This document shows positions 1 to 48,336 of a stretch of 48,336 bases of DNA, in pieces. The stretch's first letter is position 1, and each line of letters begins with the position of its first letter. The notes beneath the pieces were generated by a model. That model saw only the letters and a program-made list of their open reading frames with translations, searched no databases and was not told the DNA's origin. The translations under genes were made by a program, and so were the position numbers. Source of the DNA: a virus; the IMG/VR virus record IMGVR_UViG_3300031999_000040, positions 1 through 48,336 of that record. One strand, 5' to 3'.

Positions 1-40
1 GACGCCACGTTGCGTCTGGCTGCCGACGCAACGTGGCGTC
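1..40. other. Foldback hairpin at the left contig end
   Basis: Positions 1-16 are the exact reverse complement of 25-40, with an 8-nt loop at 17-24. The true upstream sequence is visible before 48211 and does not match positions 1-11. Those 11 bases are therefore most likely an assembly or library foldback artefact and not a real hairpin. Confidence 0.8.
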
Positions 41-137
41 TACACGTTCCGGCTTATCACCAGCGACCACCGGATGGTCGAAGCGCCGGAGGGCATCGGC
101 GCGCCTGGCGACGCCGCGCGGTGGAGCGTCGATAGCG
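12..137. repeat. Left copy of the 126-bp terminal overlap
   Basis: Identical to 48211-48336. The overlap lies inside the primase-helicase gene, and the reading frame is continuous across it, so it marks circular closure of the assembly at 48,199 bp. It could reflect a circularly permuted or terminally redundant virion genome. It is not evidence for a biological 126-bp direct terminal repeat. Confidence 0.9.
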
Positions 138-1318
138 TCACCGATTATAATGTGTTCGCGTGGCTCAACGCGCGCACCGTGACGGTAGATCCCGCCGAGC
201 TACAGGCTGAAATCGAAGGGCTGTTCAGGACGTACATGTGGTATCCGCACGAGGACGCGTACAAGGTGCTATCGTTGTGGGTCATGGCGTCCTACGTGTT
301 CATGCTCTATGATTGCTGCGCCTACCTCGCCATGACGGGCACGAAGCGCGCCGGCAAGACACGAACCTTAGAGCTTATCGAACACTTGGCGTGGAACGCG
401 CTTAAAGTGTCGTCCTTCTCCGCCAGCTATCTCTTCCGCGCCGTCGCCGCCGGTCGGAACACGTTGCTGTTCGACGAATCGGACATTCTCAGTGCGGCCG
501 CCCGCGGCGGCCAGGAAGTGGACGAGCGCCTGGCCGTCGTGCTGGACGGCTACCGCCGGTCGGGCAAGACTGGACGCGTCGAGGGCGAGAACAACACACC
601 ACGCACGTACCCTACCTATAGTCCTAAAGCCTTCGCCTCAATGTTCGGCCTTCCCGACATGGTGACGGATCGCGCCATCATGATCGAGGTACTGCGGCGG
701 ACATCCGATACTCCTATCACCAGTCTTGTCACTGCCGAGATCGCCCCTGCATGTCAAGTATTGCGCAACCAGCTTTACTGCTTCGCCTTGGAGAATACGG
801 CACAGCTAAATACGTTGCGCCAGACAGTCACGTCAGCGGCTACTGAGTTATTCGACCGTGAGTTCGAGATATGGCAGCCGTTACTGAGCATCGCGGTGTT
901 GTGCGGCGGCGACGTTTACAAGTGCGCGCTTGGCTATGCGCACGCCAGCCACGCCTCAAAGAAGGCGGCAGAACGTGAAACCTCTATGACCAGCGCCGCC
1001 ATCCTGACGTGTCAGCGCCTGCTCATTGAGGAGGAGCCGGATCTTTTGGACGCGCAAGGCAAGTGGTACGCGCGGGCGCGCATCCGGCGGCGGGTGGCCG
1101 AAATCATGGAGCGCGATGAAGAGCAAGTGCGCCCTGAGCGCATCCGCATGGAACTGATCAAGACGGGTATCCTTTCCACATCTGGAACCTCAGTAAAACA
1201 GATTTGGTCCGGCACAAGTCGCGGGCAGCGCATCTACTGTTTAAACCCAGACCTGGTGATGAAAGCCGCTCAGAGGTTCGACGTGACAGAAATTGGAACA
1301 ATATTCAGTGATGTATAG
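14..1318 (+). CDS. Primase-helicase, C-terminal part (continues from 47043-48336)
   Basis: This is the C-terminal half of one gene of about 824 codons that starts at TTG 47043 and crosses the contig join; 14 is the first in-frame codon after the join. The part here carries a P-loop ATPase: Walker A GTKRAGKT near residue 500 of the joined protein, and Walker B TLLFDESD shortly after. This is the layout of phage and mobile-element primase-helicases of the DUF3631/DUF927 kind, which follow a TOPRIM primase with a helicase-like ATPase. The expected role is priming and unwinding at the replication fork. The gene ends in TAG, followed by a long leader region. The apparent ATG at 74 is internal. Confidence 0.85.
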   Translation, partial: VWLPTQRGVYTFRLITSDHRMVEAPEGIGAPGDAARWSVDSVTDYNVFAWLNARTVTVDPAELQAEIEGLFRTYMWYPHEDAYKVLSLWVMASYVFMLYDCCAYLAMTGTKRAGKTRTLELIEHLAWNALKVSSFSASYLFRAVAAGRNTLLFDESDILSAAARGGQEVDERLAVVLDGYRRSGKTGRVEGENNTPRTYPTYSPKAFASMFGLPDMVTDRAIMIEVLRRTSDTPITSLVTAEIAPACQVLRNQLYCFALENTAQLNTLRQTVTSAATELFDREFEIWQPLLSIAVLCGGDVYKCALGYAHASHASKKAAERETSMTSAAILTCQRLLIEEEPDLLDAQGKWYARARIRRRVAEIMERDEEQVRPERIRMELIKTGILSTSGTSVKQIWSGTSRGQRIYCLNPDLVMKAAQRFDVTEIGTIFSDV

Positions 1319-1384
1319 GGACGTGTCAGCTTTAAGTCGAGGCACAAACCCACGTCATCAGCCAAATGCTTCGTCGGCGCAATG

Positions 1385-1413
1385 TATGCAACTACTTCCG
1401 TAGCGTGTATAAT
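1385..1413 (+). promoter_or_regulatory. Candidate promoter with perfect TATAAT
   Basis: TATAAT at 1408-1413 matches the -10 consensus. The -35 position 17 bp upstream (TATGCA) is poor. Transcription would begin near 1420, just before the left arm of the large inverted repeat, so the repeat would be folded in the RNA leader. Confidence 0.45.
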
Positions 1414-1429
1414 GCGGTCGCGGCGTGGT

Positions 1430-1588
1430 TTTGATGGTCGTGCTTCGTCTGCATTGCCCTGTAGGGGCGACCAGGAAATTTTCCTGGCGGGCCTAATTAT
1501 AGTGAAAGGTCGTTAGACGATGTTTCGCGTCACAGAAAAGTACCCCTCCCTCTCCAGGAGACGTTGCAGACGAAGCACGACCATCAAA
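1430..1588. repeat. 24-bp perfect inverted repeat with nested hairpin
   Basis: The left arm at 1430-1453 is the exact reverse complement of 1565-1588. The 111-nt loop contains a second hairpin, CCAGGAAA/TTTCCTGG at 1471-1487. The element sits in the roughly 490-bp gene-poor gap between the primase and the RuvC-like gene. It could be an RNA leader structure, a replication element or a small palindromic mobile element. No transposase is nearby. Confidence 0.85.
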
Positions 1589-1743
1589 GCCGCGTTGTGA
1601 CTGTATTAAACGTGCTACGGAAGATAATGCAGGCATTGCTTGGCGAAGCATTGGCGGAAACGCAGGCGGTGCATGGAACAGAAGCCTATTTTAGGCACCC
1701 CGGCGGTTTACAGTTACTGGGCATCGTGCAGGAGTTCCCACTG

Positions 1744-1759
1744 AACTCCTACAGGAGTT
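1744..1759 (+). promoter_or_regulatory. Hairpin in the RuvC leader
   Basis: AACTCCT and AGGAGTT pair with a 2-nt loop and hide an AGGAG sequence. It lies 50 nt before the chosen start of the RuvC-like gene. A second, exposed GGGAGG at 1796-1801 serves that start. The remainder of 1319-1809 shows no convincing gene, although the RuvC frame stays open back to a TTG at 1564. Confidence 0.4.
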
Positions 1760-1809
1760 ATATTGTGACTATGCAGGCGTGCATAAACCGCAGATGGGAG
1801 GTGCTTCCA

Positions 1810-2349
1810 GTGGAATTCCCAGGTGGCACTGGCGGGCGGTGGTGCTCGAACGTTCCGGCAATCCTGGCCATTGACCCCGGTAAGACGACGGGGTGGGCAC
1901 GGTATCCGCTCTACCCGGATGCCAGGGTACTGCCGTCGGTTGGTGAATGGTGCAGCGCCCCTGATCTTACGGGGCAGTTGTGCACCGTCGCGGCAGAGCT
2001 TCTTAAATTCCCTGCTCCCTATTACCTGTACGTCGTCGTCGTCGAAGACTTCCGGCTGCACCCTTGGAAGGCAGCGGCGCTGTCCTGGAGCGACATGCCT
2101 GCGCCCCAGGTCATCGGCTACGTCAAGGTGCTGTGCGCTACACAGAACGTGTCACCGCCGGTGATGCAACAGCCTTCCGCGAAGGCGGCCGTTCCCAACG
2201 CGCTGCTGAAACGTCTTGGCTGGTACGCCTGCACCCGCGGCAAGCCGCACGCGCGCGACGCGCTGCGGCACCTGGTGTACTACATCATGAAGCATAGCCC
2301 GGCGGAGTTCGTGAAGCTCCTGGACCAAGTGGGAGGTGAAACCGCGTGA
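1810..2349 (+). CDS. RuvC-like Holliday junction resolvase
   Basis: The product of about 179 residues starts with an RNase H-fold strand ending AIDPGKTTGWA, the first catalytic Asp motif of RuvC-family resolvases. Later VVVEDFR supplies an acidic residue and HARDALRHLVYY the C-terminal Asp. The family cuts four-way junctions, which phages use to resolve recombination or branched replication products before packaging. GTG 1810 was chosen because GGGAGG ends 8 nt upstream and the length then matches RuvC (about 170). An in-frame TTG at 1564 would add 82 unsupported residues. The stop overlaps the next start by 4 nt (GTGA). Confidence 0.75.
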   Translation: MEFPGGTGGRWCSNVPAILAIDPGKTTGWARYPLYPDARVLPSVGEWCSAPDLTGQLCTVAAELLKFPAPYYLYVVVVEDFRLHPWKAAALSWSDMPAPQVIGYVKVLCATQNVSPPVMQQPSAKAAVPNALLKRLGWYACTRGKPHARDALRHLVYYIMKHSPAEFVKLLDQVGGETA

Positions 2350-2594
2350 TCAAGGCACTATCATGGAAGGACAACAAGGTGCTCGACGAGTTCCAGCGCC
2401 AGTACACGCGGACACGCCGTCCGGTGGCGCCGTCAACCGTCGCCGCGGCTCTGGGGAAAGCGTCGGGCCGGCGGTATACTACAGCGTCCCTCGCGGCGAA
2501 CATCGAACGCCTGCACGCAAACGGGATGCTCAAAGCAGTACTGTTGAAGCGTCCGTTGGGCGGCCACCACTACATTCCGGTCGTGGGGGTGTGA
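2346..2594 (+). CDS. Small basic protein, possible winged helix
   Basis: 82 residues, starting at GTG 2346, which overlaps the stop of the RuvC-like gene; GGGAGGTGA lies just upstream. The sequence is basic. The stretch PSTVAAALGKASGRRYTTASLAANIERLHANG has the helix-turn-helix rhythm of winged-helix proteins, followed by a short beta-like end (HHYIPVVGV). A DNA-binding role is inference. It sits between resolvase and polymerase genes in one operon. Confidence 0.6.
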   Translation: MIKALSWKDNKVLDEFQRQYTRTRRPVAPSTVAAALGKASGRRYTTASLAANIERLHANGMLKAVLLKRPLGGHHYIPVVGV

Positions 2595-2600
2595 AACGGC

Positions 2601-3131
2601 GTGGACCCCGATAAGTGCAAGAACGAGAGTTGCATCTGTAGAAGCTGTACTTCTATCACATACAGTGAACATCGCTGTAGAGAGTGGTGCCGTAAGTTTT
2701 GCTCAGCTATACACCCCGATCCCCGTCACCGTTGCCCTTACTGGCACGAGCAGAGTGCCGCGCGGCAAAATGTCATCAAAAATGTGTGCTTGGCGCCTAA
2801 CACTACGTCCCAGTCGGGAGGGGGTAAAGTAGCCGTGAAGCAGCAGCTGGCGAACATGCGGACGTGCTACGACTGCGCCTTGTGGAGTACCTGCCCAAAG
2901 CAGGACGCCGCGATGGGCACTTGGCAGGCCGCCTGGAGATTGCAGGAACGTTGCCCTAAAGGCGTGCAGCTGGTCGTCGCCGTAATCTGCAAAGACGCCG
3001 TACCCGCGCCGGGTTACAGGCGGCGAAGCCCCGAGTGGATTTGGGGCCATGACGAACGGGAGGTGCACAATGGCGATCAGAATAATGCGGACGACGGGAC
3101 GCATGGCGCAGGCGGCGGGGGAAGCGTGTGA
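2601..3131 (+). CDS. Cysteine-rich hypothetical protein
   Basis: 176 residues from GTG 2601, with many Cys in pairs (KNESCICRSCTS, CYDCALWSTC), suggesting zinc-binding knuckles. The last 62 nt overlap the start of the polymerase gene in another frame, giving a low-complexity Gly/Asp tail. An in-frame GTG at 2835, with a GGGAGGGGG-type site upstream, could start a shorter product that keeps the second Cys group. Not recognised. The N-terminal part could be a separate gene that has been joined. Confidence 0.5.
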   Translation: MDPDKCKNESCICRSCTSITYSEHRCREWCRKFCSAIHPDPRHRCPYWHEQSAARQNVIKNVCLAPNTTSQSGGGKVAVKQQLANMRTCYDCALWSTCPKQDAAMGTWQAAWRLQERCPKGVQLVVAVICKDAVPAPGYRRRSPEWIWGHDEREVHNGDQNNADDGTHGAGGGGSV

Positions 3132-5400
3132 AAGCTGCGGCCTGGCCGACTGCCTGTACGTACCCGGCTGCGGGCCGCCAGCCGCCCGCGTGGTCATCGT
3201 CGGGGAAGCGCCGGGCGATGTCGAGGCCGCACGTGGCGTACCGTTTGTCGGCCCGGCAGGCCGCCTGCTTGACCAGATACTGGCTGAGGTCGGCATCGAC
3301 CGCGAGGAGTGCTACGTCACGAATGCTTGCCTCTGCCGGCCGCGGACGCCCGAGGGAGTGCACCGCGCCCCCACAGACGACGAGATCGCGTGCTGCCGCG
3401 ACCGGCTCCTCGACGAAGTGGCCGGCAGGGCGCCGGACCTTGTTATCCTGTGCGGCGCAACGCCGCTAAAGGCAGTGCTGGGCAAGGGCAAAATCAGCGA
3501 CGAAAACGGGCTGGTCCAGTGGTGCGAGGACGTGAAGGCCCACGTCATGCCGGTCTTCCATCCCAGCGCGGCGCTGCACAAGCCGGGCTATTACATTGAC
3601 ATCGTTAAGGCTTTCCGCAAGGCGGCGCAGGTGTTGCATAACCCGTCGTCGGTACGCGTCGGCGCGCCTGGCGTCGAGCGGTACATCCTAGAGACGCGCG
3701 ACGACGTGGACGCGCTATGCGCCCGCCTGGCGGAGTTCACCCGCGTAACCATCGACGAGGAGCACGGTAGCCAAGGACAGCTGCTGTGCTTGGGCCTTTC
3801 CTACCACCCCGGCACCGCGGTCGTCCTGCCCCGGCACCTGTGCGAAGACCGCTACTGCTTGACGCGCCTTGATGAAGCCCTGGCCAGGATGCAGGTGGTC
3901 GGTCAGAACATCAAGTCCGACCTGAAGACGCTTTGGCGGCACGGTATGCCCCGCCTGACGACCGGCGGCGACCTCCTCCTGGCACATTACCTGTACTCCG
4001 GGATGCCAGGTGATCACGACCTGGAGAGCATCCTGGTCGAGCTTTTAAACGTGCCGCCGTACAAGCACATGGTGGCACGACATGTAAAGTGTATGGAGGA
4101 GTGTCCACCCGCCCTACTGCACGAGTATAACGGCTATGACGCCGCGTACACGCACCTGGCATTCCTCGACATCGAACAACGGCTGACGCCGGAGGAGCGC
4201 GCCTTCCTGGAAGGGATGCTGTACCCCGCCAGCGATGCGCTGGCGCGGATGGAGTATGTCGGTGTCCTCGTCGATGTTGCCCGGTGCGCTGAGGTTGAGG
4301 CGACGCTATCCACTCAAATTGCGGCGGCGAAGACGCAGATGTACGCCGCAGCGGGCGGCGAGTTCAACCCTAACTACTGGAAAGATGTCTGCAACGTGCT
4401 ATATGGGGTGCTCGGACTGCCCCTCGCACCGCGTGGGAAGATGTCGTCCGATGAGGAGAACCTGACCCGGCTGGCTGAAACCACCGATAGCCCGGTGCCC
4501 GGACTGGTCCTGGAGTACCGCAAGTTGAGCAAGCTCTACGGCACTTACGTGCAAAAGCTGCCGTCGCTCTTGGACAGCGCAAACCGGCTGCACACAACCT
4601 ATAACCTCAACACGACGCGAACGGGTCGCTTGTCTTCTAAAGAGCCTAACCTCCAGAACATCCCACATGGCAGCACCATCCATCAACTGTACGTGCCGTC
4701 GCCCGGCTACGTCATGGTTCAAGGCGACCTGTCCCAAGCTGAGGTGCGCGTCCTGGCACTTTTCAGCAAGGATAAGGTGCTGCTCGACGCGGTGGAAGGC
4801 GCCGACGTACATAGGAGTATGGCGGCCGCGGTTTTCAAGAAGCAACCGGAGGATGTCACAAGCGTTGAGCGCACGTCGGCGAAGCGTGCCACCTTCGGCA
4901 TCATGTACGGCATAACGGCGCGCGGCCTAGCGCGTAGCGTTGGATGCTCCGAGCCGGAGGCGCAGGAGATCATCAACAGGTTCTTCGCCGCGCTGCCGCA
5001 GGTGCGCGAGTGGATCGAATCCACGAAGCGTGAGGCAATGCGCACCGGCGTCGTGCGCACGCCGTTCGGGCGCCGGCGCGTGTTAAACTTCGGCGCTGAG
5101 AACACGGAGGTTATCCTGCGCCAGGCTGTGAACACGCCCATCCAGAGCACGGCCAGCGACATCTGCCTGGCCGGGTTGGTACGGCATGACCGGCGCCTGC
5201 TCGACGATCCCGGCCGGCGCCTGCTCCTGACGGTGCACGATTCGATCAGTGTCGAGGTGCTGGTAGACGCGCGTGACCAGGCGTGCGCTGAACTCAAGCA
5301 GGACATGGAGTTCATGTGGGACGGCGTGCACTTCCGCGCCGACGTCAGTTTCGGGCCGTCATGGGGCGCATTAGAAGACTGGGAGGTGACAGGATCATGA
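3070..5400 (+). CDS. Uracil-DNA glycosylase / 3'-5' exonuclease / DNA polymerase A fusion
   Basis: 776 residues from ATG 3070 (GGGAGG 7 nt upstream; an in-frame start at 3049 lacks such a site). Residues 18-200 match family 4/5-type uracil-DNA glycosylases: GEAPGDVE (45-52), PFVGPAGRLL, Cys pairs near 20-28 and 87 and a later CC fitting the 4Fe-4S cluster, and HPSAAL near 164. Next comes a DEDD exonuclease (DEE near 229, NIKSD, YNGYDAAY). The polymerase has motif A GDLSQAE (near 553), motif B RTSAKRATFGIMYG (near 601, Phe at the E. coli 762 position) and motif C VHDS (near 722). The usual motif C Glu is Ser. A glycosylase-like domain before a phage polymerase is known from SPO1-type phages. 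This is probably the replicative polymerase. Confidence 0.93.
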   Translation: MAIRIMRTTGRMAQAAGEACESCGLADCLYVPGCGPPAARVVIVGEAPGDVEAARGVPFVGPAGRLLDQILAEVGIDREECYVTNACLCRPRTPEGVHRAPTDDEIACCRDRLLDEVAGRAPDLVILCGATPLKAVLGKGKISDENGLVQWCEDVKAHVMPVFHPSAALHKPGYYIDIVKAFRKAAQVLHNPSSVRVGAPGVERYILETRDDVDALCARLAEFTRVTIDEEHGSQGQLLCLGLSYHPGTAVVLPRHLCEDRYCLTRLDEALARMQVVGQNIKSDLKTLWRHGMPRLTTGGDLLLAHYLYSGMPGDHDLESILVELLNVPPYKHMVARHVKCMEECPPALLHEYNGYDAAYTHLAFLDIEQRLTPEERAFLEGMLYPASDALARMEYVGVLVDVARCAEVEATLSTQIAAAKTQMYAAAGGEFNPNYWKDVCNVLYGVLGLPLAPRGKMSSDEENLTRLAETTDSPVPGLVLEYRKLSKLYGTYVQKLPSLLDSANRLHTTYNLNTTRTGRLSSKEPNLQNIPHGSTIHQLYVPSPGYVMVQGDLSQAEVRVLALFSKDKVLLDAVEGADVHRSMAAAVFKKQPEDVTSVERTSAKRATFGIMYGITARGLARSVGCSEPEAQEIINRFFAALPQVREWIESTKREAMRTGVVRTPFGRRRVLNFGAENTEVILRQAVNTPIQSTASDICLAGLVRHDRRLLDDPGRRLLLTVHDSISVEVLVDARDQACAELKQDMEFMWDGVHFRADVSFGPSWGALEDWEVTGS

Positions 5401-5774
5401 AGCTAGATGACCCCATGCGCGCGCAGATGCTCTGGAAGCTGCGAACCGGCTTTGTGTCCCCTGACGGCAGGTTTCATATGTCGTCGTTCGGGCTGCATGA
5501 GGCGGCGGCGGAGGAGCATGTCAAGGCACTGGCGCCGGGCGTTGAATCGCCGGCGCCGTACCACAGCTGGAAGGACAAGCTGGTTGAGGAGCACAACTGG
5601 ATCTCCTGCGGGGCGGACCCGCTTTCACAACTGGCTGCGTGTGTTTGCGCACCCACCAACAAGCGCCGGATCACTGAGGCGCAGAAGCAGACGTTGCTGC
5701 GCTGGGCGAAAGCTCAAGACTACCCGCTGCACCAGTACTTCAAGGACGTCGGCGAGGAGGCAGAAGCGCAATGA
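5397..5774 (+). CDS. Hypothetical protein
   Basis: 125 residues. ATG 5397 overlaps the polymerase stop (ATGA) and follows GGGAGGTGA, so it is translationally coupled to the polymerase. Sequence features are few: HSWKDKLVEEHNWISCGADPL in the middle and a C-terminal helix rich in Glu. Not recognised. Confidence 0.75.
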   Translation: MKLDDPMRAQMLWKLRTGFVSPDGRFHMSSFGLHEAAAEEHVKALAPGVESPAPYHSWKDKLVEEHNWISCGADPLSQLAACVCAPTNKRRITEAQKQTLLRWAKAQDYPLHQYFKDVGEEAEAQ

Positions 5775-6085
5775 CGCGCAAGGAGGAGTCCCGCATCGAC
5801 CTCATCCTGAGTGATAAGATGCTTCAGGCCAGCATCGGCGACATCCTAACCTACGAGGTCATGGCGGGGATCCGTGAGTTGCTTGTGCCGCCGAGCGACG
5901 TGGTTAAACAACAGCGTCTACACCCCCGGCTCTTGACGGGTGCACTGGCAACACTACGCATCTCCGTTCAGCGCGAACAGGTGCCTACTGAGGACGAGGA
6001 CGCCCCACCGAAGTTCTGGACACGAATCAATCTCCGCCTGAGTTTTGACGGCTCCACGTCCTCACCAGGTAGCGACGCACAATGA
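5771..6085 (+). CDS. Hypothetical protein
   Basis: 104 residues. The start overlaps the previous stop by 4 nt (ATGA). Predicted mixed helix and strand with an acidic middle (EDEDAPP). There are no Cys or other metal ligands and no membrane segment. Not recognised. Tight coupling to both neighbours supports it as a real gene of the replication operon. Confidence 0.7.
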   Translation: MTRKEESRIDLILSDKMLQASIGDILTYEVMAGIRELLVPPSDVVKQQRLHPRLLTGALATLRISVQREQVPTEDEDAPPKFWTRINLRLSFDGSTSSPGSDAQ

Positions 6086-6339
6086 CACACGCAGAGGTTG
6101 TCACGTTACTCCGCAAGTGGGCGCGAGAGCAGCAGCAGCTAGCGGCACAGTTGTTATGCACGCCGGTCCACGCCTCAATGGCGCGCAGCCCCGAGCAGCT
6201 GGCCGCCTTTGCGCGGGACGCACTCACACACGCGCACAACGCGTGCGCGCTCAATACTGCGGCAAATCTGTTCGAGGCTGGGAGGGATCGCCTTGACCCA
6301 GGGGCAACACCTGGAGAAGCTGCTAAACTACTGGGCTAA
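6082..6339 (+). CDS. Small hypothetical helical protein
   Basis: 85 residues, ATGA overlap with the preceding gene. Ala- and His-rich helices (ARDALTHAHNACALNTAANLF). The final 47 nt overlap the next gene in another frame. Not recognised. Confidence 0.6.
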   Translation: MTHAEVVTLLRKWAREQQQLAAQLLCTPVHASMARSPEQLAAFARDALTHAHNACALNTAANLFEAGRDRLDPGATPGEAAKLLG

Positions 6340-6871
6340 CGTCTTGCACCTCGGGCGTTGGTACATAAGCTGGCACCCTGTAGAAGAGGGGACGCTCAAG
6401 GACGCCAAAGGCGCCGCGGCGGCCATGAGCGTTGAGACGTATCCCGACTACCTTAGAGCGCGGATCTCGATCACGTGGCCGCCTACGGCAGCGACCTATG
6501 GCGGCATGACGGTGGAGTTCGCCTTGACGCACGAACTGCTACATGTGCAGCAAAGCGAAATTCTCAGGCCGCTCGACGCCCTGATCGACAAAGCCGGGGT
6601 GTTAGGCGCGGCACTGGCCGTTGCCTACGACGCTACTCATGGCGCAACGGAGCAGCAGGCACAGACGCTGGCGCACGTTCTGATGCACTTGCGTTACCCG
6701 GCGTATCCTGCCTGGTGGCCGGGCCAGTGGCTGGGGTGGGGAGCCGTCGGCGATGTGGCCGAGGAGCGGAAGAAATGGAGGGAGCACCTTGGAAAACGTG
6801 CCGGGAGATGGTCCTGTGAAAAGAACGTCGCGGGAGTGCGCGCGGTTGTCGCGCTGGACGAACATCGGTGA
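6293..6871 (+). CDS. Putative HExxH zinc metallopeptidase
   Basis: 192 residues from TTG 6293, which has GGAGGGA 6 nt upstream; the open frame reaches back to 6209 without a better site. The core is TVEFALTHELLHVQQ, whose HELLH is a zincin HExxH motif (metal-binding His and catalytic Glu), preceded by beta-like segments (RWYISWHPV, ARISITW). The third metal ligand is not obvious. Phage proteins of this sort include ImmA- and SprT-like peptidases, which can cleave host repressors or process virion proteins. Which applies here is unknown. Trp-rich C-terminal region (PAWWPGQWLGWG). Confidence 0.6.
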   Translation: MTQGQHLEKLLNYWANVLHLGRWYISWHPVEEGTLKDAKGAAAAMSVETYPDYLRARISITWPPTAATYGGMTVEFALTHELLHVQQSEILRPLDALIDKAGVLGAALAVAYDATHGATEQQAQTLAHVLMHLRYPAYPAWWPGQWLGWGAVGDVAEERKKWREHLGKRAGRWSCEKNVAGVRAVVALDEHR

Positions 6872-7415
6872 GGCGGCCCTACGTGAGGCGGACAGGCGGT
6901 TGGATCGTGGTGATCGCGGCAGCGTCAGTGATCAGATTCACCAGCACATGGCGTCGGATCGGGATCACGAGCACCTGGCGGTACACTTCAGTTGGGCCGC
7001 CCGCGCCTGTATTGCCCTTGCGCGTCACTACGGCCCCAGCCGCGCGCGGCGTATGTCGCCATTCGACGAGAATCGGCGTCATGCACGCATCTGGCGCCGC
7101 CAGGAGCGTGTGTTCGAGCAGCTGGTCGAGCAGTTGATCGGGCCGGAGCCACCCACTCCAAACCTGGACAAGATGTTAAAGGTGCACGACAGCAGCCAGG
7201 CTATCGGGGAGTTCATCACCTGGCTGCACGACGAGCAGGGGATCAACTTCATGGTATGGCGCCGGTACAACGAGGCCGTCTTCGGTGGGGAGTGGTCGGG
7301 AATCGGGGAAGATACTGAGCACTTGCTGGCACGTTTCTTCAACGTGGACCTTGAAGTGGCTGAGCAGGAGCGGCAGACGTTCGCGGAGTACAAGAAGAAG
7401 CGGGGGCGGGCGTAG
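6816..7415 (+). CDS. Hypothetical two-part protein
   Basis: 199 residues from GTG 6816 (GGGAG 8 nt upstream); TTG 6789 is an alternative with a closer site. It overlaps the metallopeptidase gene by 56 nt. The N-terminal half is Arg/His rich. The C-terminal half has the pattern LDKMLKVHDSSQAIGEFITWL then LLARFFNVDLEVAEQERQ, a helical module I recall as recurrent in unannotated phage proteins. Function unknown. The stop overlaps the next GTG. Confidence 0.65.
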   Translation: MKRTSRECARLSRWTNIGEAALREADRRLDRGDRGSVSDQIHQHMASDRDHEHLAVHFSWAARACIALARHYGPSRARRMSPFDENRRHARIWRRQERVFEQLVEQLIGPEPPTPNLDKMLKVHDSSQAIGEFITWLHDEQGINFMVWRRYNEAVFGGEWSGIGEDTEHLLARFFNVDLEVAEQERQTFAEYKKKRGRA

Positions 7416-7597
7416 TGGGCGGCATCATCTATCGCCTGTACGCCGTCCGGTGCGCACGGTGCGCCACCGGACATACGGCGGAGACGCACAGCGTACTTGC
7501 ATTCGCAGACGCATTAGAGGAGGCCGGTTGGGAGCAGGTCTACCATCGTTGGCACTGCCCCACCTGTCGGCCTCACAAGGAGGGAAGGCGTACATGA
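7415..7597 (+). CDS. Small zinc-ribbon protein
   Basis: 60 residues from GTG 7415, overlapping the preceding stop. Two CxxC pairs, CARC near residue 13 and CPTC near residue 48, separated by a helix, form a standard four-Cys zinc ribbon. Such small phage proteins may bind nucleic acid or host factors; nothing more specific can be said. Confidence 0.7.
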   Translation: MGGIIYRLYAVRCARCATGHTAETHSVLAFADALEEAGWEQVYHRWHCPTCRPHKEGRRT

Positions 7598-8205
7598 CAC
7601 GCCCGGACCACTTCGAGAGTGACATGAAGGCCGGCACTAGCACAATCGCTGACCTAGTAGCCGACCTGCTGGCGCGGGACAAGGCGGTATGGCTCTACGT
7701 TGTAGGCGTTCCTGGCGCTTGGGGCCACCGCGTGGTGAGGGTGGAGGACGGCTGCTTGTGCACGACAGGAAGCAAGCTGTTCACACCGGCATCGCCGATG
7801 CCGCTGTGCGTCCAGTACATCCCCGGCGAGGACATGTACGTCGTCAGGCGCGGCGTGCCGCTTGTGTATACTTACACGACGCCCCTGCGGTCGGAAGTCG
7901 CCCGCTTCGCTGAGGCGATGGAGTTAGTACTGCGGGGGCACGACCGGAAATCTCACTGGTCGTACATGCCGCAGACGTACTTGCTCACCCGCCTGTGCGA
8001 CGAGGTGCAGGAACTCATCGCGGCGGCGGCCGCGCCCGAGCCGCGGCGGGAGGACATCGCCGTCGAGGCCATCGACGCGGCCCTCTTCGCTATGATGATT
8101 TACGACAACGTGATGGGGTGGCTTGGGGCCGAGTACCCTGCACCGGGCACGCCGGATACGCCCGATGAGCCACCCATTGTCGAGGACGAGGCGGCGACCG
8201 AGTAG
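7594..8205 (+). CDS. MazG-like nucleotide pyrophosphohydrolase
   Basis: 203 residues. ATG 7594 overlaps the zinc-ribbon stop (ATGA) and follows AAGGAGGGAAGG. The C-terminal 90 residues fit the all-alpha NTP pyrophosphatase fold: a helix with DEVQELIAA and a second with EAIDAALFAMMI give the ExxE...ExxD metal-binding set. The N-terminal 110 residues are beta-rich and unrecognised. MazG-type phage enzymes hydrolyse NTPs or dNTPs to monophosphates, or lower ppGpp, adjusting nucleotide pools during replication. A long Pro/Asp/Glu tail ends the protein. Confidence 0.7.
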   Translation: MTRPDHFESDMKAGTSTIADLVADLLARDKAVWLYVVGVPGAWGHRVVRVEDGCLCTTGSKLFTPASPMPLCVQYIPGEDMYVVRRGVPLVYTYTTPLRSEVARFAEAMELVLRGHDRKSHWSYMPQTYLLTRLCDEVQELIAAAAAPEPRREDIAVEAIDAALFAMMIYDNVMGWLGAEYPAPGTPDTPDEPPIVEDEAATE

Positions 8206-8242
8206 CGTGCTTCATAAAGTGCTGAAAGGAGGTGAATAGGCA

Positions 8243-8524
8243 ATGGAAATGGAGAAGTGCCGTAAAATCGTAGTGTACCGCATTGAGAACGGGATCGTCG
8301 TCGAGCGCACTCGGGAGGGGTGCTACAGCGGCGACAACGAGGTTCACGCGTTCGAGAACGCGTGGAGCGTGGAGGCGTTCCTGAACGTCGCGGTGGCGAG
8401 GCTCTTCACCCCGCAGGAACTGCGTGCCTTGCACGCAGAGAAGCAACCGCAACCGTTTGGCCCGGTGCAACCAACAGGCCCGGCGCCGGCGACGCAAGCG
8501 GCAGGGTGTCCCTCAACGGAGTAG
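8243..8524 (+). CDS. Small protein of the IENG-type family, copy 1
   Basis: 93 residues from ATG 8243 with AAAGGAGGTGAA upstream. The first half (VVYRIENGIVV ... FENAWSVEAFLNVAVARLF) resembles the products at 44921-45163 and 45250-45462: a strand ending IENG, a variable middle and a helix near the end. The last 30 residues are Pro/Gln rich. It is the last rightward gene before the convergent hairpin. Function unknown. Confidence 0.7.
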   Translation: MEMEKCRKIVVYRIENGIVVERTREGCYSGDNEVHAFENAWSVEAFLNVAVARLFTPQELRALHAEKQPQPFGPVQPTGPAPATQAAGCPSTE

Positions 8525-8545
8525 CACGTAGCGCAAGCAGCAAGA

Positions 8546-8577
8546 AGAGGCCGCGGTGGCCCAGCGCCGCGGCCTCT
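8546..8577. terminator. Convergent bidirectional terminator hairpin
   Basis: A perfect 11-bp GC-rich stem (8546-8556 with 8567-8577, 10-nt loop) lies exactly between the two converging units and overlaps the stop codon of the leftward internal virion protein gene. Neither side has a long T tract, so termination strength is uncertain. Confidence 0.6.
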
Positions 8578-11500
8578 ACCTGAAGAACCCGGCAGACAGC
8601 GGCTTTGTAGGCGGCCGCTCCTGCTCAATGTCGCTCATCGCTGGGAAGTAGGTGCCTTCTTCACGCTCCTGCTTGTAACGGGCACCGCTCAAAGCCGCTT
8701 CTTGGCGGCGGAGGTTTTCAAGCACAGCGTAGATCGCCGGCTGCTCCCGGTACAAGCTGGGGAAGCCAGGAACACGCTTAGTTTGTAGTTCCGGCGCCGT
8801 GTTGCCCTGCCCCGCCGCCATCTGCCCAGCCAGGGCGCGCACCTCGCCCAACGGGCGCACTTGGTTCAGGCCGTACATCATCCACCAGGGAATCCGCGGG
8901 CCGCCAGGGTATATCTCGACAGTTTCACCGGGATACCCAGGCAGCTTCTGCCCGGTAAGCATGTTCTGCCCGGTCGCAAGCTCAAGCGGCCCACGGAACA
9001 GTGGTGACAGCATCGCCAGCCCCTCACGCGCAGTGGCGGCGGGATTGGCTTTGAAAACGTTGATGTCCGCCGCCGGGATCTGCAAGTTGAGCGTCTTGAT
9101 GGTGTCCTTCCCAACGTCCTTGCCGATGGGCAGCACGGCCATCTCATGCTGCCACTCCGACATCTCCTCCGGCTTGACGCCGTACTTCTCAGCCAACGCA
9201 TCGCGCAGCCGGAGGTACGACTTGTACTTCCAGGGTTGTGTCAGCATGTTAAAGACCTGGAACGGCGTGTTTTTGAGGCGCCACGTCAGGAACGGCATCA
9301 ACGTACCGCGGATGGCGGCCATGGCCGGCGTGATGTCGTCGTACTCGAAGAGACACTTGCGCACGGATTCCATGGCGGTAGGGATGTCGTCGCCCACCGC
9401 AAGGCGGTTCAGGAAGTGGCCGAACCGAGTCCAGTTGTCAGTCGCCGCGCCGAGGCGGCGGCCGACCGTCAGCAGGCGCCCCTTCTTGAGGTCGTCCAGC
9501 CACGTCACACCTGAAACCCCGCGCTCGATCTCACGCACTACAGTCTCTGTGCTGCCAACGTGCGTGTAGATGCCGCCGCTCTCCCCGCCCTCCAAGCGAA
9601 AAGCCTCCAAAAGCTCAGACGTTTTGTACGTTTTGCCGTACAGTGTGACCTCTGCGTCTACGCCCTTCACCAGGCCACGCAAGCGTGACAGTGCAAGGGC
9701 GAAATAGCGCGGGTTGCCGCCGCCGCCTACCCAGCTGTTAAACACGTTGCCTGCTAATTGGATAGCGTGGAACTGCGGCACCGCCGCGGTTTGCAGGCTG
9801 CCCCATATGGAATTCAACTTACGCACTGTGCGCCAAAGGCCAGTGAGTTCTGTGGGGTCTTCCATCACCCTTTGCATTCCATGCAACCACCGGCCCACCT
9901 CGGGGTGCACGTAGAACTGCCCCGGCACCCCGGCGAACCCTTTCTGCGTCACCTGCACCCAATTAGGCGGCACGTCGTCACCGACGCGCATCACGGCCTC
10001 GCCGATGTCCTGCAACTCCTTGAATATCGTCGCCGTACCTCGCTGGCGGATACCTGCGAGTTCACGCGCAGCAGTCAGCACGCGCACGTCCTTGATCGGG
10101 TGAAGGCCCGCCGCCTCCGCCGCCTCCAAAGTCACAAGTTTGCGCGGCTTCTGGAACCCTGCCTCGCCCGCAGCGAGGCCGGAAATACGCTGGTGCCGTC
10201 CCAAGCCCAACGCCGCCCGCACCTTCTCAGGTGGGTCCAGGTAACGGTGGTGCAGGTAATCAGGCAGCGTGTCGAACTTGATGCCCGCCTTAAGGTCAGC
10301 GGCAGCCGTCGCCTCACCCAACTGCTGCGCGACTATTGCTGCCCGTTCGGCCTCAGTGATGTCGCCCGGCGTCGAGGCCAGGCGCGCGAACTCTGGCGGC
10401 AGGTCAGTCGCGCCCGCAACGAGCGCCAGGCGCCGCTCATCCGCCAGGCGCTTCAGGATCGCCTCCGGCCGCATTGCCTTGTCCGCGGCCTTCAGGAGAC
10501 TGTTGAGGTCGATGCCCATCCCCTTCGCCAGCTTCTTAACCTCCCGCGCGCGGGCGGCGCCCGCCGCGCTGACGCCGGCAGCGTCCGCCGCCTGACCTAA
10601 CCGCGCCAGCGCATCGTCAAGTGCCTGCGCCTCCGGCGTGGCTACAGCGGCTGCGTGCAGACGTTGGGGATGCGCACGCCACCAGGCGGTGTAATCCTTG
10701 AGATACAGGGCAGCCAGTTCATCCATCGTCTTCGTGCCGGGGATCTTGCCCGATTCCACGATGGGCGCAGCGGCCTCCGCCGCCTTCGCGCCGATGCCCT
10801 TGAACGCCTGCCGTGTCTGTGACACGGCTTCCTGCCCCTGGCCGCGCACGACGCGCTTGGACTTGCGGATAGCTGCCTGCGCCGCTTTCAACGCCGTCAT
10901 CTCCTCCGCGCCCACACCGGCCTGCCGGATGTAGCGCGTGGAGACGAGCGGTGCTACGACGTCAAGCGCGCGGGTCACGCCAGGTATAGCCTTGGCTCCC
11001 TTGCCAAGCAGGCCCAGCGCGCCCGCGTACGCCTTGGGAGGGATGAAGTTGCCGGGGTCAGTGATCAGTTCGCCGACAAGCGATTGCAGGACGCCGGGCT
11101 GCGGGTTGCCCAATGCCGTCTCCATCGCGCTGAATGACGGCTTTTCCTTCAGCGTGACGCCCTTCCCCGCTCCCCGCCAGAACTCCGGCTTGAAAAGCAT
11201 CGCCAGCGTCGGGCTGGTCCGCTCCTTGTCAGCCCACTGTTCAGGGTTGGGAAAACGCTCCTTCGGCAGGGTGACACTACCGAAGGGCACGCCCGTCGCG
11301 GCCGTCTCCGGATGGGTTGCGGCGGCTTCCATGGCGCCCTGCCTAACGCCGTACCCCAGCCGGGACATCTGCGTGCCCAGCCAGTCCAGCGCCTGCATCG
11401 GAGCGCCGAGGATGTTTGCACCCTCCGGTTCGCCAATGCTGTGCAGACTCAAGGTCTTGCGCAGGAATTTCTGCACAAGGTTGTCGTCCACACCCCCACC

Positions 11501-11629
11501 TGCGGCCTGCGCGCGGGCGGCATCGTTTGCGATCTGGAGGCGGAGGTCAGCGGCTGTTTGGTAGAGGTTTTGGCGCTTGACCTCCTGCCCACCTGCGCGG
11601 GTGAAGAAGTTCTGGGGGAGCGCGTCCAT
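8576..11629 (-). CDS. Large internal virion protein
   Basis: 1017 residues, the largest product and the last gene of the late operon. The N-terminal half is Ala-rich and helical with Gly/Pro hinges. The C-terminal part contains CLFEYDDITPAMAAIRGTLMPFLTWRLKN (residues about 760-790), a pattern I associate with large phage proteins carrying polyvalent-protein-associated domains such as LPD38, which are ejected or internal virion proteins. It probably lines the ejection path or enters the host with the DNA. ATG 11629 is 3 nt after the stop of the upstream gene. The first nine codons and the preceding TAA recur exactly at 39398-39430. Confidence 0.7.
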   Translation of the reverse strand: MDALPQNFFTRAGGQEVKRQNLYQTAADLRLQIANDAARAQAAGGGVDDNLVQKFLRKTLSLHSIGEPEGANILGAPMQALDWLGTQMSRLGYGVRQGAMEAAATHPETAATGVPFGSVTLPKERFPNPEQWADKERTSPTLAMLFKPEFWRGAGKGVTLKEKPSFSAMETALGNPQPGVLQSLVGELITDPGNFIPPKAYAGALGLLGKGAKAIPGVTRALDVVAPLVSTRYIRQAGVGAEEMTALKAAQAAIRKSKRVVRGQGQEAVSQTRQAFKGIGAKAAEAAAPIVESGKIPGTKTMDELAALYLKDYTAWWRAHPQRLHAAAVATPEAQALDDALARLGQAADAAGVSAAGAARAREVKKLAKGMGIDLNSLLKAADKAMRPEAILKRLADERRLALVAGATDLPPEFARLASTPGDITEAERAAIVAQQLGEATAAADLKAGIKFDTLPDYLHHRYLDPPEKVRAALGLGRHQRISGLAAGEAGFQKPRKLVTLEAAEAAGLHPIKDVRVLTAARELAGIRQRGTATIFKELQDIGEAVMRVGDDVPPNWVQVTQKGFAGVPGQFYVHPEVGRWLHGMQRVMEDPTELTGLWRTVRKLNSIWGSLQTAAVPQFHAIQLAGNVFNSWVGGGGNPRYFALALSRLRGLVKGVDAEVTLYGKTYKTSELLEAFRLEGGESGGIYTHVGSTETVVREIERGVSGVTWLDDLKKGRLLTVGRRLGAATDNWTRFGHFLNRLAVGDDIPTAMESVRKCLFEYDDITPAMAAIRGTLMPFLTWRLKNTPFQVFNMLTQPWKYKSYLRLRDALAEKYGVKPEEMSEWQHEMAVLPIGKDVGKDTIKTLNLQIPAADINVFKANPAATAREGLAMLSPLFRGPLELATGQNMLTGQKLPGYPGETVEIYPGGPRIPWWMMYGLNQVRPLGEVRALAGQMAAGQGNTAPELQTKRVPGFPSLYREQPAIYAVLENLRRQEAALSGARYKQEREEGTYFPAMSDIEQERPPTKPLSAGFFR

Positions 11630-11635
11630 GGCTTA
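11603..11635 (-). repeat. 33-bp repeat, copy at the internal virion protein start
   Basis: Exact inverted copy of 39398-39430. It spans the TAA stop of the upstream gene, GCC, and the first nine codons of the internal virion protein. Confidence 0.95.
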
Positions 11636-12940
11636 ACGCCCCCTTTGGTACGACGCCAGGAACGCTTTCAGCGCCTTGGCACGTTCCGCCGTGATTACGT
11701 CGGCTTTCACAGCGGCGTCCAGGCGGGCGATGATCTCGTCCGGGCGTGTGCCGCTGTCCACTGAGGCGCGGATTTGCGCCGTGTCGCTCTGGTACGCCTG
11801 CAAGCCCTCGGGCGTGAGCAGGTTGTACCCACTGTTGCTGGACGGCAGCGGCGCTCCCTTAGTGATACCCCACTGCTCCAAGCCTTGCGGCGCGTAGCCG
11901 GAAGTCTTCCAGATGTTGATCAAGTCCGAGATTTCGGCGCCACTACCGCCCAAGTTTGGCAGTGCCGTGCCAGCGCCCACTCCAAACTGCTCCAACCCCT
12001 TCGGAGCAATTCCCATCAGCTTGAACAAGTCAAGCAGGATGGACATGTTCGTGCCGTACCCCTGCTGGCCAAGCGCGCCCTTTTCGTAGGGCGTCATGCC
12101 CTGTGACCACGGCAGAAGCGACTGGTTGACGGCTGCTGTGGGTTTGCCTGTCACCTGGCCGAAAAGCGCCGCGCCGGAGGACTTCGGATCGACGCCGATG
12201 CCGAACATCTGGCTCAAAGCCAGCGCGTTCGAGATATTGTTCTGGCGCTGGCCTTCACTAAACGTCGTGTTGAACTGGCGTTGCCCCTCACCAAACTGCG
12301 ACCAGTCGAGGTTTGAGGCGTCTCCCGCCTGGTTCAAACTGCCCGTCAACCCAATTTGACTGAGGATGTTCTGGATGTTGCCCTGACGCTCACCGTACAT
12401 CTGCTCACGCAATCCTGGCAGCAATGACGCCAGCCCCTGGCCGGTACGCGCGGCGATCTCCGCCGCACGGTCGCCGGTCATCGACGAATCCATTATCCCC
12501 GTCGCGTTCTGCGACGCCAGCATCGCGTTGAACGCTTCCTTGGACTGCCCCTGAAACATCTGCTGGATCGCCCCGTACACCGGGTCGGTGTTAGGGTCGT
12601 AGTTGAAGTCGCTGCCCACGGCTCCGCCCAAGGTCCGCAGCAACTCGCGGTATCGTGGGTCGCCGGAGGCACTGTACGTGTTGGCGCCTGCGGGTGTGGC
12701 CGCACGCGTGCCGGCAGCCACGGCGCCGCCCCCGGCTGCGGAGTTAAGGGCGAAGTCCTGGATGGCGCTAGGATCCGCGTATGACGAGCCGTCGGTGAGT
12801 TCCGCCGGCGTGAGACGCTGGCCACTGTGAGTGTTGACCACCGCGCCAGTAGCCTCATCCCAGTAGTAGTCAGTACCTCGCTTCATACCGTACTTCGATT
12901 CCAACTCATCCGTAACCTTCAGGAGGCCCGCACTCGCCAC
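11633..12940 (-). CDS. Structural protein, probable internal or ejection protein
   Basis: 435 residues. Gln-, Gly- and Ala-rich, with FNYDPNTDPVYGAIQQMFQG near residue 110, a motif (FxYDPxxDPxY) that recurs in virion proteins of Firmicutes phages. The second half carries two similar units, LLDLFKLMGIAPKGLEQFGV and LINIWKTSGYAPQGLEQWGI, an internal repeat. The position directly before the large internal virion protein suggests a partner in the same structure. No enzyme motif. Confidence 0.65.
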   Translation of the reverse strand: MASAGLLKVTDELESKYGMKRGTDYYWDEATGAVVNTHSGQRLTPAELTDGSSYADPSAIQDFALNSAAGGGAVAAGTRAATPAGANTYSASGDPRYRELLRTLGGAVGSDFNYDPNTDPVYGAIQQMFQGQSKEAFNAMLASQNATGIMDSSMTGDRAAEIAARTGQGLASLLPGLREQMYGERQGNIQNILSQIGLTGSLNQAGDASNLDWSQFGEGQRQFNTTFSEGQRQNNISNALALSQMFGIGVDPKSSGAALFGQVTGKPTAAVNQSLLPWSQGMTPYEKGALGQQGYGTNMSILLDLFKLMGIAPKGLEQFGVGAGTALPNLGGSGAEISDLINIWKTSGYAPQGLEQWGITKGAPLPSSNSGYNLLTPEGLQAYQSDTAQIRASVDSGTRPDEIIARLDAAVKADVITAERAKALKAFLASYQRGR

Positions 12941-12956
12941 TCTACCGTCACCTCCC

Positions 12957-13304
12957 CTAGAACACGATCAGGGTCACGACGTTGGCCACCGTCGTGCATT
13001 TGAGGTAAATCATCGTCGCCGTCCACGCCGTCGTGCCGTTATAGACGACACCGCCGCCGGCACGCTTCACGACGATGTACCCTGCCGGCACGCGCCCGAG
13101 CGTGTGAGCAAATCCAGTCTCCGTGTCAACCACGGCGTTTGTCGTTGCAGCCAGGTACACGGCATCGAGTTTGCCCACCCATCCAGTGCCGGCGTCCAAC
13201 GTGACGGCACGCGACGCCAGGTTATCCGCCTGTATGCCGCCGCGCACCAGGAACTCAAGCACGCGGGCAACGTCGCCAATGCTACGTGCGATCTGGTGTT
13301 GCAT
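12957..13304 (-). CDS. Small tail or head-surface protein
   Basis: 115 residues from the ATG at 13304, which has AGGTGA 4 nt upstream; the open frame extends to 13391 only because it overlaps the fibre gene. The C-terminal part FAHTLGRVPAGYIVV ... TATMIYLKCTTVANVVTLIVF matches a beta-sandwich end common in phage virion proteins (LGRVPxGY followed by IYL and a terminal VxLIVF). Probably part of the tail or fibre complex because it follows the fibre gene with an 8-nt gap. Confidence 0.7.
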   Translation of the reverse strand: MQHQIARSIGDVARVLEFLVRGGIQADNLASRAVTLDAGTGWVGKLDAVYLAATTNAVVDTETGFAHTLGRVPAGYIVVKRAGGGVVYNGTTAWTATMIYLKCTTVANVVTLIVF

Positions 13305-13312
13305 GGTGTCAC

Positions 13313-16222
13313 CTACTTCTTCAAGCGCACGTCGGGGTAGATGCCAATCACTTGCACCGGCCCCAACGTGCTGAACTTGATGCGAAACCACGGCGTGCGC
13401 GCGAGAGTGCCCGCGTCGATGGGCAACGGGATCTTGACGCGCTGTGGTGATGCTGTGCCTACGATGGTTGATGGGCTGGACCAGTCCGCGCCATCCCCAA
13501 GATCCCGCGCCCGCGTTGAGACACGCACTCCCAGCGTTGCGCCCGTCGGCACGTCAGCGACTACCCACAACCGCTTCAACTTCAGCTGGCGGGCCATGCT
13601 CTCCGCGACGAACTGACGCGCAGTTAGGGCGCCACTTATCCATTCGGCGGCGATAACCGCACCGTCGTCGGTGGTGCCTTCGTCAATCGTCCAGACCTTG
13701 CCATCATCGCCGACGACGAACAGGTGGTCGTCAGCGGCAAGGTCGGTAGGGCCTGCCGGCGTTGTGCGTATGCAGATGAAGTAGCCGCCAAGCGTGGATT
13801 CGACGAACGGCGTAGCGTTAGCATCCACGCCCGCGGCGGTGACTTTGTACACCTTACCGTATTGCAGATAGCCTGGCGGGACCACCGCAGTCACAGCGGC
13901 CAGCGCGCCCGCCTCAATCTGGTAGTCGCGGTCCTGGTATACGGTCCACGTTACACCGCCGTCAGTGGAGTAGACACCGCTGATGGGCATCTTCCACGTG
14001 GACGCGGCGACTGCAAGTTCGACCTGTAGGCCATCGATGTAAAACGTTATAGCCTGCGCCGTGCCGGACGTTACGGCGATAAGACGAATCCGCGTGGTCC
14101 CGACTGGTGTAAGGAAGTTCTCAGTCTTGGCGCGCGTCCATGTGATACTATTCAACACTATCACATGCGGCACACTCTCGCCAAGAAACGCTACGGCACT
14201 GTAGGCTTGCAACACGACCTTGATAGTACCCGCCCCAATGGCGTACAACGATCCACTGTGCACAACACCGGCGGGCGCAGAGACAAAGTTGGTCATAACT
14301 CCCTCAGTAACTACGTTGCCGGGAGTCACGACCTTAATTGAGTATATACCATGCCACGCTTTAGCAGTAGTCCACTCAAGCGTTTCAGTACCGGCCGACC
14401 ACACAAACCCGCCCAAACCCGCCTCTGCATCAGCTTGGTTATCCGAGAGGATATTATATGAATAACTATCAGCACCATAACCGTACTTGTAACGATTACC
14501 AATCAGCGCGGCCGGCGCCTTTATGATAATTACGTACTTGGCCCCGACCGTTAGCGCCGTCGGCAGGCAACCGGGGCACGGCCCCGCAGGCGTCAGCTGT
14601 ACGTACTTCCACACAAGCGCGCCGGCGGACGCAAAACGTATGATAACGCCTTGCGCCAGCACAGCGCCTACCGGCTTCCCGTCCCCGTCGGCCGCGTAAA
14701 GCTCGACGGTTATGTCGTCGGCTGGGACGCTGGCTAGCTCGGTAGCCAACGCGACGCGCGCGCCGTTGATGTGCGGTTGTATAGCTACGAAGTTCTGGCC
14801 CATGTACGACTGCCCGTAGAAGTAACCGCTAGCTTGGTAAGATACACCGTATAACGTGCCAAACGCTTGCACGTCTGCCACGACGCCTGCGTCCCATACC
14901 AACGCACCGCCGGCATCCCGAATGCGCAACTGCTTGCTAGCAATAGCGGGTACAGTGTCGCGCGTGATGTAATGTCGCAGCCCACCCGTCACGGTGAACC
15001 CTGAAACGGCGTTGTACACGGTGGGCGCTGTTACAGTACCTATAGGATATATAGGCGCGCCGGGGAAATACTCGAATACTACGGTGAACTTAGGCCGCAG
15101 CAACGGATCGGTCACGTAATCGCTGGAGTAAAGTTGTGCTTCTGTGTCGTCCCCCGACCCTGTGTACTTTATCGTCAAACCGTTGTTAGCGTATATGCCA
15201 TCAATCCACGAACCTATTATTGTTTTTATATCGTAGTTCTTCCAACCCGCTGGACTTAGACTAGGCCCCGCCACCGCAGTGCCCGTCACTCCCGGCTGGT
15301 TATTATACGTTACCGTCAACTCACCCCAAGAGGAACTTAGGGCATACACGTCAGGCGCAATGTTTTTTGGATCGTACACATAAAGTGACATGGTAGCACT
15401 AGTGTAGTTGTGCGACGTGACAAAAGCGACCAGCGCCGCAGGCAGCCCGAGTAGTATGTAATGCCTGAGACTTGTGGCGCTGCGTCCCACACGCAGCATT
15501 GTTGCAGTACCGTAGTTGCTGTCCGGTGATCCCTGGTCTGTATACGTGTCGATCCCCGTACCGTTAGGCTGCAACGTAATTGTAGGATCAATCATGACGG
15601 GCCACTGGCGGGCAGGATCAGCCAGCCAGACGGGATCGATAGTCATAGTGAGCGCGCCTTGCCCTATAGTTTGCGCTACGGATACCGTAGCGCCGGCGGC
15701 GTCTACAGCGGTTGCCGGCTGTATGATACCTATGGCCACACCGTCGCTGACGACGTTGAAGCCGCCATCCACGCGTGCCCTCAGTACAACATCGTTGCAG
15801 CATAGCCCGAACGCGAACTCGGTAGGAGCATCGGGCGCGTTGAGCTTGATCGTTTCCTTCACACCTTCGGGGAAAACGCAGTACGACAAGTCAGTGTTGG
15901 TCCACACACCGTTGTACGTGACGACCGGCCCGTCGGCAACAGGGGCGACCGCCACAGCGCCTTGCGGCGTGCAGGTAAGGAACTTCCCAGTCGCCAGGCC
16001 GAAGCGGAACTTACCGCCCGGCCCGAACCTGGACCAGTGCTCACACTTCATACGCAATGCGAAGCCGTTTACGGACGCGTCGCGGTTGACGCAGTGCACG
16101 TAATCTTCAAATTGGTTGGTATCACGGTCGAAGTAGTGCAGGCCCCGCTGTGCAATTAGCCGGCACCCACCGGAATCCTCGACCTCCATACGTGTCTGCC
16201 GGTCAAGCCGCAACACCCTCAC
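13313..16222 (-). CDS. Tail fibre / receptor-binding protein with DNRLRE domain
   Basis: 969 residues, beta-rich throughout. Residues about 220-380 have the DNRLRE-type carbohydrate-binding pattern: DTYTDQGSPDSNYG, then LRVGRS, a long beta-sandwich with SSSWGELTVTYNNQP, and DDTEAQLYSSDY before PKFTVVFE. Downstream are fibronectin-like or jelly-roll stretches and a C-terminal TFXFKxKF-like end. Such domains are found in surface proteins and phage fibres that bind host glycans. Codon use is less GC-rich in 14000-15500 than around it, as is common for fast-changing receptor genes. Confidence 0.75.
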   Translation of the reverse strand: MRVLRLDRQTRMEVEDSGGCRLIAQRGLHYFDRDTNQFEDYVHCVNRDASVNGFALRMKCEHWSRFGPGGKFRFGLATGKFLTCTPQGAVAVAPVADGPVVTYNGVWTNTDLSYCVFPEGVKETIKLNAPDAPTEFAFGLCCNDVVLRARVDGGFNVVSDGVAIGIIQPATAVDAAGATVSVAQTIGQGALTMTIDPVWLADPARQWPVMIDPTITLQPNGTGIDTYTDQGSPDSNYGTATMLRVGRSATSLRHYILLGLPAALVAFVTSHNYTSATMSLYVYDPKNIAPDVYALSSSWGELTVTYNNQPGVTGTAVAGPSLSPAGWKNYDIKTIIGSWIDGIYANNGLTIKYTGSGDDTEAQLYSSDYVTDPLLRPKFTVVFEYFPGAPIYPIGTVTAPTVYNAVSGFTVTGGLRHYITRDTVPAIASKQLRIRDAGGALVWDAGVVADVQAFGTLYGVSYQASGYFYGQSYMGQNFVAIQPHINGARVALATELASVPADDITVELYAADGDGKPVGAVLAQGVIIRFASAGALVWKYVQLTPAGPCPGCLPTALTVGAKYVIIIKAPAALIGNRYKYGYGADSYSYNILSDNQADAEAGLGGFVWSAGTETLEWTTAKAWHGIYSIKVVTPGNVVTEGVMTNFVSAPAGVVHSGSLYAIGAGTIKVVLQAYSAVAFLGESVPHVIVLNSITWTRAKTENFLTPVGTTRIRLIAVTSGTAQAITFYIDGLQVELAVAASTWKMPISGVYSTDGGVTWTVYQDRDYQIEAGALAAVTAVVPPGYLQYGKVYKVTAAGVDANATPFVESTLGGYFICIRTTPAGPTDLAADDHLFVVGDDGKVWTIDEGTTDDGAVIAAEWISGALTARQFVAESMARQLKLKRLWVVADVPTGATLGVRVSTRARDLGDGADWSSPSTIVGTASPQRVKIPLPIDAGTLARTPWFRIKFSTLGPVQVIGIYPDVRLKK

Positions 16223-16235
16223 GTATGTTCACCTC

Positions 16236-17258
16236 CTACAGCGGGCGGTGCCACAGAAGCGCCGCGCGGAAGCCGAATGCTTTCCACTCCCACCACGACC
16301 GCTTGAAACGGTCGTAGACGAGAGTACGCCACGCCGTCCAGCACGGTAGTGACACGTACAGGTAACGCCCATCACCGGAAGCTATCAGCACTGCCTCTGT
16401 GTAGCGGTTCGTGTCTATTTCGGCAAAGAGCGTGTTCGCGGCCAGCGATACGTTAACCGGCTCACCGCCCCACAGGTACTCGTACAGACCACCACGCTCA
16501 ACCCAGTAGATCGTGTTACCAATCATGACAGCCCCCTGGCGGGAACTTGTACCACGCCCGACGAGGCGGTCGAGCCGGTTGAACGGCAACCCTGGCTCCT
16601 CGGGGCTGTCGCCCGCAACTTCGATGACGTGCGCCGGTTTGAACACACCCAAGGTGCTACCGCTGACCAACGCCGTGATCGGCGACCCATCGGGCGTGTT
16701 GAACGCTATAAACCCCGCGCCGGAAGGCCCGGTACTCGCCCAATCCGCCGGTGCATTCAGGCCGCAGAAGCGCGCCGTCGCACGCGTAGCGGCGATGCCG
16801 GCAACCCACAACCTGTTCTTGTGCAGTACCACGATGTCGCCCGCAGGTGGCGCGCCCGCGGCCGCTGCCAAAGTTGTGCCGTCATACATTCGCAGGCCGT
16901 CCACCTGATTCGTGATGTATAACTCATCACGATCAGGCCACATCGCCCACGACCAGACGCGCCCGCTGAAACCAGTGTCTAACACCGTCAAGGTCACACC
17001 ATCGTGCTTCGCCACCGTGTCGGCGTAACCGACGATCAACTCGTACCGCCCCGCCGCCGTCAGGTACGGCGCCAGGAGCGTCCCAGCACCGCCCAACGTG
17101 GCGAAGCGACCACGCCCCGCCCGGACGGCCAGGGCGGGCGCAAGCCGGCTGGAGAAGTTATCAACGTCGCTGGCCTGTCCCGGCGGTGTGTCCAACGGGA
17201 CCACCAGGCGGTTAAGCCCGTCGCTGAAATCCTCTACCACCAACACTTGTTTCGTCAC
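16236..17258 (-). CDS. Beta-propeller-like tail protein (nozzle/stabilisation type)
   Basis: 340 residues made of repeated short strands with blade-like hallmarks (WSWAMWPDRDELYITN, DGLRMYDG, NRLWVAG, NTIYWVERGGLYEY, RYLYVSLP). Podovirus tail nozzle and stabilisation proteins (T7 gp12 or P22 gp10-like) are propellers placed right after the adaptor, as here. The N-terminus QVLVVEDFSDGLNRLV fits that family. Specific assignment is inference. Confidence 0.6.
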   Translation of the reverse strand: MTKQVLVVEDFSDGLNRLVVPLDTPPGQASDVDNFSSRLAPALAVRAGRGRFATLGGAGTLLAPYLTAAGRYELIVGYADTVAKHDGVTLTVLDTGFSGRVWSWAMWPDRDELYITNQVDGLRMYDGTTLAAAAGAPPAGDIVVLHKNRLWVAGIAATRATARFCGLNAPADWASTGPSGAGFIAFNTPDGSPITALVSGSTLGVFKPAHVIEVAGDSPEEPGLPFNRLDRLVGRGTSSRQGAVMIGNTIYWVERGGLYEYLWGGEPVNVSLAANTLFAEIDTNRYTEAVLIASGDGRYLYVSLPCWTAWRTLVYDRFKRSWWEWKAFGFRAALLWHRPL

Positions 17259-17261
17259 GAT

Positions 17262-17885
17262 CTAAACTCGCCGCTTATACTGCGCAGACGCCGACCTGTT
17301 CAACTGCGCGCGCCTGGACGTGTACGTATCGATCTTGACACAAACGCGCTCAAAATCCGCCGTAGCCAGCGCAGCAGCATCAGTCTGCTCGTCGCGTTCG
17401 TACGCGATTTTAGCGCCGTAGTGAACCAGTACGGAATCAAAGAACGGAGGCACCTCCGGTGACGACGCCAGCGTTATCGCCGCCGGCGAACGATACCTGT
17501 AGATGTTGACCGTATCTGCTGCTAAAAGCGACGTCAACTTGAGCTTTCCCGCCCAAACGCGGTAGCCTATGCGGCCACCCAAAGACGCCGGGGGGTCGTC
17601 GAAGTCGTCCAGCGACAACCGGACCAGCTTAGTCTGCGGTGCGCTGACTAGTACAACGCGGAAGATCTCGATCATCTCCCCCGTCGCTGTCGGCATCGTG
17701 TATTCCAGCGTCGGCGGTGTCACGGCGATAGTAACTAGTTCCTCGATCCGTAGAACGGCCGCCAAGCTGCCCAGCCCTTCGTTGATCCAGCCCAGCACGA
17801 GCGTGGCCAACAAAGACGTATCGTCCACCACGGACGTAACCGCGTCAACAAGCTGCTGACCAGTACGAGCGGCCACCGTCACCAC
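17262..17885 (-). CDS. Head-tail adaptor protein
   Basis: 207 residues. An N-terminal helical pair (QQLVDAVTSVVDDTSLLATLVLGWINEGL) is followed by a beta-rich centre (YTMPTATGEMIEIFRVVL, YRVWAGKLKLT, VNIYRYRSP) and C-terminal helices (VLVHYGAKIAYERDEQTDAAALA). This layout matches gp4/gp11-like adaptor proteins that join portal and tail. The next gene encodes the propeller tail protein, 3 nt away. Confidence 0.65.
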   Translation of the reverse strand: MVTVAARTGQQLVDAVTSVVDDTSLLATLVLGWINEGLGSLAAVLRIEELVTIAVTPPTLEYTMPTATGEMIEIFRVVLVSAPQTKLVRLSLDDFDDPPASLGGRIGYRVWAGKLKLTSLLAADTVNIYRYRSPAAITLASSPEVPPFFDSVLVHYGAKIAYERDEQTDAAALATADFERVCVKIDTYTSRRAQLNRSASAQYKRRV

Positions 17886-17893
17886 CCCTTTTC

Positions 17894-18310
17894 CTACCGC
17901 GTGCCTGTAACGACCCCCATGTGCAGCCAGCCGTTGCCGGCGGCACGGTCATTGACGTCACCCTCCGGTATAACCTCCAGAAACCCCGCCTTGAGCGCCA
18001 ATGGTGCCAGTTCCTGCGGCGCACGCCCGATAACCTGGACGTCTATTGCGGCGCTCAAAGTGTGCAACGAGTTGGACACACCGCCAATCTCGCGGTTGTG
18101 GCGTTCACACCGCCCACCTGACGTGATACGCACCGGCGCCGCGACGAGATCGCGGAATGCCTGCGCACGCACGATCAGGACTGGGAGGTGCACAGTCCAT
18201 AGGATCAGACCGCAGCACTTGCAGGCGAACTCCGCCAGCCGGAAGTTCCTGGCGGCGGCTACCTGTTCCAGCAGCCCCCCGAAATCAACGTACAACTTAG
18301 GGGGTCGCAT
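17894..18310 (-). CDS. Endolysin, M15-type peptidase
   Basis: 138 residues from the ATG at 18310 (AAGGAA upstream). The frame is open to 18364, but that lies inside the holin gene. Peptidase M15A motifs: FRLAEFACKCCG at the start, VRITSGGRCERHN, SLHTLSAAIDV (zinc His and Asp) and GWLHMGV (third zinc His). These enzymes cut D-Ala or L-Ala/D-Glu bonds in peptidoglycan. The start overlaps the holin stop by 14 nt, so lysis genes are coupled. The length equals that of single-domain phage M15 enzymes, with no separate wall-binding domain. Confidence 0.85.
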   Translation of the reverse strand: MRPPKLYVDFGGLLEQVAAARNFRLAEFACKCCGLILWTVHLPVLIVRAQAFRDLVAAPVRITSGGRCERHNREIGGVSNSLHTLSAAIDVQVIGRAPQELAPLALKAGFLEVIPEGDVNDRAAGNGWLHMGVVTGTR

Positions 18311-18653
18311 TGGCGCGTTCCTTGCCAACGTTGAAGCCGTATACCGCAGCTTCGACAAGCTCACGCTTGTCGTTTTCGGTAAGGACGATATGACGCTCCG
18401 CCAGTCGCTGACGCAGGATCTCCAGCGCGGCGTTCAACTTCTCATCGCCGTGCATCTGGATGTAAACCTGCTCCACGAACGCCGCAGCCGTGGCCGCCAA
18501 CCGTACCGCCAATGCATACTGGTCGGCGGACGTGCGCGTTTTCAGCCAACGGCACACGTCAGGCAGCAGGTACTTGTACACGTATCTGGCCCCCAGCGTC
18601 GCCAGCGCCGTGAGCAACGCCACCAGGACGTCAATGAATAGATCGTGAAACAT
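18297..18653 (-). CDS. Holin, LLH type
   Basis: 118 residues. One membrane segment at about residues 5-25 (LFIDVLVALLTALATLGARYVY), then a soluble part AVRLAATAAAFVEQVY ... LNAALEILRQRLAERHIVLTENDKRELVEAAVYGF. This is the pattern of the phi-LC3/LL-H holin family (Phage_holin_6_1) of Firmicutes phages. It opens the membrane so the endolysin can reach the wall. It is followed by the M15 endolysin gene. Confidence 0.85.
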   Translation of the reverse strand: MFHDLFIDVLVALLTALATLGARYVYKYLLPDVCRWLKTRTSADQYALAVRLAATAAAFVEQVYIQMHGDEKLNAALEILRQRLAERHIVLTENDKRELVEAAVYGFNVGKERANATP

Positions 18654-18659
18654 GTAGTC

Positions 18660-18857
18660 CTACCTCCTTGCAATGGCCGACATCACAACGTTAACTGCAA
18701 CGCCAAGCAGAACCAGGATCAACGTCCGCTGGATCCATCGAAGGTCGCCTTTCGCCTCACTGACGACCTTCTCCGCGTTATCAAGCCGCGCAGTGACACC
18801 ACTGTGTCCCGCGCAAACGGCGCGGCATTCCTCCTCGTTGTGCCCATCCGCCGCCAC
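18660..18857 (-). CDS. XhlA-like small membrane protein
   Basis: 65 residues from GTG 18857 (GGAGGGGGTG upstream). A short coiled helix (TARLDNAEKVVSEAKGDLRWIQR) leads into one membrane segment (TLILVLLGVAVNVVMSAI) with a basic end. This is the layout of XhlA/haemolysin-type partners of Firmicutes phage holins. It lies 6 nt before the holin gene. Confidence 0.7.
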   Translation of the reverse strand: MAADGHNEEECRAVCAGHSGVTARLDNAEKVVSEAKGDLRWIQRTLILVLLGVAVNVVMSAIARR

Positions 18858-18919
18858 AGGTGCACCCCCTCCAAGAGCGAGTAGGCGGGGGGCCGGCGGA
18901 CCAGGCCGGCCCCTGCCTG

Positions 18920-19951
18920 TTACACCGGAGGCAAACCCCAGGCCACGAAACCGACAGCCAGCGTACTGAGGTTAGTCGTGTCAGCTACTTCAGCGGCGAC
19001 GGCAGCCGCTATTGCGCCGCCAGTCGCTACTGCGGAGACGTACGCTACCGCCAGGTACGTGACCTCGAAGTCGGCGGCGTCAGCGATAGCTTCGACGTTG
19101 ACGGTGTTGTTAGCCGTATCGACGCAACCAGTAACGGCTTTGCGCACGGCGGTGACGGCGAAGTCGAGGACGTCGGCTTCAGCAGGCGTGGCGAGATCGA
19201 GCGGCAGGCCGAAGTGTGTGCCGGGGCCGGCGCCGATCTTGAGCCCGTCGGCGGGCACGTTGTTGAGTGTAATGGAGGTGACAGTGCTGAACGCCTTGAT
19301 GCCGTATTGCACGCGGTATTTGGTCGTGGCGACGGCTTTGTTGCCCGCCGTCGAGGTGATGGACACGGTTTCGGTCTGCGCGGCACCGTGGTACGTGCCA
19401 GTGACCAGGAACGCCATAACGCCCTCGAAGAGGTTCAACGGGCCGCCACTGTCGTTGTAGACAGTGACGCAGACGTTACGCGGACGGTCAGGATGCGTGA
19501 TCGCTCCACAGGCCCAAGTACCCCCAGCTACGGTAGCGAAGGCCGCCACGGCGTGGCCGTTGGTCGGTTCGGAAGCGAGGTCGGCGTTGGGCGAATTGGT
19601 GTCCGCCCCACCTTTGACGTCGCCGCCGCTGTAGAATGCCCGCATGACCTTCGTGGTCGCGGCGTGCGTGTGCACCGCCTGCACGTTGACGGGCGTGCGC
19701 ACTAGAACCTTGACCGCCGCAGCGCCGGCGGTAAGATCAGCCTCGAACAGGTAGCCGCTTTTGGCACCCATGAACGCCACGCCCAGAACGTGCTTTAGCA
19801 CGTTGGACAGGTCCACAGATTCGCCACCCGTTGGGTACGAATCATCGAACGCGATCCGGCCTGTCGTCACGACCAGCGGGTGGTAGCCCGCCTGGCCACG
19901 CAGAGCGGACACGGCGGGAGCCGGAGTATTGAACGTGAGCACAGCGGCCAT
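18920..19951 (-). CDS. Structural protein, likely head-surface protein
   Basis: 343 residues, beta- and Ala-rich with low charge and no catalytic motif. FDDSYPTGGESVDLSNVL near residue 36 and a long C-terminal Ala/Val stretch look like virion proteins next to the capsid gene. It is read between a short acidic head protein and the lysis genes. It may be a second capsid or decoration protein. Not firmly recognised. Confidence 0.6.
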   Translation of the reverse strand: MAAVLTFNTPAPAVSALRGQAGYHPLVVTTGRIAFDDSYPTGGESVDLSNVLKHVLGVAFMGAKSGYLFEADLTAGAAAVKVLVRTPVNVQAVHTHAATTKVMRAFYSGGDVKGGADTNSPNADLASEPTNGHAVAAFATVAGGTWACGAITHPDRPRNVCVTVYNDSGGPLNLFEGVMAFLVTGTYHGAAQTETVSITSTAGNKAVATTKYRVQYGIKAFSTVTSITLNNVPADGLKIGAGPGTHFGLPLDLATPAEADVLDFAVTAVRKAVTGCVDTANNTVNVEAIADAADFEVTYLAVAYVSAVATGGAIAAAVAAEVADTTNLSTLAVGFVAWGLPPV

Positions 19952-19954
19952 GTC

Positions 19955-20398
19955 TTACTTCGTACCTCCATGCGCAGCCGCAGCCAGTACGGTTTTAACC
20001 GTATCTATGTTCGCCACACGCTTGATGAATCCGCGTGCAAAGAACTTGCTGCGTTCGATAGCTGCGATCTCGCTGGGATCACTAGTTGTGTAGTTGCCGT
20101 TGTCGAACTGGATCCGCCGCCCCTTGATCGAGTGAACCTGACCGTACAAGACTTGCTTGTCAGCAGGCTCTATGACGATGATCAGCTGCGGGTAGATACT
20201 GGTGTAAACAGCGGCCACCGACGCAGTCGTGACCTCTTCTTCCTCTTCGTCGTCAAGCACGACCTCTTCCTCATCAGGTACGACGACCGGCTCCTCGACC
20301 GGCACCTGCGCGGCAACTGGGGCCGGCGGTACGGCCGGGTGGCCCGGTAGTGTTACAGTCGTACGCGCCGGCGCCATGGACTTTCCCTTTCCCGCCAC
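19955..20398 (-). CDS. Small acidic head protein
   Basis: 147 residues. The N-terminal 60 are Pro/Val rich with a strongly acidic run (VPDEEEVVLDDEEEEEV); the C-terminal 80 form a small domain (VLYGQVHSIKGRRIQFDNG, SKFFARGFIKRV). Located 36 nt after the capsid gene. It could be a decoration or head-completion protein. Confidence 0.6.
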   Translation of the reverse strand: MAGKGKSMAPARTTVTLPGHPAVPPAPVAAQVPVEEPVVVPDEEEVVLDDEEEEEVTTASVAAVYTSIYPQLIIVIEPADKQVLYGQVHSIKGRRIQFDNGNYTTSDPSEIAAIERSKFFARGFIKRVANIDTVKTVLAAAAHGGTK

Positions 20399-20434
20399 TA
20401 CAATCCCTCCTTCTAACCCACCTGGAAGCGCGAG

Positions 20435-21580
20435 TTAGCTAGTCACGCCGACTATGACGGCGTGCTTCTTCTCGCAGTTGAGTTGCAACCCCACCTCGGT
20501 AAAGTACTCGTCGAGGAACCCATCGCGGCTCGGCTCCTGAATGTTGCGGTTGAGGTGGGTATCCGCGCCGACGTACGGACGCAGCGTGACTTCATCGAGG
20601 TCAAGCACGACACCTGTGTCGTTGTAGTCGTGGATGAACCCTTTGTGCTCCATCATGTGGAGCGTCCCGCGAGGCGTCCGGTACTTGATGATGCTCAGAC
20701 CATAAGTGTCCTCGCCCATCTCGATCTCCAGCTTTGCTTTGGCAAAGCCGTTGATCACCGAGATTATGCGCGTGGCTGCGAAGAAGAACTTGTCGCTGGA
20801 GCCGTAGGCGAATGCCGTCTCCAGGAACTGCTCGAACTCAGACTCGGTAAGGGCACCTGTCGCGTCGTAGACGTTGGTGGTAATGTAGGCGAAGATACCC
20901 TTGATCGCGCGCACGTGGTTCACGAGGTCGTTTTTGCCCTCGCCGAACCAGAACGCCTGTTCCTGTTTCAAGTTGTGCTCCTCACCCTTCAAGCGGGTAA
21001 GGCGCTTCCGCTCATCCTCGCCCGTCACCATCCGCGCAGTGGCGGAGTTCCGGCTGACACCGAACGGCGTGCGCAGGATCTGCGTATACGCCGTACGCTT
21101 GGTCGGCTGGCCGGAACGGTAGTCAGGATGCGTCGAGTTCTCAGGCATGGCGTTGCCAAGGATACACAGGTAATCGTCGTCGTTGATCGCGGCGGCGACA
21201 GTCGTACCATAGCCACGCGTGACAGTCAGCGTGTTGGTGTCCACGTTGACGCCGATAACTCGTATGACCTCGCTGCTGCGGAACACCTTCACGAGGTCAT
21301 GGGGAGCGAAGTACACGCCGTTATCAACCACAAGCTCGACGGCACCGGCGATGTAACCTCCACCGTGGTTGATCCGGTCAATGTACGGCCCCAGGTCATC
21401 CTCGAACCAGATGAACTCAGGCGAGATCGTCTGCTGCTTGCGCAGCTTGCTGAGCAGAACGATCAACGGCGTTGCGTTTGGGTTCAGCATCAGGATCTCG
21501 TCGGCGATGTCCAACGTCATGCGCCGGTCGTCAAACTGCGACACAAACACAGGCCCTGCGGTGCCACTTCCACCACCCAT
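20435..21580 (-). CDS. Major capsid protein, SU10/DUF5309-like
   Basis: 381 residues. ATG 21580 follows GGGGAGGG. The sequence begins with a short arm, then DDRRMTLDIADEILMLNPNATPL, FIWFEDDLGPYID, and later RTPFGVSRNSATARM ... HNLKQEQAFWFGEG and FLDEYFTEVGLQLNCEKKHAVI. These follow the SU10-type major capsid family (DUF5309), an HK97-fold protein of short-tailed phages. It forms the icosahedral shell on the scaffold encoded just upstream. The gene order portal, scaffold, capsid supports the call. Confidence 0.85.
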   Translation of the reverse strand: MGGGSGTAGPVFVSQFDDRRMTLDIADEILMLNPNATPLIVLLSKLRKQQTISPEFIWFEDDLGPYIDRINHGGGYIAGAVELVVDNGVYFAPHDLVKVFRSSEVIRVIGVNVDTNTLTVTRGYGTTVAAAINDDDYLCILGNAMPENSTHPDYRSGQPTKRTAYTQILRTPFGVSRNSATARMVTGEDERKRLTRLKGEEHNLKQEQAFWFGEGKNDLVNHVRAIKGIFAYITTNVYDATGALTESEFEQFLETAFAYGSSDKFFFAATRIISVINGFAKAKLEIEMGEDTYGLSIIKYRTPRGTLHMMEHKGFIHDYNDTGVVLDLDEVTLRPYVGADTHLNRNIQEPSRDGFLDEYFTEVGLQLNCEKKHAVIVGVTS

Positions 21581-21599
21581 GTGTCAAACCCTCCCCAAC

Positions 21600-21625
21600 C
21601 CCCACACCCACGGTGGGGTGCGGGG
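21600..21625 (-). promoter_or_regulatory. Hairpin before the capsid ribosome site
   Basis: A 10-bp GC stem with one mismatch (21600-21609 with 21616-21625) lies between scaffold and capsid genes, directly upstream of the capsid GGGGAGGG. In the minus-strand mRNA it would fold at the 5' side of the capsid message. On the plus strand it is followed by a T-rich stretch, so it could also end antisense transcripts. Confidence 0.5.
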
Positions 21626-21628
21626 CTT

Positions 21629-22543
21629 CTATTTTACTGGTAACACCTCATCCGCCAAGGGCTGGCGGACGAACGCCAGCGCGCCCTTGCGCGGCGTCGT
21701 ACTGAACAGCGAGGCTTTCAGCTGTGCAGCTTCATCACCGACCGCCGCGGGGCCGGTTGACGCGCCTGTTGCGCCCACACCAGCTGCGGCACCTCGCGCT
21801 GCCACCGCAGCCACGCCTTCCTCCACACCGGCGGCCTTGGCCGCCACCATCGCCTCGCCGGCCTTCATCCCACGTGCGATGAAATAGGCCGAACGCATCA
21901 CACCACGCGGATCCTCACCGCCGGCCAACGCCGCTTTGATGGCGGAGTTGTCTTTCACGATGGTGGCGATCTCCGCGTGTAATTCCAAGGCGTCAGGGAA
22001 CTCGCCCACGAGCGAATCAAGCGCCGCTGTCGTCTGGTCGCGCTGCATCCGCCCGATTACGGGCGCTAGCCCTTGTAGCAGCTGGGCAAACACAGCGTTG
22101 GTATACGCCACTGCCCCAGCTGCAGGATCATCGTACTGCGTAGGATCGAACGGAACCAACGGGCGCGACAGGTCGGGCTGAGCGGGCGCTGCCGTTGCAG
22201 TTGTGCCCGCAGCCGCAGCTGGTGCCGCGTTGCCTGCACCGGCAGCCAGTATCGCGTCCGCCGATGCAGCAGGCATCCTCCTAGCAATGTGCGTGCGCGC
22301 CGCCACATACGCCTTCTCCAGATCCTCTACAGTCTCGTACTTGTTCGCGTACAGCTTCTTTGCGGGGGTTGCCGCAGCCGCGCCACCGCCAACGGTAGCT
22401 GGCGACACCGGGGCGCCTTGCACCGCCGTGACTCCAGTACCAGCCGCTGCCGCAGCCTGGCCGGGAGGGGGCGTTGTAAGGACGGTAGCCGGTGACACCG
22501 GGGCGTCGGGAGTGGTCTTTGGCTCGTCGGCCACACTACTCAC
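21629..22543 (-). CDS. Scaffolding protein
   Basis: 304 residues, very rich in Ala, Pro and Thr. A flexible N-terminus contains SPATVLTTPPPG and SPATVGGGAA repeats, then helical segments (YETVEDLEKAYVAARTHIARRM; LHAEIATIVKDNSAIKAALAGG). The C-terminus is mixed and charged (FVRQPLADEVLPVK). Composition, size and place between portal and capsid fit a scaffold that guides shell assembly and then leaves. Confidence 0.75.
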   Translation of the reverse strand: MSSVADEPKTTPDAPVSPATVLTTPPPGQAAAAAGTGVTAVQGAPVSPATVGGGAAAATPAKKLYANKYETVEDLEKAYVAARTHIARRMPAASADAILAAGAGNAAPAAAAGTTATAAPAQPDLSRPLVPFDPTQYDDPAAGAVAYTNAVFAQLLQGLAPVIGRMQRDQTTAALDSLVGEFPDALELHAEIATIVKDNSAIKAALAGGEDPRGVMRSAYFIARGMKAGEAMVAAKAAGVEEGVAAVAARGAAAGVGATGASTGPAAVGDEAAQLKASLFSTTPRKGALAFVRQPLADEVLPVK

Positions 22544-22836
22544 CTCGTCTCAGGTTGGTTAAGGGCTATCCTGGCCTTGCGGCCAAGCTCGATCCAAGTG
22601 CGCACGATCACACGGAACTCGTCGATGAAGCGACATACAGCCTGTGCCTTGGCGATCTCCGCCACGTCGCCCGGCAGCGCGCTCACCAGCTTGCTGAGCG
22701 CCGCACTGTGTTGCTGTGTCAAGCGCGCGTCAACGTGGGTCCACCCAACGCTGGCGCACATCGCCTCAACAGCGACGCCCCGCGCCGCCTCCTCTGCCGG
22801 GTTAGGTTGGGACGATCCGCGCGGCGCGAGGAGCAT
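22540..22836 (-). CDS. Small protein between portal and scaffold
   Basis: 98 helical residues, starting inside the portal gene (35-nt overlap) with GGAAGGTGG upstream and ending 4 nt inside the scaffold gene. No recognised domain. Its place in the packaging-head cluster and the couplings on both sides suggest a head assembly accessory protein. Confidence 0.6.
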   Translation of the reverse strand: MLLAPRGSSQPNPAEEAARGVAVEAMCASVGWTHVDARLTQQHSAALSKLVSALPGDVAEIAKAQAVCRFIDEFRVIVRTWIELGRKARIALNQPETR

Positions 22837-24667
22837 TTGCCGGCACCACCTTCCGCGGCGCGAGTTCCGGCGTGTGGGGGCCTACTGTGGCCGGCCCTGT
22901 TGCAATCCCTGTCGGCCCCACGCCGGGCGGTGCGCCCACGCCAGGAGGCATTCCTGGCACGGCGGGCATCGCGGGCTGTATATAGTTGTCGGGGTCACGG
23001 AACTCAAAGGCTGCCAGCAACTCAACCATGAACCGCCGCCAATTAATGAGCATCGTAAGCTCCGGGCGGCGGCTCACGGCGGCGATGAACTGGAGCAGCT
23101 GCTGCCGTCGCAAATCCTTGTCCGCGATGGGTTCCACCGCGGACCCGGCGACCATGTAATGGAACTTGCCGTCGAGGCCGCCGACCGGAATGTTCCGCAT
23201 CTTCTCATTAGCCAGTCGCACTGACTTCGCGCCGGCGACGAACGCCTGGTTCATTTCGATAATCTGGCGCGCAATATTATACACGCCGGTGGTTTCGAGG
23301 TTTCCAAGGTAATCGCCGAACCGGAAGCTACCACCCTCAGTACGCGCGCGGACGGCGGTGGCCGTCTCACGGTTGCGCACGGCGCCGCCGCGCATGAAGT
23401 CGTACGCGGCGGTCGCTTCCTGCATCGCGGCTTTCAACGTGGCTTCCATCTCCGACGACATCATAGGCACTGTGCCCAAGTCCAACGCCTTGATGTCGTT
23501 GGCGATGTCAGTAGTTACAAGCCGCCCCAGCGGGCGCAGCAACTCCGAGAGATCCGCGTGCGCGGCGGGCGACCCCTCGCGCGCCACAAACGTCTTAAGT
23601 AGCCCTAGAATCAATGCGTCCATGCGCTGGTTATGTAAATCGTTCAACTCGTACTGATGCGTCCTGATCACTTCAGTCGGTGCGATACCGCATAGGTTGG
23701 TGATCTCAGGCGTCACCACCGCGATCACCAACGGCTTGCCGTTGTAGGGGTTCTCTCGACGGGAGATAAAGATGCTTTCATTGACGACGCTGACAATCTC
23801 GTCGTCAGTGTAGCATTCGTCGAGTATCAGCCGACGGTCACGCGCGTGCCCCGGCACACTGCCGCCAAGCGAAACCGCGGCGCGCAAACTCTCGGATGCA
23901 GTCTCTTGAGGTGTCGTACTGGCGGCGTCCTCGACATCGGGCATGTTGTGGTACTGCTTAGGATTGCGCTCCACAACACGTTTGAGCATCGCCAACGTCG
24001 GGTATGAACGGACGATGACCCAAGTGCATGTCTCGACGCTGTTTCCACCTGGATCCCACCACACGTCTTGCGGCAGGATCGGGGTCACGTCGGGGTCGTC
24101 GTAGGTCGTCTGCTCCACCCGCTGCCGTTCCTGGCGGACACTTCCGGGGAACATGTCCGCCCGTTGCCGCTCCTTATCGCTGCCCGGCGACACTGGCGCC
24201 CGCTGCCAAACTTTGCGCTTATCAACGCGCCAGGATACCAGCGCCGGCGCCATGCCGAACAGCAGCCCGAGGCGCACCCATACCCCCGCTTTTGTAGCGG
24301 CGGGGAATCGGATTACGTCGTGCAGCTGGTAGTCAAGCAGCGCCTCATTGTCCAGCGCGTGCTGCCGCTCGGCGTCACTATCACCGAACGCCAGTACGCG
24401 CACGGTTGGCCGGGATGCGAACATACCACGCAAGAGCCGCGGCGCCAACGTCTCCATCTCGGCGAACGTCTCCGGCACGAACAGCGTAGCCCGCATGTAT
24501 TCCGGCGTCAATGACACCTGCTTCGCCGGCTCTTCAAGGTAGCACTTATAGAGCCGGTAGCTTTCACGCCAGATGCTCCGCAGGGTAGATGTCGCGGAAG
24601 CACCCTGCAAGCGGCGCGTCTTGACAAGTTCTACGTAATCGTCCTTTTCCCTGCGCTTTCGAGCCAA
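22802..24667 (-). CDS. Portal protein
   Basis: 621 residues. Typical short-tailed phage portal layout: a helical N-terminus with SYRLYKCYLEEP, a wing with beta strands and DVWWDPGGNSVETCTWVIVR, RRENPYNGKPLVIAVVTPEI, then HQYELNDLHNQRMDALILGLLK and the stem/clip region. The C-terminus is Pro/Gly rich (MPAVPGMPPGVGAPPGVG). It forms the dodecameric ring for DNA entry and exit and binds the terminase encoded just upstream. Confidence 0.85.
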   Translation of the reverse strand: MARKRREKDDYVELVKTRRLQGASATSTLRSIWRESYRLYKCYLEEPAKQVSLTPEYMRATLFVPETFAEMETLAPRLLRGMFASRPTVRVLAFGDSDAERQHALDNEALLDYQLHDVIRFPAATKAGVWVRLGLLFGMAPALVSWRVDKRKVWQRAPVSPGSDKERQRADMFPGSVRQERQRVEQTTYDDPDVTPILPQDVWWDPGGNSVETCTWVIVRSYPTLAMLKRVVERNPKQYHNMPDVEDAASTTPQETASESLRAAVSLGGSVPGHARDRRLILDECYTDDEIVSVVNESIFISRRENPYNGKPLVIAVVTPEITNLCGIAPTEVIRTHQYELNDLHNQRMDALILGLLKTFVAREGSPAAHADLSELLRPLGRLVTTDIANDIKALDLGTVPMMSSEMEATLKAAMQEATAAYDFMRGGAVRNRETATAVRARTEGGSFRFGDYLGNLETTGVYNIARQIIEMNQAFVAGAKSVRLANEKMRNIPVGGLDGKFHYMVAGSAVEPIADKDLRRQQLLQFIAAVSRRPELTMLINWRRFMVELLAAFEFRDPDNYIQPAMPAVPGMPPGVGAPPGVGPTGIATGPATVGPHTPELAPRKVVPANAPRAARIVPT

Positions 24668-24687
24668 CTGTCACCACCCCAATCCTA

Positions 24688-26112
24688 TCAGTAGCCGGTA
24701 TACTTGTTGCGCGGCTTCCACGGTTTTACCACAACCGCTTGTGGTTGCGGCAACAAGTGTGCGAACGGTATCTCCAGCGAGTACCCCGCCGCATCTATTG
24801 CATGGTCGGGGCCTTGCGTATCTTCCGGTAGCTCCACGGTAACTGTGCGTGTTTCGCGCCATCGCAGCTTGCGCAACTCACTGCACAGGTTTGGGCAGCA
24901 GTCGCGGAATATGAACATCCGAGGCTGTTTCACCACAATGCCTGCATCGTCAATCTCGTACCGCAGCAACTGGCGGAGAAGGTTCGTCCGCGCCTTCCAG
25001 CTGCCGCCTCCACGGCGCGCGGGCCGCAACTGCACGCCGTACCGCTCGTAAATACCCGCCACCGTGCCCCCAAAGGCATCGGCGCGGTTGAATACCGTTG
25101 GGTCAGCGACAAGCAGCGTACGCCCGCGCGCATTGATGCGCTCCGCGTGCCACGGCGGCTCCTGTTCAGCGGCGTAATGCTCGTCGTAGAAGTACACGTT
25201 GCTGTCAGCATCTGTCGTCACCCACATCACCGCGGTTGCGGCCCGCAAGCCGTAGTCAAAGCCGGCGTACCGCTTCCACGTATCCGGTATCCCAAACGGT
25301 TCGATGACGTGCACCCGGTCGTTGAACTGCGGGTACACGCGACCGGATTTCGGTACAAAACGCCCGAAAATACGCGCCTCGCGCTCCTCCGGCGGGATTG
25401 CCAACAGAAGCCGGCGGCGCTCGGATTCGGGCAGGTACTTGGCGTTGTCCTCCCAGGTGAGGTAGTCAAACCACATTTCGGGGTCGGCCTCACCCGGCGC
25501 TGGCTCGGTTATGTACTCGTACATGACGCCGGTTACTGGCGTCATTGCGCCCCACATATTGCCTTGATGGCTCATGGTGCGCATTAAGCACTCAGTGTAG
25601 ATGTCCATGGGTACTTCCTCGTCAAGGAAGATCCACGACACCGCAGCGCCGGTGAACGCGAGGCGGCCCTGGTCCACCGACTTGAAGGTAATCGTCTGTG
25701 ACCCGTTCGGGGTCGGAATCACCACACGGTCCCAGTAGTCGCGCTGCTTGTCCCGCCAGAACACAGTGTGGGACACGCCTTGCAGGTACTTCTCGAACTT
25801 CTCCTGCACGACATCACGCTGCACCTCAAACGTCGAGGATACAACCCACCCCGACGACGGGAGCACCATACGGAAGGGGTGCGTCCCCGTCACAAACCAC
25901 ATGGCCTCTACGGTTCCGCCCTCAGTCTTACCCGTCCTGTTGCCACCGAACTCTATGCGGCAACGCTTTGGGCATTGGTGAAACCGCAACTGGCCGACGT
26001 TCGGCTTGTAAAGGCGCAACGCAAACCGCGACGTTATGGCTTCAATGGTACGCGCCTGCACGGCGCGCGCCAGGAGATCCACACGTTCAGGCGTTGGCTG
26101 CGCTCGTATCAC
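24688..26112 (-). CDS. terL: Terminase large subunit
   Basis: 474 residues from GTG 26112; the frame stays open to 26244 inside terS, and nearby GTG codons are alternatives. Walker A GGNRTGKT at about residues 56-63, Walker B and catalytic acid WIFLDEE, a coupling region, then the RNase H-like nuclease: FDYGLRAATAVMWV, LLVADPTVFNR and DHAIDAAGY provide the acidic metal ligands. It pumps DNA into the prohead and cuts the concatemer. The start region overlaps the end of terS by 26 nt. Confidence 0.93.
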   Translation of the reverse strand: MIRAQPTPERVDLLARAVQARTIEAITSRFALRLYKPNVGQLRFHQCPKRCRIEFGGNRTGKTEGGTVEAMWFVTGTHPFRMVLPSSGWVVSSTFEVQRDVVQEKFEKYLQGVSHTVFWRDKQRDYWDRVVIPTPNGSQTITFKSVDQGRLAFTGAAVSWIFLDEEVPMDIYTECLMRTMSHQGNMWGAMTPVTGVMYEYITEPAPGEADPEMWFDYLTWEDNAKYLPESERRRLLLAIPPEEREARIFGRFVPKSGRVYPQFNDRVHVIEPFGIPDTWKRYAGFDYGLRAATAVMWVTTDADSNVYFYDEHYAAEQEPPWHAERINARGRTLLVADPTVFNRADAFGGTVAGIYERYGVQLRPARRGGGSWKARTNLLRQLLRYEIDDAGIVVKQPRMFIFRDCCPNLCSELRKLRWRETRTVTVELPEDTQGPDHAIDAAGYSLEIPFAHLLPQPQAVVVKPWKPRNKYTGY

Positions 26113-26815
26113 CAGCACCACCCACCAGTCCCCGCCGTGCGCCCTCCACGACAGCGCGCAGCTGATCGTCAGAGAGGTTCTCCAGTTCGTTGAACATCGC
26201 TCCGAAACGCTCTGTAGCCTGGCCAGAGAGGATCTGGCCGTCATGAATCGCGTAGTGACCGGCGGTGGCGGCGGCGCGGATGAAAGCGCCCGCCTTGTGG
26301 TCGCCCAACGCTCCCGCTGCGGCGTCGTAGAAGTGGCGGCCGTAGGCGTAAAGATCCCTCGCTAGTTCCTGGCGCAGGTCAGCCAGCACCGCCACCACCT
26401 GGTCGTCGGACGCGATGCGGGCGCATAACGCTCCTATCAACGTCTTCGCGGCGTCAGTGTCGGCGGCTATCAGCAACTCGCTGGCCGCCTCCGCCCGCGT
26501 GTAACTCGGGCGGAGCCAGTTGCGAATGGTCGCCTTGCTGATGCCAAACTCTTTGCCCACTCGATCAGTTACGTCAGGGGAAGTCGGATTCTCCACCGCG
26601 AGGTCACGGTAGCGTTCGAGCACAGCCCGGCGCACGTCCAGGCTGAACCTCCCGAACTTCTTCTTGCCCGAGGTAATGCGCCGGATGTCGGCCACAAGCG
26701 CCTTCACCCCCTCGGAGTAGTCCACCCCGGCGGTGATGGCGGATTCGCGCATGGACAACCGCTCTTCGTGGTAGCCGCGGAGCAGCTTGTCGTATTGCAC
26801 CCCCGACATCGGCAT
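26087..26815 (-). CDS. terS: Putative terminase small subunit
   Basis: 242 residues from the ATG at 26815 (AGGGGG upstream). A helix-turn-helix near residues 80-105 (DVTDRVGKEFGISKATIRNWLRPSY) is followed by long helices suited to ring formation. Its place directly before terL supports DNA recognition during packaging. The length is above the usual 150-200. The first gene after the late promoter and hairpin. Confidence 0.7.
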   Translation of the reverse strand: MPMSGVQYDKLLRGYHEERLSMRESAITAGVDYSEGVKALVADIRRITSGKKKFGRFSLDVRRAVLERYRDLAVENPTSPDVTDRVGKEFGISKATIRNWLRPSYTRAEAASELLIAADTDAAKTLIGALCARIASDDQVVAVLADLRQELARDLYAYGRHFYDAAAGALGDHKAGAFIRAAATAGHYAIHDGQILSGQATERFGAMFNELENLSDDQLRAVVEGARRGLVGGAGDTSAANA

Positions 26816-26836
26816 CTCGACACCCCCTAAAGCAGT

Positions 26837-26858
26837 GCGGCCACCCCAAGGTGGCCGC
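26837..26858 (-). terminator. Hairpin in the terS leader
   Basis: A perfect 9-bp stem, GCGGCCACC with GGTGGCCGC and a CCAA loop, lies between the late promoter and terS. There is no T tract. It may stabilise the 5' end of the late mRNA, act as an attenuator, or mark the end of the upstream Dam message. Confidence 0.55.
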
Positions 26859-26887
26859 GACTGGTGACAGCTAGCTATCTTACTTAC

Positions 26888-26916
26888 AGTATATAGCCTG
26901 GAAAGGGGCCTGTCAA
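26888..26916 (-). promoter_or_regulatory. Late promoter, sigma70-type
   Basis: On the minus strand, TTGACA (26911-26916), a 17-bp spacer and TATACT (26888-26893). The -35 box overlaps the Dam stop codon. The transcript would begin near 26880 and run through all virion and lysis genes. The strength of the match suggests constitutive use by host RNA polymerase. Confidence 0.85.
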
Positions 26917-27404
26917 GCCCATTCCCACTCCGACGGCTCCAAGACTCGCAGTACCGGCGTGATTGCCGTGCTGCGAGGCAGGAAGACGACGATCATTGAC
27001 GGGAATGGCGCGCTGTTAGTGGCTCCGACGAAGCGTAAACGCTTCCGCAGGAACCATATCTCATCGGCGCGAGAGCAAAAGGCGGCAAACCAGGCCGTGT
27101 CCGAACGCACTGGCAGGAGACAGACGACCAGGGCGCCACGTTGGGCCGCAAAATAGGCTTTTGCGACCCATTTTCCGACTTCGCGGCCATACGGCGGGTT
27201 CAAAAAGACCCGTTTCGGCGCCCAAACTTGGCGTAAACCGTCCACAGCATCCTCTGACGAGAAAAACGCCGCGCACTTGGCGTTTTCGCGCGTTGCAGCG
27301 GCGTCAACCTCGAATGCGAAGCGTGAATTGAGGTAGTTATAGAGCCGCTGTGGCGTCTCCCACTCGCCCGAGGCCGATGAAAACAGCGTTTCCCGGCCTT
27401 TCAT
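26913..27404 (-). CDS. Phage DNA N6-adenine methyltransferase (Dam type)
   Basis: 163 residues, the usual size of the phage Dam family (PF05869). WETPQRLYNYLNSRFAFEVDAAAT at the start, then the catalytic FLNPPYGR motif (NPPY), CLLPVRSDTAWF and IWFLRKRLRF. It transfers methyl groups to adenine in short palindromes, probably protecting phage DNA from restriction or marking it for packaging. ATG 27404 overlaps the previous stop by 4 nt. Confidence 0.85.
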   Translation of the reverse strand: MKGRETLFSSASGEWETPQRLYNYLNSRFAFEVDAAATRENAKCAAFFSSEDAVDGLRQVWAPKRVFLNPPYGREVGKWVAKAYFAAQRGALVVCLLPVRSDTAWFAAFCSRADEIWFLRKRLRFVGATNSAPFPSMIVVFLPRSTAITPVLRVLEPSEWEWA

Positions 27405-27763
27405 CGGGCATCCTGCTGTTCGTGCATACGGCGCGACACCTCGGAGAGTGACACCTTCGGGATCTTCGCCTCCACTTCCGCCCGCGCGTCCTCAATCTTG
27501 TCTGACGCCTGTACGTTGGCCGGATACCTGAGATACTGGCCCACGCACGGATGACACAGCCAGACGCGTGGCGTCTGCCGGGGCACTTTATACCCTACGC
27601 GCGTGATGGCATCGACGGCCAGCTTGTTGCGCGGCACCGATATGAACCCGTACCTTGGCGCCAGGCGCTCCACTTCACCGACACTGCAAACGGCCGCGCT
27701 CTGAAACTCGTGCCAGTGGCTGCATATGTCACACGAGATCATGTAGATCCGGCGGATACCCAC
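27401..27763 (-). CDS. Small zinc-binding protein
   Basis: 120 residues from GTG 27763, with AAGGAGG 7 nt upstream; the open frame extends to 27829 without support. CDICSHWHEF near residue 11 and CHPCVGQYL near residue 67 form two CxxC knuckles that can hold one zinc. The C-terminus is a charged helix (KIEDARAEVEAKIPKV). Function unknown. Coupled to the methyltransferase gene. Confidence 0.7.
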   Translation of the reverse strand: MGIRRIYMISCDICSHWHEFQSAAVCSVGEVERLAPRYGFISVPRNKLAVDAITRVGYKVPRQTPRVWLCHPCVGQYLRYPANVQASDKIEDARAEVEAKIPKVSLSEVSRRMHEQQDAR

Positions 27764-27776
27764 GGCGTCTTCCTCC

Positions 27777-28004
27777 TTATCGGGGGTGACTGCAAGTGAT
27801 GCGCGCGGGTATGCGGAACGTACCCGCATTAAGCGCGACGCGGCCTATGTAGGTATCAAGTATGCATATGGCTTTCAGATGGGCACATCGGTCGCACCAG
27901 GCCCAGGAATCGGGACAGCACCCGGTCGGTACGGTTATGTGGTAGCCGCCGTTATCGTGGTCCTGTTGCCTGATTAACAACGTCCCGACAATGTGCTTGG
28001 GCAT
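27777..28004 (-). CDS. Small Cys/His-rich protein
   Basis: 75 residues from the ATG at 28004, overlapping the preceding gene's stop. HDNGGYHITVPTGCCPDSWAWCDRCAHLKAIC carries a dense Cys/His group likely to bind zinc. The ribosome site is weak, so translation may depend on coupling. Not recognised. Confidence 0.6.
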   Translation of the reverse strand: MPKHIVGTLLIRQQDHDNGGYHITVPTGCCPDSWAWCDRCAHLKAICILDTYIGRVALNAGTFRIPARITCSHPR

Positions 28005-28005
28005 T

Positions 28006-28194
28006 CTACCGCTTGTGCTTGGGGTGGCGAATGGACGTGGCGACCGTCTTGCCACCCCGCGGGCCGGGCTTGCTCATCACGGCGACGTTGATAAGATGCC
28101 CGTCCTTCTTGATGGTGCGCTGCCGTAGGGTTTCCCCACGGCCGGCCCTGGCCCCGGAGATTTCACGTGACTTGTAGTTCTTCGTGTCAGGCAT
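28006..28194 (-). CDS. Small basic hypothetical protein
   Basis: 62 residues, strongly basic (RAGRGETLRQRTIKKDGH; SIRHPKHKR). It may bind nucleic acid. The stop is 2 nt from the start of the next gene, and it overlaps the end of the upstream gene by 8 nt. Not recognised. Confidence 0.6.
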   Translation of the reverse strand: MPDTKNYKSREISGARAGRGETLRQRTIKKDGHLINVAVMSKPGPRGGKTVATSIRHPKHKR

Positions 28195-28600
28195 CGCTTT
28201 TGGCCTCTTTCTTTATTGAATCCTCAAATTTCCAGAGTGGGTCTTTGAGGATCCGTCGGATTAAGGCGCACCAGGGACCGGCTTCACCGACATCGATTCG
28301 CCTTCCTATATAGCCACCTCGCCAACCGTCGTACGGCCCCGCGAAAGATGTGACACTTGGATTGAAGCCGCTCATTATCGTGCTGGAAGACCACCAGAAA
28401 GTCAGGGTGCTGTAAAACGAATCCGTCTCCCACCTGGTGTATGGGCCTGAGCACGCACGCCCATGCCGGTACAGGAACGAGCCCAGGCGCCAGAACGCCC
28501 GTTTTTCCCTTTTTGTAAGGGGCGTTGACGGGGGAAATGGCGCGCCGTCACATCGCCACGCAAGCTCCCGCAAACACGCCTCTTCTACGTTTTCAGCCAT
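28187..28600 (-). CDS. Hypothetical protein
   Basis: 137 residues from the ATG at 28600, which overlaps the stop of the upstream gene by 8 nt; the open frame to 28777 is only overlap. Trp- and aromatic-rich (WETDSFYSTLTFWWSSS; AGPYDGWRGGYIGRR). No recognised domain. Confidence 0.6.
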   Translation of the reverse strand: MAENVEEACLRELAWRCDGAPFPPSTPLTKREKRAFWRLGSFLYRHGRACSGPYTRWETDSFYSTLTFWWSSSTIMSGFNPSVTSFAGPYDGWRGGYIGRRIDVGEAGPWCALIRRILKDPLWKFEDSIKKEAKSDA

Positions 28601-28964
28601 GCCTGAGACAGACAGGCCCGTAGCGATCAACGGGGCGTCCGGCCGCAAGGGGGGTCTTGCATGTGGTCCACCCCGTCTTGGACTTCGAGTGCGTGCACCA
28701 CGTCTCCAGGTAGGTGCCGGCGGGCAGGCTGGCGTCGGGGGTGTTAATAGTAGCGTGGAAGCAGGCGCCGCCCACAAACTCGATCTCCAGGCCGCGGTTG
28801 CCGCAACGCATCTGGCTCACGGTCAGGCCCACGACCCGCTCACACTTCCCCGAAGCGTCGCGCCCACCGTTGATGGGATGGGCGGCGGCCTGATCCGTCG
28901 GACCTTCCACGGCCGGCGCGGCGGCTGGACCGGACGCCCGACACGATGGACCCTGAACGTCCAT
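28593..28964 (-). CDS. Hypothetical protein, first gene of the leftward unit
   Basis: 123 residues. ATG 28964 follows AAGGAGA 9 nt upstream and lies about 95 nt after the leftward promoter's -10. The second half has spaced Cys (MRCGNRG, GGACFHA, TWCTHSK, WTTCKT, VCLRHG) and beta-like strands. No recognised family. First-gene position suggests early expression. Confidence 0.6.
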   Translation of the reverse strand: MDVQGPSCRASGPAAAPAVEGPTDQAAAHPINGGRDASGKCERVVGLTVSQMRCGNRGLEIEFVGGACFHATINTPDASLPAGTYLETWCTHSKSKTGWTTCKTPLAAGRPVDRYGPVCLRHG

Positions 28965-29064
28965 ACGGCAGCATCTCCTTCAACCCCTCGTAGGGGTCGT
29001 TGGTCTGTTCTTCTTTGTCTTTCAAGGGTAAACTTCCCCCTTTCCCCATTTCTCTCTATTAAAG

Positions 29065-29093
29065 AGTATAAGGTATAAGGGGGAACTTGTCAA
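29065..29093 (-). promoter_or_regulatory. Leftward promoter, proximal
   Basis: On the minus strand, TTGACA (29088-29093), a 17-bp spacer and TATACT (29065-29070). Identical boxes and spacing to the late promoter at 26888. It directly precedes the leftward small genes. Confidence 0.85.
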
Positions 29094-29098
29094 GTGTC

Positions 29099-29175
29099 AG
29101 GGCGGTACGGTGACGCATTTCAGCGTCACGTCTTCGGCCTTTCGCCGTGTCCTTCTTTAAACGACGTACCGCCCT
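29099..29175 (-). ncRNA. Three-way-junction RNA element
   Basis: P1 is an 11-bp perfect helix (29099-29109 with 29165-29175). It encloses P2, GTGACGC/GCGTCAC (29110-29116 with 29123-29129), and P3, CGGC/GCCG with a 5-nt loop (29135-29147). It lies downstream of the distal leftward promoter (29264-29292) and abuts the proximal one, so on the minus strand it would end a short leader RNA of about 160 nt. On the plus strand P1 is followed by TTATTCTCTT, which is terminator-like. The strand is therefore uncertain. Confidence 0.6.
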
Positions 29176-29263
29176 TATTCTCTTCGGCCGGGCGTTGACT
29201 GGGGGGTGCGCTGGCCTTCCCGCGTAGGAGCCGGCGTCCCGCTGTCTAGCCCGGCCAAGTCCC

Positions 29264-29292
29264 AGTGTAGCACGTCTAGGGTGTGTTGTCAA
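29264..29292 (-). promoter_or_regulatory. Leftward promoter, distal
   Basis: On the minus strand, TTGACA (29287-29292), 17-bp spacer, TACACT (29264-29269). It would transcribe the three-way-junction element before reaching the proximal promoter. No convincing gene lies between them; 29176-29482 holds only promoter and operator-like sequence. Confidence 0.75.
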
Positions 29293-29387
29293 GGTAAATT
29301 CTTCCAGGAGGCCAATTCGTTCTGGCGGCAAGGGGATGTGTCCCACCCATACGGGAGGCCGGGGGGCGTGGGGCGCCCCCCGGTAGG

Positions 29388-29424
29388 TTACATAACTAGT
29401 TGACACGTGTTATGCTGACAGCAT
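29388..29424 (+). promoter_or_regulatory. Operator-like palindrome with extended -10
   Basis: ATGCTGACAGCAT (29412-29424) is a perfect 6+1+6 palindrome. It overlaps a TGTTATGCT extended -10 (TATGCT at 29411-29416) with a weak TTACAT -35 at 29388-29393. The 10-mer TGCTGACAGC recurs in the spacer of the next promoter (29489-29498), so this is a good candidate regulator site. Confidence 0.55.
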
Positions 29425-29482
29425 GTTCTGGCCACATTCCTAGAACCCCGATACACGTGCATCTACACGCGCCCCCCACCGC

Positions 29483-29511
29483 TTGACTTGCTGACAGCTT
29501 TGTGATAGACT
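29483..29511 (+). promoter_or_regulatory. Rightward early promoter
   Basis: TTGACT (29483-29488), 17-bp spacer, TAGACT (29506-29511) preceded by TGA (extended -10). The spacer contains TGCTGACAGC, shared with the palindrome at 29412. It precedes the first rightward genes. Confidence 0.8.
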
Positions 29512-29545
29512 GAGATCAGGATCGAGAATGAAGGAGGGGTTGACG

Positions 29546-29749
29546 GTGAACGCGACACAGAGGAGCGAGCTTACCGAGATATGGCGCGCCCTGATCGCCA
29601 TGCAGACACAGGATTGTATGGTCCCAGCAGAGTACCGTTCCATCCTGCGCGCCGCGAATGCAGTAGGGCGCGCCCTTGACGTGCTCCCAGGTGGTCCGGC
29701 CGTAGAAGCGCCGTTCCCACCCATTACGGGTTTGCTGGGTCCGAAGTGA
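29546..29749 (+). CDS. Small early hypothetical protein
   Basis: 67 residues from GTG 29546, with AAGGAGG 8 nt upstream; the ATG at 29528 would place the ribosome site inside the gene. Helical N-terminal half (QRSELTEIWRALIAMQTQD) and a Pro-rich end. The first gene after the rightward promoter. Not recognised. Confidence 0.65.
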   Translation: MNATQRSELTEIWRALIAMQTQDCMVPAEYRSILRAANAVGRALDVLPGGPAVEAPFPPITGLLGPK

Positions 29750-29943
29750 AGATCAAGGATACCACAACTACATACAGACTGCGGCGCATTCTAGACCGTC
29801 TAGGGATAGCCACTACAGGGCAATTGCGCGCGCGAATCGTCGAAGTGGCCGCTGATTCCGCTTGTGGCCACCGAACCCTAGTCGAAGCCTGCGCCCTGAT
29901 AGGCGCAGATCCTGCGGCCGTCCTGCGTGCCATACCTGTCTAA
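29746..29943 (+). CDS. Small early hypothetical protein, possible DNA binder
   Basis: 65 residues, GTG 29746 overlapping the preceding stop. YRLRRILDRLGIATTGQLRARIVEVA and a second helical pair could form a helix-hairpin-helix or SAP-like unit. Basic N-terminus. Inference only. It ends just before an intrinsic terminator. Confidence 0.6.
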   Translation: MKIKDTTTTYRLRRILDRLGIATTGQLRARIVEVAADSACGHRTLVEACALIGADPAAVLRAIPV

Positions 29944-29961
29944 GCTGATAGCATTCTGGCC

Positions 29962-29998
29962 GCGCCCCTGGGTTCGCCCCAGGGGCGCTTCGCTTTAT
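29962..29998 (+). terminator. Intrinsic terminator after the two early genes
   Basis: An 11-bp GC stem (29962-29972 with 29978-29988) with a loop containing TTCG, followed by TTCGCTTTAT. It closes the first two-gene rightward operon. Confidence 0.8.
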
Positions 29999-30100
29999 CC
30001 CGAAAAGCCGAAAGGACTAGCATTACTGCGGCGCAGGAAGCATGGCCGAGCTTTACGGACGTGGTTCGCCCAGACTGGCCGCCATAGCCAAATATGGACG

Positions 30101-30131
30101 TTGATATATATAACCCCCGCTGTGGTATGAT
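30101..30131 (+). promoter_or_regulatory. Rightward promoter, extended -10
   Basis: TGG-TATGAT (30123-30131) forms an extended -10; TTGATA at 30101-30106 is a -35 with a long 19-bp spacer. It precedes the small Cys protein at 30173. The gap 29999-30100 shows nothing else. Confidence 0.55.
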
Positions 30132-30172
30132 CTAGTTGGAGGAAGGACATACTAGGGAAGCAGGAGGACGCA

Positions 30173-30280
30173 ATGACTCTGCCACCGACAGGGGAATGTC
30201 CACTACATAGAAACTGTGCGCACAACATGGGCGGATTCTGTATAGCACCCACGCACAGCATTCTCGCCAAGTGTACCTAG
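30173..30280 (+). CDS. 35-residue Cys-rich protein
   Basis: ATG 30173 has AGGAGG 5 nt upstream and lies about 40 nt after a promoter. The product has four spaced Cys (GECPLHRNC ... GFCIAP ... KCT), fitting a single small zinc site, plus two His. Not recognised. Confidence 0.6.
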   Translation: MTLPPTGECPLHRNCAHNMGGFCIAPTHSILAKCT

Positions 30281-30311
30281 CACCGACAATCACATAGGGT
30301 AGGTGGGTGTT

Positions 30312-30503
30312 GTGACCAAGTTAGAGACTTGGCGCGACAAGCGCGGAATGTGGTATGCGCGAATCTACCACAACACGCGAACCGACGCGCTAAGCACAGA
30401 AACAAAACATGGCTATCAAGTTCGTAAACAGGCAATAGCCATGGTTTGGAATAACCTGGAATCAGATATGTGGCCAAAACCTATCAGCATCTTGTGGCAC
30501 TAA
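30312..30503 (+). CDS. Small hypothetical protein
   Basis: 63 residues from GTG 30312 (AGGTGG 5 nt upstream; an in-frame GTG at 30303 is the alternative). Begins MTKLETWRDKRGMWYARIYHN, which looks like the N-terminal strand pair of Arc- or AP2-like integrase domains, but there is too little sequence to decide. Ends before a regulatory gap. Confidence 0.6.
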   Translation: MTKLETWRDKRGMWYARIYHNTRTDALSTETKHGYQVRKQAIAMVWNNLESDMWPKPISILWH

Positions 30504-30938
30504 AGTTTAACCTGGTCCTTGAAAACGACGTGCAATGACGTGCTGTCACATGTCTAGCACGGCGCGGGGAAAACCCCGCCATACTGGCGCCCTAATCCTC
30601 GACAGGGATTGTACACCTAAGCAACACGTCACGTGTTGACAGCAGGTGACGCGCCGAAACAGTGTATCATGGGCGCAAAAACGACTAATGACGGCATAGG
30701 TGCAGGACTAGCACTAGCCCTGCCAGCCTAGCACAACTAACTGCCAATAGTCTGTCCTGGCGGCGCGCTTTCCGGCGCAGGGTGGCGCCCTGTGTGACAG
30801 CGGCGCGCGGCCACAGGGAGGGATACGTTGCATGGTAACATGCAACTACTATGCTGCAACTATCACACTAACTAGACGTGCAGGGGCGCGACAAGCGCCG
30901 CGCCCCTGTTTCCCTATAAATGCAGGGAAGGTGATACT
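30504..30938. promoter_or_regulatory. Gene-free regulatory stretch with several inverted repeats
   Basis: Contains GCGGGG-AAAA-CCCCGC (30564-30579), the palindrome CAACACGTCACGTGTTG (30622-30638) overlapping a TTGACA at 30636, TGACAGCA at 30637 and its inverse at about 30541, GTTGCATG/CATGCAAC (30827-30846), and a 10-bp hairpin (30881-30890 with 30899-30908) followed by TTTCCC. No well-spaced -10 follows the TTGACA; TATCAT at 30665 is 23 bp away. A small frame from ATG 30832 with a ribosome site is possible but weak. Confidence 0.55.
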
Positions 30939-31205
30939 ATGCGGTTTACCGCCCGCCGAATCGACAGTCTGTCCATCTTTGAACCGCGCCACACAATCGA
31001 ATTCTCCTGGCGCGGCCGTAAGCGCCGCGTCACGATCATGTTCACGCAGGACAAGGACGGTCAACCATGGTGGCTTCACGTCACCATCAACACGTATGCG
31101 CCTATCAGAACACGTGGATTAATCCACGTGATTCTAAACTGGCGCGAAGCGCGCAGGTGGCACCACGCGCATATGTGGCAACGGCGCCACCGCCCAAAGT
31201 TTTGA
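30939..31205 (+). CDS. Hypothetical protein with internal DNA palindrome
   Basis: 88 residues from ATG 30939 with GGGAAGGTG upstream. Beta-rich start (TIEFSWRGRKRRVTIMF, WWLHVTIN) and a basic, His/Arg-rich tail. The coding sequence contains a perfect 20-bp palindrome at 31111-31130. Not recognised. Confidence 0.65.
   Translation: MRFTARRIDSLSIFEPRHTIEFSWRGRKRRVTIMFTQDKDGQPWWLHVTINTYAPIRTRGLIHVILNWREARRWHHAHMWQRRHRPKF
31111..31130. repeat. Perfect 20-bp palindrome
   Basis: CACGTGGATTAATCCACGTG reads the same on both strands. It shares CACGTG with the palindrome at 30622-30638. It may be an operator inside the gene or a chance result of codon choice. Confidence 0.9.
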
Positions 31206-31242
31206 CCACATTGCTACCACTACGTCCGAGAGGAGGGATACC

Positions 31243-31398
31243 ATGAAGGAGAACGGCGCCAAGACCCTTACCTTCGTGCGCGCCCACGCGGCGGAAGGCA
31301 AGGGGCGGATTAAGTACACGTGCGAGATCAACGGTGACTTGCTCCTGTACTACACCCATACGGATCGTGGCCCCAGCTTTACCATCGCCGCGTTCTAA
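31243..31398 (+). CDS. 51-residue hypothetical protein
   Basis: ATG 31243 has AGAGGAGGGA 4 nt upstream. The product is beta-rich (TLTFVRAHAA, IKYTCEING, LLLYYTHT, PSFTIAAF), like a small antiparallel sheet. Not recognised. Confidence 0.7.
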   Translation: MKENGAKTLTFVRAHAAEGKGRIKYTCEINGDLLLYYTHTDRGPSFTIAAF

Positions 31399-31403
31399 CA
31401 ACG

Positions 31404-31421
31404 TGTGAGCCATAGCTCACA
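31404..31421 (+). promoter_or_regulatory. Hairpin touching a ribosome binding site
   Basis: TGTGAGC and GCTCACA pair with a 4-nt loop, and the stem ends on the first base of the AGGAGG that serves the gene at 31436. It is placed to act as a translational operator or to shield the 5' side of the ribosome site. Confidence 0.5.
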
Positions 31422-31435
31422 GGAGGTATCGCCCT

Positions 31436-31849
31436 GTGTACAAGGACGAAAACTGCCGCTGGGACGTGCTTAAAGAGTACGTCCATCAACTAACTCTCGA
31501 ATCCATGCAGGATGAAACCGAAGGTGACTGCTCCACAGTAGGACTGTGGGCGGCGAAGTTTGACCTCCCGATTCTTGGCCCCACAGGTACACCCGACGCG
31601 CTTCACGTGAAGGAAGCCATCCAGTACTGCTCCCCGCACCGAATCCCGCCGGGAACCCTGCTCACTCTCAATGCCGACGAAATTGCGGCATTGCGGGAAT
31701 TGGGCGCCGTCTATACCGTGAACGACCAGGGGCAAAAAGAGGTTGTCTGGTATGACAAGAGCGAACAGGCAGACCTCGACAAGGACTGGGACGAGCTTGC
31801 CGCCCGCCTAACCCCTGAAGACGAAGAGGACGAAGAGGACGAAGACTAG
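31436..31849 (+). CDS. Hypothetical protein with acidic tail
   Basis: 137 residues from GTG 31436 with AGGAGG upstream. A folded part of about 110 residues is followed by a run of Asp/Glu (PEDEEDEEDED). Acidic tails of this sort occur in DNA mimics and in small early phage proteins; no more can be claimed. Confidence 0.7.
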   Translation: MYKDENCRWDVLKEYVHQLTLESMQDETEGDCSTVGLWAAKFDLPILGPTGTPDALHVKEAIQYCSPHRIPPGTLLTLNADEIAALRELGAVYTVNDQGQKEVVWYDKSEQADLDKDWDELAARLTPEDEEDEEDED

Positions 31850-31884
31850 CACACGCCGAATCTGGCGACACGGAGGGATGAAAC

Positions 31885-32178
31885 GTGCGATTGCCTGAAT
31901 GGTACAAGAACCTGCTCTGGCGCGCCTACAAAGGGCGCCTACTGCGCCGTGACAATACACGGCTGGGCGCCTACGTCAACGGCATACTGGCGCACCAGAC
32001 CACACTCGAACTGTCCGACAGACTGCTAGGCAAGGGATGCGCCGGGCGCGATTACTGCGTCCGCGTGTACCCTGATGGCCGCGTGGGTTCCGCGTGTCTC
32101 TACGCAAGGGCGCCCCTGGGCGCGCGGTTTCGTGGCTGGCGCGTCAAGTGCGCCATGCCCAAAGTAGAGGAGGCATAG
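31885..32178 (+). CDS. Hypothetical basic protein
   Basis: 97 residues from GTG 31885 (CGGAGGGATG upstream). Basic N-terminus (WRAYKGRLLRRDNTRLGAYVNG), then CAGRDYCVRVYPDGRVGSACLYA with three Cys. Not recognised. Confidence 0.65.
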   Translation: MRLPEWYKNLLWRAYKGRLLRRDNTRLGAYVNGILAHQTTLELSDRLLGKGCAGRDYCVRVYPDGRVGSACLYARAPLGARFRGWRVKCAMPKVEEA

Positions 32179-32182
32179 CCCG

Positions 32183-32524
32183 ATGGCAAAGGTTTGGCGC
32201 CCAGGTGACTTCATAACGAAGGCACTTTGGGAAATGACACCCAAACAGTATCATGCTCACCGCATCGTCACGACCCGCCGCAATGTCGCCTCGCAGGGAT
32301 CGACCTGCACGCGTGCGGAGGCGGAGGCATGTATCGGTCCCGGCCAATATTCCGCGGTGCTGATTCTGGCCGCGCGCGAAGGCCACCGCATCCCGAACAT
32401 CGTGCTAGACCGTGTAGGTTGGGATGTCACGCGGCGCCTCATTCGAGAGGCGCTCTCGAATGGATACCCTGACCTTTTCGCAGGGTACATGCCGCCACAC
32501 GTCCGCAAAATGAACGCACGGTGA
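32183..32524 (+). CDS. Hypothetical protein
   Basis: 113 residues, ATG 32183 four nt after the previous stop. Helical, with two paired basic segments (RRNVASQGSTCTRAEAEACIG; DVTRRLIREALSNGYPDLFAGYMP). Not recognised. Confidence 0.65.
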   Translation: MAKVWRPGDFITKALWEMTPKQYHAHRIVTTRRNVASQGSTCTRAEAEACIGPGQYSAVLILAAREGHRIPNIVLDRVGWDVTRRLIREALSNGYPDLFAGYMPPHVRKMNAR

Positions 32525-32563
32525 CTGCGCAAGACGAACAAGACGAATAGGGGGTTAAGTGCC

Positions 32564-32956
32564 GTGACAAAGACGCTCCGCCAGGACGTGATCGACCTCC
32601 ATGTGGCACACCTCGCCGAACAGCATTCCGACCTTGAAGCTGGCAGCATCCAGGAGAATGGCTGGTGCGTTTACCTCCTGCGCCACAACCTCTCCTGGTC
32701 GGCGCCCGATGTCTCAGACCCGATCAAGCCCACGTTGACTGAAGCAGAGGCCGATTCCCTGCGCCAGTACGTGGGCGCCATCGTGCGCTATGACGTTGAT
32801 AGCCACACCGACAGCCATTACGTTGTCCACTACTTCACCGATGAGAAGGCCATGTGGAAGAAGTGGGACGAGTACGAGGCCGAACTAGACGCACTCAACG
32901 CGCAGCGCGTCAACGACTACAACAAGGCCGCCCACGAAATCGACCACGACCTTTAG
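32564..32956 (+). CDS. Hypothetical acidic protein
   Basis: 130 residues from GTG 32564. N-terminal helix (QDVIDLHVAHLAEQH), a beta part (WCVYLLRHNLSW, SHYVVHYF) and a C-terminal helix (WKKWDEYEAELDALNAQRVNDYN). Net acidic with many His. Not recognised. Confidence 0.65.
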   Translation: MTKTLRQDVIDLHVAHLAEQHSDLEAGSIQENGWCVYLLRHNLSWSAPDVSDPIKPTLTEAEADSLRQYVGAIVRYDVDSHTDSHYVVHYFTDEKAMWKKWDEYEAELDALNAQRVNDYNKAAHEIDHDL

Positions 32957-32985
32957 AGCCGACCTGGTAGAAAGGACGTGCTGCC

Positions 32986-33180
32986 ATGCTTCGGCTCGTG
33001 AGAATCCTGTGCCTGGCGGCGGCGGGTATCGGCTTCTGGGGCATGTACAACATGCGCGCCGCTGCTGTGGAGTATCCACCCTGCACCGCGACGGCGACCT
33101 TGGCGGGCGCCTTGATAGGCGGCTTGGCGGTCATGGCGCTTACAATTTTCGTGTACACCCTCCCAACAAGGAGAAGGTGA
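32986..33180 (+). CDS. Small membrane protein with two spans
   Basis: 64 residues from ATG 32986. Two hydrophobic segments, about residues 4-20 (LVRILCLAAAGIGFWGM) and 36-58 (ATLAGALIGGLAVMALTIFVY), with a short outer loop and a basic end (PTRRR). Not near the lysis genes, so more likely an early membrane-acting protein than a holin. Confidence 0.7.
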   Translation: MLRLVRILCLAAAGIGFWGMYNMRAAAVEYPPCTATATLAGALIGGLAVMALTIFVYTLPTRRR

Positions 33181-33184
33181 TACC

Positions 33185-33697
33185 ATGTCTTACAGCGAAA
33201 TTGTGGCCTGGACTTACGACGCGGCGATGCATTGCCTGGAGTGCGCCGAAGGACATTTCGGCGTCAATGTCCTCTACTCTGACGCACACGTGACGGATTC
33301 CGAGGGCAACGAGGCGCACCCGGTTTTCGCCTCGGATGACGAATCGGGCTGGTATGGCGAAACCTGCGCCGACTGCGGGCGCAGGATTCCCGATGATTAC
33401 GACTGGCGGGAAGACCACCACAGCGTTCATCAGGAGCTTCCCCTGGAGGAAGGCGGGACCATCCTGCTTGCCTTCGAGCCAGCGCACGAATCACCGGCGG
33501 GAGTGCGATTCATACTCGCCGCAACGCCGCTGGATGCCCCCCATGCGGTGCATTGCAACGGTCGGTGGTTCATCCTCTCCATGAAGCGGGCGGACATGAA
33601 GCACCAGGCCGAAGTCTTCCGCCATCTGGCGGACGTTATCGAACAGCACCTGCCGCCGAAGCAGGAGGTGAACTGTGGCCCCCGGCCACAGTGCTAA
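33185..33697 (+). CDS. Zinc-ribbon protein of a common phage type
   Basis: 170 residues. VAWTYDAAMHCLECAEGHFG near the start, then DSEGNEAHPVFASDD and ETCADCGRRI: the two CxxC pairs make one zinc site. I recall this DSEGNExHPxF layout from many unannotated phage and archaeal-virus proteins. The C-terminal half (HNAVHCNGRWFILSM-like region and a helix) is less familiar. Function unknown. Confidence 0.65.
   Translation: MSYSEIVAWTYDAAMHCLECAEGHFGVNVLYSDAHVTDSEGNEAHPVFASDDESGWYGETCADCGRRIPDDYDWREDHHSVHQELPLEEGGTILLAFEPAHESPAGVRFILAATPLDAPHAVHCNGRWFILSMKRADMKHQAEVFRHLADVIEQHLPPKQEVNCGPRPQC
33674..33690 (+). promoter_or_regulatory. Hairpin between ribosome site and start codon
   Basis: TGTGGCC and GGCCACA pair around CCC. 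The stem separates AGGAGGTG (33663-33670) from the GTG at 33691. Folding would bring the ribosome site to a normal distance from that start. Confidence 0.45.
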
Positions 33698-33933
33698 CGA
33701 ATATGGCACAACCCAACGCCGCTCACATGCTAGATGAGCGCGGTTACGTTTACGACCTGGGACAGTTTGATTTGGCGCAGACACGCTGGCTTCAGAATGC
33801 CGCCCGGCGCGGCGACCTTCTCACCGCCCGCGTGCCGTGGCCTAGTCTGACATGGCATCTGCGTCTCAAGCGCGTCTATGTCCTGCCCGGCGCCTCTGTA
33901 CCGTTCTACATAGCACGCGCTGTCAACCCCTGA
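33691..33933 (+). CDS. Small hypothetical protein
   Basis: 80 residues if GTG 33691 is used, 76 from ATG 33703. GTG is preferred because a 17-nt hairpin lies between it and the upstream AGGAGG. It overlaps the preceding stop. Contains DERGYVYDLGQFDLAQTRWLQNAARRGDLLTARVPW. Not recognised. Confidence 0.55.
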   Translation: MLTNMAQPNAAHMLDERGYVYDLGQFDLAQTRWLQNAARRGDLLTARVPWPSLTWHLRLKRVYVLPGASVPFYIARAVNP

Positions 33934-33950
33934 AAGGAGGTTTCAACATC

Positions 33951-34253
33951 ATGCAGGTCGTCGTAGCACGTGCCGAGCAGGAGCCAAAGGCCGTCGAGAT
34001 TGAGAACACCCTGGAGGCAATGCAGAAAATCGTCGGAGGGTACATTGAGGCCGTGCCCTGGACGCTCTCTGAGCCGTTCATGGTCATCTGTAATGAGGAA
34101 GGCGCCCTGATGGGGCTGCCCAAAGGTTGGCTGGGCCTCCGAGGTGACATCTTCGTCACCCGCCAGGGGCCGAAGGGTGAGTTCGCCACCCTAAGCGACT
34201 TACAGGCAGTAATGGTTATCGAGCGCCTGGAGAAGGGAGGAAAGCAACCATGA
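33951..34253 (+). CDS. DUF3846-type protein, copy 1
   Basis: 100 residues from ATG 33951 with AAAGGAGG 8 nt upstream. Matches the DUF3846 pattern: VEIENTLEAMQKIVGGYIEAVPW, then MVICNEEGALMGLPKGWLGLRGDIFVTR. Common small phage protein of unknown function. A diverged relative lies at 35010-35354 (GWLGVHGDIFITR). Confidence 0.8.
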   Translation: MQVVVARAEQEPKAVEIENTLEAMQKIVGGYIEAVPWTLSEPFMVICNEEGALMGLPKGWLGLRGDIFVTRQGPKGEFATLSDLQAVMVIERLEKGGKQP

Positions 34254-34351
34254 CCACGCGCCGCGCGGGACATCTTACAGCGCATCCGCCGCGCTGACGC
34301 GTGCGCGTGCATCACCATGCGGGCGCAAGCCTACAAAAGGAAGGTGACACC

Positions 34352-34774
34352 ATGCCCGAAGACCTGAAGCCACAAGCGTTCCCTGCGGATGTAATCCCGA
34401 GAAGGGAGGGGGACGCCGTGCCCGAATGCTTGAAGTTGCCCGACGCGACGATTGGCGGTGTGACCGGGCCGGCGTATGAAGCGCCGCCTGGTGTGATAAA
34501 GCATGAAGGGCGGGAGTTCGCCAGCGGCGGCGGCATCGTCACGCCAACGCACCTGCTTCTGTACCTGAAACGGATCGACGGCACCCTCTGCGCCGTAGAC
34601 TGGCACGGCAACGTCGTTTCACGTGACGTGAAGGTGATCGGGCAGCGATACGACCCACGGTCCTTCGTCACCAACTACTGGCTCTACGTCCACATCACGA
34701 TCAACGGTGTCACCTACAGCGGCATGGGTGACATCGGCATGTACGTCAAGGCGCGCCGCATAAAGGGGAGGTGA
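34352..34774 (+). CDS. Hypothetical protein with duplicated start region
   Basis: 140 residues from ATG 34352 (GGAAGGTGA upstream). A second in-frame start, GTG at about 34420, has GGGAGGGGGA upstream and begins a near copy of the N-terminus (EGDTMPEDLKPQ against EGDAVPECLKLP). Both could be used, giving long and short products. The remainder is beta-rich (HITINGVTYSGMGDIGMYVK). Not recognised. Confidence 0.65.
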   Translation: MPEDLKPQAFPADVIPRREGDAVPECLKLPDATIGGVTGPAYEAPPGVIKHEGREFASGGGIVTPTHLLLYLKRIDGTLCAVDWHGNVVSRDVKVIGQRYDPRSFVTNYWLYVHITINGVTYSGMGDIGMYVKARRIKGR

Positions 34775-34779
34775 ACTGA

Positions 34780-35010
34780 GTGGCGAACCTCTTCGGCGTC
34801 CTGTACGGCGACAAATCACAGCGTGAAGTCACACGCTGCGGGCATCAGGCAATGCGCGTCTCCATCCAGACGTGGGATGGGATGCTCGAAGTACAGGTCC
34901 GCTCTGACGGTCGGTGCGAGGTGACGCACCGGCTGCTGAATGCGGCAGGTGGACCAACAGTCCTTTGGTCCGGCAACATCAACACCGGGGAGGAGGAGGC
35001 AGCAGAATAA
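34780..35010 (+). CDS. Small hypothetical protein
   Basis: 76 residues, GTG 34780 with GGGGAGGTGA upstream. Beta-strand pattern (MRVSIQTWDGMLEVQVRSDGRCEVTHRLLN). The stop TAA shares its last base with the next ATG, so the two genes are coupled. Not recognised. Confidence 0.65.
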   Translation: MANLFGVLYGDKSQREVTRCGHQAMRVSIQTWDGMLEVQVRSDGRCEVTHRLLNAAGGPTVLWSGNINTGEEEAAE

Positions 35011-35354
35011 TGAGGTTCAAAGCGGTCTTGGCGCGTGTAGGTGAGAAGCCAACGGTTGTAGAGATTGCGGATACTCTGGTGGGTCTTGAGGGGGCCGTCG
35101 GCGGCGATCCAGGCGGCATGATTCAGCACCTGTGGGACATTCTTCCCAAGCCGTACACCGTCTTCTGTAAGGATCGCAGTCAGGGCACCCCTTGGACCAC
35201 GCCCGAAGGGTGGTTGGGCGTCCACGGCGACATCTTCATAACCCGATCCGGGCGGATGTCGTTCGTGTACGAGTCCCTGACTGAAGCTGAGGCGGCAGCG
35301 ATCATCGAGTTCATGTACGCCTGGGCCAGGCTTCGGCGGCAGTTAAAACGTTGA
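35010..35354 (+). CDS. DUF3846-like protein, copy 2
   Basis: 114 residues. ATG 35010 overlaps the previous stop. VEIADTLVGLEGAVGGDPGGMIQ, then YTVFCKD and PEGWLGVHGDIFITR align with the DUF3846 protein at 33951, with a longer C-terminal helix. It probably arose by duplication and divergence. Confidence 0.7.
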   Translation: MRFKAVLARVGEKPTVVEIADTLVGLEGAVGGDPGGMIQHLWDILPKPYTVFCKDRSQGTPWTTPEGWLGVHGDIFITRSGRMSFVYESLTEAEAAAIIEFMYAWARLRRQLKR

Positions 35355-35366
35355 GGAGGTGCCACC

Positions 35367-35693
35367 TTGAAAAAGGACGAACTCGCTGCGCTGCCAAAGG
35401 GGACGAAGTTGTACTGCGTCCTGCGGCACAAGTCACGGTCTAAAATGTTCCGCATCATCGACCTCTTCCACATCGTCCTGGACGACCGCCCCGGATGCCC
35501 GCCGGACATCTATTACGTGCGGGTGTTCAAAGACGAAGAGCCGAAGTGCCCCTTCAAGTACACCGACTTTGACGCCCGCTATCAAGGCTACCGCGTCTCC
35601 GGGTGCGGCATGGACATGGGCTTTCACCTCGTGTACGAACTGAGTGGGTGGGCAACCGGCAATCCAAGCCACTTCAAACACACGTGGGTGTAA
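35367..35693 (+). CDS. GCGMDMGF-motif phage protein
   Basis: 108 residues from TTG 35367 with GAGGAGGTG upstream. The C-terminus YRVSGCGMDMGFHLVYELS ... FKHTWV is a pattern I recognise from many unannotated phage proteins (VSGCGMDMGFHxVY, ending KHxW). Function unknown. The conserved Cys, Asp and His suggest a binding or catalytic site. Confidence 0.75.
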   Translation: MKKDELAALPKGTKLYCVLRHKSRSKMFRIIDLFHIVLDDRPGCPPDIYYVRVFKDEEPKCPFKYTDFDARYQGYRVSGCGMDMGFHLVYELSGWATGNPSHFKHTWV

Positions 35694-35731
35694 AGACCCA
35701 CAAGCTCCCACACCTGAAAGGAGGTCTACGG

Positions 35732-35938
35732 TTGGGCAAGAAGCGGCTCGTGCATGAACTCAGCGGCAACGGTTTCCTCGACATAACCGTAGAGCGTGAG
35801 ACGATAAACGACGTTCCCTGTGTCTGCCTGGACGCGCCTAACATTATGTTCGCTGGGTTCTTCCCCGAGGACCAGTTCTTCAGGAAGCTCCGGCAACTCT
35901 GGCCGGAGCAGTTCGAGAAGAAGGAGGCCCGGAAATGA
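35732..35938 (+). CDS. Small hypothetical protein
   Basis: 68 residues from TTG 35732, with AAAGGAGG upstream. The start was chosen on that site; the frame extends further upstream inside the neighbour. Contains ITVERETINDVPCVCLDAP and a C-terminal charged helix. Not recognised. Confidence 0.65.
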   Translation: MGKKRLVHELSGNGFLDITVERETINDVPCVCLDAPNIMFAGFFPEDQFFRKLRQLWPEQFEKKEARK

Positions 35939-36078
35939 ACCCCTACGTGGCTTGCCGCCAGCTTATCAAGCGGCGGAACCGGCAAGCGCCCACCCCACTT
36001 CTGTTTGTGGTGGCGGCGGCGCCGGGGACGCCGGGGGCGCTGGGGGCGCGCGTAGGTACGACTGGAAGATTTCACTGA
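35935..36078 (+). CDS. 47-residue hypothetical protein
   Basis: ATG 35935 overlaps the preceding stop (ATGA), with AAGGAGG just upstream. Basic start (CRQLIKRRNRQ) followed by a hydrophobic, Ala/Gly-rich stretch (LLFVVAAAPGTPGALGA). Possibly membrane-associated. Confidence 0.5.
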   Translation: MNPYVACRQLIKRRNRQAPTPLLFVVAAAPGTPGALGARVGTTGRFH

Positions 36079-36092
36079 GGGGAGGTGTCACG

Positions 36093-36380
36093 ATGTACCT
36101 GCGCATCCACGTTGCCAATACGGGTGAGAAGGTGGGTAGAGGTACAGCGCGGAAGTTTTCAGCGGCTGTGAGCAGGCTGTACTACACCTGGTATCAGGCA
36201 CAGTACGGCGGCGGCAACCGCCGGCGGACGGTCGCCACCTGCCAGCGCCTGGCTTACACAAGCACGTCAGCCGTCTACCACGTCCAGATGGGCTACCGAC
36301 CAGATCACAGGTCCAACACATACACGTTGGACCCGCTGATCGTAGTCCACGCGGATTACAAGCGAGGTGAACTCCGGTGA
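36093..36380 (+). CDS. Hypothetical basic protein
   Basis: 95 residues from ATG 36093 with GGGGAGGTG upstream. Beta strand, then basic helix (GRGTARKFSAAVSRLYYTWYQAQ) and a strand-rich end (VYHVQMGYR, DPLIVVHADYK). Not recognised. Confidence 0.65.
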   Translation: MYLRIHVANTGEKVGRGTARKFSAAVSRLYYTWYQAQYGGGNRRRTVATCQRLAYTSTSAVYHVQMGYRPDHRSNTYTLDPLIVVHADYKRGELR

Positions 36381-37114
36381 GCAACACCCTGCATTCATGG
36401 GCGGCTTTGCGTGAGTTCCTGGAGGGCGCACGCGACCCGGCCATCGGGCGCCCGATGCCGGGGTGTGAGGGCACGCGGGTGTGGTACACCAACCCGTACC
36501 CTGCCATCTCAGTTTGCTATCACGGCACGCGCGTTGTGGTGCGCGACCCGGACGGCACCTGCCGGTACAACACCGGCGGGTGGCTCACGGACACGACTAT
36601 GTGCCGCATGAACGACTTCGGGCATTCCGAAGTGCGCATCGTTCGAGGGGCCAGCAAGCCGGGTGTACCGCGTTGGCTGTTTCACGCCTACGTGGGCGGC
36701 GCGGACTACCTGCTCATGGACGGCATGACGTACCATTCCGAGCGGGGGATGCAAGGCGCCGGCACCCCAGAGGAGCGCGACCACTTGGAGCGGCTGCTGG
36801 TGCAAATCCACCAGTACGCCTCGCGGTGTGCCCGCGCAACGCCGTTCGACTACTCGGACTGCGCCATCACCCGCGCCGCAACGCTTCACCCCGGCGCCCT
36901 GGCAGCTGCTGTATGTGGCAGCGTGGCGGGTGAGGAGTGCGCCATTACGCTACTCGCGGCGCAGGAACGCTTCCCGCGCCTCCCCCTGGACGAACTCGCA
37001 CGGCGTTACTGCCGGCCTACACCCATCAAGTTCGACGGGTGGGAGCGCCGTCACGTCCACTTCCTGGTGGAACGTTGCCTCCGTAAGTACTTAATCAAGC
37101 AGAGGAGGGTCTAA
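36377..37114 (+). CDS. Hypothetical protein
   Basis: 245 residues from GTG 36377, overlapping the previous stop. Beta-rich first half (YPAISVCYHGTRVVVRDPDG; WLFHAYVGGADYLLM) and helical second half with several Cys. Among the largest products of the early cluster. No recognised motif. Confidence 0.7.
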   Translation: MSNTLHSWAALREFLEGARDPAIGRPMPGCEGTRVWYTNPYPAISVCYHGTRVVVRDPDGTCRYNTGGWLTDTTMCRMNDFGHSEVRIVRGASKPGVPRWLFHAYVGGADYLLMDGMTYHSERGMQGAGTPEERDHLERLLVQIHQYASRCARATPFDYSDCAITRAATLHPGALAAAVCGSVAGEECAITLLAAQERFPRLPLDELARRYCRPTPIKFDGWERRHVHFLVERCLRKYLIKQRRV

Positions 37115-37116
37115 GT

Positions 37117-37935
37117 ATGAGCGGGCAGAAGTGGAGCAGCCTGGAAACGTACACGATCCTGATCGTGCGTCCATCACCTGACGGCGTTCTGGCCGCCGCA
37201 TTGCGGTGTCGGCATCATGGCACGCCAGCGTTGACGCTCTTTGTGGACGAAGTGCGCGTAGAGGATGTTCCGGTACAGATGGTTGCCAACAAGCGTGTCG
37301 TCGTCGTCGGCGCCACCCTGACGCCGGATCTGGCCGAATCTCTGCTGCGGGCGGGGTGGGAACTCGACGTAACCGCTGATCCTGAGCAGGAGCTAGGACT
37401 CCTTACGCGGTTGCGGGCGGTGGCAAACGCGATTCGCGGGCGTTACACTATCCGCAGTGGCGACGCGTTGTGCGAACTCACGCGCGGCAGCGTGGCCGCT
37501 GTGGCATGGCGTGGTTTGGCGACGACAACGGATGCCGTCGCGCAGGACGTGGCCGATCCTGACAAGACACAGTGGGACTGGCAGGCCGTCACCGCATACC
37601 TCGCGCAACTCATCGCCTGGGTTGGCCCGCGTGCAGTCCTAACACGTCTCATCACCGCTCATGACGACGCGTCGCTTCGGGAGGAGGCTAACGCGTACCG
37701 GGAGGAGCGGGGCGATATGGTCGGCAACTACACGGCGCAGGACATCCGGGATTTGCTAGTTGCCTCACGTAACGGCTACCGCATTAGCTCCCCGGACCTG
37801 TGGGCTTTCTTCACCACCGAGGCCGATGAAGTGCGCAACGACATCGCGCAGGTGGGGGCGGAAGTCCTCCTGGACGCCCTCGACGGGTTCCTGATGAAGA
37901 AGCACGGCGCGAACTGGGAGGGTTCCGGCAAGTGA
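37117..37935 (+). CDS. Hypothetical protein with degenerate DHH-like N-terminus
   Basis: 272 residues from ATG 37117. TILIVRPSPDGVLAAALRCRHHG resembles the first motif of DHH phosphoesterases (D-x-DG-x-x-AAAL), and RVVVVGATLTPDLAESLLRAGWELDVTADPEQE takes the place of the strand and DHH signature, but the DHH triad itself is absent. It may be a catalytically dead relative or a chance likeness. The helical C-terminal half is unrecognised. Confidence 0.55.
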   Translation: MSGQKWSSLETYTILIVRPSPDGVLAAALRCRHHGTPALTLFVDEVRVEDVPVQMVANKRVVVVGATLTPDLAESLLRAGWELDVTADPEQELGLLTRLRAVANAIRGRYTIRSGDALCELTRGSVAAVAWRGLATTTDAVAQDVADPDKTQWDWQAVTAYLAQLIAWVGPRAVLTRLITAHDDASLREEANAYREERGDMVGNYTAQDIRDLLVASRNGYRISSPDLWAFFTTEADEVRNDIAQVGAEVLLDALDGFLMKKHGANWEGSGK

Positions 37936-37978
37936 AGACAGGGCAGAGCTTGAACTACTCCGGTGAGGAGGGGTCACT

Positions 37979-38299
37979 GTGAAACTGGAGGACGTGATGG
38001 CCCTTGAGAGCGTCCGCATAATTGAGGTCAAGGGTAGGCCCGCGATGAAGAAAGAGGGGAGCAAGTACATCGTTTACATCACAGTCGAACTGGCTGTCGG
38101 CACGCAGGGAGTACCTGTTTACTCGGAGGGCAAAGGTGACACGTTGCAGGCGGCGTACGGCACGGCCGTGCACTGTCTACAAGACGAGCTTCGTGAACGC
38201 CTCGCCGCCTGCGTGCAAGCCGCTGTACAAGCTGCTAACACCGTGCGCGACACCGCCTTCAAGCTGAACCTGAAGTTGGATGAGGAACCGCAGCCATGA
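37979..38299 (+). CDS. Hypothetical protein
   Basis: 106 residues from GTG 37979 (GAGGAGGGG upstream). Beta strands (VRIIEVKGRPAMKK, YIVYITVELAVG), then a long helix (YGTAVHCLQDELRERLAACVQAAVQAANTVRDTAFK). Compact alpha/beta layout. Not recognised. Confidence 0.65.
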   Translation: MKLEDVMALESVRIIEVKGRPAMKKEGSKYIVYITVELAVGTQGVPVYSEGKGDTLQAAYGTAVHCLQDELRERLAACVQAAVQAANTVRDTAFKLNLKLDEEPQP

Positions 38300-38646
38300 T
38301 TCGCGTCATCCGTGTCACAGGCGCCTCGCTCCAGGAGCAAGGGATTAAGGTGCTGGAGTACGAAACTGACCAGCCCCTCGCGGACGCGTTGGCTGAGATC
38401 GAGGCCAGCTTTCCCGGCGACCTGGAGGCGGAGGTCAGGGAATATGGTGCCAAGGAAGGTGGTAGCAGTGAACCCAGAGGATCGGAACAGGCAGGAGGAT
38501 CAAGCGATGGACGATCAGCGCGAGGGGATCCGAACGCCGATGGCGGCGCCACCCCGAAAAGAGGGCCGAATCGAGGAGATAATCGGGGAGACGCCGGCCG
38601 GGGTAAAGACCCTCACATTCCAAAACGGCGTCACGGCGCACGTTAG
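38296..38646 (+). CDS. Hypothetical protein with disordered overlapping tail
   Basis: 116 residues, ATGA overlap with the previous gene. The first 55 residues look folded (VLEYETDQPLADALAEIEASFPGDLEAEVREYG). The rest is Gly/Arg/Asp-rich, read from DNA that also encodes the next protein in another frame (179-nt overlap). Perhaps only the first part matters. Confidence 0.5.
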   Translation: MIRVIRVTGASLQEQGIKVLEYETDQPLADALAEIEASFPGDLEAEVREYGAKEGGSSEPRGSEQAGGSSDGRSARGDPNADGGATPKRGPNRGDNRGDAGRGKDPHIPKRRHGAR

Positions 38647-38974
38647 CGCCGAGGGAATGCGCGTCCTCTGCGAAACCGCCGAGGCGCAGGGGCTGACATC
38701 CCCTGTCGGCCTACGCATCGCGTACACCACCGACGAGCGCAGCGTGATGGTCGATTTCATGCCGATGTTGGAGGACTTTACGGTTGCGGACGCCGACCGT
38801 GCGGCTCTTCACCTGGGCGTGCAGCGCGCGGCTGGCCAGGGGCGCCTGCTCGTGCAGTATCAGGCGGGTATCAGGACCGCCCTGGATACCAAGGACGTGC
38901 CCCGCGCGTTGATCTTCATCAACGCGTACAACAAGTGTGTGCGTCGGCTGCACGCGCTGGGCCGACGTGATTAG
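38468..38974 (+). CDS. Hypothetical protein
   Basis: 168 residues from GTG 38468, with AAGGAAGGTGG about 6 nt upstream; in-frame ATG 38444 is the alternative. The folded part begins near residue 30: IEEIIGETPAGVKTLTFQNGVTAHV, then DERSVMVDFMPMLEDF and a helical C-terminus. Not recognised. Confidence 0.65.
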   Translation: MNPEDRNRQEDQAMDDQREGIRTPMAAPPRKEGRIEEIIGETPAGVKTLTFQNGVTAHVSAEGMRVLCETAEAQGLTSPVGLRIAYTTDERSVMVDFMPMLEDFTVADADRAALHLGVQRAAGQGRLLVQYQAGIRTALDTKDVPRALIFINAYNKCVRRLHALGRRD

Positions 38975-39050
38975 CAAGATAGCCATCGTGGCGTGGCTCG
39001 TCTTCTGCCTTGTGTCGAGCTACGTCGCGCGCAAACGGAGGTGGTTCTGA
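38967..39050 (+). CDS. 27-residue membrane peptide
   Basis: GTG 38967 opens a frame for ISKIAIVAWLVFCLVSSYV followed by ARKRRWF, one membrane span with a basic end. It overlaps the upstream stop. No good ribosome site, so it relies on coupling if real. Confidence 0.35.
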   Translation: MISKIAIVAWLVFCLVSSYVARKRRWF

Positions 39051-39400
39051 CGCCCATACGCAGTTTTACCACAAGGTGTCACGTAGTTCGGCTTTTCGGC
39101 GTCACCATCTGGCGTCGCGTCACGTGCCCAATCTGCCATAACTTGATCGGCACGGTTTGGCCGTCAGCTACGGAGGACTGCCCCGTCTGCGGCACGCACA
39201 TGATTCCCGCTGGTTCGGCCCCAACCCTCGACCTGTTCGCGGTGAACAGGCACATTGACATCAAGGTGGAGGTGCCCGTCGATGTTTCAGCGCGCAGGTT
39301 ACAACACCAACTGCGGAGCGCGTTGGGGACGCAGGGCATCAAGGTGTTGGACATACGCCCCAACGTGTGGGTCGCCCCACGTGCGCGAAAGGAGGTGTAA
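39041..39400 (+). CDS. Zinc-ribbon protein
   Basis: About 119 residues if GTG 39041 is the start; the frame is open back to 38993 and the site GGAGG is very close, so the start is uncertain. Two CxxC pairs (TCPICHNLIG and DCPVCGTHM) form a zinc ribbon. The second half is a beta/alpha unit (IDIKVEVPVDVSARRLQHQLRSALG). The TAA stop is part of the 33-bp repeat. Confidence 0.6.
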   Translation: MVLTPIRSFTTRCHVVRLFGVTIWRRVTCPICHNLIGTVWPSATEDCPVCGTHMIPAGSAPTLDLFAVNRHIDIKVEVPVDVSARRLQHQLRSALGTQGIKVLDIRPNVWVAPRARKEV

Positions 39401-39430
39401 GCCATGGACGCGCTCCCCCAGAACTTCTTC
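39398..39430 (+). repeat. 33-bp repeat, copy in the early region
   Basis: Exact inverted copy of 11603-11635: TAA stop, GCC, and nine codons for MDALPQNFF. It is flanked by a 15-bp direct repeat (CGCGAAAGGAGGTGT) that carries a ribosome site on each side. Confidence 0.95.
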
Positions 39431-39463
39431 GGTCACTCCACGCACGCGAAAGGAGGTGTGACG

Positions 39464-39730
39464 ATGTTTTTTGCGCCTAACAGTTGGGAGGAGGTCGTCT
39501 TGCGTGTCTTTTTCCTGATCCTCGTGGTCGTAGGAGGCGGCTACGTCATCGACAGGTTCTGCGCGTACATTTACGATCTCATCAAGACGCGCATGACCAT
39601 GGCCCTACCGTCCGTGTCGCCGCCCAAGACGCGCCGTCGGAGGACGTCGGCAGCGGCGGTCGGCAGCACTGGTGCCGAACAGCCGTCTCCGCGTCGTCGT
39701 GCGGTTCGACGTACTGAGAAGACCGTATAG
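39464..39730 (+). CDS. Small membrane protein with basic tail
   Basis: 88 residues from ATG 39464 (AAAGGAGGTG 6 nt upstream), or 108 from ATG 39404, which also has AAAGGAGGTG and adds the copied MDALPQNFF. One membrane span (VVLRVFFLILVVVGGGYVI) and a long basic Ser/Arg tail. Both starts look usable. The membrane part is the likely ancestral gene, with the extra start added by duplication. Confidence 0.65.
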   Translation: MFFAPNSWEEVVLRVFFLILVVVGGGYVIDRFCAYIYDLIKTRMTMALPSVSPPKTRRRRTSAAAVGSTGAEQPSPRRRAVRRTEKTV

Positions 39731-39771
39731 GCAGAAGCTGCCAGATTCTACTGAGGGGAGGTGAATCTGAG

Positions 39772-39987
39772 GTGGCAACGCGAGTGCTGACTCTGACCGA
39801 AACTCAGCTGACCGCGCTGGCTGAGTTCCTTGATGTGCTTAACGGTACGCAGAACACAGGCTACGTGATCGGCGAGTTCGAGTTCCAGCCTTTGGGTGGG
39901 GAACTCTCTGTGCCTGTCACATACGGCCACGCGCGCCGGGAGTACGTCCTAAACGCGCGCGGCGACGAGCGGAGGCCGGCCCCTTGA
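39772..39987 (+). CDS. Small hypothetical protein
   Basis: 71 residues from GTG 39772 with GGGGAGGTGA upstream. Helix (LTETQLTALAEFLDVLNG) and beta strands (VIGEFEFQPLGGELSVPVTYG). The end overlaps the next promoter's -35. Not recognised. Confidence 0.65.
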   Translation: MATRVLTLTETQLTALAEFLDVLNGTQNTGYVIGEFEFQPLGGELSVPVTYGHARREYVLNARGDERRPAP

Positions 39988-40012
39988 CAGAGTGTACCCC
40001 TCGTGGTATCAT
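39984..40012 (+). promoter_or_regulatory. Promoter of the recombination/replication module
   Basis: TTGACA (39984-39989), 17-bp spacer, TATCAT (40007-40012) preceded by TGG (extended -10). It reads into the Xre regulator and then the helicase, nuclease and annealing genes. Confidence 0.85.
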
Positions 40013-40035
40013 ATAAAGGTGGGGGAGGGATAAGA

Positions 40036-40335
40036 GTGGCAAAGCGGCGCCGTACCGGCACAATCATACAAACTAGGCGCGACGAACGGCGGCTGAACGT
40101 GTACCGCCTTGCCCGCGCCGCAGGCATCGCCGCCAGCACACTGACGAAGATTGAGCAGCGCAAACGTCACCCCAGCTTACGCACCGCGATTAAGATCGCG
40201 CACGTGCTGCGTTGCTGCATCGACGAAATCTTCGACGGCGCCGGCTACGCGCGTCTCGACCCACTCTTGTCCCCACCCCCCACCGAACCGGCGAAGAGAG
40301 GGAGGGTTGCTTCTAATGCCGACCCTCGAAATTGA
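40036..40335 (+). CDS. Xre-family transcriptional regulator
   Basis: 99 residues from GTG 40036 (GGGAGGGA upstream). Helix-turn-helix RLARAAGIAASTLTKIEQRKRHPSLRTAIKIAHVL, the canonical Cro/C1-Xre form. It lies directly after a strong promoter and may regulate it or the TGACAGCA-bearing control region. The last 20 nt overlap the helicase gene. Confidence 0.85.
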   Translation: MAKRRRTGTIIQTRRDERRLNVYRLARAAGIAASTLTKIEQRKRHPSLRTAIKIAHVLRCCIDEIFDGAGYARLDPLLSPPPTEPAKRGRVASNADPRN

Positions 40336-41974
40336 GCAGGGCGCCGCGGGCAGCCCGCACGCCCTGCTTCTGCGTACACGGTACGAGGACCGCTTCGCCG
40401 CTCGGGCGGCAGGCGGTCGCTGGTCTAAGGAGCGGGGAGCCTGGCGGTTCCCGTTAGGCGCGGACCTCCTGCGCATCGCCCAAACCGTCCCTCACGTCAT
40501 TTGCACTCCATCCTGCACCGCGCATCTCCAGGCGGAGCAGGAACGATACGCGGCCCTGCGCGACATCGCGGCGCTGCCGGATGCGGATGTCGGCGAGTTC
40601 GGGCGTGACCTCGACCCTCACCAGCGCGTCGCGGTGCTCTACCTGAACACCGCCGGGCGCGCGCTCCTGGCCGACGACATGGGCTTGGGCAAGACGCCGA
40701 CCTCCATTCGCGCCTGTGAACGCGTGGGCGCATCGCGCATCATCGTCGTGGCCGTGAAGAGCCTTCATTATAACTGGCTCTGGGAAATCGGCCGCTGGGG
40801 CGTCGGCACGGCGGAGATCGTGCCCACCGCCGCCGCGGTCTTGCCCGACGCGCGCTGGCTCGTCACCACTTACGAGGGCGTGGTCGCCCACCGTGACCTT
40901 CTCTGCCAGCTGCCCAGCGCCGGCCTGGCGCTCATCGTTGATGAGGCGATCAAGATCAAGAACCCCAAGGCCCTCCGCACGGAGGCCATCTGGGCCGCCG
41001 CTGACCACGCGGAGCACGTCTACCTCCTCTCCGGCGCCCCGGTGAACAATAACCTGGCTGAGCTTTGGTCGCTTCTCAGGACGGTGGATGAGCCGCACCA
41101 CCTGAGCCGGTGGCAGTGGCTTGAAACATGGTTTCACCCAGACATGATTGGCGGTTGGGACGTGCGCCAGGTACATCTGCGCGACCCGGAACGATTCCAG
41201 ACGTATCTGGGGGGCTTTTTCATCCGGCGGACGAAGGAACTCCTCAACCTCCCACCCAAGAGCCGCGAGTTCGTGCGGCTCCAACTGGGCGCGGAGCAGA
41301 AGCGCATTTACCGCGAACTGGCGGTGTACGGCATGGCCAAGCTCGACGCCCTGGGGTCGGACGGCGCAACACGTTGGGTAATTGCGGCCGAGGTCATTGC
41401 CTTAATCATGCGGTTGCGGCAGGTCGCCTGCACTCCCGTCCTGATAGGTGGCGCCGATGTCTGGGCCGCCAAGACTGAGGTATTCAGCGACATCGTAGAG
41501 GACTACCACGCTGACCACAAGGTGGTAGCATTCACGACCTTCCGCAAGTACGCCGAGATCCTACATAACCGTGCTGAGCGGAAAGGTGCCGCCCCAGCCC
41601 TTATCACCGGGGAGATGTCGGACAAGCGCCGCTGGGATGAAGTGCGGCGGTTCTCCGACGACCCGGCTTGCCGCGTGTTGGTCGGGACGTTCGGCGCCGC
41701 CGGCATGGGCTTGAACCTGCAAGCCGCTGACATCTGCGTCATCGCCGACCACGATTGGGTGCCCAACGTGAACGTGCAGGCTGAGGATAGGCTGCATCGG
41801 CGCGGCCAGGACAAGCCAGTGCACGTCATTGTTTTGCAGGCCGCGAATACGGTGGATGATTATATCGAGGAGGTGCTGGCACGGAAAGAAGACCAGATTA
41901 GTGAGGGGCTGATGGTTGAAACAGCCCTGCGCGGGCTGCGCAGGGACTTCCAGGAGGTGAGCGAAGTTGGGTAG
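40316..41974 (+). CDS. SNF2-family helicase with HARP-like N-terminus
   Basis: 552 residues from ATG 40316 (GGGAGGG upstream). The N-terminal piece RFAARAAGGRWSKERGAWRFPLG resembles the HARP domain of SMARCAL1-like annealing helicases. Motor motifs: ADDMGLGKT (Walker A, near 120-128), IVDEAIKIKN (DEAI in place of DEAH, near 208), YLLSGAPVNNN (III), and C-terminal ITGEMSDKRR, GAAGMGLNLQAAD and QAEDRLHRRGQ (VI). Such phage enzymes remodel forks or branched DNA. Operon partners are a nuclease and an annealing ATPase. Confidence 0.88.
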   Translation: MPTLEIEQGAAGSPHALLLRTRYEDRFAARAAGGRWSKERGAWRFPLGADLLRIAQTVPHVICTPSCTAHLQAEQERYAALRDIAALPDADVGEFGRDLDPHQRVAVLYLNTAGRALLADDMGLGKTPTSIRACERVGASRIIVVAVKSLHYNWLWEIGRWGVGTAEIVPTAAAVLPDARWLVTTYEGVVAHRDLLCQLPSAGLALIVDEAIKIKNPKALRTEAIWAAADHAEHVYLLSGAPVNNNLAELWSLLRTVDEPHHLSRWQWLETWFHPDMIGGWDVRQVHLRDPERFQTYLGGFFIRRTKELLNLPPKSREFVRLQLGAEQKRIYRELAVYGMAKLDALGSDGATRWVIAAEVIALIMRLRQVACTPVLIGGADVWAAKTEVFSDIVEDYHADHKVVAFTTFRKYAEILHNRAERKGAAPALITGEMSDKRRWDEVRRFSDDPACRVLVGTFGAAGMGLNLQAADICVIADHDWVPNVNVQAEDRLHRRGQDKPVHVIVLQAANTVDDYIEEVLARKEDQISEGLMVETALRGLRRDFQEVSEVG

Positions 41975-42971
41975 AAAGAAAGTACTCACAGCACATCCAG
42001 CGCGCGCAAACGGCCACAGCTGGCGGCGTACAGCACCGCTACCGTTCCCGGTGACGGCTGAGGGTTTGCCTGAGCTTCACGCAAGCGCGTTGGAGACGTA
42101 CCTAATTTGTCCGCGGCGGTACTTCCTTCAGCACGTCTGCGGCCTGGTTCCTAAACAGGTCGAGCAGAAGCTGTTTGTGGGCGGACTAGTCCACGCCGGC
42201 GTCGCGGCGTTCAACACGCCCGACGCACCGGTGGATGCCGTCCGCATTGCCATGAACGCGTACATCGACGAGAATCTGTCGCCCGAGCGGCAGAAGGAAC
42301 GCGCTGACGACATCGGACTGGCACACAAGCTCCTCGATGCCTACGCAATCTGGGCGCCGTCACTACCGTTCCGCGTCGTGGCCGCTGAGCGACCCTTCAC
42401 CCTGCGGCTGCGCAACCCCGACACCGGCTACCGCGCCGGGGCCGTCGTCGCGGGCACGCTGGATGCCCAAATCGTGCCGTTCGAGGGCAAGCAGTTGCCG
42501 ACGACGGTTGACGTGCGCTGGCCCTTGGAGTACAAGACCGTACGTAACGCGATGGACCCCCTTGTACTGCACATGGTGCTACAATTCGGGGTCTACGCCT
42601 GGGCCAGCCGCGAGATGTTCCCCAAGATGCCGGTCGCCGGCCTGGTCCTGGTCCAAATCCGTAAAGTGGACCCAGCCAGGGCGAAGAAGGATGTGATCGT
42701 GTACAACACGATCACGTTCAACGATACTGGCCTGGCATCGGTGCAGCGACTGCTTTACGCTCTGTACCGACGTATCCTCGCCGAACGTGACTGGCTGCCG
42801 CGGCCGGTCATTCAGGTCTGCTCGTGGCGCTGCCGCGGCCCGTACATCGACCTCTGCGAAGCCCTGAGCCGGGGCACGCAGAACGATGTCGATTACATCG
42901 TCGAGAACGCGTTCGCTGCCGTCACGCCCGCCGCTGAGGAGCCGGGCAGCCGGTGGGAAGAGGACGCGTAG
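41967..42971 (+). CDS. Cas4/AddB-like PD-(D/E)XK nuclease
   Basis: 334 residues from TTG 41967, inside the helicase stop by 8 nt, with AGGAGGTGA upstream. SALETYLICPRRYFL begins the RecB-nuclease type fold. VAGTLDAQI and WPLEYKT give the catalytic Asp and ExK. A Cys near residue 48 plus CSWRCRGPYIDLC near residues 285-300 form the four ligands of a 4Fe-4S cluster. Expected role: 5'-3' resection giving ssDNA for recombination. Confidence 0.85.
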   Translation: MGRKKVLTAHPARANGHSWRRTAPLPFPVTAEGLPELHASALETYLICPRRYFLQHVCGLVPKQVEQKLFVGGLVHAGVAAFNTPDAPVDAVRIAMNAYIDENLSPERQKERADDIGLAHKLLDAYAIWAPSLPFRVVAAERPFTLRLRNPDTGYRAGAVVAGTLDAQIVPFEGKQLPTTVDVRWPLEYKTVRNAMDPLVLHMVLQFGVYAWASREMFPKMPVAGLVLVQIRKVDPARAKKDVIVYNTITFNDTGLASVQRLLYALYRRILAERDWLPRPVIQVCSWRCRGPYIDLCEALSRGTQNDVDYIVENAFAAVTPAAEEPGSRWEEDA

Positions 42972-42992
42972 ACACAAAGGAGGTTCTCCCGC

Positions 42993-44351
42993 ATGATCAC
43001 GATCAGGCGTGTGGCTGTCTCAGGCCCAGGGCCGGCAACCATCACACCGCCGACGTTGCCGCCGGCACTCGTCAAGCCAGTTCCGCAGGTCGTTGCGGCC
43101 GTCCTCCGACGTGGAGGCGCCGCACCTGCCGCACCGGGCACGCGCCCGGTGGCGCCCACACCCGCGGCAGAAGTAGAAGTGACGAAACCCAAGCGTGGCC
43201 GTCCCTCCAAGGCGGCGGCAGCGGAGAGTGTGGCCGTTGCGACCCCTACTACCGTCACTCCCGGCATACCGCTGCTCAACTTCACCGGCAGCGTGCGCGG
43301 CAGGCTGGTGCCCACCCCCGCCGCCGCAGCGGCTGCAGCTATAGTCGTACACCCCGCAGCCGACGCCTTGCTGGCGGGGCTGGAAATGGTGGCGGAGATG
43401 GCGGAGGCGGCGGCACCGCCAGTCACCGACCAGGTAGATACCGCCGTAGCACCGATCAAGAAACGGCGTGGGCGGGCGGCCGCAATACCCGTACTGGGCG
43501 AGGCGGCAGCTAAAGCGGCTTCGCCTGTTGCCGCGCCGTCGCCTGTACGGCTGGTTGCCGCCGCCCCGGCCAAAGGCCGGATTTCATACTGTGGGGATAG
43601 CCCCCAGTATATGAAAATCCTGCTGTACGGGCAACCGGGTGTGGGCAAGACACACCAATGCTGCCTATGCCCGACGCCTCTCCTGTTCGTGCCGGAGGAG
43701 CACATCTCCGACGCGACTATCCGCCCGGTTCAAAGTCAGCTAGGCGTTCAGATCCCTAAATGGCCGCTTGACCCTGCCGGGTCAATCGTCGAGCAGCTGC
43801 GCGAACTGGTTGAGTACCTGCAGTTCGAGAAGCATCCGTACCAAACTCTCTGCATCGATGGCGGCACGGCACTTCAGGATGAGATCCTGCGCCGGGTCGT
43901 TGCCGTAGGGGTTGCCGAAGGGGCTGGCCCTAACCGACGTGCAATGCGCGATCCTGTGCGGCCGGAGCAGGGTGACTGGTACGAGATGCAGCTGATAGTT
44001 CGTGAGTTCGTGTCAGCCCTGCGCGATCTCCCTATGCACGTCGTCTTCGTGTGCTGGGAGTTCTGCGACGAGGGGTCGATCAAGACCAAACCCCTTGGCG
44101 CGCAGAAGGGCTTCGCGGACAAGGTACCAGGTTACTTCAACGCCATCGCGCACCTGAGCAGCGCGGTGAGTTCTCCGGTTGAGGGAGGTGCGCTGGTACA
44201 TCACCACATTCTCCACATTTCGCCAACCGTTGACCTTATGGGCAAGAACCCCGGCTTCCCGCCGGTGGTCGCGCTGGCGCATGGGGTTGGCGGGCCGAAC
44301 CTAGGTACGATTATCGAATCCTACGCACGAGGTGATCTCTACGATGCCTGA
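42993..44351 (+). CDS. Sak4-like RecA-fold ATPase with AT-hook extension
   Basis: 452 residues from ATG 42993 (AAAGGAGG upstream). The last 250 residues form a RecA-like ATPase: LLYGQPGVGKT (Walker A, near 213-220), TLCIDGGTAL (Walker B), MHVVFVCWEF and a C-terminal HILHISPTVDL. This is the AAA_24/Sak4 type that, with an SSB, drives annealing. The first 200 residues are Ala/Pro-rich and contain two AT-hook cores, KPKRGRPSK near 66 and KKRRGRAAA near 156. This extension is unusual for the family. Confidence 0.8.
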   Translation: MITIRRVAVSGPGPATITPPTLPPALVKPVPQVVAAVLRRGGAAPAAPGTRPVAPTPAAEVEVTKPKRGRPSKAAAAESVAVATPTTVTPGIPLLNFTGSVRGRLVPTPAAAAAAAIVVHPAADALLAGLEMVAEMAEAAAPPVTDQVDTAVAPIKKRRGRAAAIPVLGEAAAKAASPVAAPSPVRLVAAAPAKGRISYCGDSPQYMKILLYGQPGVGKTHQCCLCPTPLLFVPEEHISDATIRPVQSQLGVQIPKWPLDPAGSIVEQLRELVEYLQFEKHPYQTLCIDGGTALQDEILRRVVAVGVAEGAGPNRRAMRDPVRPEQGDWYEMQLIVREFVSALRDLPMHVVFVCWEFCDEGSIKTKPLGAQKGFADKVPGYFNAIAHLSSAVSSPVEGGALVHHHILHISPTVDLMGKNPGFPPVVALAHGVGGPNLGTIIESYARGDLYDA

Positions 44352-44883
44352 GCAGCGGTCAGGGGCGGGAAGCAGTACTGTCCTGCAATTCGGTAACGAC
44401 CTTACACCGCTCAAGCAGCCAGCCTTGATTCCTGACGGCAACTACCTGCTACGCGTCTCCGTGGCCGACGACGCGATGCGTGATGGGACGGGCAAAGATG
44501 GCAACCCGTACATTGTCGTCGGCGTCAAGCTGACGGTCGAGGGCCACGAGACGCTGGCTGGCCATGCGTTCATCGAATCGTTCTTCGTCCGCGGCAACGA
44601 CGCGTACAAGCTCGGGAGCCTGGGCCGCGCCGTCCTTGGACCTGACCGCTTTGAGGAGAAGCTCAGGGAGCATAGCGGCGATTTCGACGTGAAGTGGCTC
44701 GACGGCGGGTTGATTTACGGTGTCGTCGGCCGGCGGTACGACAAGACCAACGCCATCGACCGCAACGCTCTGTTGAAGGCTATGCCGCCCGCTACAAGCC
44801 CTGGTGGAGTAGTCGGTACGGCCTTGGACCAGGTTGTCGCTTCCCCACGCACTCGTGGGGCCGGCGTCCGCCGGGTGCCGTAG
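44344..44883 (+). CDS. Putative ssDNA-binding protein of the Sak4 module
   Basis: 179 residues from ATG 44344 (GAGGTG 9-11 nt upstream), overlapping the ATPase gene by 8 nt. Beta-barrel-like strands (NYLLRVSVADDAMRDGTGKDGNPYIVVGVKLTVEG; AFIESFFVRG; GGLIYGVVGRRYD) suit the DUF669/SSB-like proteins that follow Sak4 genes. The C-terminus is Pro/Gly rich and not acidic, unlike bacterial SSB. Confidence 0.6.
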   Translation: MPEQRSGAGSSTVLQFGNDLTPLKQPALIPDGNYLLRVSVADDAMRDGTGKDGNPYIVVGVKLTVEGHETLAGHAFIESFFVRGNDAYKLGSLGRAVLGPDRFEEKLREHSGDFDVKWLDGGLIYGVVGRRYDKTNAIDRNALLKAMPPATSPGGVVGTALDQVVASPRTRGAGVRRVP

Positions 44884-44920
44884 ATCGGAGAGCCGACCAC
44901 GTTCCGAGGGAGGTGAATGT

Positions 44921-45163
44921 ATGGACGCACAAAACGTGATCCTGGGGCAAATCGTCATCGCGCGGATCGAGAACGGCTTTTTGGTAACGTGTGACCCTTC
45001 CAACTCCCGTCCGGCGCGGCACTACTCATGTGCCTACCCGTCTGACGTGCACGCAGCTGTTGACGCGCATCTGAGCAGGTTGGTGTCAACCGCCGACTCG
45101 GTTGCGATGCAGAGCACAGCTACCAGCAGCCGCGACACCTGTGAGCCGCCTCAAGAGGCGTAG
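44921..45163 (+). CDS. Small protein of the IENG-type family, copy 2
   Basis: 80 residues from ATG 44921 with GGGAGGTGAA upstream. IVIARIENGFLVTCD, a variable middle with YSCAYPSDVHAAVDAHLSRL, then a Ser/Thr-rich tail. Related in pattern to the products at 8243 and 45250. Function unknown. Confidence 0.65.
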   Translation: MDAQNVILGQIVIARIENGFLVTCDPSNSRPARHYSCAYPSDVHAAVDAHLSRLVSTADSVAMQSTATSSRDTCEPPQEA

Positions 45164-45197
45164 ACCACAGACACAGCAGCGCAGGTCGAGGCAGTAC

Positions 45198-45226
45198 GGG
45201 CACGCGGCGGCGCGGGCCGCGTGCCC
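45198..45226 (+). promoter_or_regulatory. 11-bp perfect hairpin
   Basis: GGGCACGCGGC and GCCGCGTGCCC pair with a 7-nt loop. No T tract follows, so it is more likely an mRNA processing or stability element than a terminator. Confidence 0.55.
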
Positions 45227-45249
45227 TGGACGAAAAGGGGGACAAGCAT

Positions 45250-45462
45250 ATGAGTGGCTACAAGGCTTACCGTCTCAGTTCTGCGGAGAACGGGTTTATC
45301 ATCGACGCCTGCGACGACGCCATCCAGTGGGTGTTCACGTCCCGCTATGACACCCTCGTGTTCCTGGCTGAGTGCATGTTGAAAATGCAGCCCGAGGGCC
45401 AGTCTGTTGCAGTCGAGATACGCAAAATCGCCTACGACGGGGACGCTCCGGCAGCGAAGTAG
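45250..45462 (+). CDS. Small protein of the IENG-type family, copy 3
   Basis: 70 residues from ATG 45250. YRLSSAENGFIIDACDD, then TSRYDTLVFLAECMLKM, follows the same strand-ENG-helix order as copies 1 and 2. It ends 7 nt before the tRNA gene. Confidence 0.65.
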   Translation: MSGYKAYRLSSAENGFIIDACDDAIQWVFTSRYDTLVFLAECMLKMQPEGQSVAVEIRKIAYDGDAPAAK

Positions 45463-45469
45463 CGAGAAC

Positions 45470-45564
45470 GCCGGCGTGGCGGAACGGTAGACGCGGCGCT
45501 CTTCTAAAGCAATGCCGCTGCTTTCCACAGCAGCATCCGGGTTCAACTCCCGGCGCCGGCACCA
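45470..45564 (+). tRNA. tRNA with long variable arm, probable anticodon TCT
   Basis: 95 nt including encoded CCA (45562-45564). The acceptor GCCGGCG/CGCCGGC is perfect. The D-arm has GCGGAACGGTAGACGC as in tRNA-Leu. The T-arm is CCGGG-TTCAACT-CCCGG. A 6-bp variable arm (GCTGCT/AGCAGC) makes it class II. The loop CTTCTAA (45501-45507) reads TCT (Arg), but only three anticodon-stem pairs form (GCT/AGC); pairing resumes as GGC/GCC only after an AAT bulge. The identity is therefore uncertain, and the tRNA may be degenerate or unusual. Confidence 0.8.
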
Positions 45565-45570
45565 GTTTGG

Positions 45571-45720
45571 CAGGCGGAGCACGCGCGGCAGCGCGGGTGG
45601 GGTAGGTACGGGGCGTCACTTGCGGGGCGGTGCTTTAGGCCGCTGGGGCCTGTCGGCCCACTAAGCGGGGCGCCACGTGGAGCAACAAGGGGTGCTGGGT
45701 TGGAATCCGGCCTCCGCCTG
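45571..45720 (+). ncRNA. Structured RNA A, tRNA-like ends
   Basis: A perfect 9-bp helix joins CAGGCGGAG (45571-45579) and CTCCGCCTG (45712-45720). Directly before the 3' strand is a T-arm-like hairpin, GCTGG/CCGGC (45694-45711), with loop GTTGGAAT. Inside are CGCG-CGGCAG-CGCG (45582-45595) and a GGGCC/GGCCC-type hairpin (45644-45660). At 150 nt it is too long for a tRNA and has no clear anticodon arm. It contains GTGGGGTAGG, shared with RNA B. Confidence 0.55.
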
Positions 45721-45740
45721 TTACAGTTGGAGGTGAGAAA

Positions 45741-45905
45741 ATGGGGGACATCGTAGAAGCCAGTGAGGTTGAAGACGTGGCGGAAGGAGACGGGATCGAG
45801 CTAAAGCCAGGCGAGGCGGAAGAAGTAGCGCGGGCAGTTGAGAATAAGCTGGAAGACACAATCCGCCGTGAGATCCGCAAGCACCTCGAAGATCGTCACG
45901 GTTAA
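45741..45905 (+). CDS. 54-residue acidic coiled-coil protein
   Basis: ATG 45741 has TTGGAGGTGA upstream. The product is a charged helix: acidic first half (VEDVAEGDGIELKPGEAEEVA) and a C-terminal helix rich in Arg/Glu (NKLEDTIRREIRKHLEDRHG). It lies between two structured RNAs and might act on one of them. That link is inference. Confidence 0.7.
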   Translation: MGDIVEASEVEDVAEGDGIELKPGEAEEVARAVENKLEDTIRREIRKHLEDRHG

Positions 45906-46198
45906 CTAGGTTTTAGTGGGTGAGGCAGCGCGGTACACGACGTGCCTGAAGACTGCTAGGTCGAGGGGTAAGGCGCAGGATGTTCTTTGTCCGAGTGCGG
46001 GCCGTGGGTCTATAGCCCTAGCCCGCCGCGACCTCGAAGCCGGGCGCGACCCGGCCCTCGCCCGCTGGTTGATGCGCTGTGGTCCGCCCCGAGGGGGCGG
46101 CGGGGCGGGCCTCCGTTCGTACCGCTCGTCGCCAGCTTGTCCTGGCCGGGCGCACTGCACCCCGCGAGGAGAGGTTAGCACAGAGCACTGAGATTTAC
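45906..46198 (+). ncRNA. GC-rich hairpin stretch without a gene
   Basis: No credible coding frame. Hairpins visible: AGGTCG/CGACCT (45958-45963 with 46029-46034) enclosing GCGGGC/GCCCGC (45997-46002 with 46021-46026) with an inner GGG/CCC, GCCGGG-x-CCCGGC at about 46039-46055, and CCGCCCC/GGGGCGG (46084-46090 with 46094-46100). It may be a third structured RNA in the cluster. The strand is assumed from neighbours. Confidence 0.4.
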
Positions 46199-46349
46199 GG
46201 CGACGTAGCGTGGCGGTTTTCCACGCCAGGAGAGCGTAGTGGGGTAGGCCACCCGTAAACGGCTCTTCTGTTCGCTTCTTCCGAGAGGAAGGGCGCGCGC
46301 ATCCTGTAGCTACAGAGATGCGCGGTCGGTTCAACTCCGGCCGTCGCCC
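46199..46349 (+). ncRNA. Structured RNA B, tRNA-like acceptor and T-arm
   Basis: GGCGACG (46199-46205) pairs perfectly with CGTCGCC (46342-46348). The 3' strand is preceded by a T-arm, GTCGG-TTCAACT-CCGGC (46325-46341), with the same T-loop as the tRNA at 45470. The 119 nt between hold GCGTGG/CCACGC (46208-46226), an 8-bp AGGAGAGC/GCTCTTCT helix (46228-46269), CTTCC-GAGA-GGAAG (46278-46291) and CGCGCATC/GATGCGCG (46296-46324). No anticodon arm or CCA is seen. Not a normal tRNA, and too short for a known tRNA group I intron. Confidence 0.6.
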
Positions 46350-46387
46350 TCAACTTGTTTGCACGATCACAGGAGGAGGTGAAGAAT

Positions 46388-46684
46388 GTGAAACCCAGTG
46401 AAACTATCTTCGACGGCGCGCGGCATCTAATCCCGATGGCGCGAGTGATGTTCGTCGAGAAGAACGGCCCTGAGATTTGCGTCGTGCTCCAGGGCGCCCA
46501 GCACCCAACGGACGCCCAGGGCCAGATCATCAACGGCATGGGCCGGGCTGACTGTCCGTACCTCTCAGGCGAAGAGGCGAAGTCCTTTCTGTCTGCGTGG
46601 TGCTACTACAGGGCCGAAGTTGATGGGATGCTTCAGGGCGCGGAGTTGGATCAGGAGTTGGAACAGGAGGTAAGCAAGGCGTGA
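46388..46684 (+). CDS. Hypothetical protein
   Basis: 98 residues from GTG 46388 with AGGAGGAGGTG upstream. Beta-rich first half (ARVMFVEKNGPEICVVLQG) then helices ending ELDQELEQEVSKA. Coupled to the next gene (stop/GTG overlap). Not recognised. Confidence 0.65.
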   Translation: MKPSETIFDGARHLIPMARVMFVEKNGPEICVVLQGAQHPTDAQGQIINGMGRADCPYLSGEEAKSFLSAWCYYRAEVDGMLQGAELDQELEQEVSKA

Positions 46685-46998
46685 AACCTAGTTCATGCAC
46701 GTACCCGTCCGAGTGCTGCGCACTAAAAGCGCGGGACCGGCAACTGCACTGGCAGCGCATGATGCTGTTAGTTGCGGTCAAACAACTGGGCGGGAAGTTC
46801 GAGGCGACAACGGAGGACATGGTGACAGCACAGGACTTCCTGATCACTCGAACGACGCGGCAAACGCTGGATACCACCGTTTACGGGCTTGAGATCGAGG
46901 GAACCCGGCGCGACCAGGAAGGGCCGGCGCCTAAGTCGGGGCAGCAGGCCGTGATCACGCCGGCCATGCGGTTCGCCTCGGAATGTGATTCCGACTAA
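46681..46998 (+). CDS. Hypothetical protein
   Basis: 105 residues from GTG 46681, overlapping the preceding stop. CTYPSECCALKARDRQLHWQRMMLLVAVKQLGGKF and DMVTAQDFLITRTTRQTLDTTVYGLEI suggest a helical start and a small alpha/beta domain. It lies directly before the primase. Not recognised. Confidence 0.65.
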   Translation: MKPSSCTYPSECCALKARDRQLHWQRMMLLVAVKQLGGKFEATTEDMVTAQDFLITRTTRQTLDTTVYGLEIEGTRRDQEGPAPKSGQQAVITPAMRFASECDSD

Positions 46999-47042
46999 GT
47001 GTTGGACTGGGGCGGGCCTCGTGGGGAGGGGGTGGCCGGACG

Positions 47043-48336
47043 TTGTACGCGCCGGTGTTCGAGCGGTACACCCGCGTTACAAGCGGGCGGAACTACGCCG
47101 GAGAGCGGGCAGCCATCTGCCCGTTCCACGGCGATAATAAACCATCGCTCTCGTTCAATGATGATACCGGCCTCTGGAAATGTTTCGCCTGCGGTAAAAG
47201 CGGCAGCGCCGTTACGTTCGTCCAAGCAGTTGAGCAATGCGCCCACGACCACGCCGATGCCATCGTCAACGACCTGCTGAACGTGAGTTTGCCTATACCT
47301 ACGAAGATCGCCGCCTGGCACGCTGCACTCGTAACTACTCCTGACGTCCTGCACTACCTTGAAAGCCGCGGAATCGGCGACGTGGAGATATTGAAGCACT
47401 ACAACGTTGGGTTTGACGGTGAACGTGTGACGATCCCCATCCACGACGAGGAAGGGAACCTGGTCAACGTCCGCCGCATGGCCGCACAGCGCGCGGCGAA
47501 GAATAAGGTCATCAACACGCCGGGTCACGGCCAGATGCGGCTCTGGCCCTTGGAAAGTCTTGTGGGTGAAGGCCCGATTATCGTCTGTGAAGGTGAAAGC
47601 GACTGCCTCAGTATCCTGCACCAGGATGTGCGTGCCGTGACCTCCACTGGTGGGGCCGGCGGCTGGCGCCAGGAGTGGGGCGCGCTCTTCCGCGGCCAGG
47701 ATGTCGTGATCGCTTTCGACGGTGACGACCCCGGCCGCCGCGGCGCTGAGAAGGTCTGCGCGTCGTTGGCGGACCACGCCGCATCGGTCACGGTATTGGA
47801 AATGCCCGACGCTACGGACGTCAACGACCTGCACTGTGCCGGCCACCGGCTGGACAACCTGATCATAGCGGCGACACCGGCGGCGGCGGGTGAGCAGCGC
47901 GACGAAGTGCTGGACCTAATGAAGGACATTCCGACACTGGGCGACCTCCCGAAAGAGGCGATGATCACAGAGCAGATCGCGTGGACGAAACGGCTGGCCG
48001 CCGCGTTGGCGAAGCTCCCCGAAACGCGCCGCGCGTACTACATCGCGGAAGCTGCCAGGATGCTCAGCGTGTCTACCAAGGTTATCAGGGATGAGATCAG
48101 GGCCGTCGAGCTTCAAGTTCTCATCCCCACCATCCCGGAGCCGCTGGCCGAGCCGCGCCAGCCTGACCTGTGCCTCGCGCAGGATTGGACGCGCGGGCGG
48201 TTTCACATCGGCGTCTGGCTGCCGACGCAACGTGGCGTCTACACGTTCCGGCTTATCACCAGCGACCACCGGATGGTCGAAGCGCCGGAGGGCATCGGCG
48301 CGCCTGGCGACGCCGCGCGGTGGAGCGTCGATAGCG
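47043..48336 (+). CDS. Primase-helicase, N-terminal part (continues at 14-1318)
   Basis: The first 431 codons of an 824-residue protein that crosses the contig end. The start is taken as TTG 47043 (GGGGAGGGGG about 10 nt upstream). A CHC2-type zinc finger has C26, H29, C47 and C50 (ICPFHGD and WKCFACGKSG). A TOPRIM domain follows: IIVCEGESD near residue 183 (catalytic Glu) and AFDGDDPGRRGAEK near 226 (DxD metal site). This is a DnaG-like primase joined to the ATPase encoded at the left end. Confidence 0.9.
   Translation, partial: MYAPVFERYTRVTSGRNYAGERAAICPFHGDNKPSLSFNDDTGLWKCFACGKSGSAVTFVQAVEQCAHDHADAIVNDLLNVSLPIPTKIAAWHAALVTTPDVLHYLESRGIGDVEILKHYNVGFDGERVTIPIHDEEGNLVNVRRMAAQRAAKNKVINTPGHGQMRLWPLESLVGEGPIIVCEGESDCLSILHQDVRAVTSTGGAGGWRQEWGALFRGQDVVIAFDGDDPGRRGAEKVCASLADHAASVTVLEMPDATDVNDLHCAGHRLDNLIIAATPAAAGEQRDEVLDLMKDIPTLGDLPKEAMITEQIAWTKRLAAALAKLPETRRAYYIAEAARMLSVSTKVIRDEIRAVELQVLIPTIPEPLAEPRQPDLCLAQDWTRGRFHIGVWLPTQRGVYTFRLITSDHRMVEAPEGIGAPGDAARWSVDS
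48211..48336. repeat. Right copy of the 126-bp terminal overlap
   Basis: Identical to 12-137. The sequence before it (TTTCACATCG) is the true upstream context that is missing at the left end of the contig. Confidence 0.9.

Follow-up and report, generated by a model that had tools for sequence, protein, structure and literature searches.

What does a virus encode where the acceptor helix and T-arm of a tRNA enclose a body far too large for one? This question is raised by positions 46199–46349 of a 48,336-base virus record with a GC content of 62% (IMGVR_UViG_3300031999_000040), which we analysed over its full length and refer to as the window. A preliminary description had reported a perfect acceptor and a canonical T-arm at this place, separated by 119 nt, and had considered a tRNA mimic, a decoy or a strongly expanded tRNA. 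The record carries genes for an SU10-type portal, a terminase and a major head protein. It opens (positions 1–40) with a perfect 16-base inverted repeat, GACGCCACGTTGCGTC ... GACGCAACGTGGCGTC, and a 783-aa protein encoded at 3049–5400 combines uracil-DNA-glycosylase, 3'-5' exonuclease (just under the Pfam cut-off) and DNA polymerase A domains.

Results

Fold and stability of the RNA

A helix check and structure prediction confirmed the perfect acceptor, the canonical T-arm and the 119 nt between them, and delimited the RNA to 46199–46348 on the + strand, where all parts named below also lie. The seven acceptor pairs are all Watson-Crick (GGCGACG, 46199–46205, with CGTCGCC, 46342–46348), and the T-arm (46325–46341, GTCGG-TTCAACT-CCGGC) has 5 bp, one of them U-G. 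The sequence between acceptor and T-arm folds into four helices in the minimum free energy (MFE) and centroid structures alike. It begins with TA (46206–46207), which has the letters and place of U8 and A9 in a canonical tRNA. Helix 1 (46208–46226), supported by MFE and alignment, has 6 bp and the loop CGGTTTT, with a GG as in a D-loop. Helix 2 (46227–46270; 9 bp with an apical hairpin) stands at the place of the anticodon arm, helix 3 (46273–46295; 9 bp) ends in a GAGA tetraloop, and helix 4 (46296–46324), seen in the fold and in the consensus with a related virus, has 11 bp (12 in the MFE structure) and abuts the T-arm like a long variable arm.

The four helices had been described as replacing both the D and the anticodon arms. 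The anticodon arm is indeed absent, but helix 1 begins where a D-arm begins and carries a GG loop, so that "in place of the D arm" overstates the difference; the missing element is the anticodon arm. The GG of this loop may contact the T-loop, as GG does in tRNA. At the 3' end, the discriminator place (46349) is a C, which is unusual, and is followed by TCA; the acceptor thus runs into CTCA rather than NCCA, and no CCA tail is encoded.

The predicted energy of −80.1 kcal/mol compares with −59.2 kcal/mol (sd 4.28) for shuffled sequences (z −4.88), and none of 200 shuffles folded as well. Set against 482 + strand windows spaced 100 nt apart across the record, the RNA has the highest GC-corrected stability. 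We also scanned both strands for a perfect acceptor and a T-stem with a TTCRANY loop at a gap of 30–199; this strict rule found two places in the window, a tRNA-Arg and this RNA, against 0.005 expected per shuffled window. Pair probabilities in the isolated RNA are 0.99–1.00 for acceptor pairs 1–6, 0.62 for pair 7 and 0.99–1.00 for the T-stem; those of the acceptor fall to 0.52–0.85 when 150 nt of flank are included on each side.

Comparison with a related virus

Relatives were sought in viral contigs with two protein queries and four DNA patterns, and among the matches listed one virus carries the RNA: IMGVR_UViG_3300031746_000042, at 2826–2974 of locus L004, which belongs to the same contig as L003 and L006. 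For another fragment (L005), the 12,578 of 18,752 bases compared gave no match to the region; genome contigs gave 0 matches for GGTAGGCCACCCGTAAAC, and phage records gave short, weak matches only. Among the matches listed in viral contigs that have the same acceptor at a like spacing, 13 of the 120 examined can form 4 or 5 pairs where the T-stem would be; of these, L004 alone has a TTC loop there.

The two RNAs differ by seven substitutions and one 2-nt loop deletion (95% identical without gaps). The deletion, which shortens the helix 1 loop to CGGTT in L004, breaks any reading frame through the RNA. The 5' acceptor strand, the TA linker and the T-arm are invariant. In a consensus fold derived from the same two sequences, which drops pairs 39–61 and 109–114 (RNA numbering) of the window's MFE structure, five of the seven substitutions fall in helices, four in helix 2 and one in helix 3 (U-G to C-G), and all five keep a standard pair; every one is one-sided, with 0 two-sided changes. 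Judged by the window's own MFE structure, four substitutions keep a pair and two break one, namely the end pairs 39–61, which belongs to helix 2, and 109–114, the last MFE pair of helix 4, whose single substitution lies in the loop of the consensus. All of 104 cells (100%) pair in the consensus fold versus 40–55% with slid partners, a control that favours a structure derived from the sequences tested. The L004 RNA has a predicted fold energy of −86.6 kcal/mol. Because none of the L004 changes is two-sided, the comparison of these two sequences indicates constraint, not covariation. The label "tRNA-like" is borne out by the fold, by the chance test on acceptor and T-arm and by the L004 comparison: the RNA at 46199–46348 is real, conserved, tRNA-like and without an anticodon arm.

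Comparison with tRNA, tmRNA and other tRNA-like RNAs

The preliminary description had named an ordinary tRNA on either strand as a competing model. At 46199–46348, neither ARAGORN nor Rfam found a tRNA or tmRNA above threshold on either strand. In Rfam scans at gathering and permissive thresholds, the sole hit at the site was to P13, at chance level (18.7 bits; cut-off 70). The 6-bp stem at the D position and the long arm before the T-arm resemble tRNA-Sec, but the tRNA-Sec model (RF01852) had no match in 45300–46600 up to E 10. Bacterial Y RNA (YrlA) likewise holds a tRNA-like module within a larger RNA, but no Y RNA family was among the permissive Rfam matches. A search of all 48,336 bases for a Ro60/TROVE protein (PF05731) gave no hit; the record may be incomplete, and such a protein could come from a host.

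The RNA shares with canonical tRNA (RF00005) the acceptor, U8-A9, a D-position hairpin with GG and the T-arm, but it differs in having no anticodon arm and no encoded CCA and in being about 150 nt long. CCA may be added after transcription. The idea of a strongly expanded tRNA, that is, a decoding tRNA with one insertion, fared poorly. Under a strict rule (5 pairs, U33, a purine at 37 and one excision, with variable regions of 3–40 nt allowed), the excision test gave 0 solutions with a canonical anticodon arm; shuffled cores yield one in 1.3% of cases (class I) or 11.6% (any). The predicted fold likewise holds no anticodon arm of 5 bp and 7 nt. The RNA probably does not decode.

Genomic neighbourhood

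Upstream on the same strand, a tRNA-Arg with anticodon UCU and an encoded CCA lies at 45470–45564 (ARAGORN; Rfam tRNA, 44.8 bits). Its variable arm is long and its anticodon stem contains two mismatches; GCGGC and GCCGC, which flank this stem, could pair instead. A second oversized tRNA-like RNA is a weak candidate at 45573–45718 (+ strand): its acceptor, GGCGGAG/CTCCGCC, is invariant in L004, and its T-arm is imperfect, with an 8-nt loop, and absent from the predicted fold. We dropped this candidate as an equal of the main RNA for its ordinary stability (z 0.19 against shuffles, in a frame one base off; rank 142 of 482 windows, in the frame 45568–45718). A small + strand ORF of 54 aa (45741–45905), with no Pfam match, separates this candidate from the main RNA and its upstream domain.

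Directly 5' of the tRNA-like RNA, and on the same strand, a consensus fold with L004 outlines a structured, apparently non-coding domain of 293 nt (45906–46198). It is less alike between the two viruses than the tRNA-like RNA, with one 2-nt indel, and four of its pairs (columns 26–37, 59–129, 93–120 and 98–116) are changed on both sides; the consensus has 161 pairs over 484 joint columns that include the tRNA-like RNA. Directly 3' of the RNA, 46399–46665 is absent in the related virus, whose alignment jumps from 46399 to 46665; this segment holds most of a 98-codon ORF (46388–46684). No sigma-70-like promoter or terminator was found on the + strand of 44900–46900, and Pfam gave no match above its cut-off for ten more ORFs, of which seven lie close to the RNA.

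Comparison with T4 RNA C

RNA C and RNA D of phage T4 have been known for a long time without a function. Genes in NC_000866 are ordered tRNA-Arg, rnaD, rnaC; the tRNA-Arg has the anticodon loop CUUCUAA, which gives the anticodon UCU, and RNA C (rnaC, 'species 1 RNA') occupies 70908–71046. PMC9697503 describes both RNAs as of unknown function, late in class and detected on a Northern blot, and PMC3014915 also states that their function is unknown. The T-arm of T4 rnaC, CCGGG-TTCGAAT-CCCGG, is followed by CGTTTCG, which forms 5 of 7 possible pairs with the CGATTCG at the 5' end. Rfam returned nothing near a cut-off for rnaC (best tRNA-Sec, 17.5 bits against 47). In our reading, RNA C is an oversized tRNA-like RNA in which acceptor and T-arm close an oversized body.

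Blastn relatives of rnaC occur in 718 phage records. We aligned T4 with five phages picked for divergence from the best 40 of the 718; for VPA32 and NM4.3, blastn covers 47% and 33% of the rnaC query, and the 5' part was placed by position. At the third acceptor pair, two of the six have A-U and four have G-C. At the middle T-stem pair, G-C and U-A each occur in two phages and A-U in one, while the bases of the remaining phage do not pair. The T-loop letters of ZX14 are no longer canonical. We named 16 pairs by hand, omitting two U-U mismatches and including six invariant TTGACG/CGTCAA pairs; 99% of their 96 cells pair, against 29–46% with slid partners. The covariation score was reached by 2 of 500 shuffles, but 192 reached the observed count of two pairs changed on both sides, and 283 the number of pair types. 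TTGACG and CGTCAA are invariant in all six phages and could pair with each other; both motifs are absent from 46199–46349.

Both RNAs measure about 140–150 nt, have an acceptor and T-arm that close an oversized body, carry a hairpin just 5' of the T-arm, come last in a run of tRNA genes, downstream of tRNA-Arg(UCU) (for RNA C, in T4), and have no Rfam match above chance. This place is not universal for RNA C, as the copies of Moon and VPA32 sit between other tRNA genes. There are also clear differences. Two U-U mismatches interrupt the RNA C acceptor (5/7 pairs), whereas that of the RNA described here pairs 7/7; the first hairpin of RNA C lies elsewhere than at the D-arm position; RNA D stands between tRNA-Arg and RNA C in T4; and RNA C is known to be made, whereas our RNA is predicted from its sequence. 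The two have no detectable sequence similarity: blastn of 46199–46349 against 50,697 phage records (E ≤10) returned six records, none of the T4 kind, from Streptomyces and Klebsiella phages and covering 17% of the query. The RNA is closest to T4 RNA C in build and place; given these common traits and the lack of detectable shared sequence, it is an analogue of RNA C, not a shown member of its kind.

Oversized tRNA genes in other genomes

We searched viral contigs with the pattern TAGCTCAG-N(4-8)-AGAGC-N(60-121)-GGTTCRANTCC, using spacers of 60–90 and 91–121. In 352 viral loci from these two runs and from one of the DNA-pattern searches for relatives, there were at least 308 distinct matches. 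We excluded 213 that overlap an ARAGORN tRNA; of the rest, 59 in 56 loci combine a 7-bp acceptor with a full T-stem and no ARAGORN tRNA, and 36 fail on acceptor or T-stem. The 59 oversized genes among the matches listed are 107–157 nt long. One excision restores a canonical anticodon arm in 27 of the 59 listed, against 0.9 expected, and in 32 it does not under this strict rule. Among the same listed matches, a split after position 28 is possible in 12 (0.14 expected) and after position 29 in eight (0.08 expected), together 17 genes.

Insertions of 39–57 nt split the anticodon stem (28|29 or 29|30) in the viral loci L211, L216, L220, L146, L160, L158, L203, L204 and L196; viral inserts often have a hairpin and then CAGCAA, or end in GGGTTACTT. 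When prokaryote genomes were searched with the same pattern (spacer 60–90), archaea were the most frequent group by title, with 46 of the 80 loci among the matches listed, in keeping with the introns of archaeal tRNA genes. Cyanobacteria (L262, L266, L271 and L323, by title) have insertions of 41–52 nt at the same place in tRNA genes, as do L343 and L360, and like insertions occur in a Flavobacterium (L269, by title) and in L333, L346 and L354; the 28|29 split is also found in some cyanobacteria and a Flavobacterium. The cyanobacterial inserts have a common motif like aacatccttgttc...cttgcctg.aaagg.cga.gaat...agggttat. Short 'group I introns' of tRNA anticodon loops in cyanobacteria are described in PMC5733544; the cyanobacterial inserts agree with them in motif, but the split lies in the loop there and in the stem here. 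The text of a tRNA survey of virus genomes does not contain the word 'intron' (PMC6409571). Insertion-bearing viral and cyanobacterial genes resemble the RNA at 46199–46348 in being oversized with an acceptor, D-arm and T-arm, but in the viral ones an anticodon arm appears once 39–57 nt are removed.

No excision restores an anticodon arm in the viral genes of L014, L021, L076 and L113; L109 has no clear D-arm and was grouped with them by look only. The Rfam tRNA model matches the insertion-bearing genes of L160, L204 and L142 and one of three in L158, and has no match for L014, L021, L076, L109, L113, L266, L323 or L343. Its score does not divide insertion-bearing from anticodon-less genes cleanly. 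The viral contig L160, which carries oversized tRNA genes, also holds a HEARO RNA (RF02033, 139.4 bits) at 14095–14337.

A further survey started from the T-arm. The 118 loci covered, a set that left out L004, gave 111 distinct GGTTCAACTCCGGCC matches, 33 in ARAGORN tRNAs and 78 outside, 52 of the latter with a full T-stem. A perfect acceptor occurs at a gap of 67–130 in four of these 52 (0.62 expected) and at 131–200 in one (0.81 expected), counts that indicate an excess of moderately oversized forms only. A looser scan of 121 loci (126 sequences less the window and four overlapping loci) returned 21 rows, including two for L004 and three copies of one sequence; several of these are likely to be chance. 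In the Streptomyces phages Quantum, Kradal, EhyElimayoE and Satis, a 6-bp acceptor and a T-arm lie about 110 nt apart beside tRNA genes (PQ412544.1, about 126703–126853; L007, about 1482–1632), at a place that is intergenic and unannotated in Quantum. With a z of only −1.99 and four near-identical copies (98.8–100%), this place stays a lead.

Discussion

We consider it somewhat probable that 46199–46348 encodes a small, stable, processed and non-decoding phage RNA that uses the upper half of a tRNA as its frame, with three helices replacing the anticodon arm in the predicted fold. It would be transcribed together with tRNA-Arg, and the acceptor/T-arm stack and elbow would be recognised by host tRNA-maturation enzymes. 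This part of the proposal draws on the fact that RNase P recognises the acceptor/T-arm stack. RNase P would cut at 46199, and 3' trimming or RNase Z would act near 46349, so that host enzymes would free the RNA and protect it as they do a tRNA. The multi-helix body could then do the work of the RNA by binding some partner from host or phage in the course of infection, as we presume for T4 RNA C.

Several results favour this processed tRNA-like RNA: the fold and chance tests, the pairing kept in L004 with its 2-nt indel in a loop, the lack of a tRNA, tmRNA or Rfam match and of any anticodon arm by excision, and the place after tRNA-Arg(UCU). T4 RNA C provides a precedent, with a compensatory A-U/G-C change in its acceptor and a variable T-stem pair that is paired in 5/6. 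Other results weaken it. A single relative was found, with no two-sided change inside the RNA and two MFE pairs broken; no CCA is encoded, the discriminator is C, the flanks weaken the acceptor, and no sigma-70-like promoter or + strand terminator was found in 44900–46900; and RNA C has no detectable sequence in common with it.

The main rival, which we regard as unlikely, is that the tRNA-like RNA is chiefly a cutting mark, at which RNase P would cleave (46199) and so create the 3' terminus of a functional structured RNA at 45906–46198. The tRNA-like mascRNA element acts as such a processing mark for MALAT1. The upstream domain abuts the tRNA-like RNA, and all pairs with compensating changes on both sides in the joint consensus fold (4/161) fall within it, but a cutting mark would not need a 119-nt body, and yet this body is conserved and unusually stable.

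An improbable alternative is a decoy whose acceptor/T-arm half would bind and tie up host factors directed at tRNA, for example defence nucleases acting on the acceptor end or the elbow; lacking an anticodon, it would escape anticodon nucleases. Only the half read by such factors is kept, and tail-cutting defence nucleases exist, such as Cas12a3 (PMC12851939). A factor that reads the tail, however, would need CCA to be added, since none is encoded. We give equally low credence to a decayed tRNA or a fold without function. The RNA is known in two viruses only, it lies in a GC-rich region, and two substitutions break MFE end pairs, but decay is at odds with the perfect acceptor, the full T-stem, substitutions that keep pairs in the consensus fold and a stability that ranks first against 482 windows. 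Already disfavoured above, and very improbable, is a tRNA that decodes despite an intron or insertion, whether by removing or by tolerating it: such genes exist in other viral contigs (27 of 59 listed restored against 0.9 expected), but here the core yields a canonical arm by 0 excisions under the strict rule, and no CCA is encoded.

More tentatively, and with considerable doubt, we propose that this RNA, T4 RNA C and the genes of L014, L021, L076 and L113, perhaps with L109, represent one overlooked kind of phage gene, in which the tRNA chassis is kept and the anticodon domain exchanged for a different RNA domain. Searches of the open-access literature brought up nothing on oversized anticodon-less phage tRNA-like RNAs, which is weak evidence of absence, as subscription papers and the T4 papers of the 1970s lie mostly outside it. 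Such genes may be commoner than listed because ARAGORN skips them, and oversized tRNA genes of viruses as a whole may merit a separate study. A structural analogue at a like place in an unrelated phage offers a second case to compare with T4 RNA C, and suggests looking for a maturation handle in the acceptor and T-arm and for cargo in the body. If these genes are indeed one kind, host tRNA enzymes would mature and guard a regulatory or anti-defence RNA of the phage.
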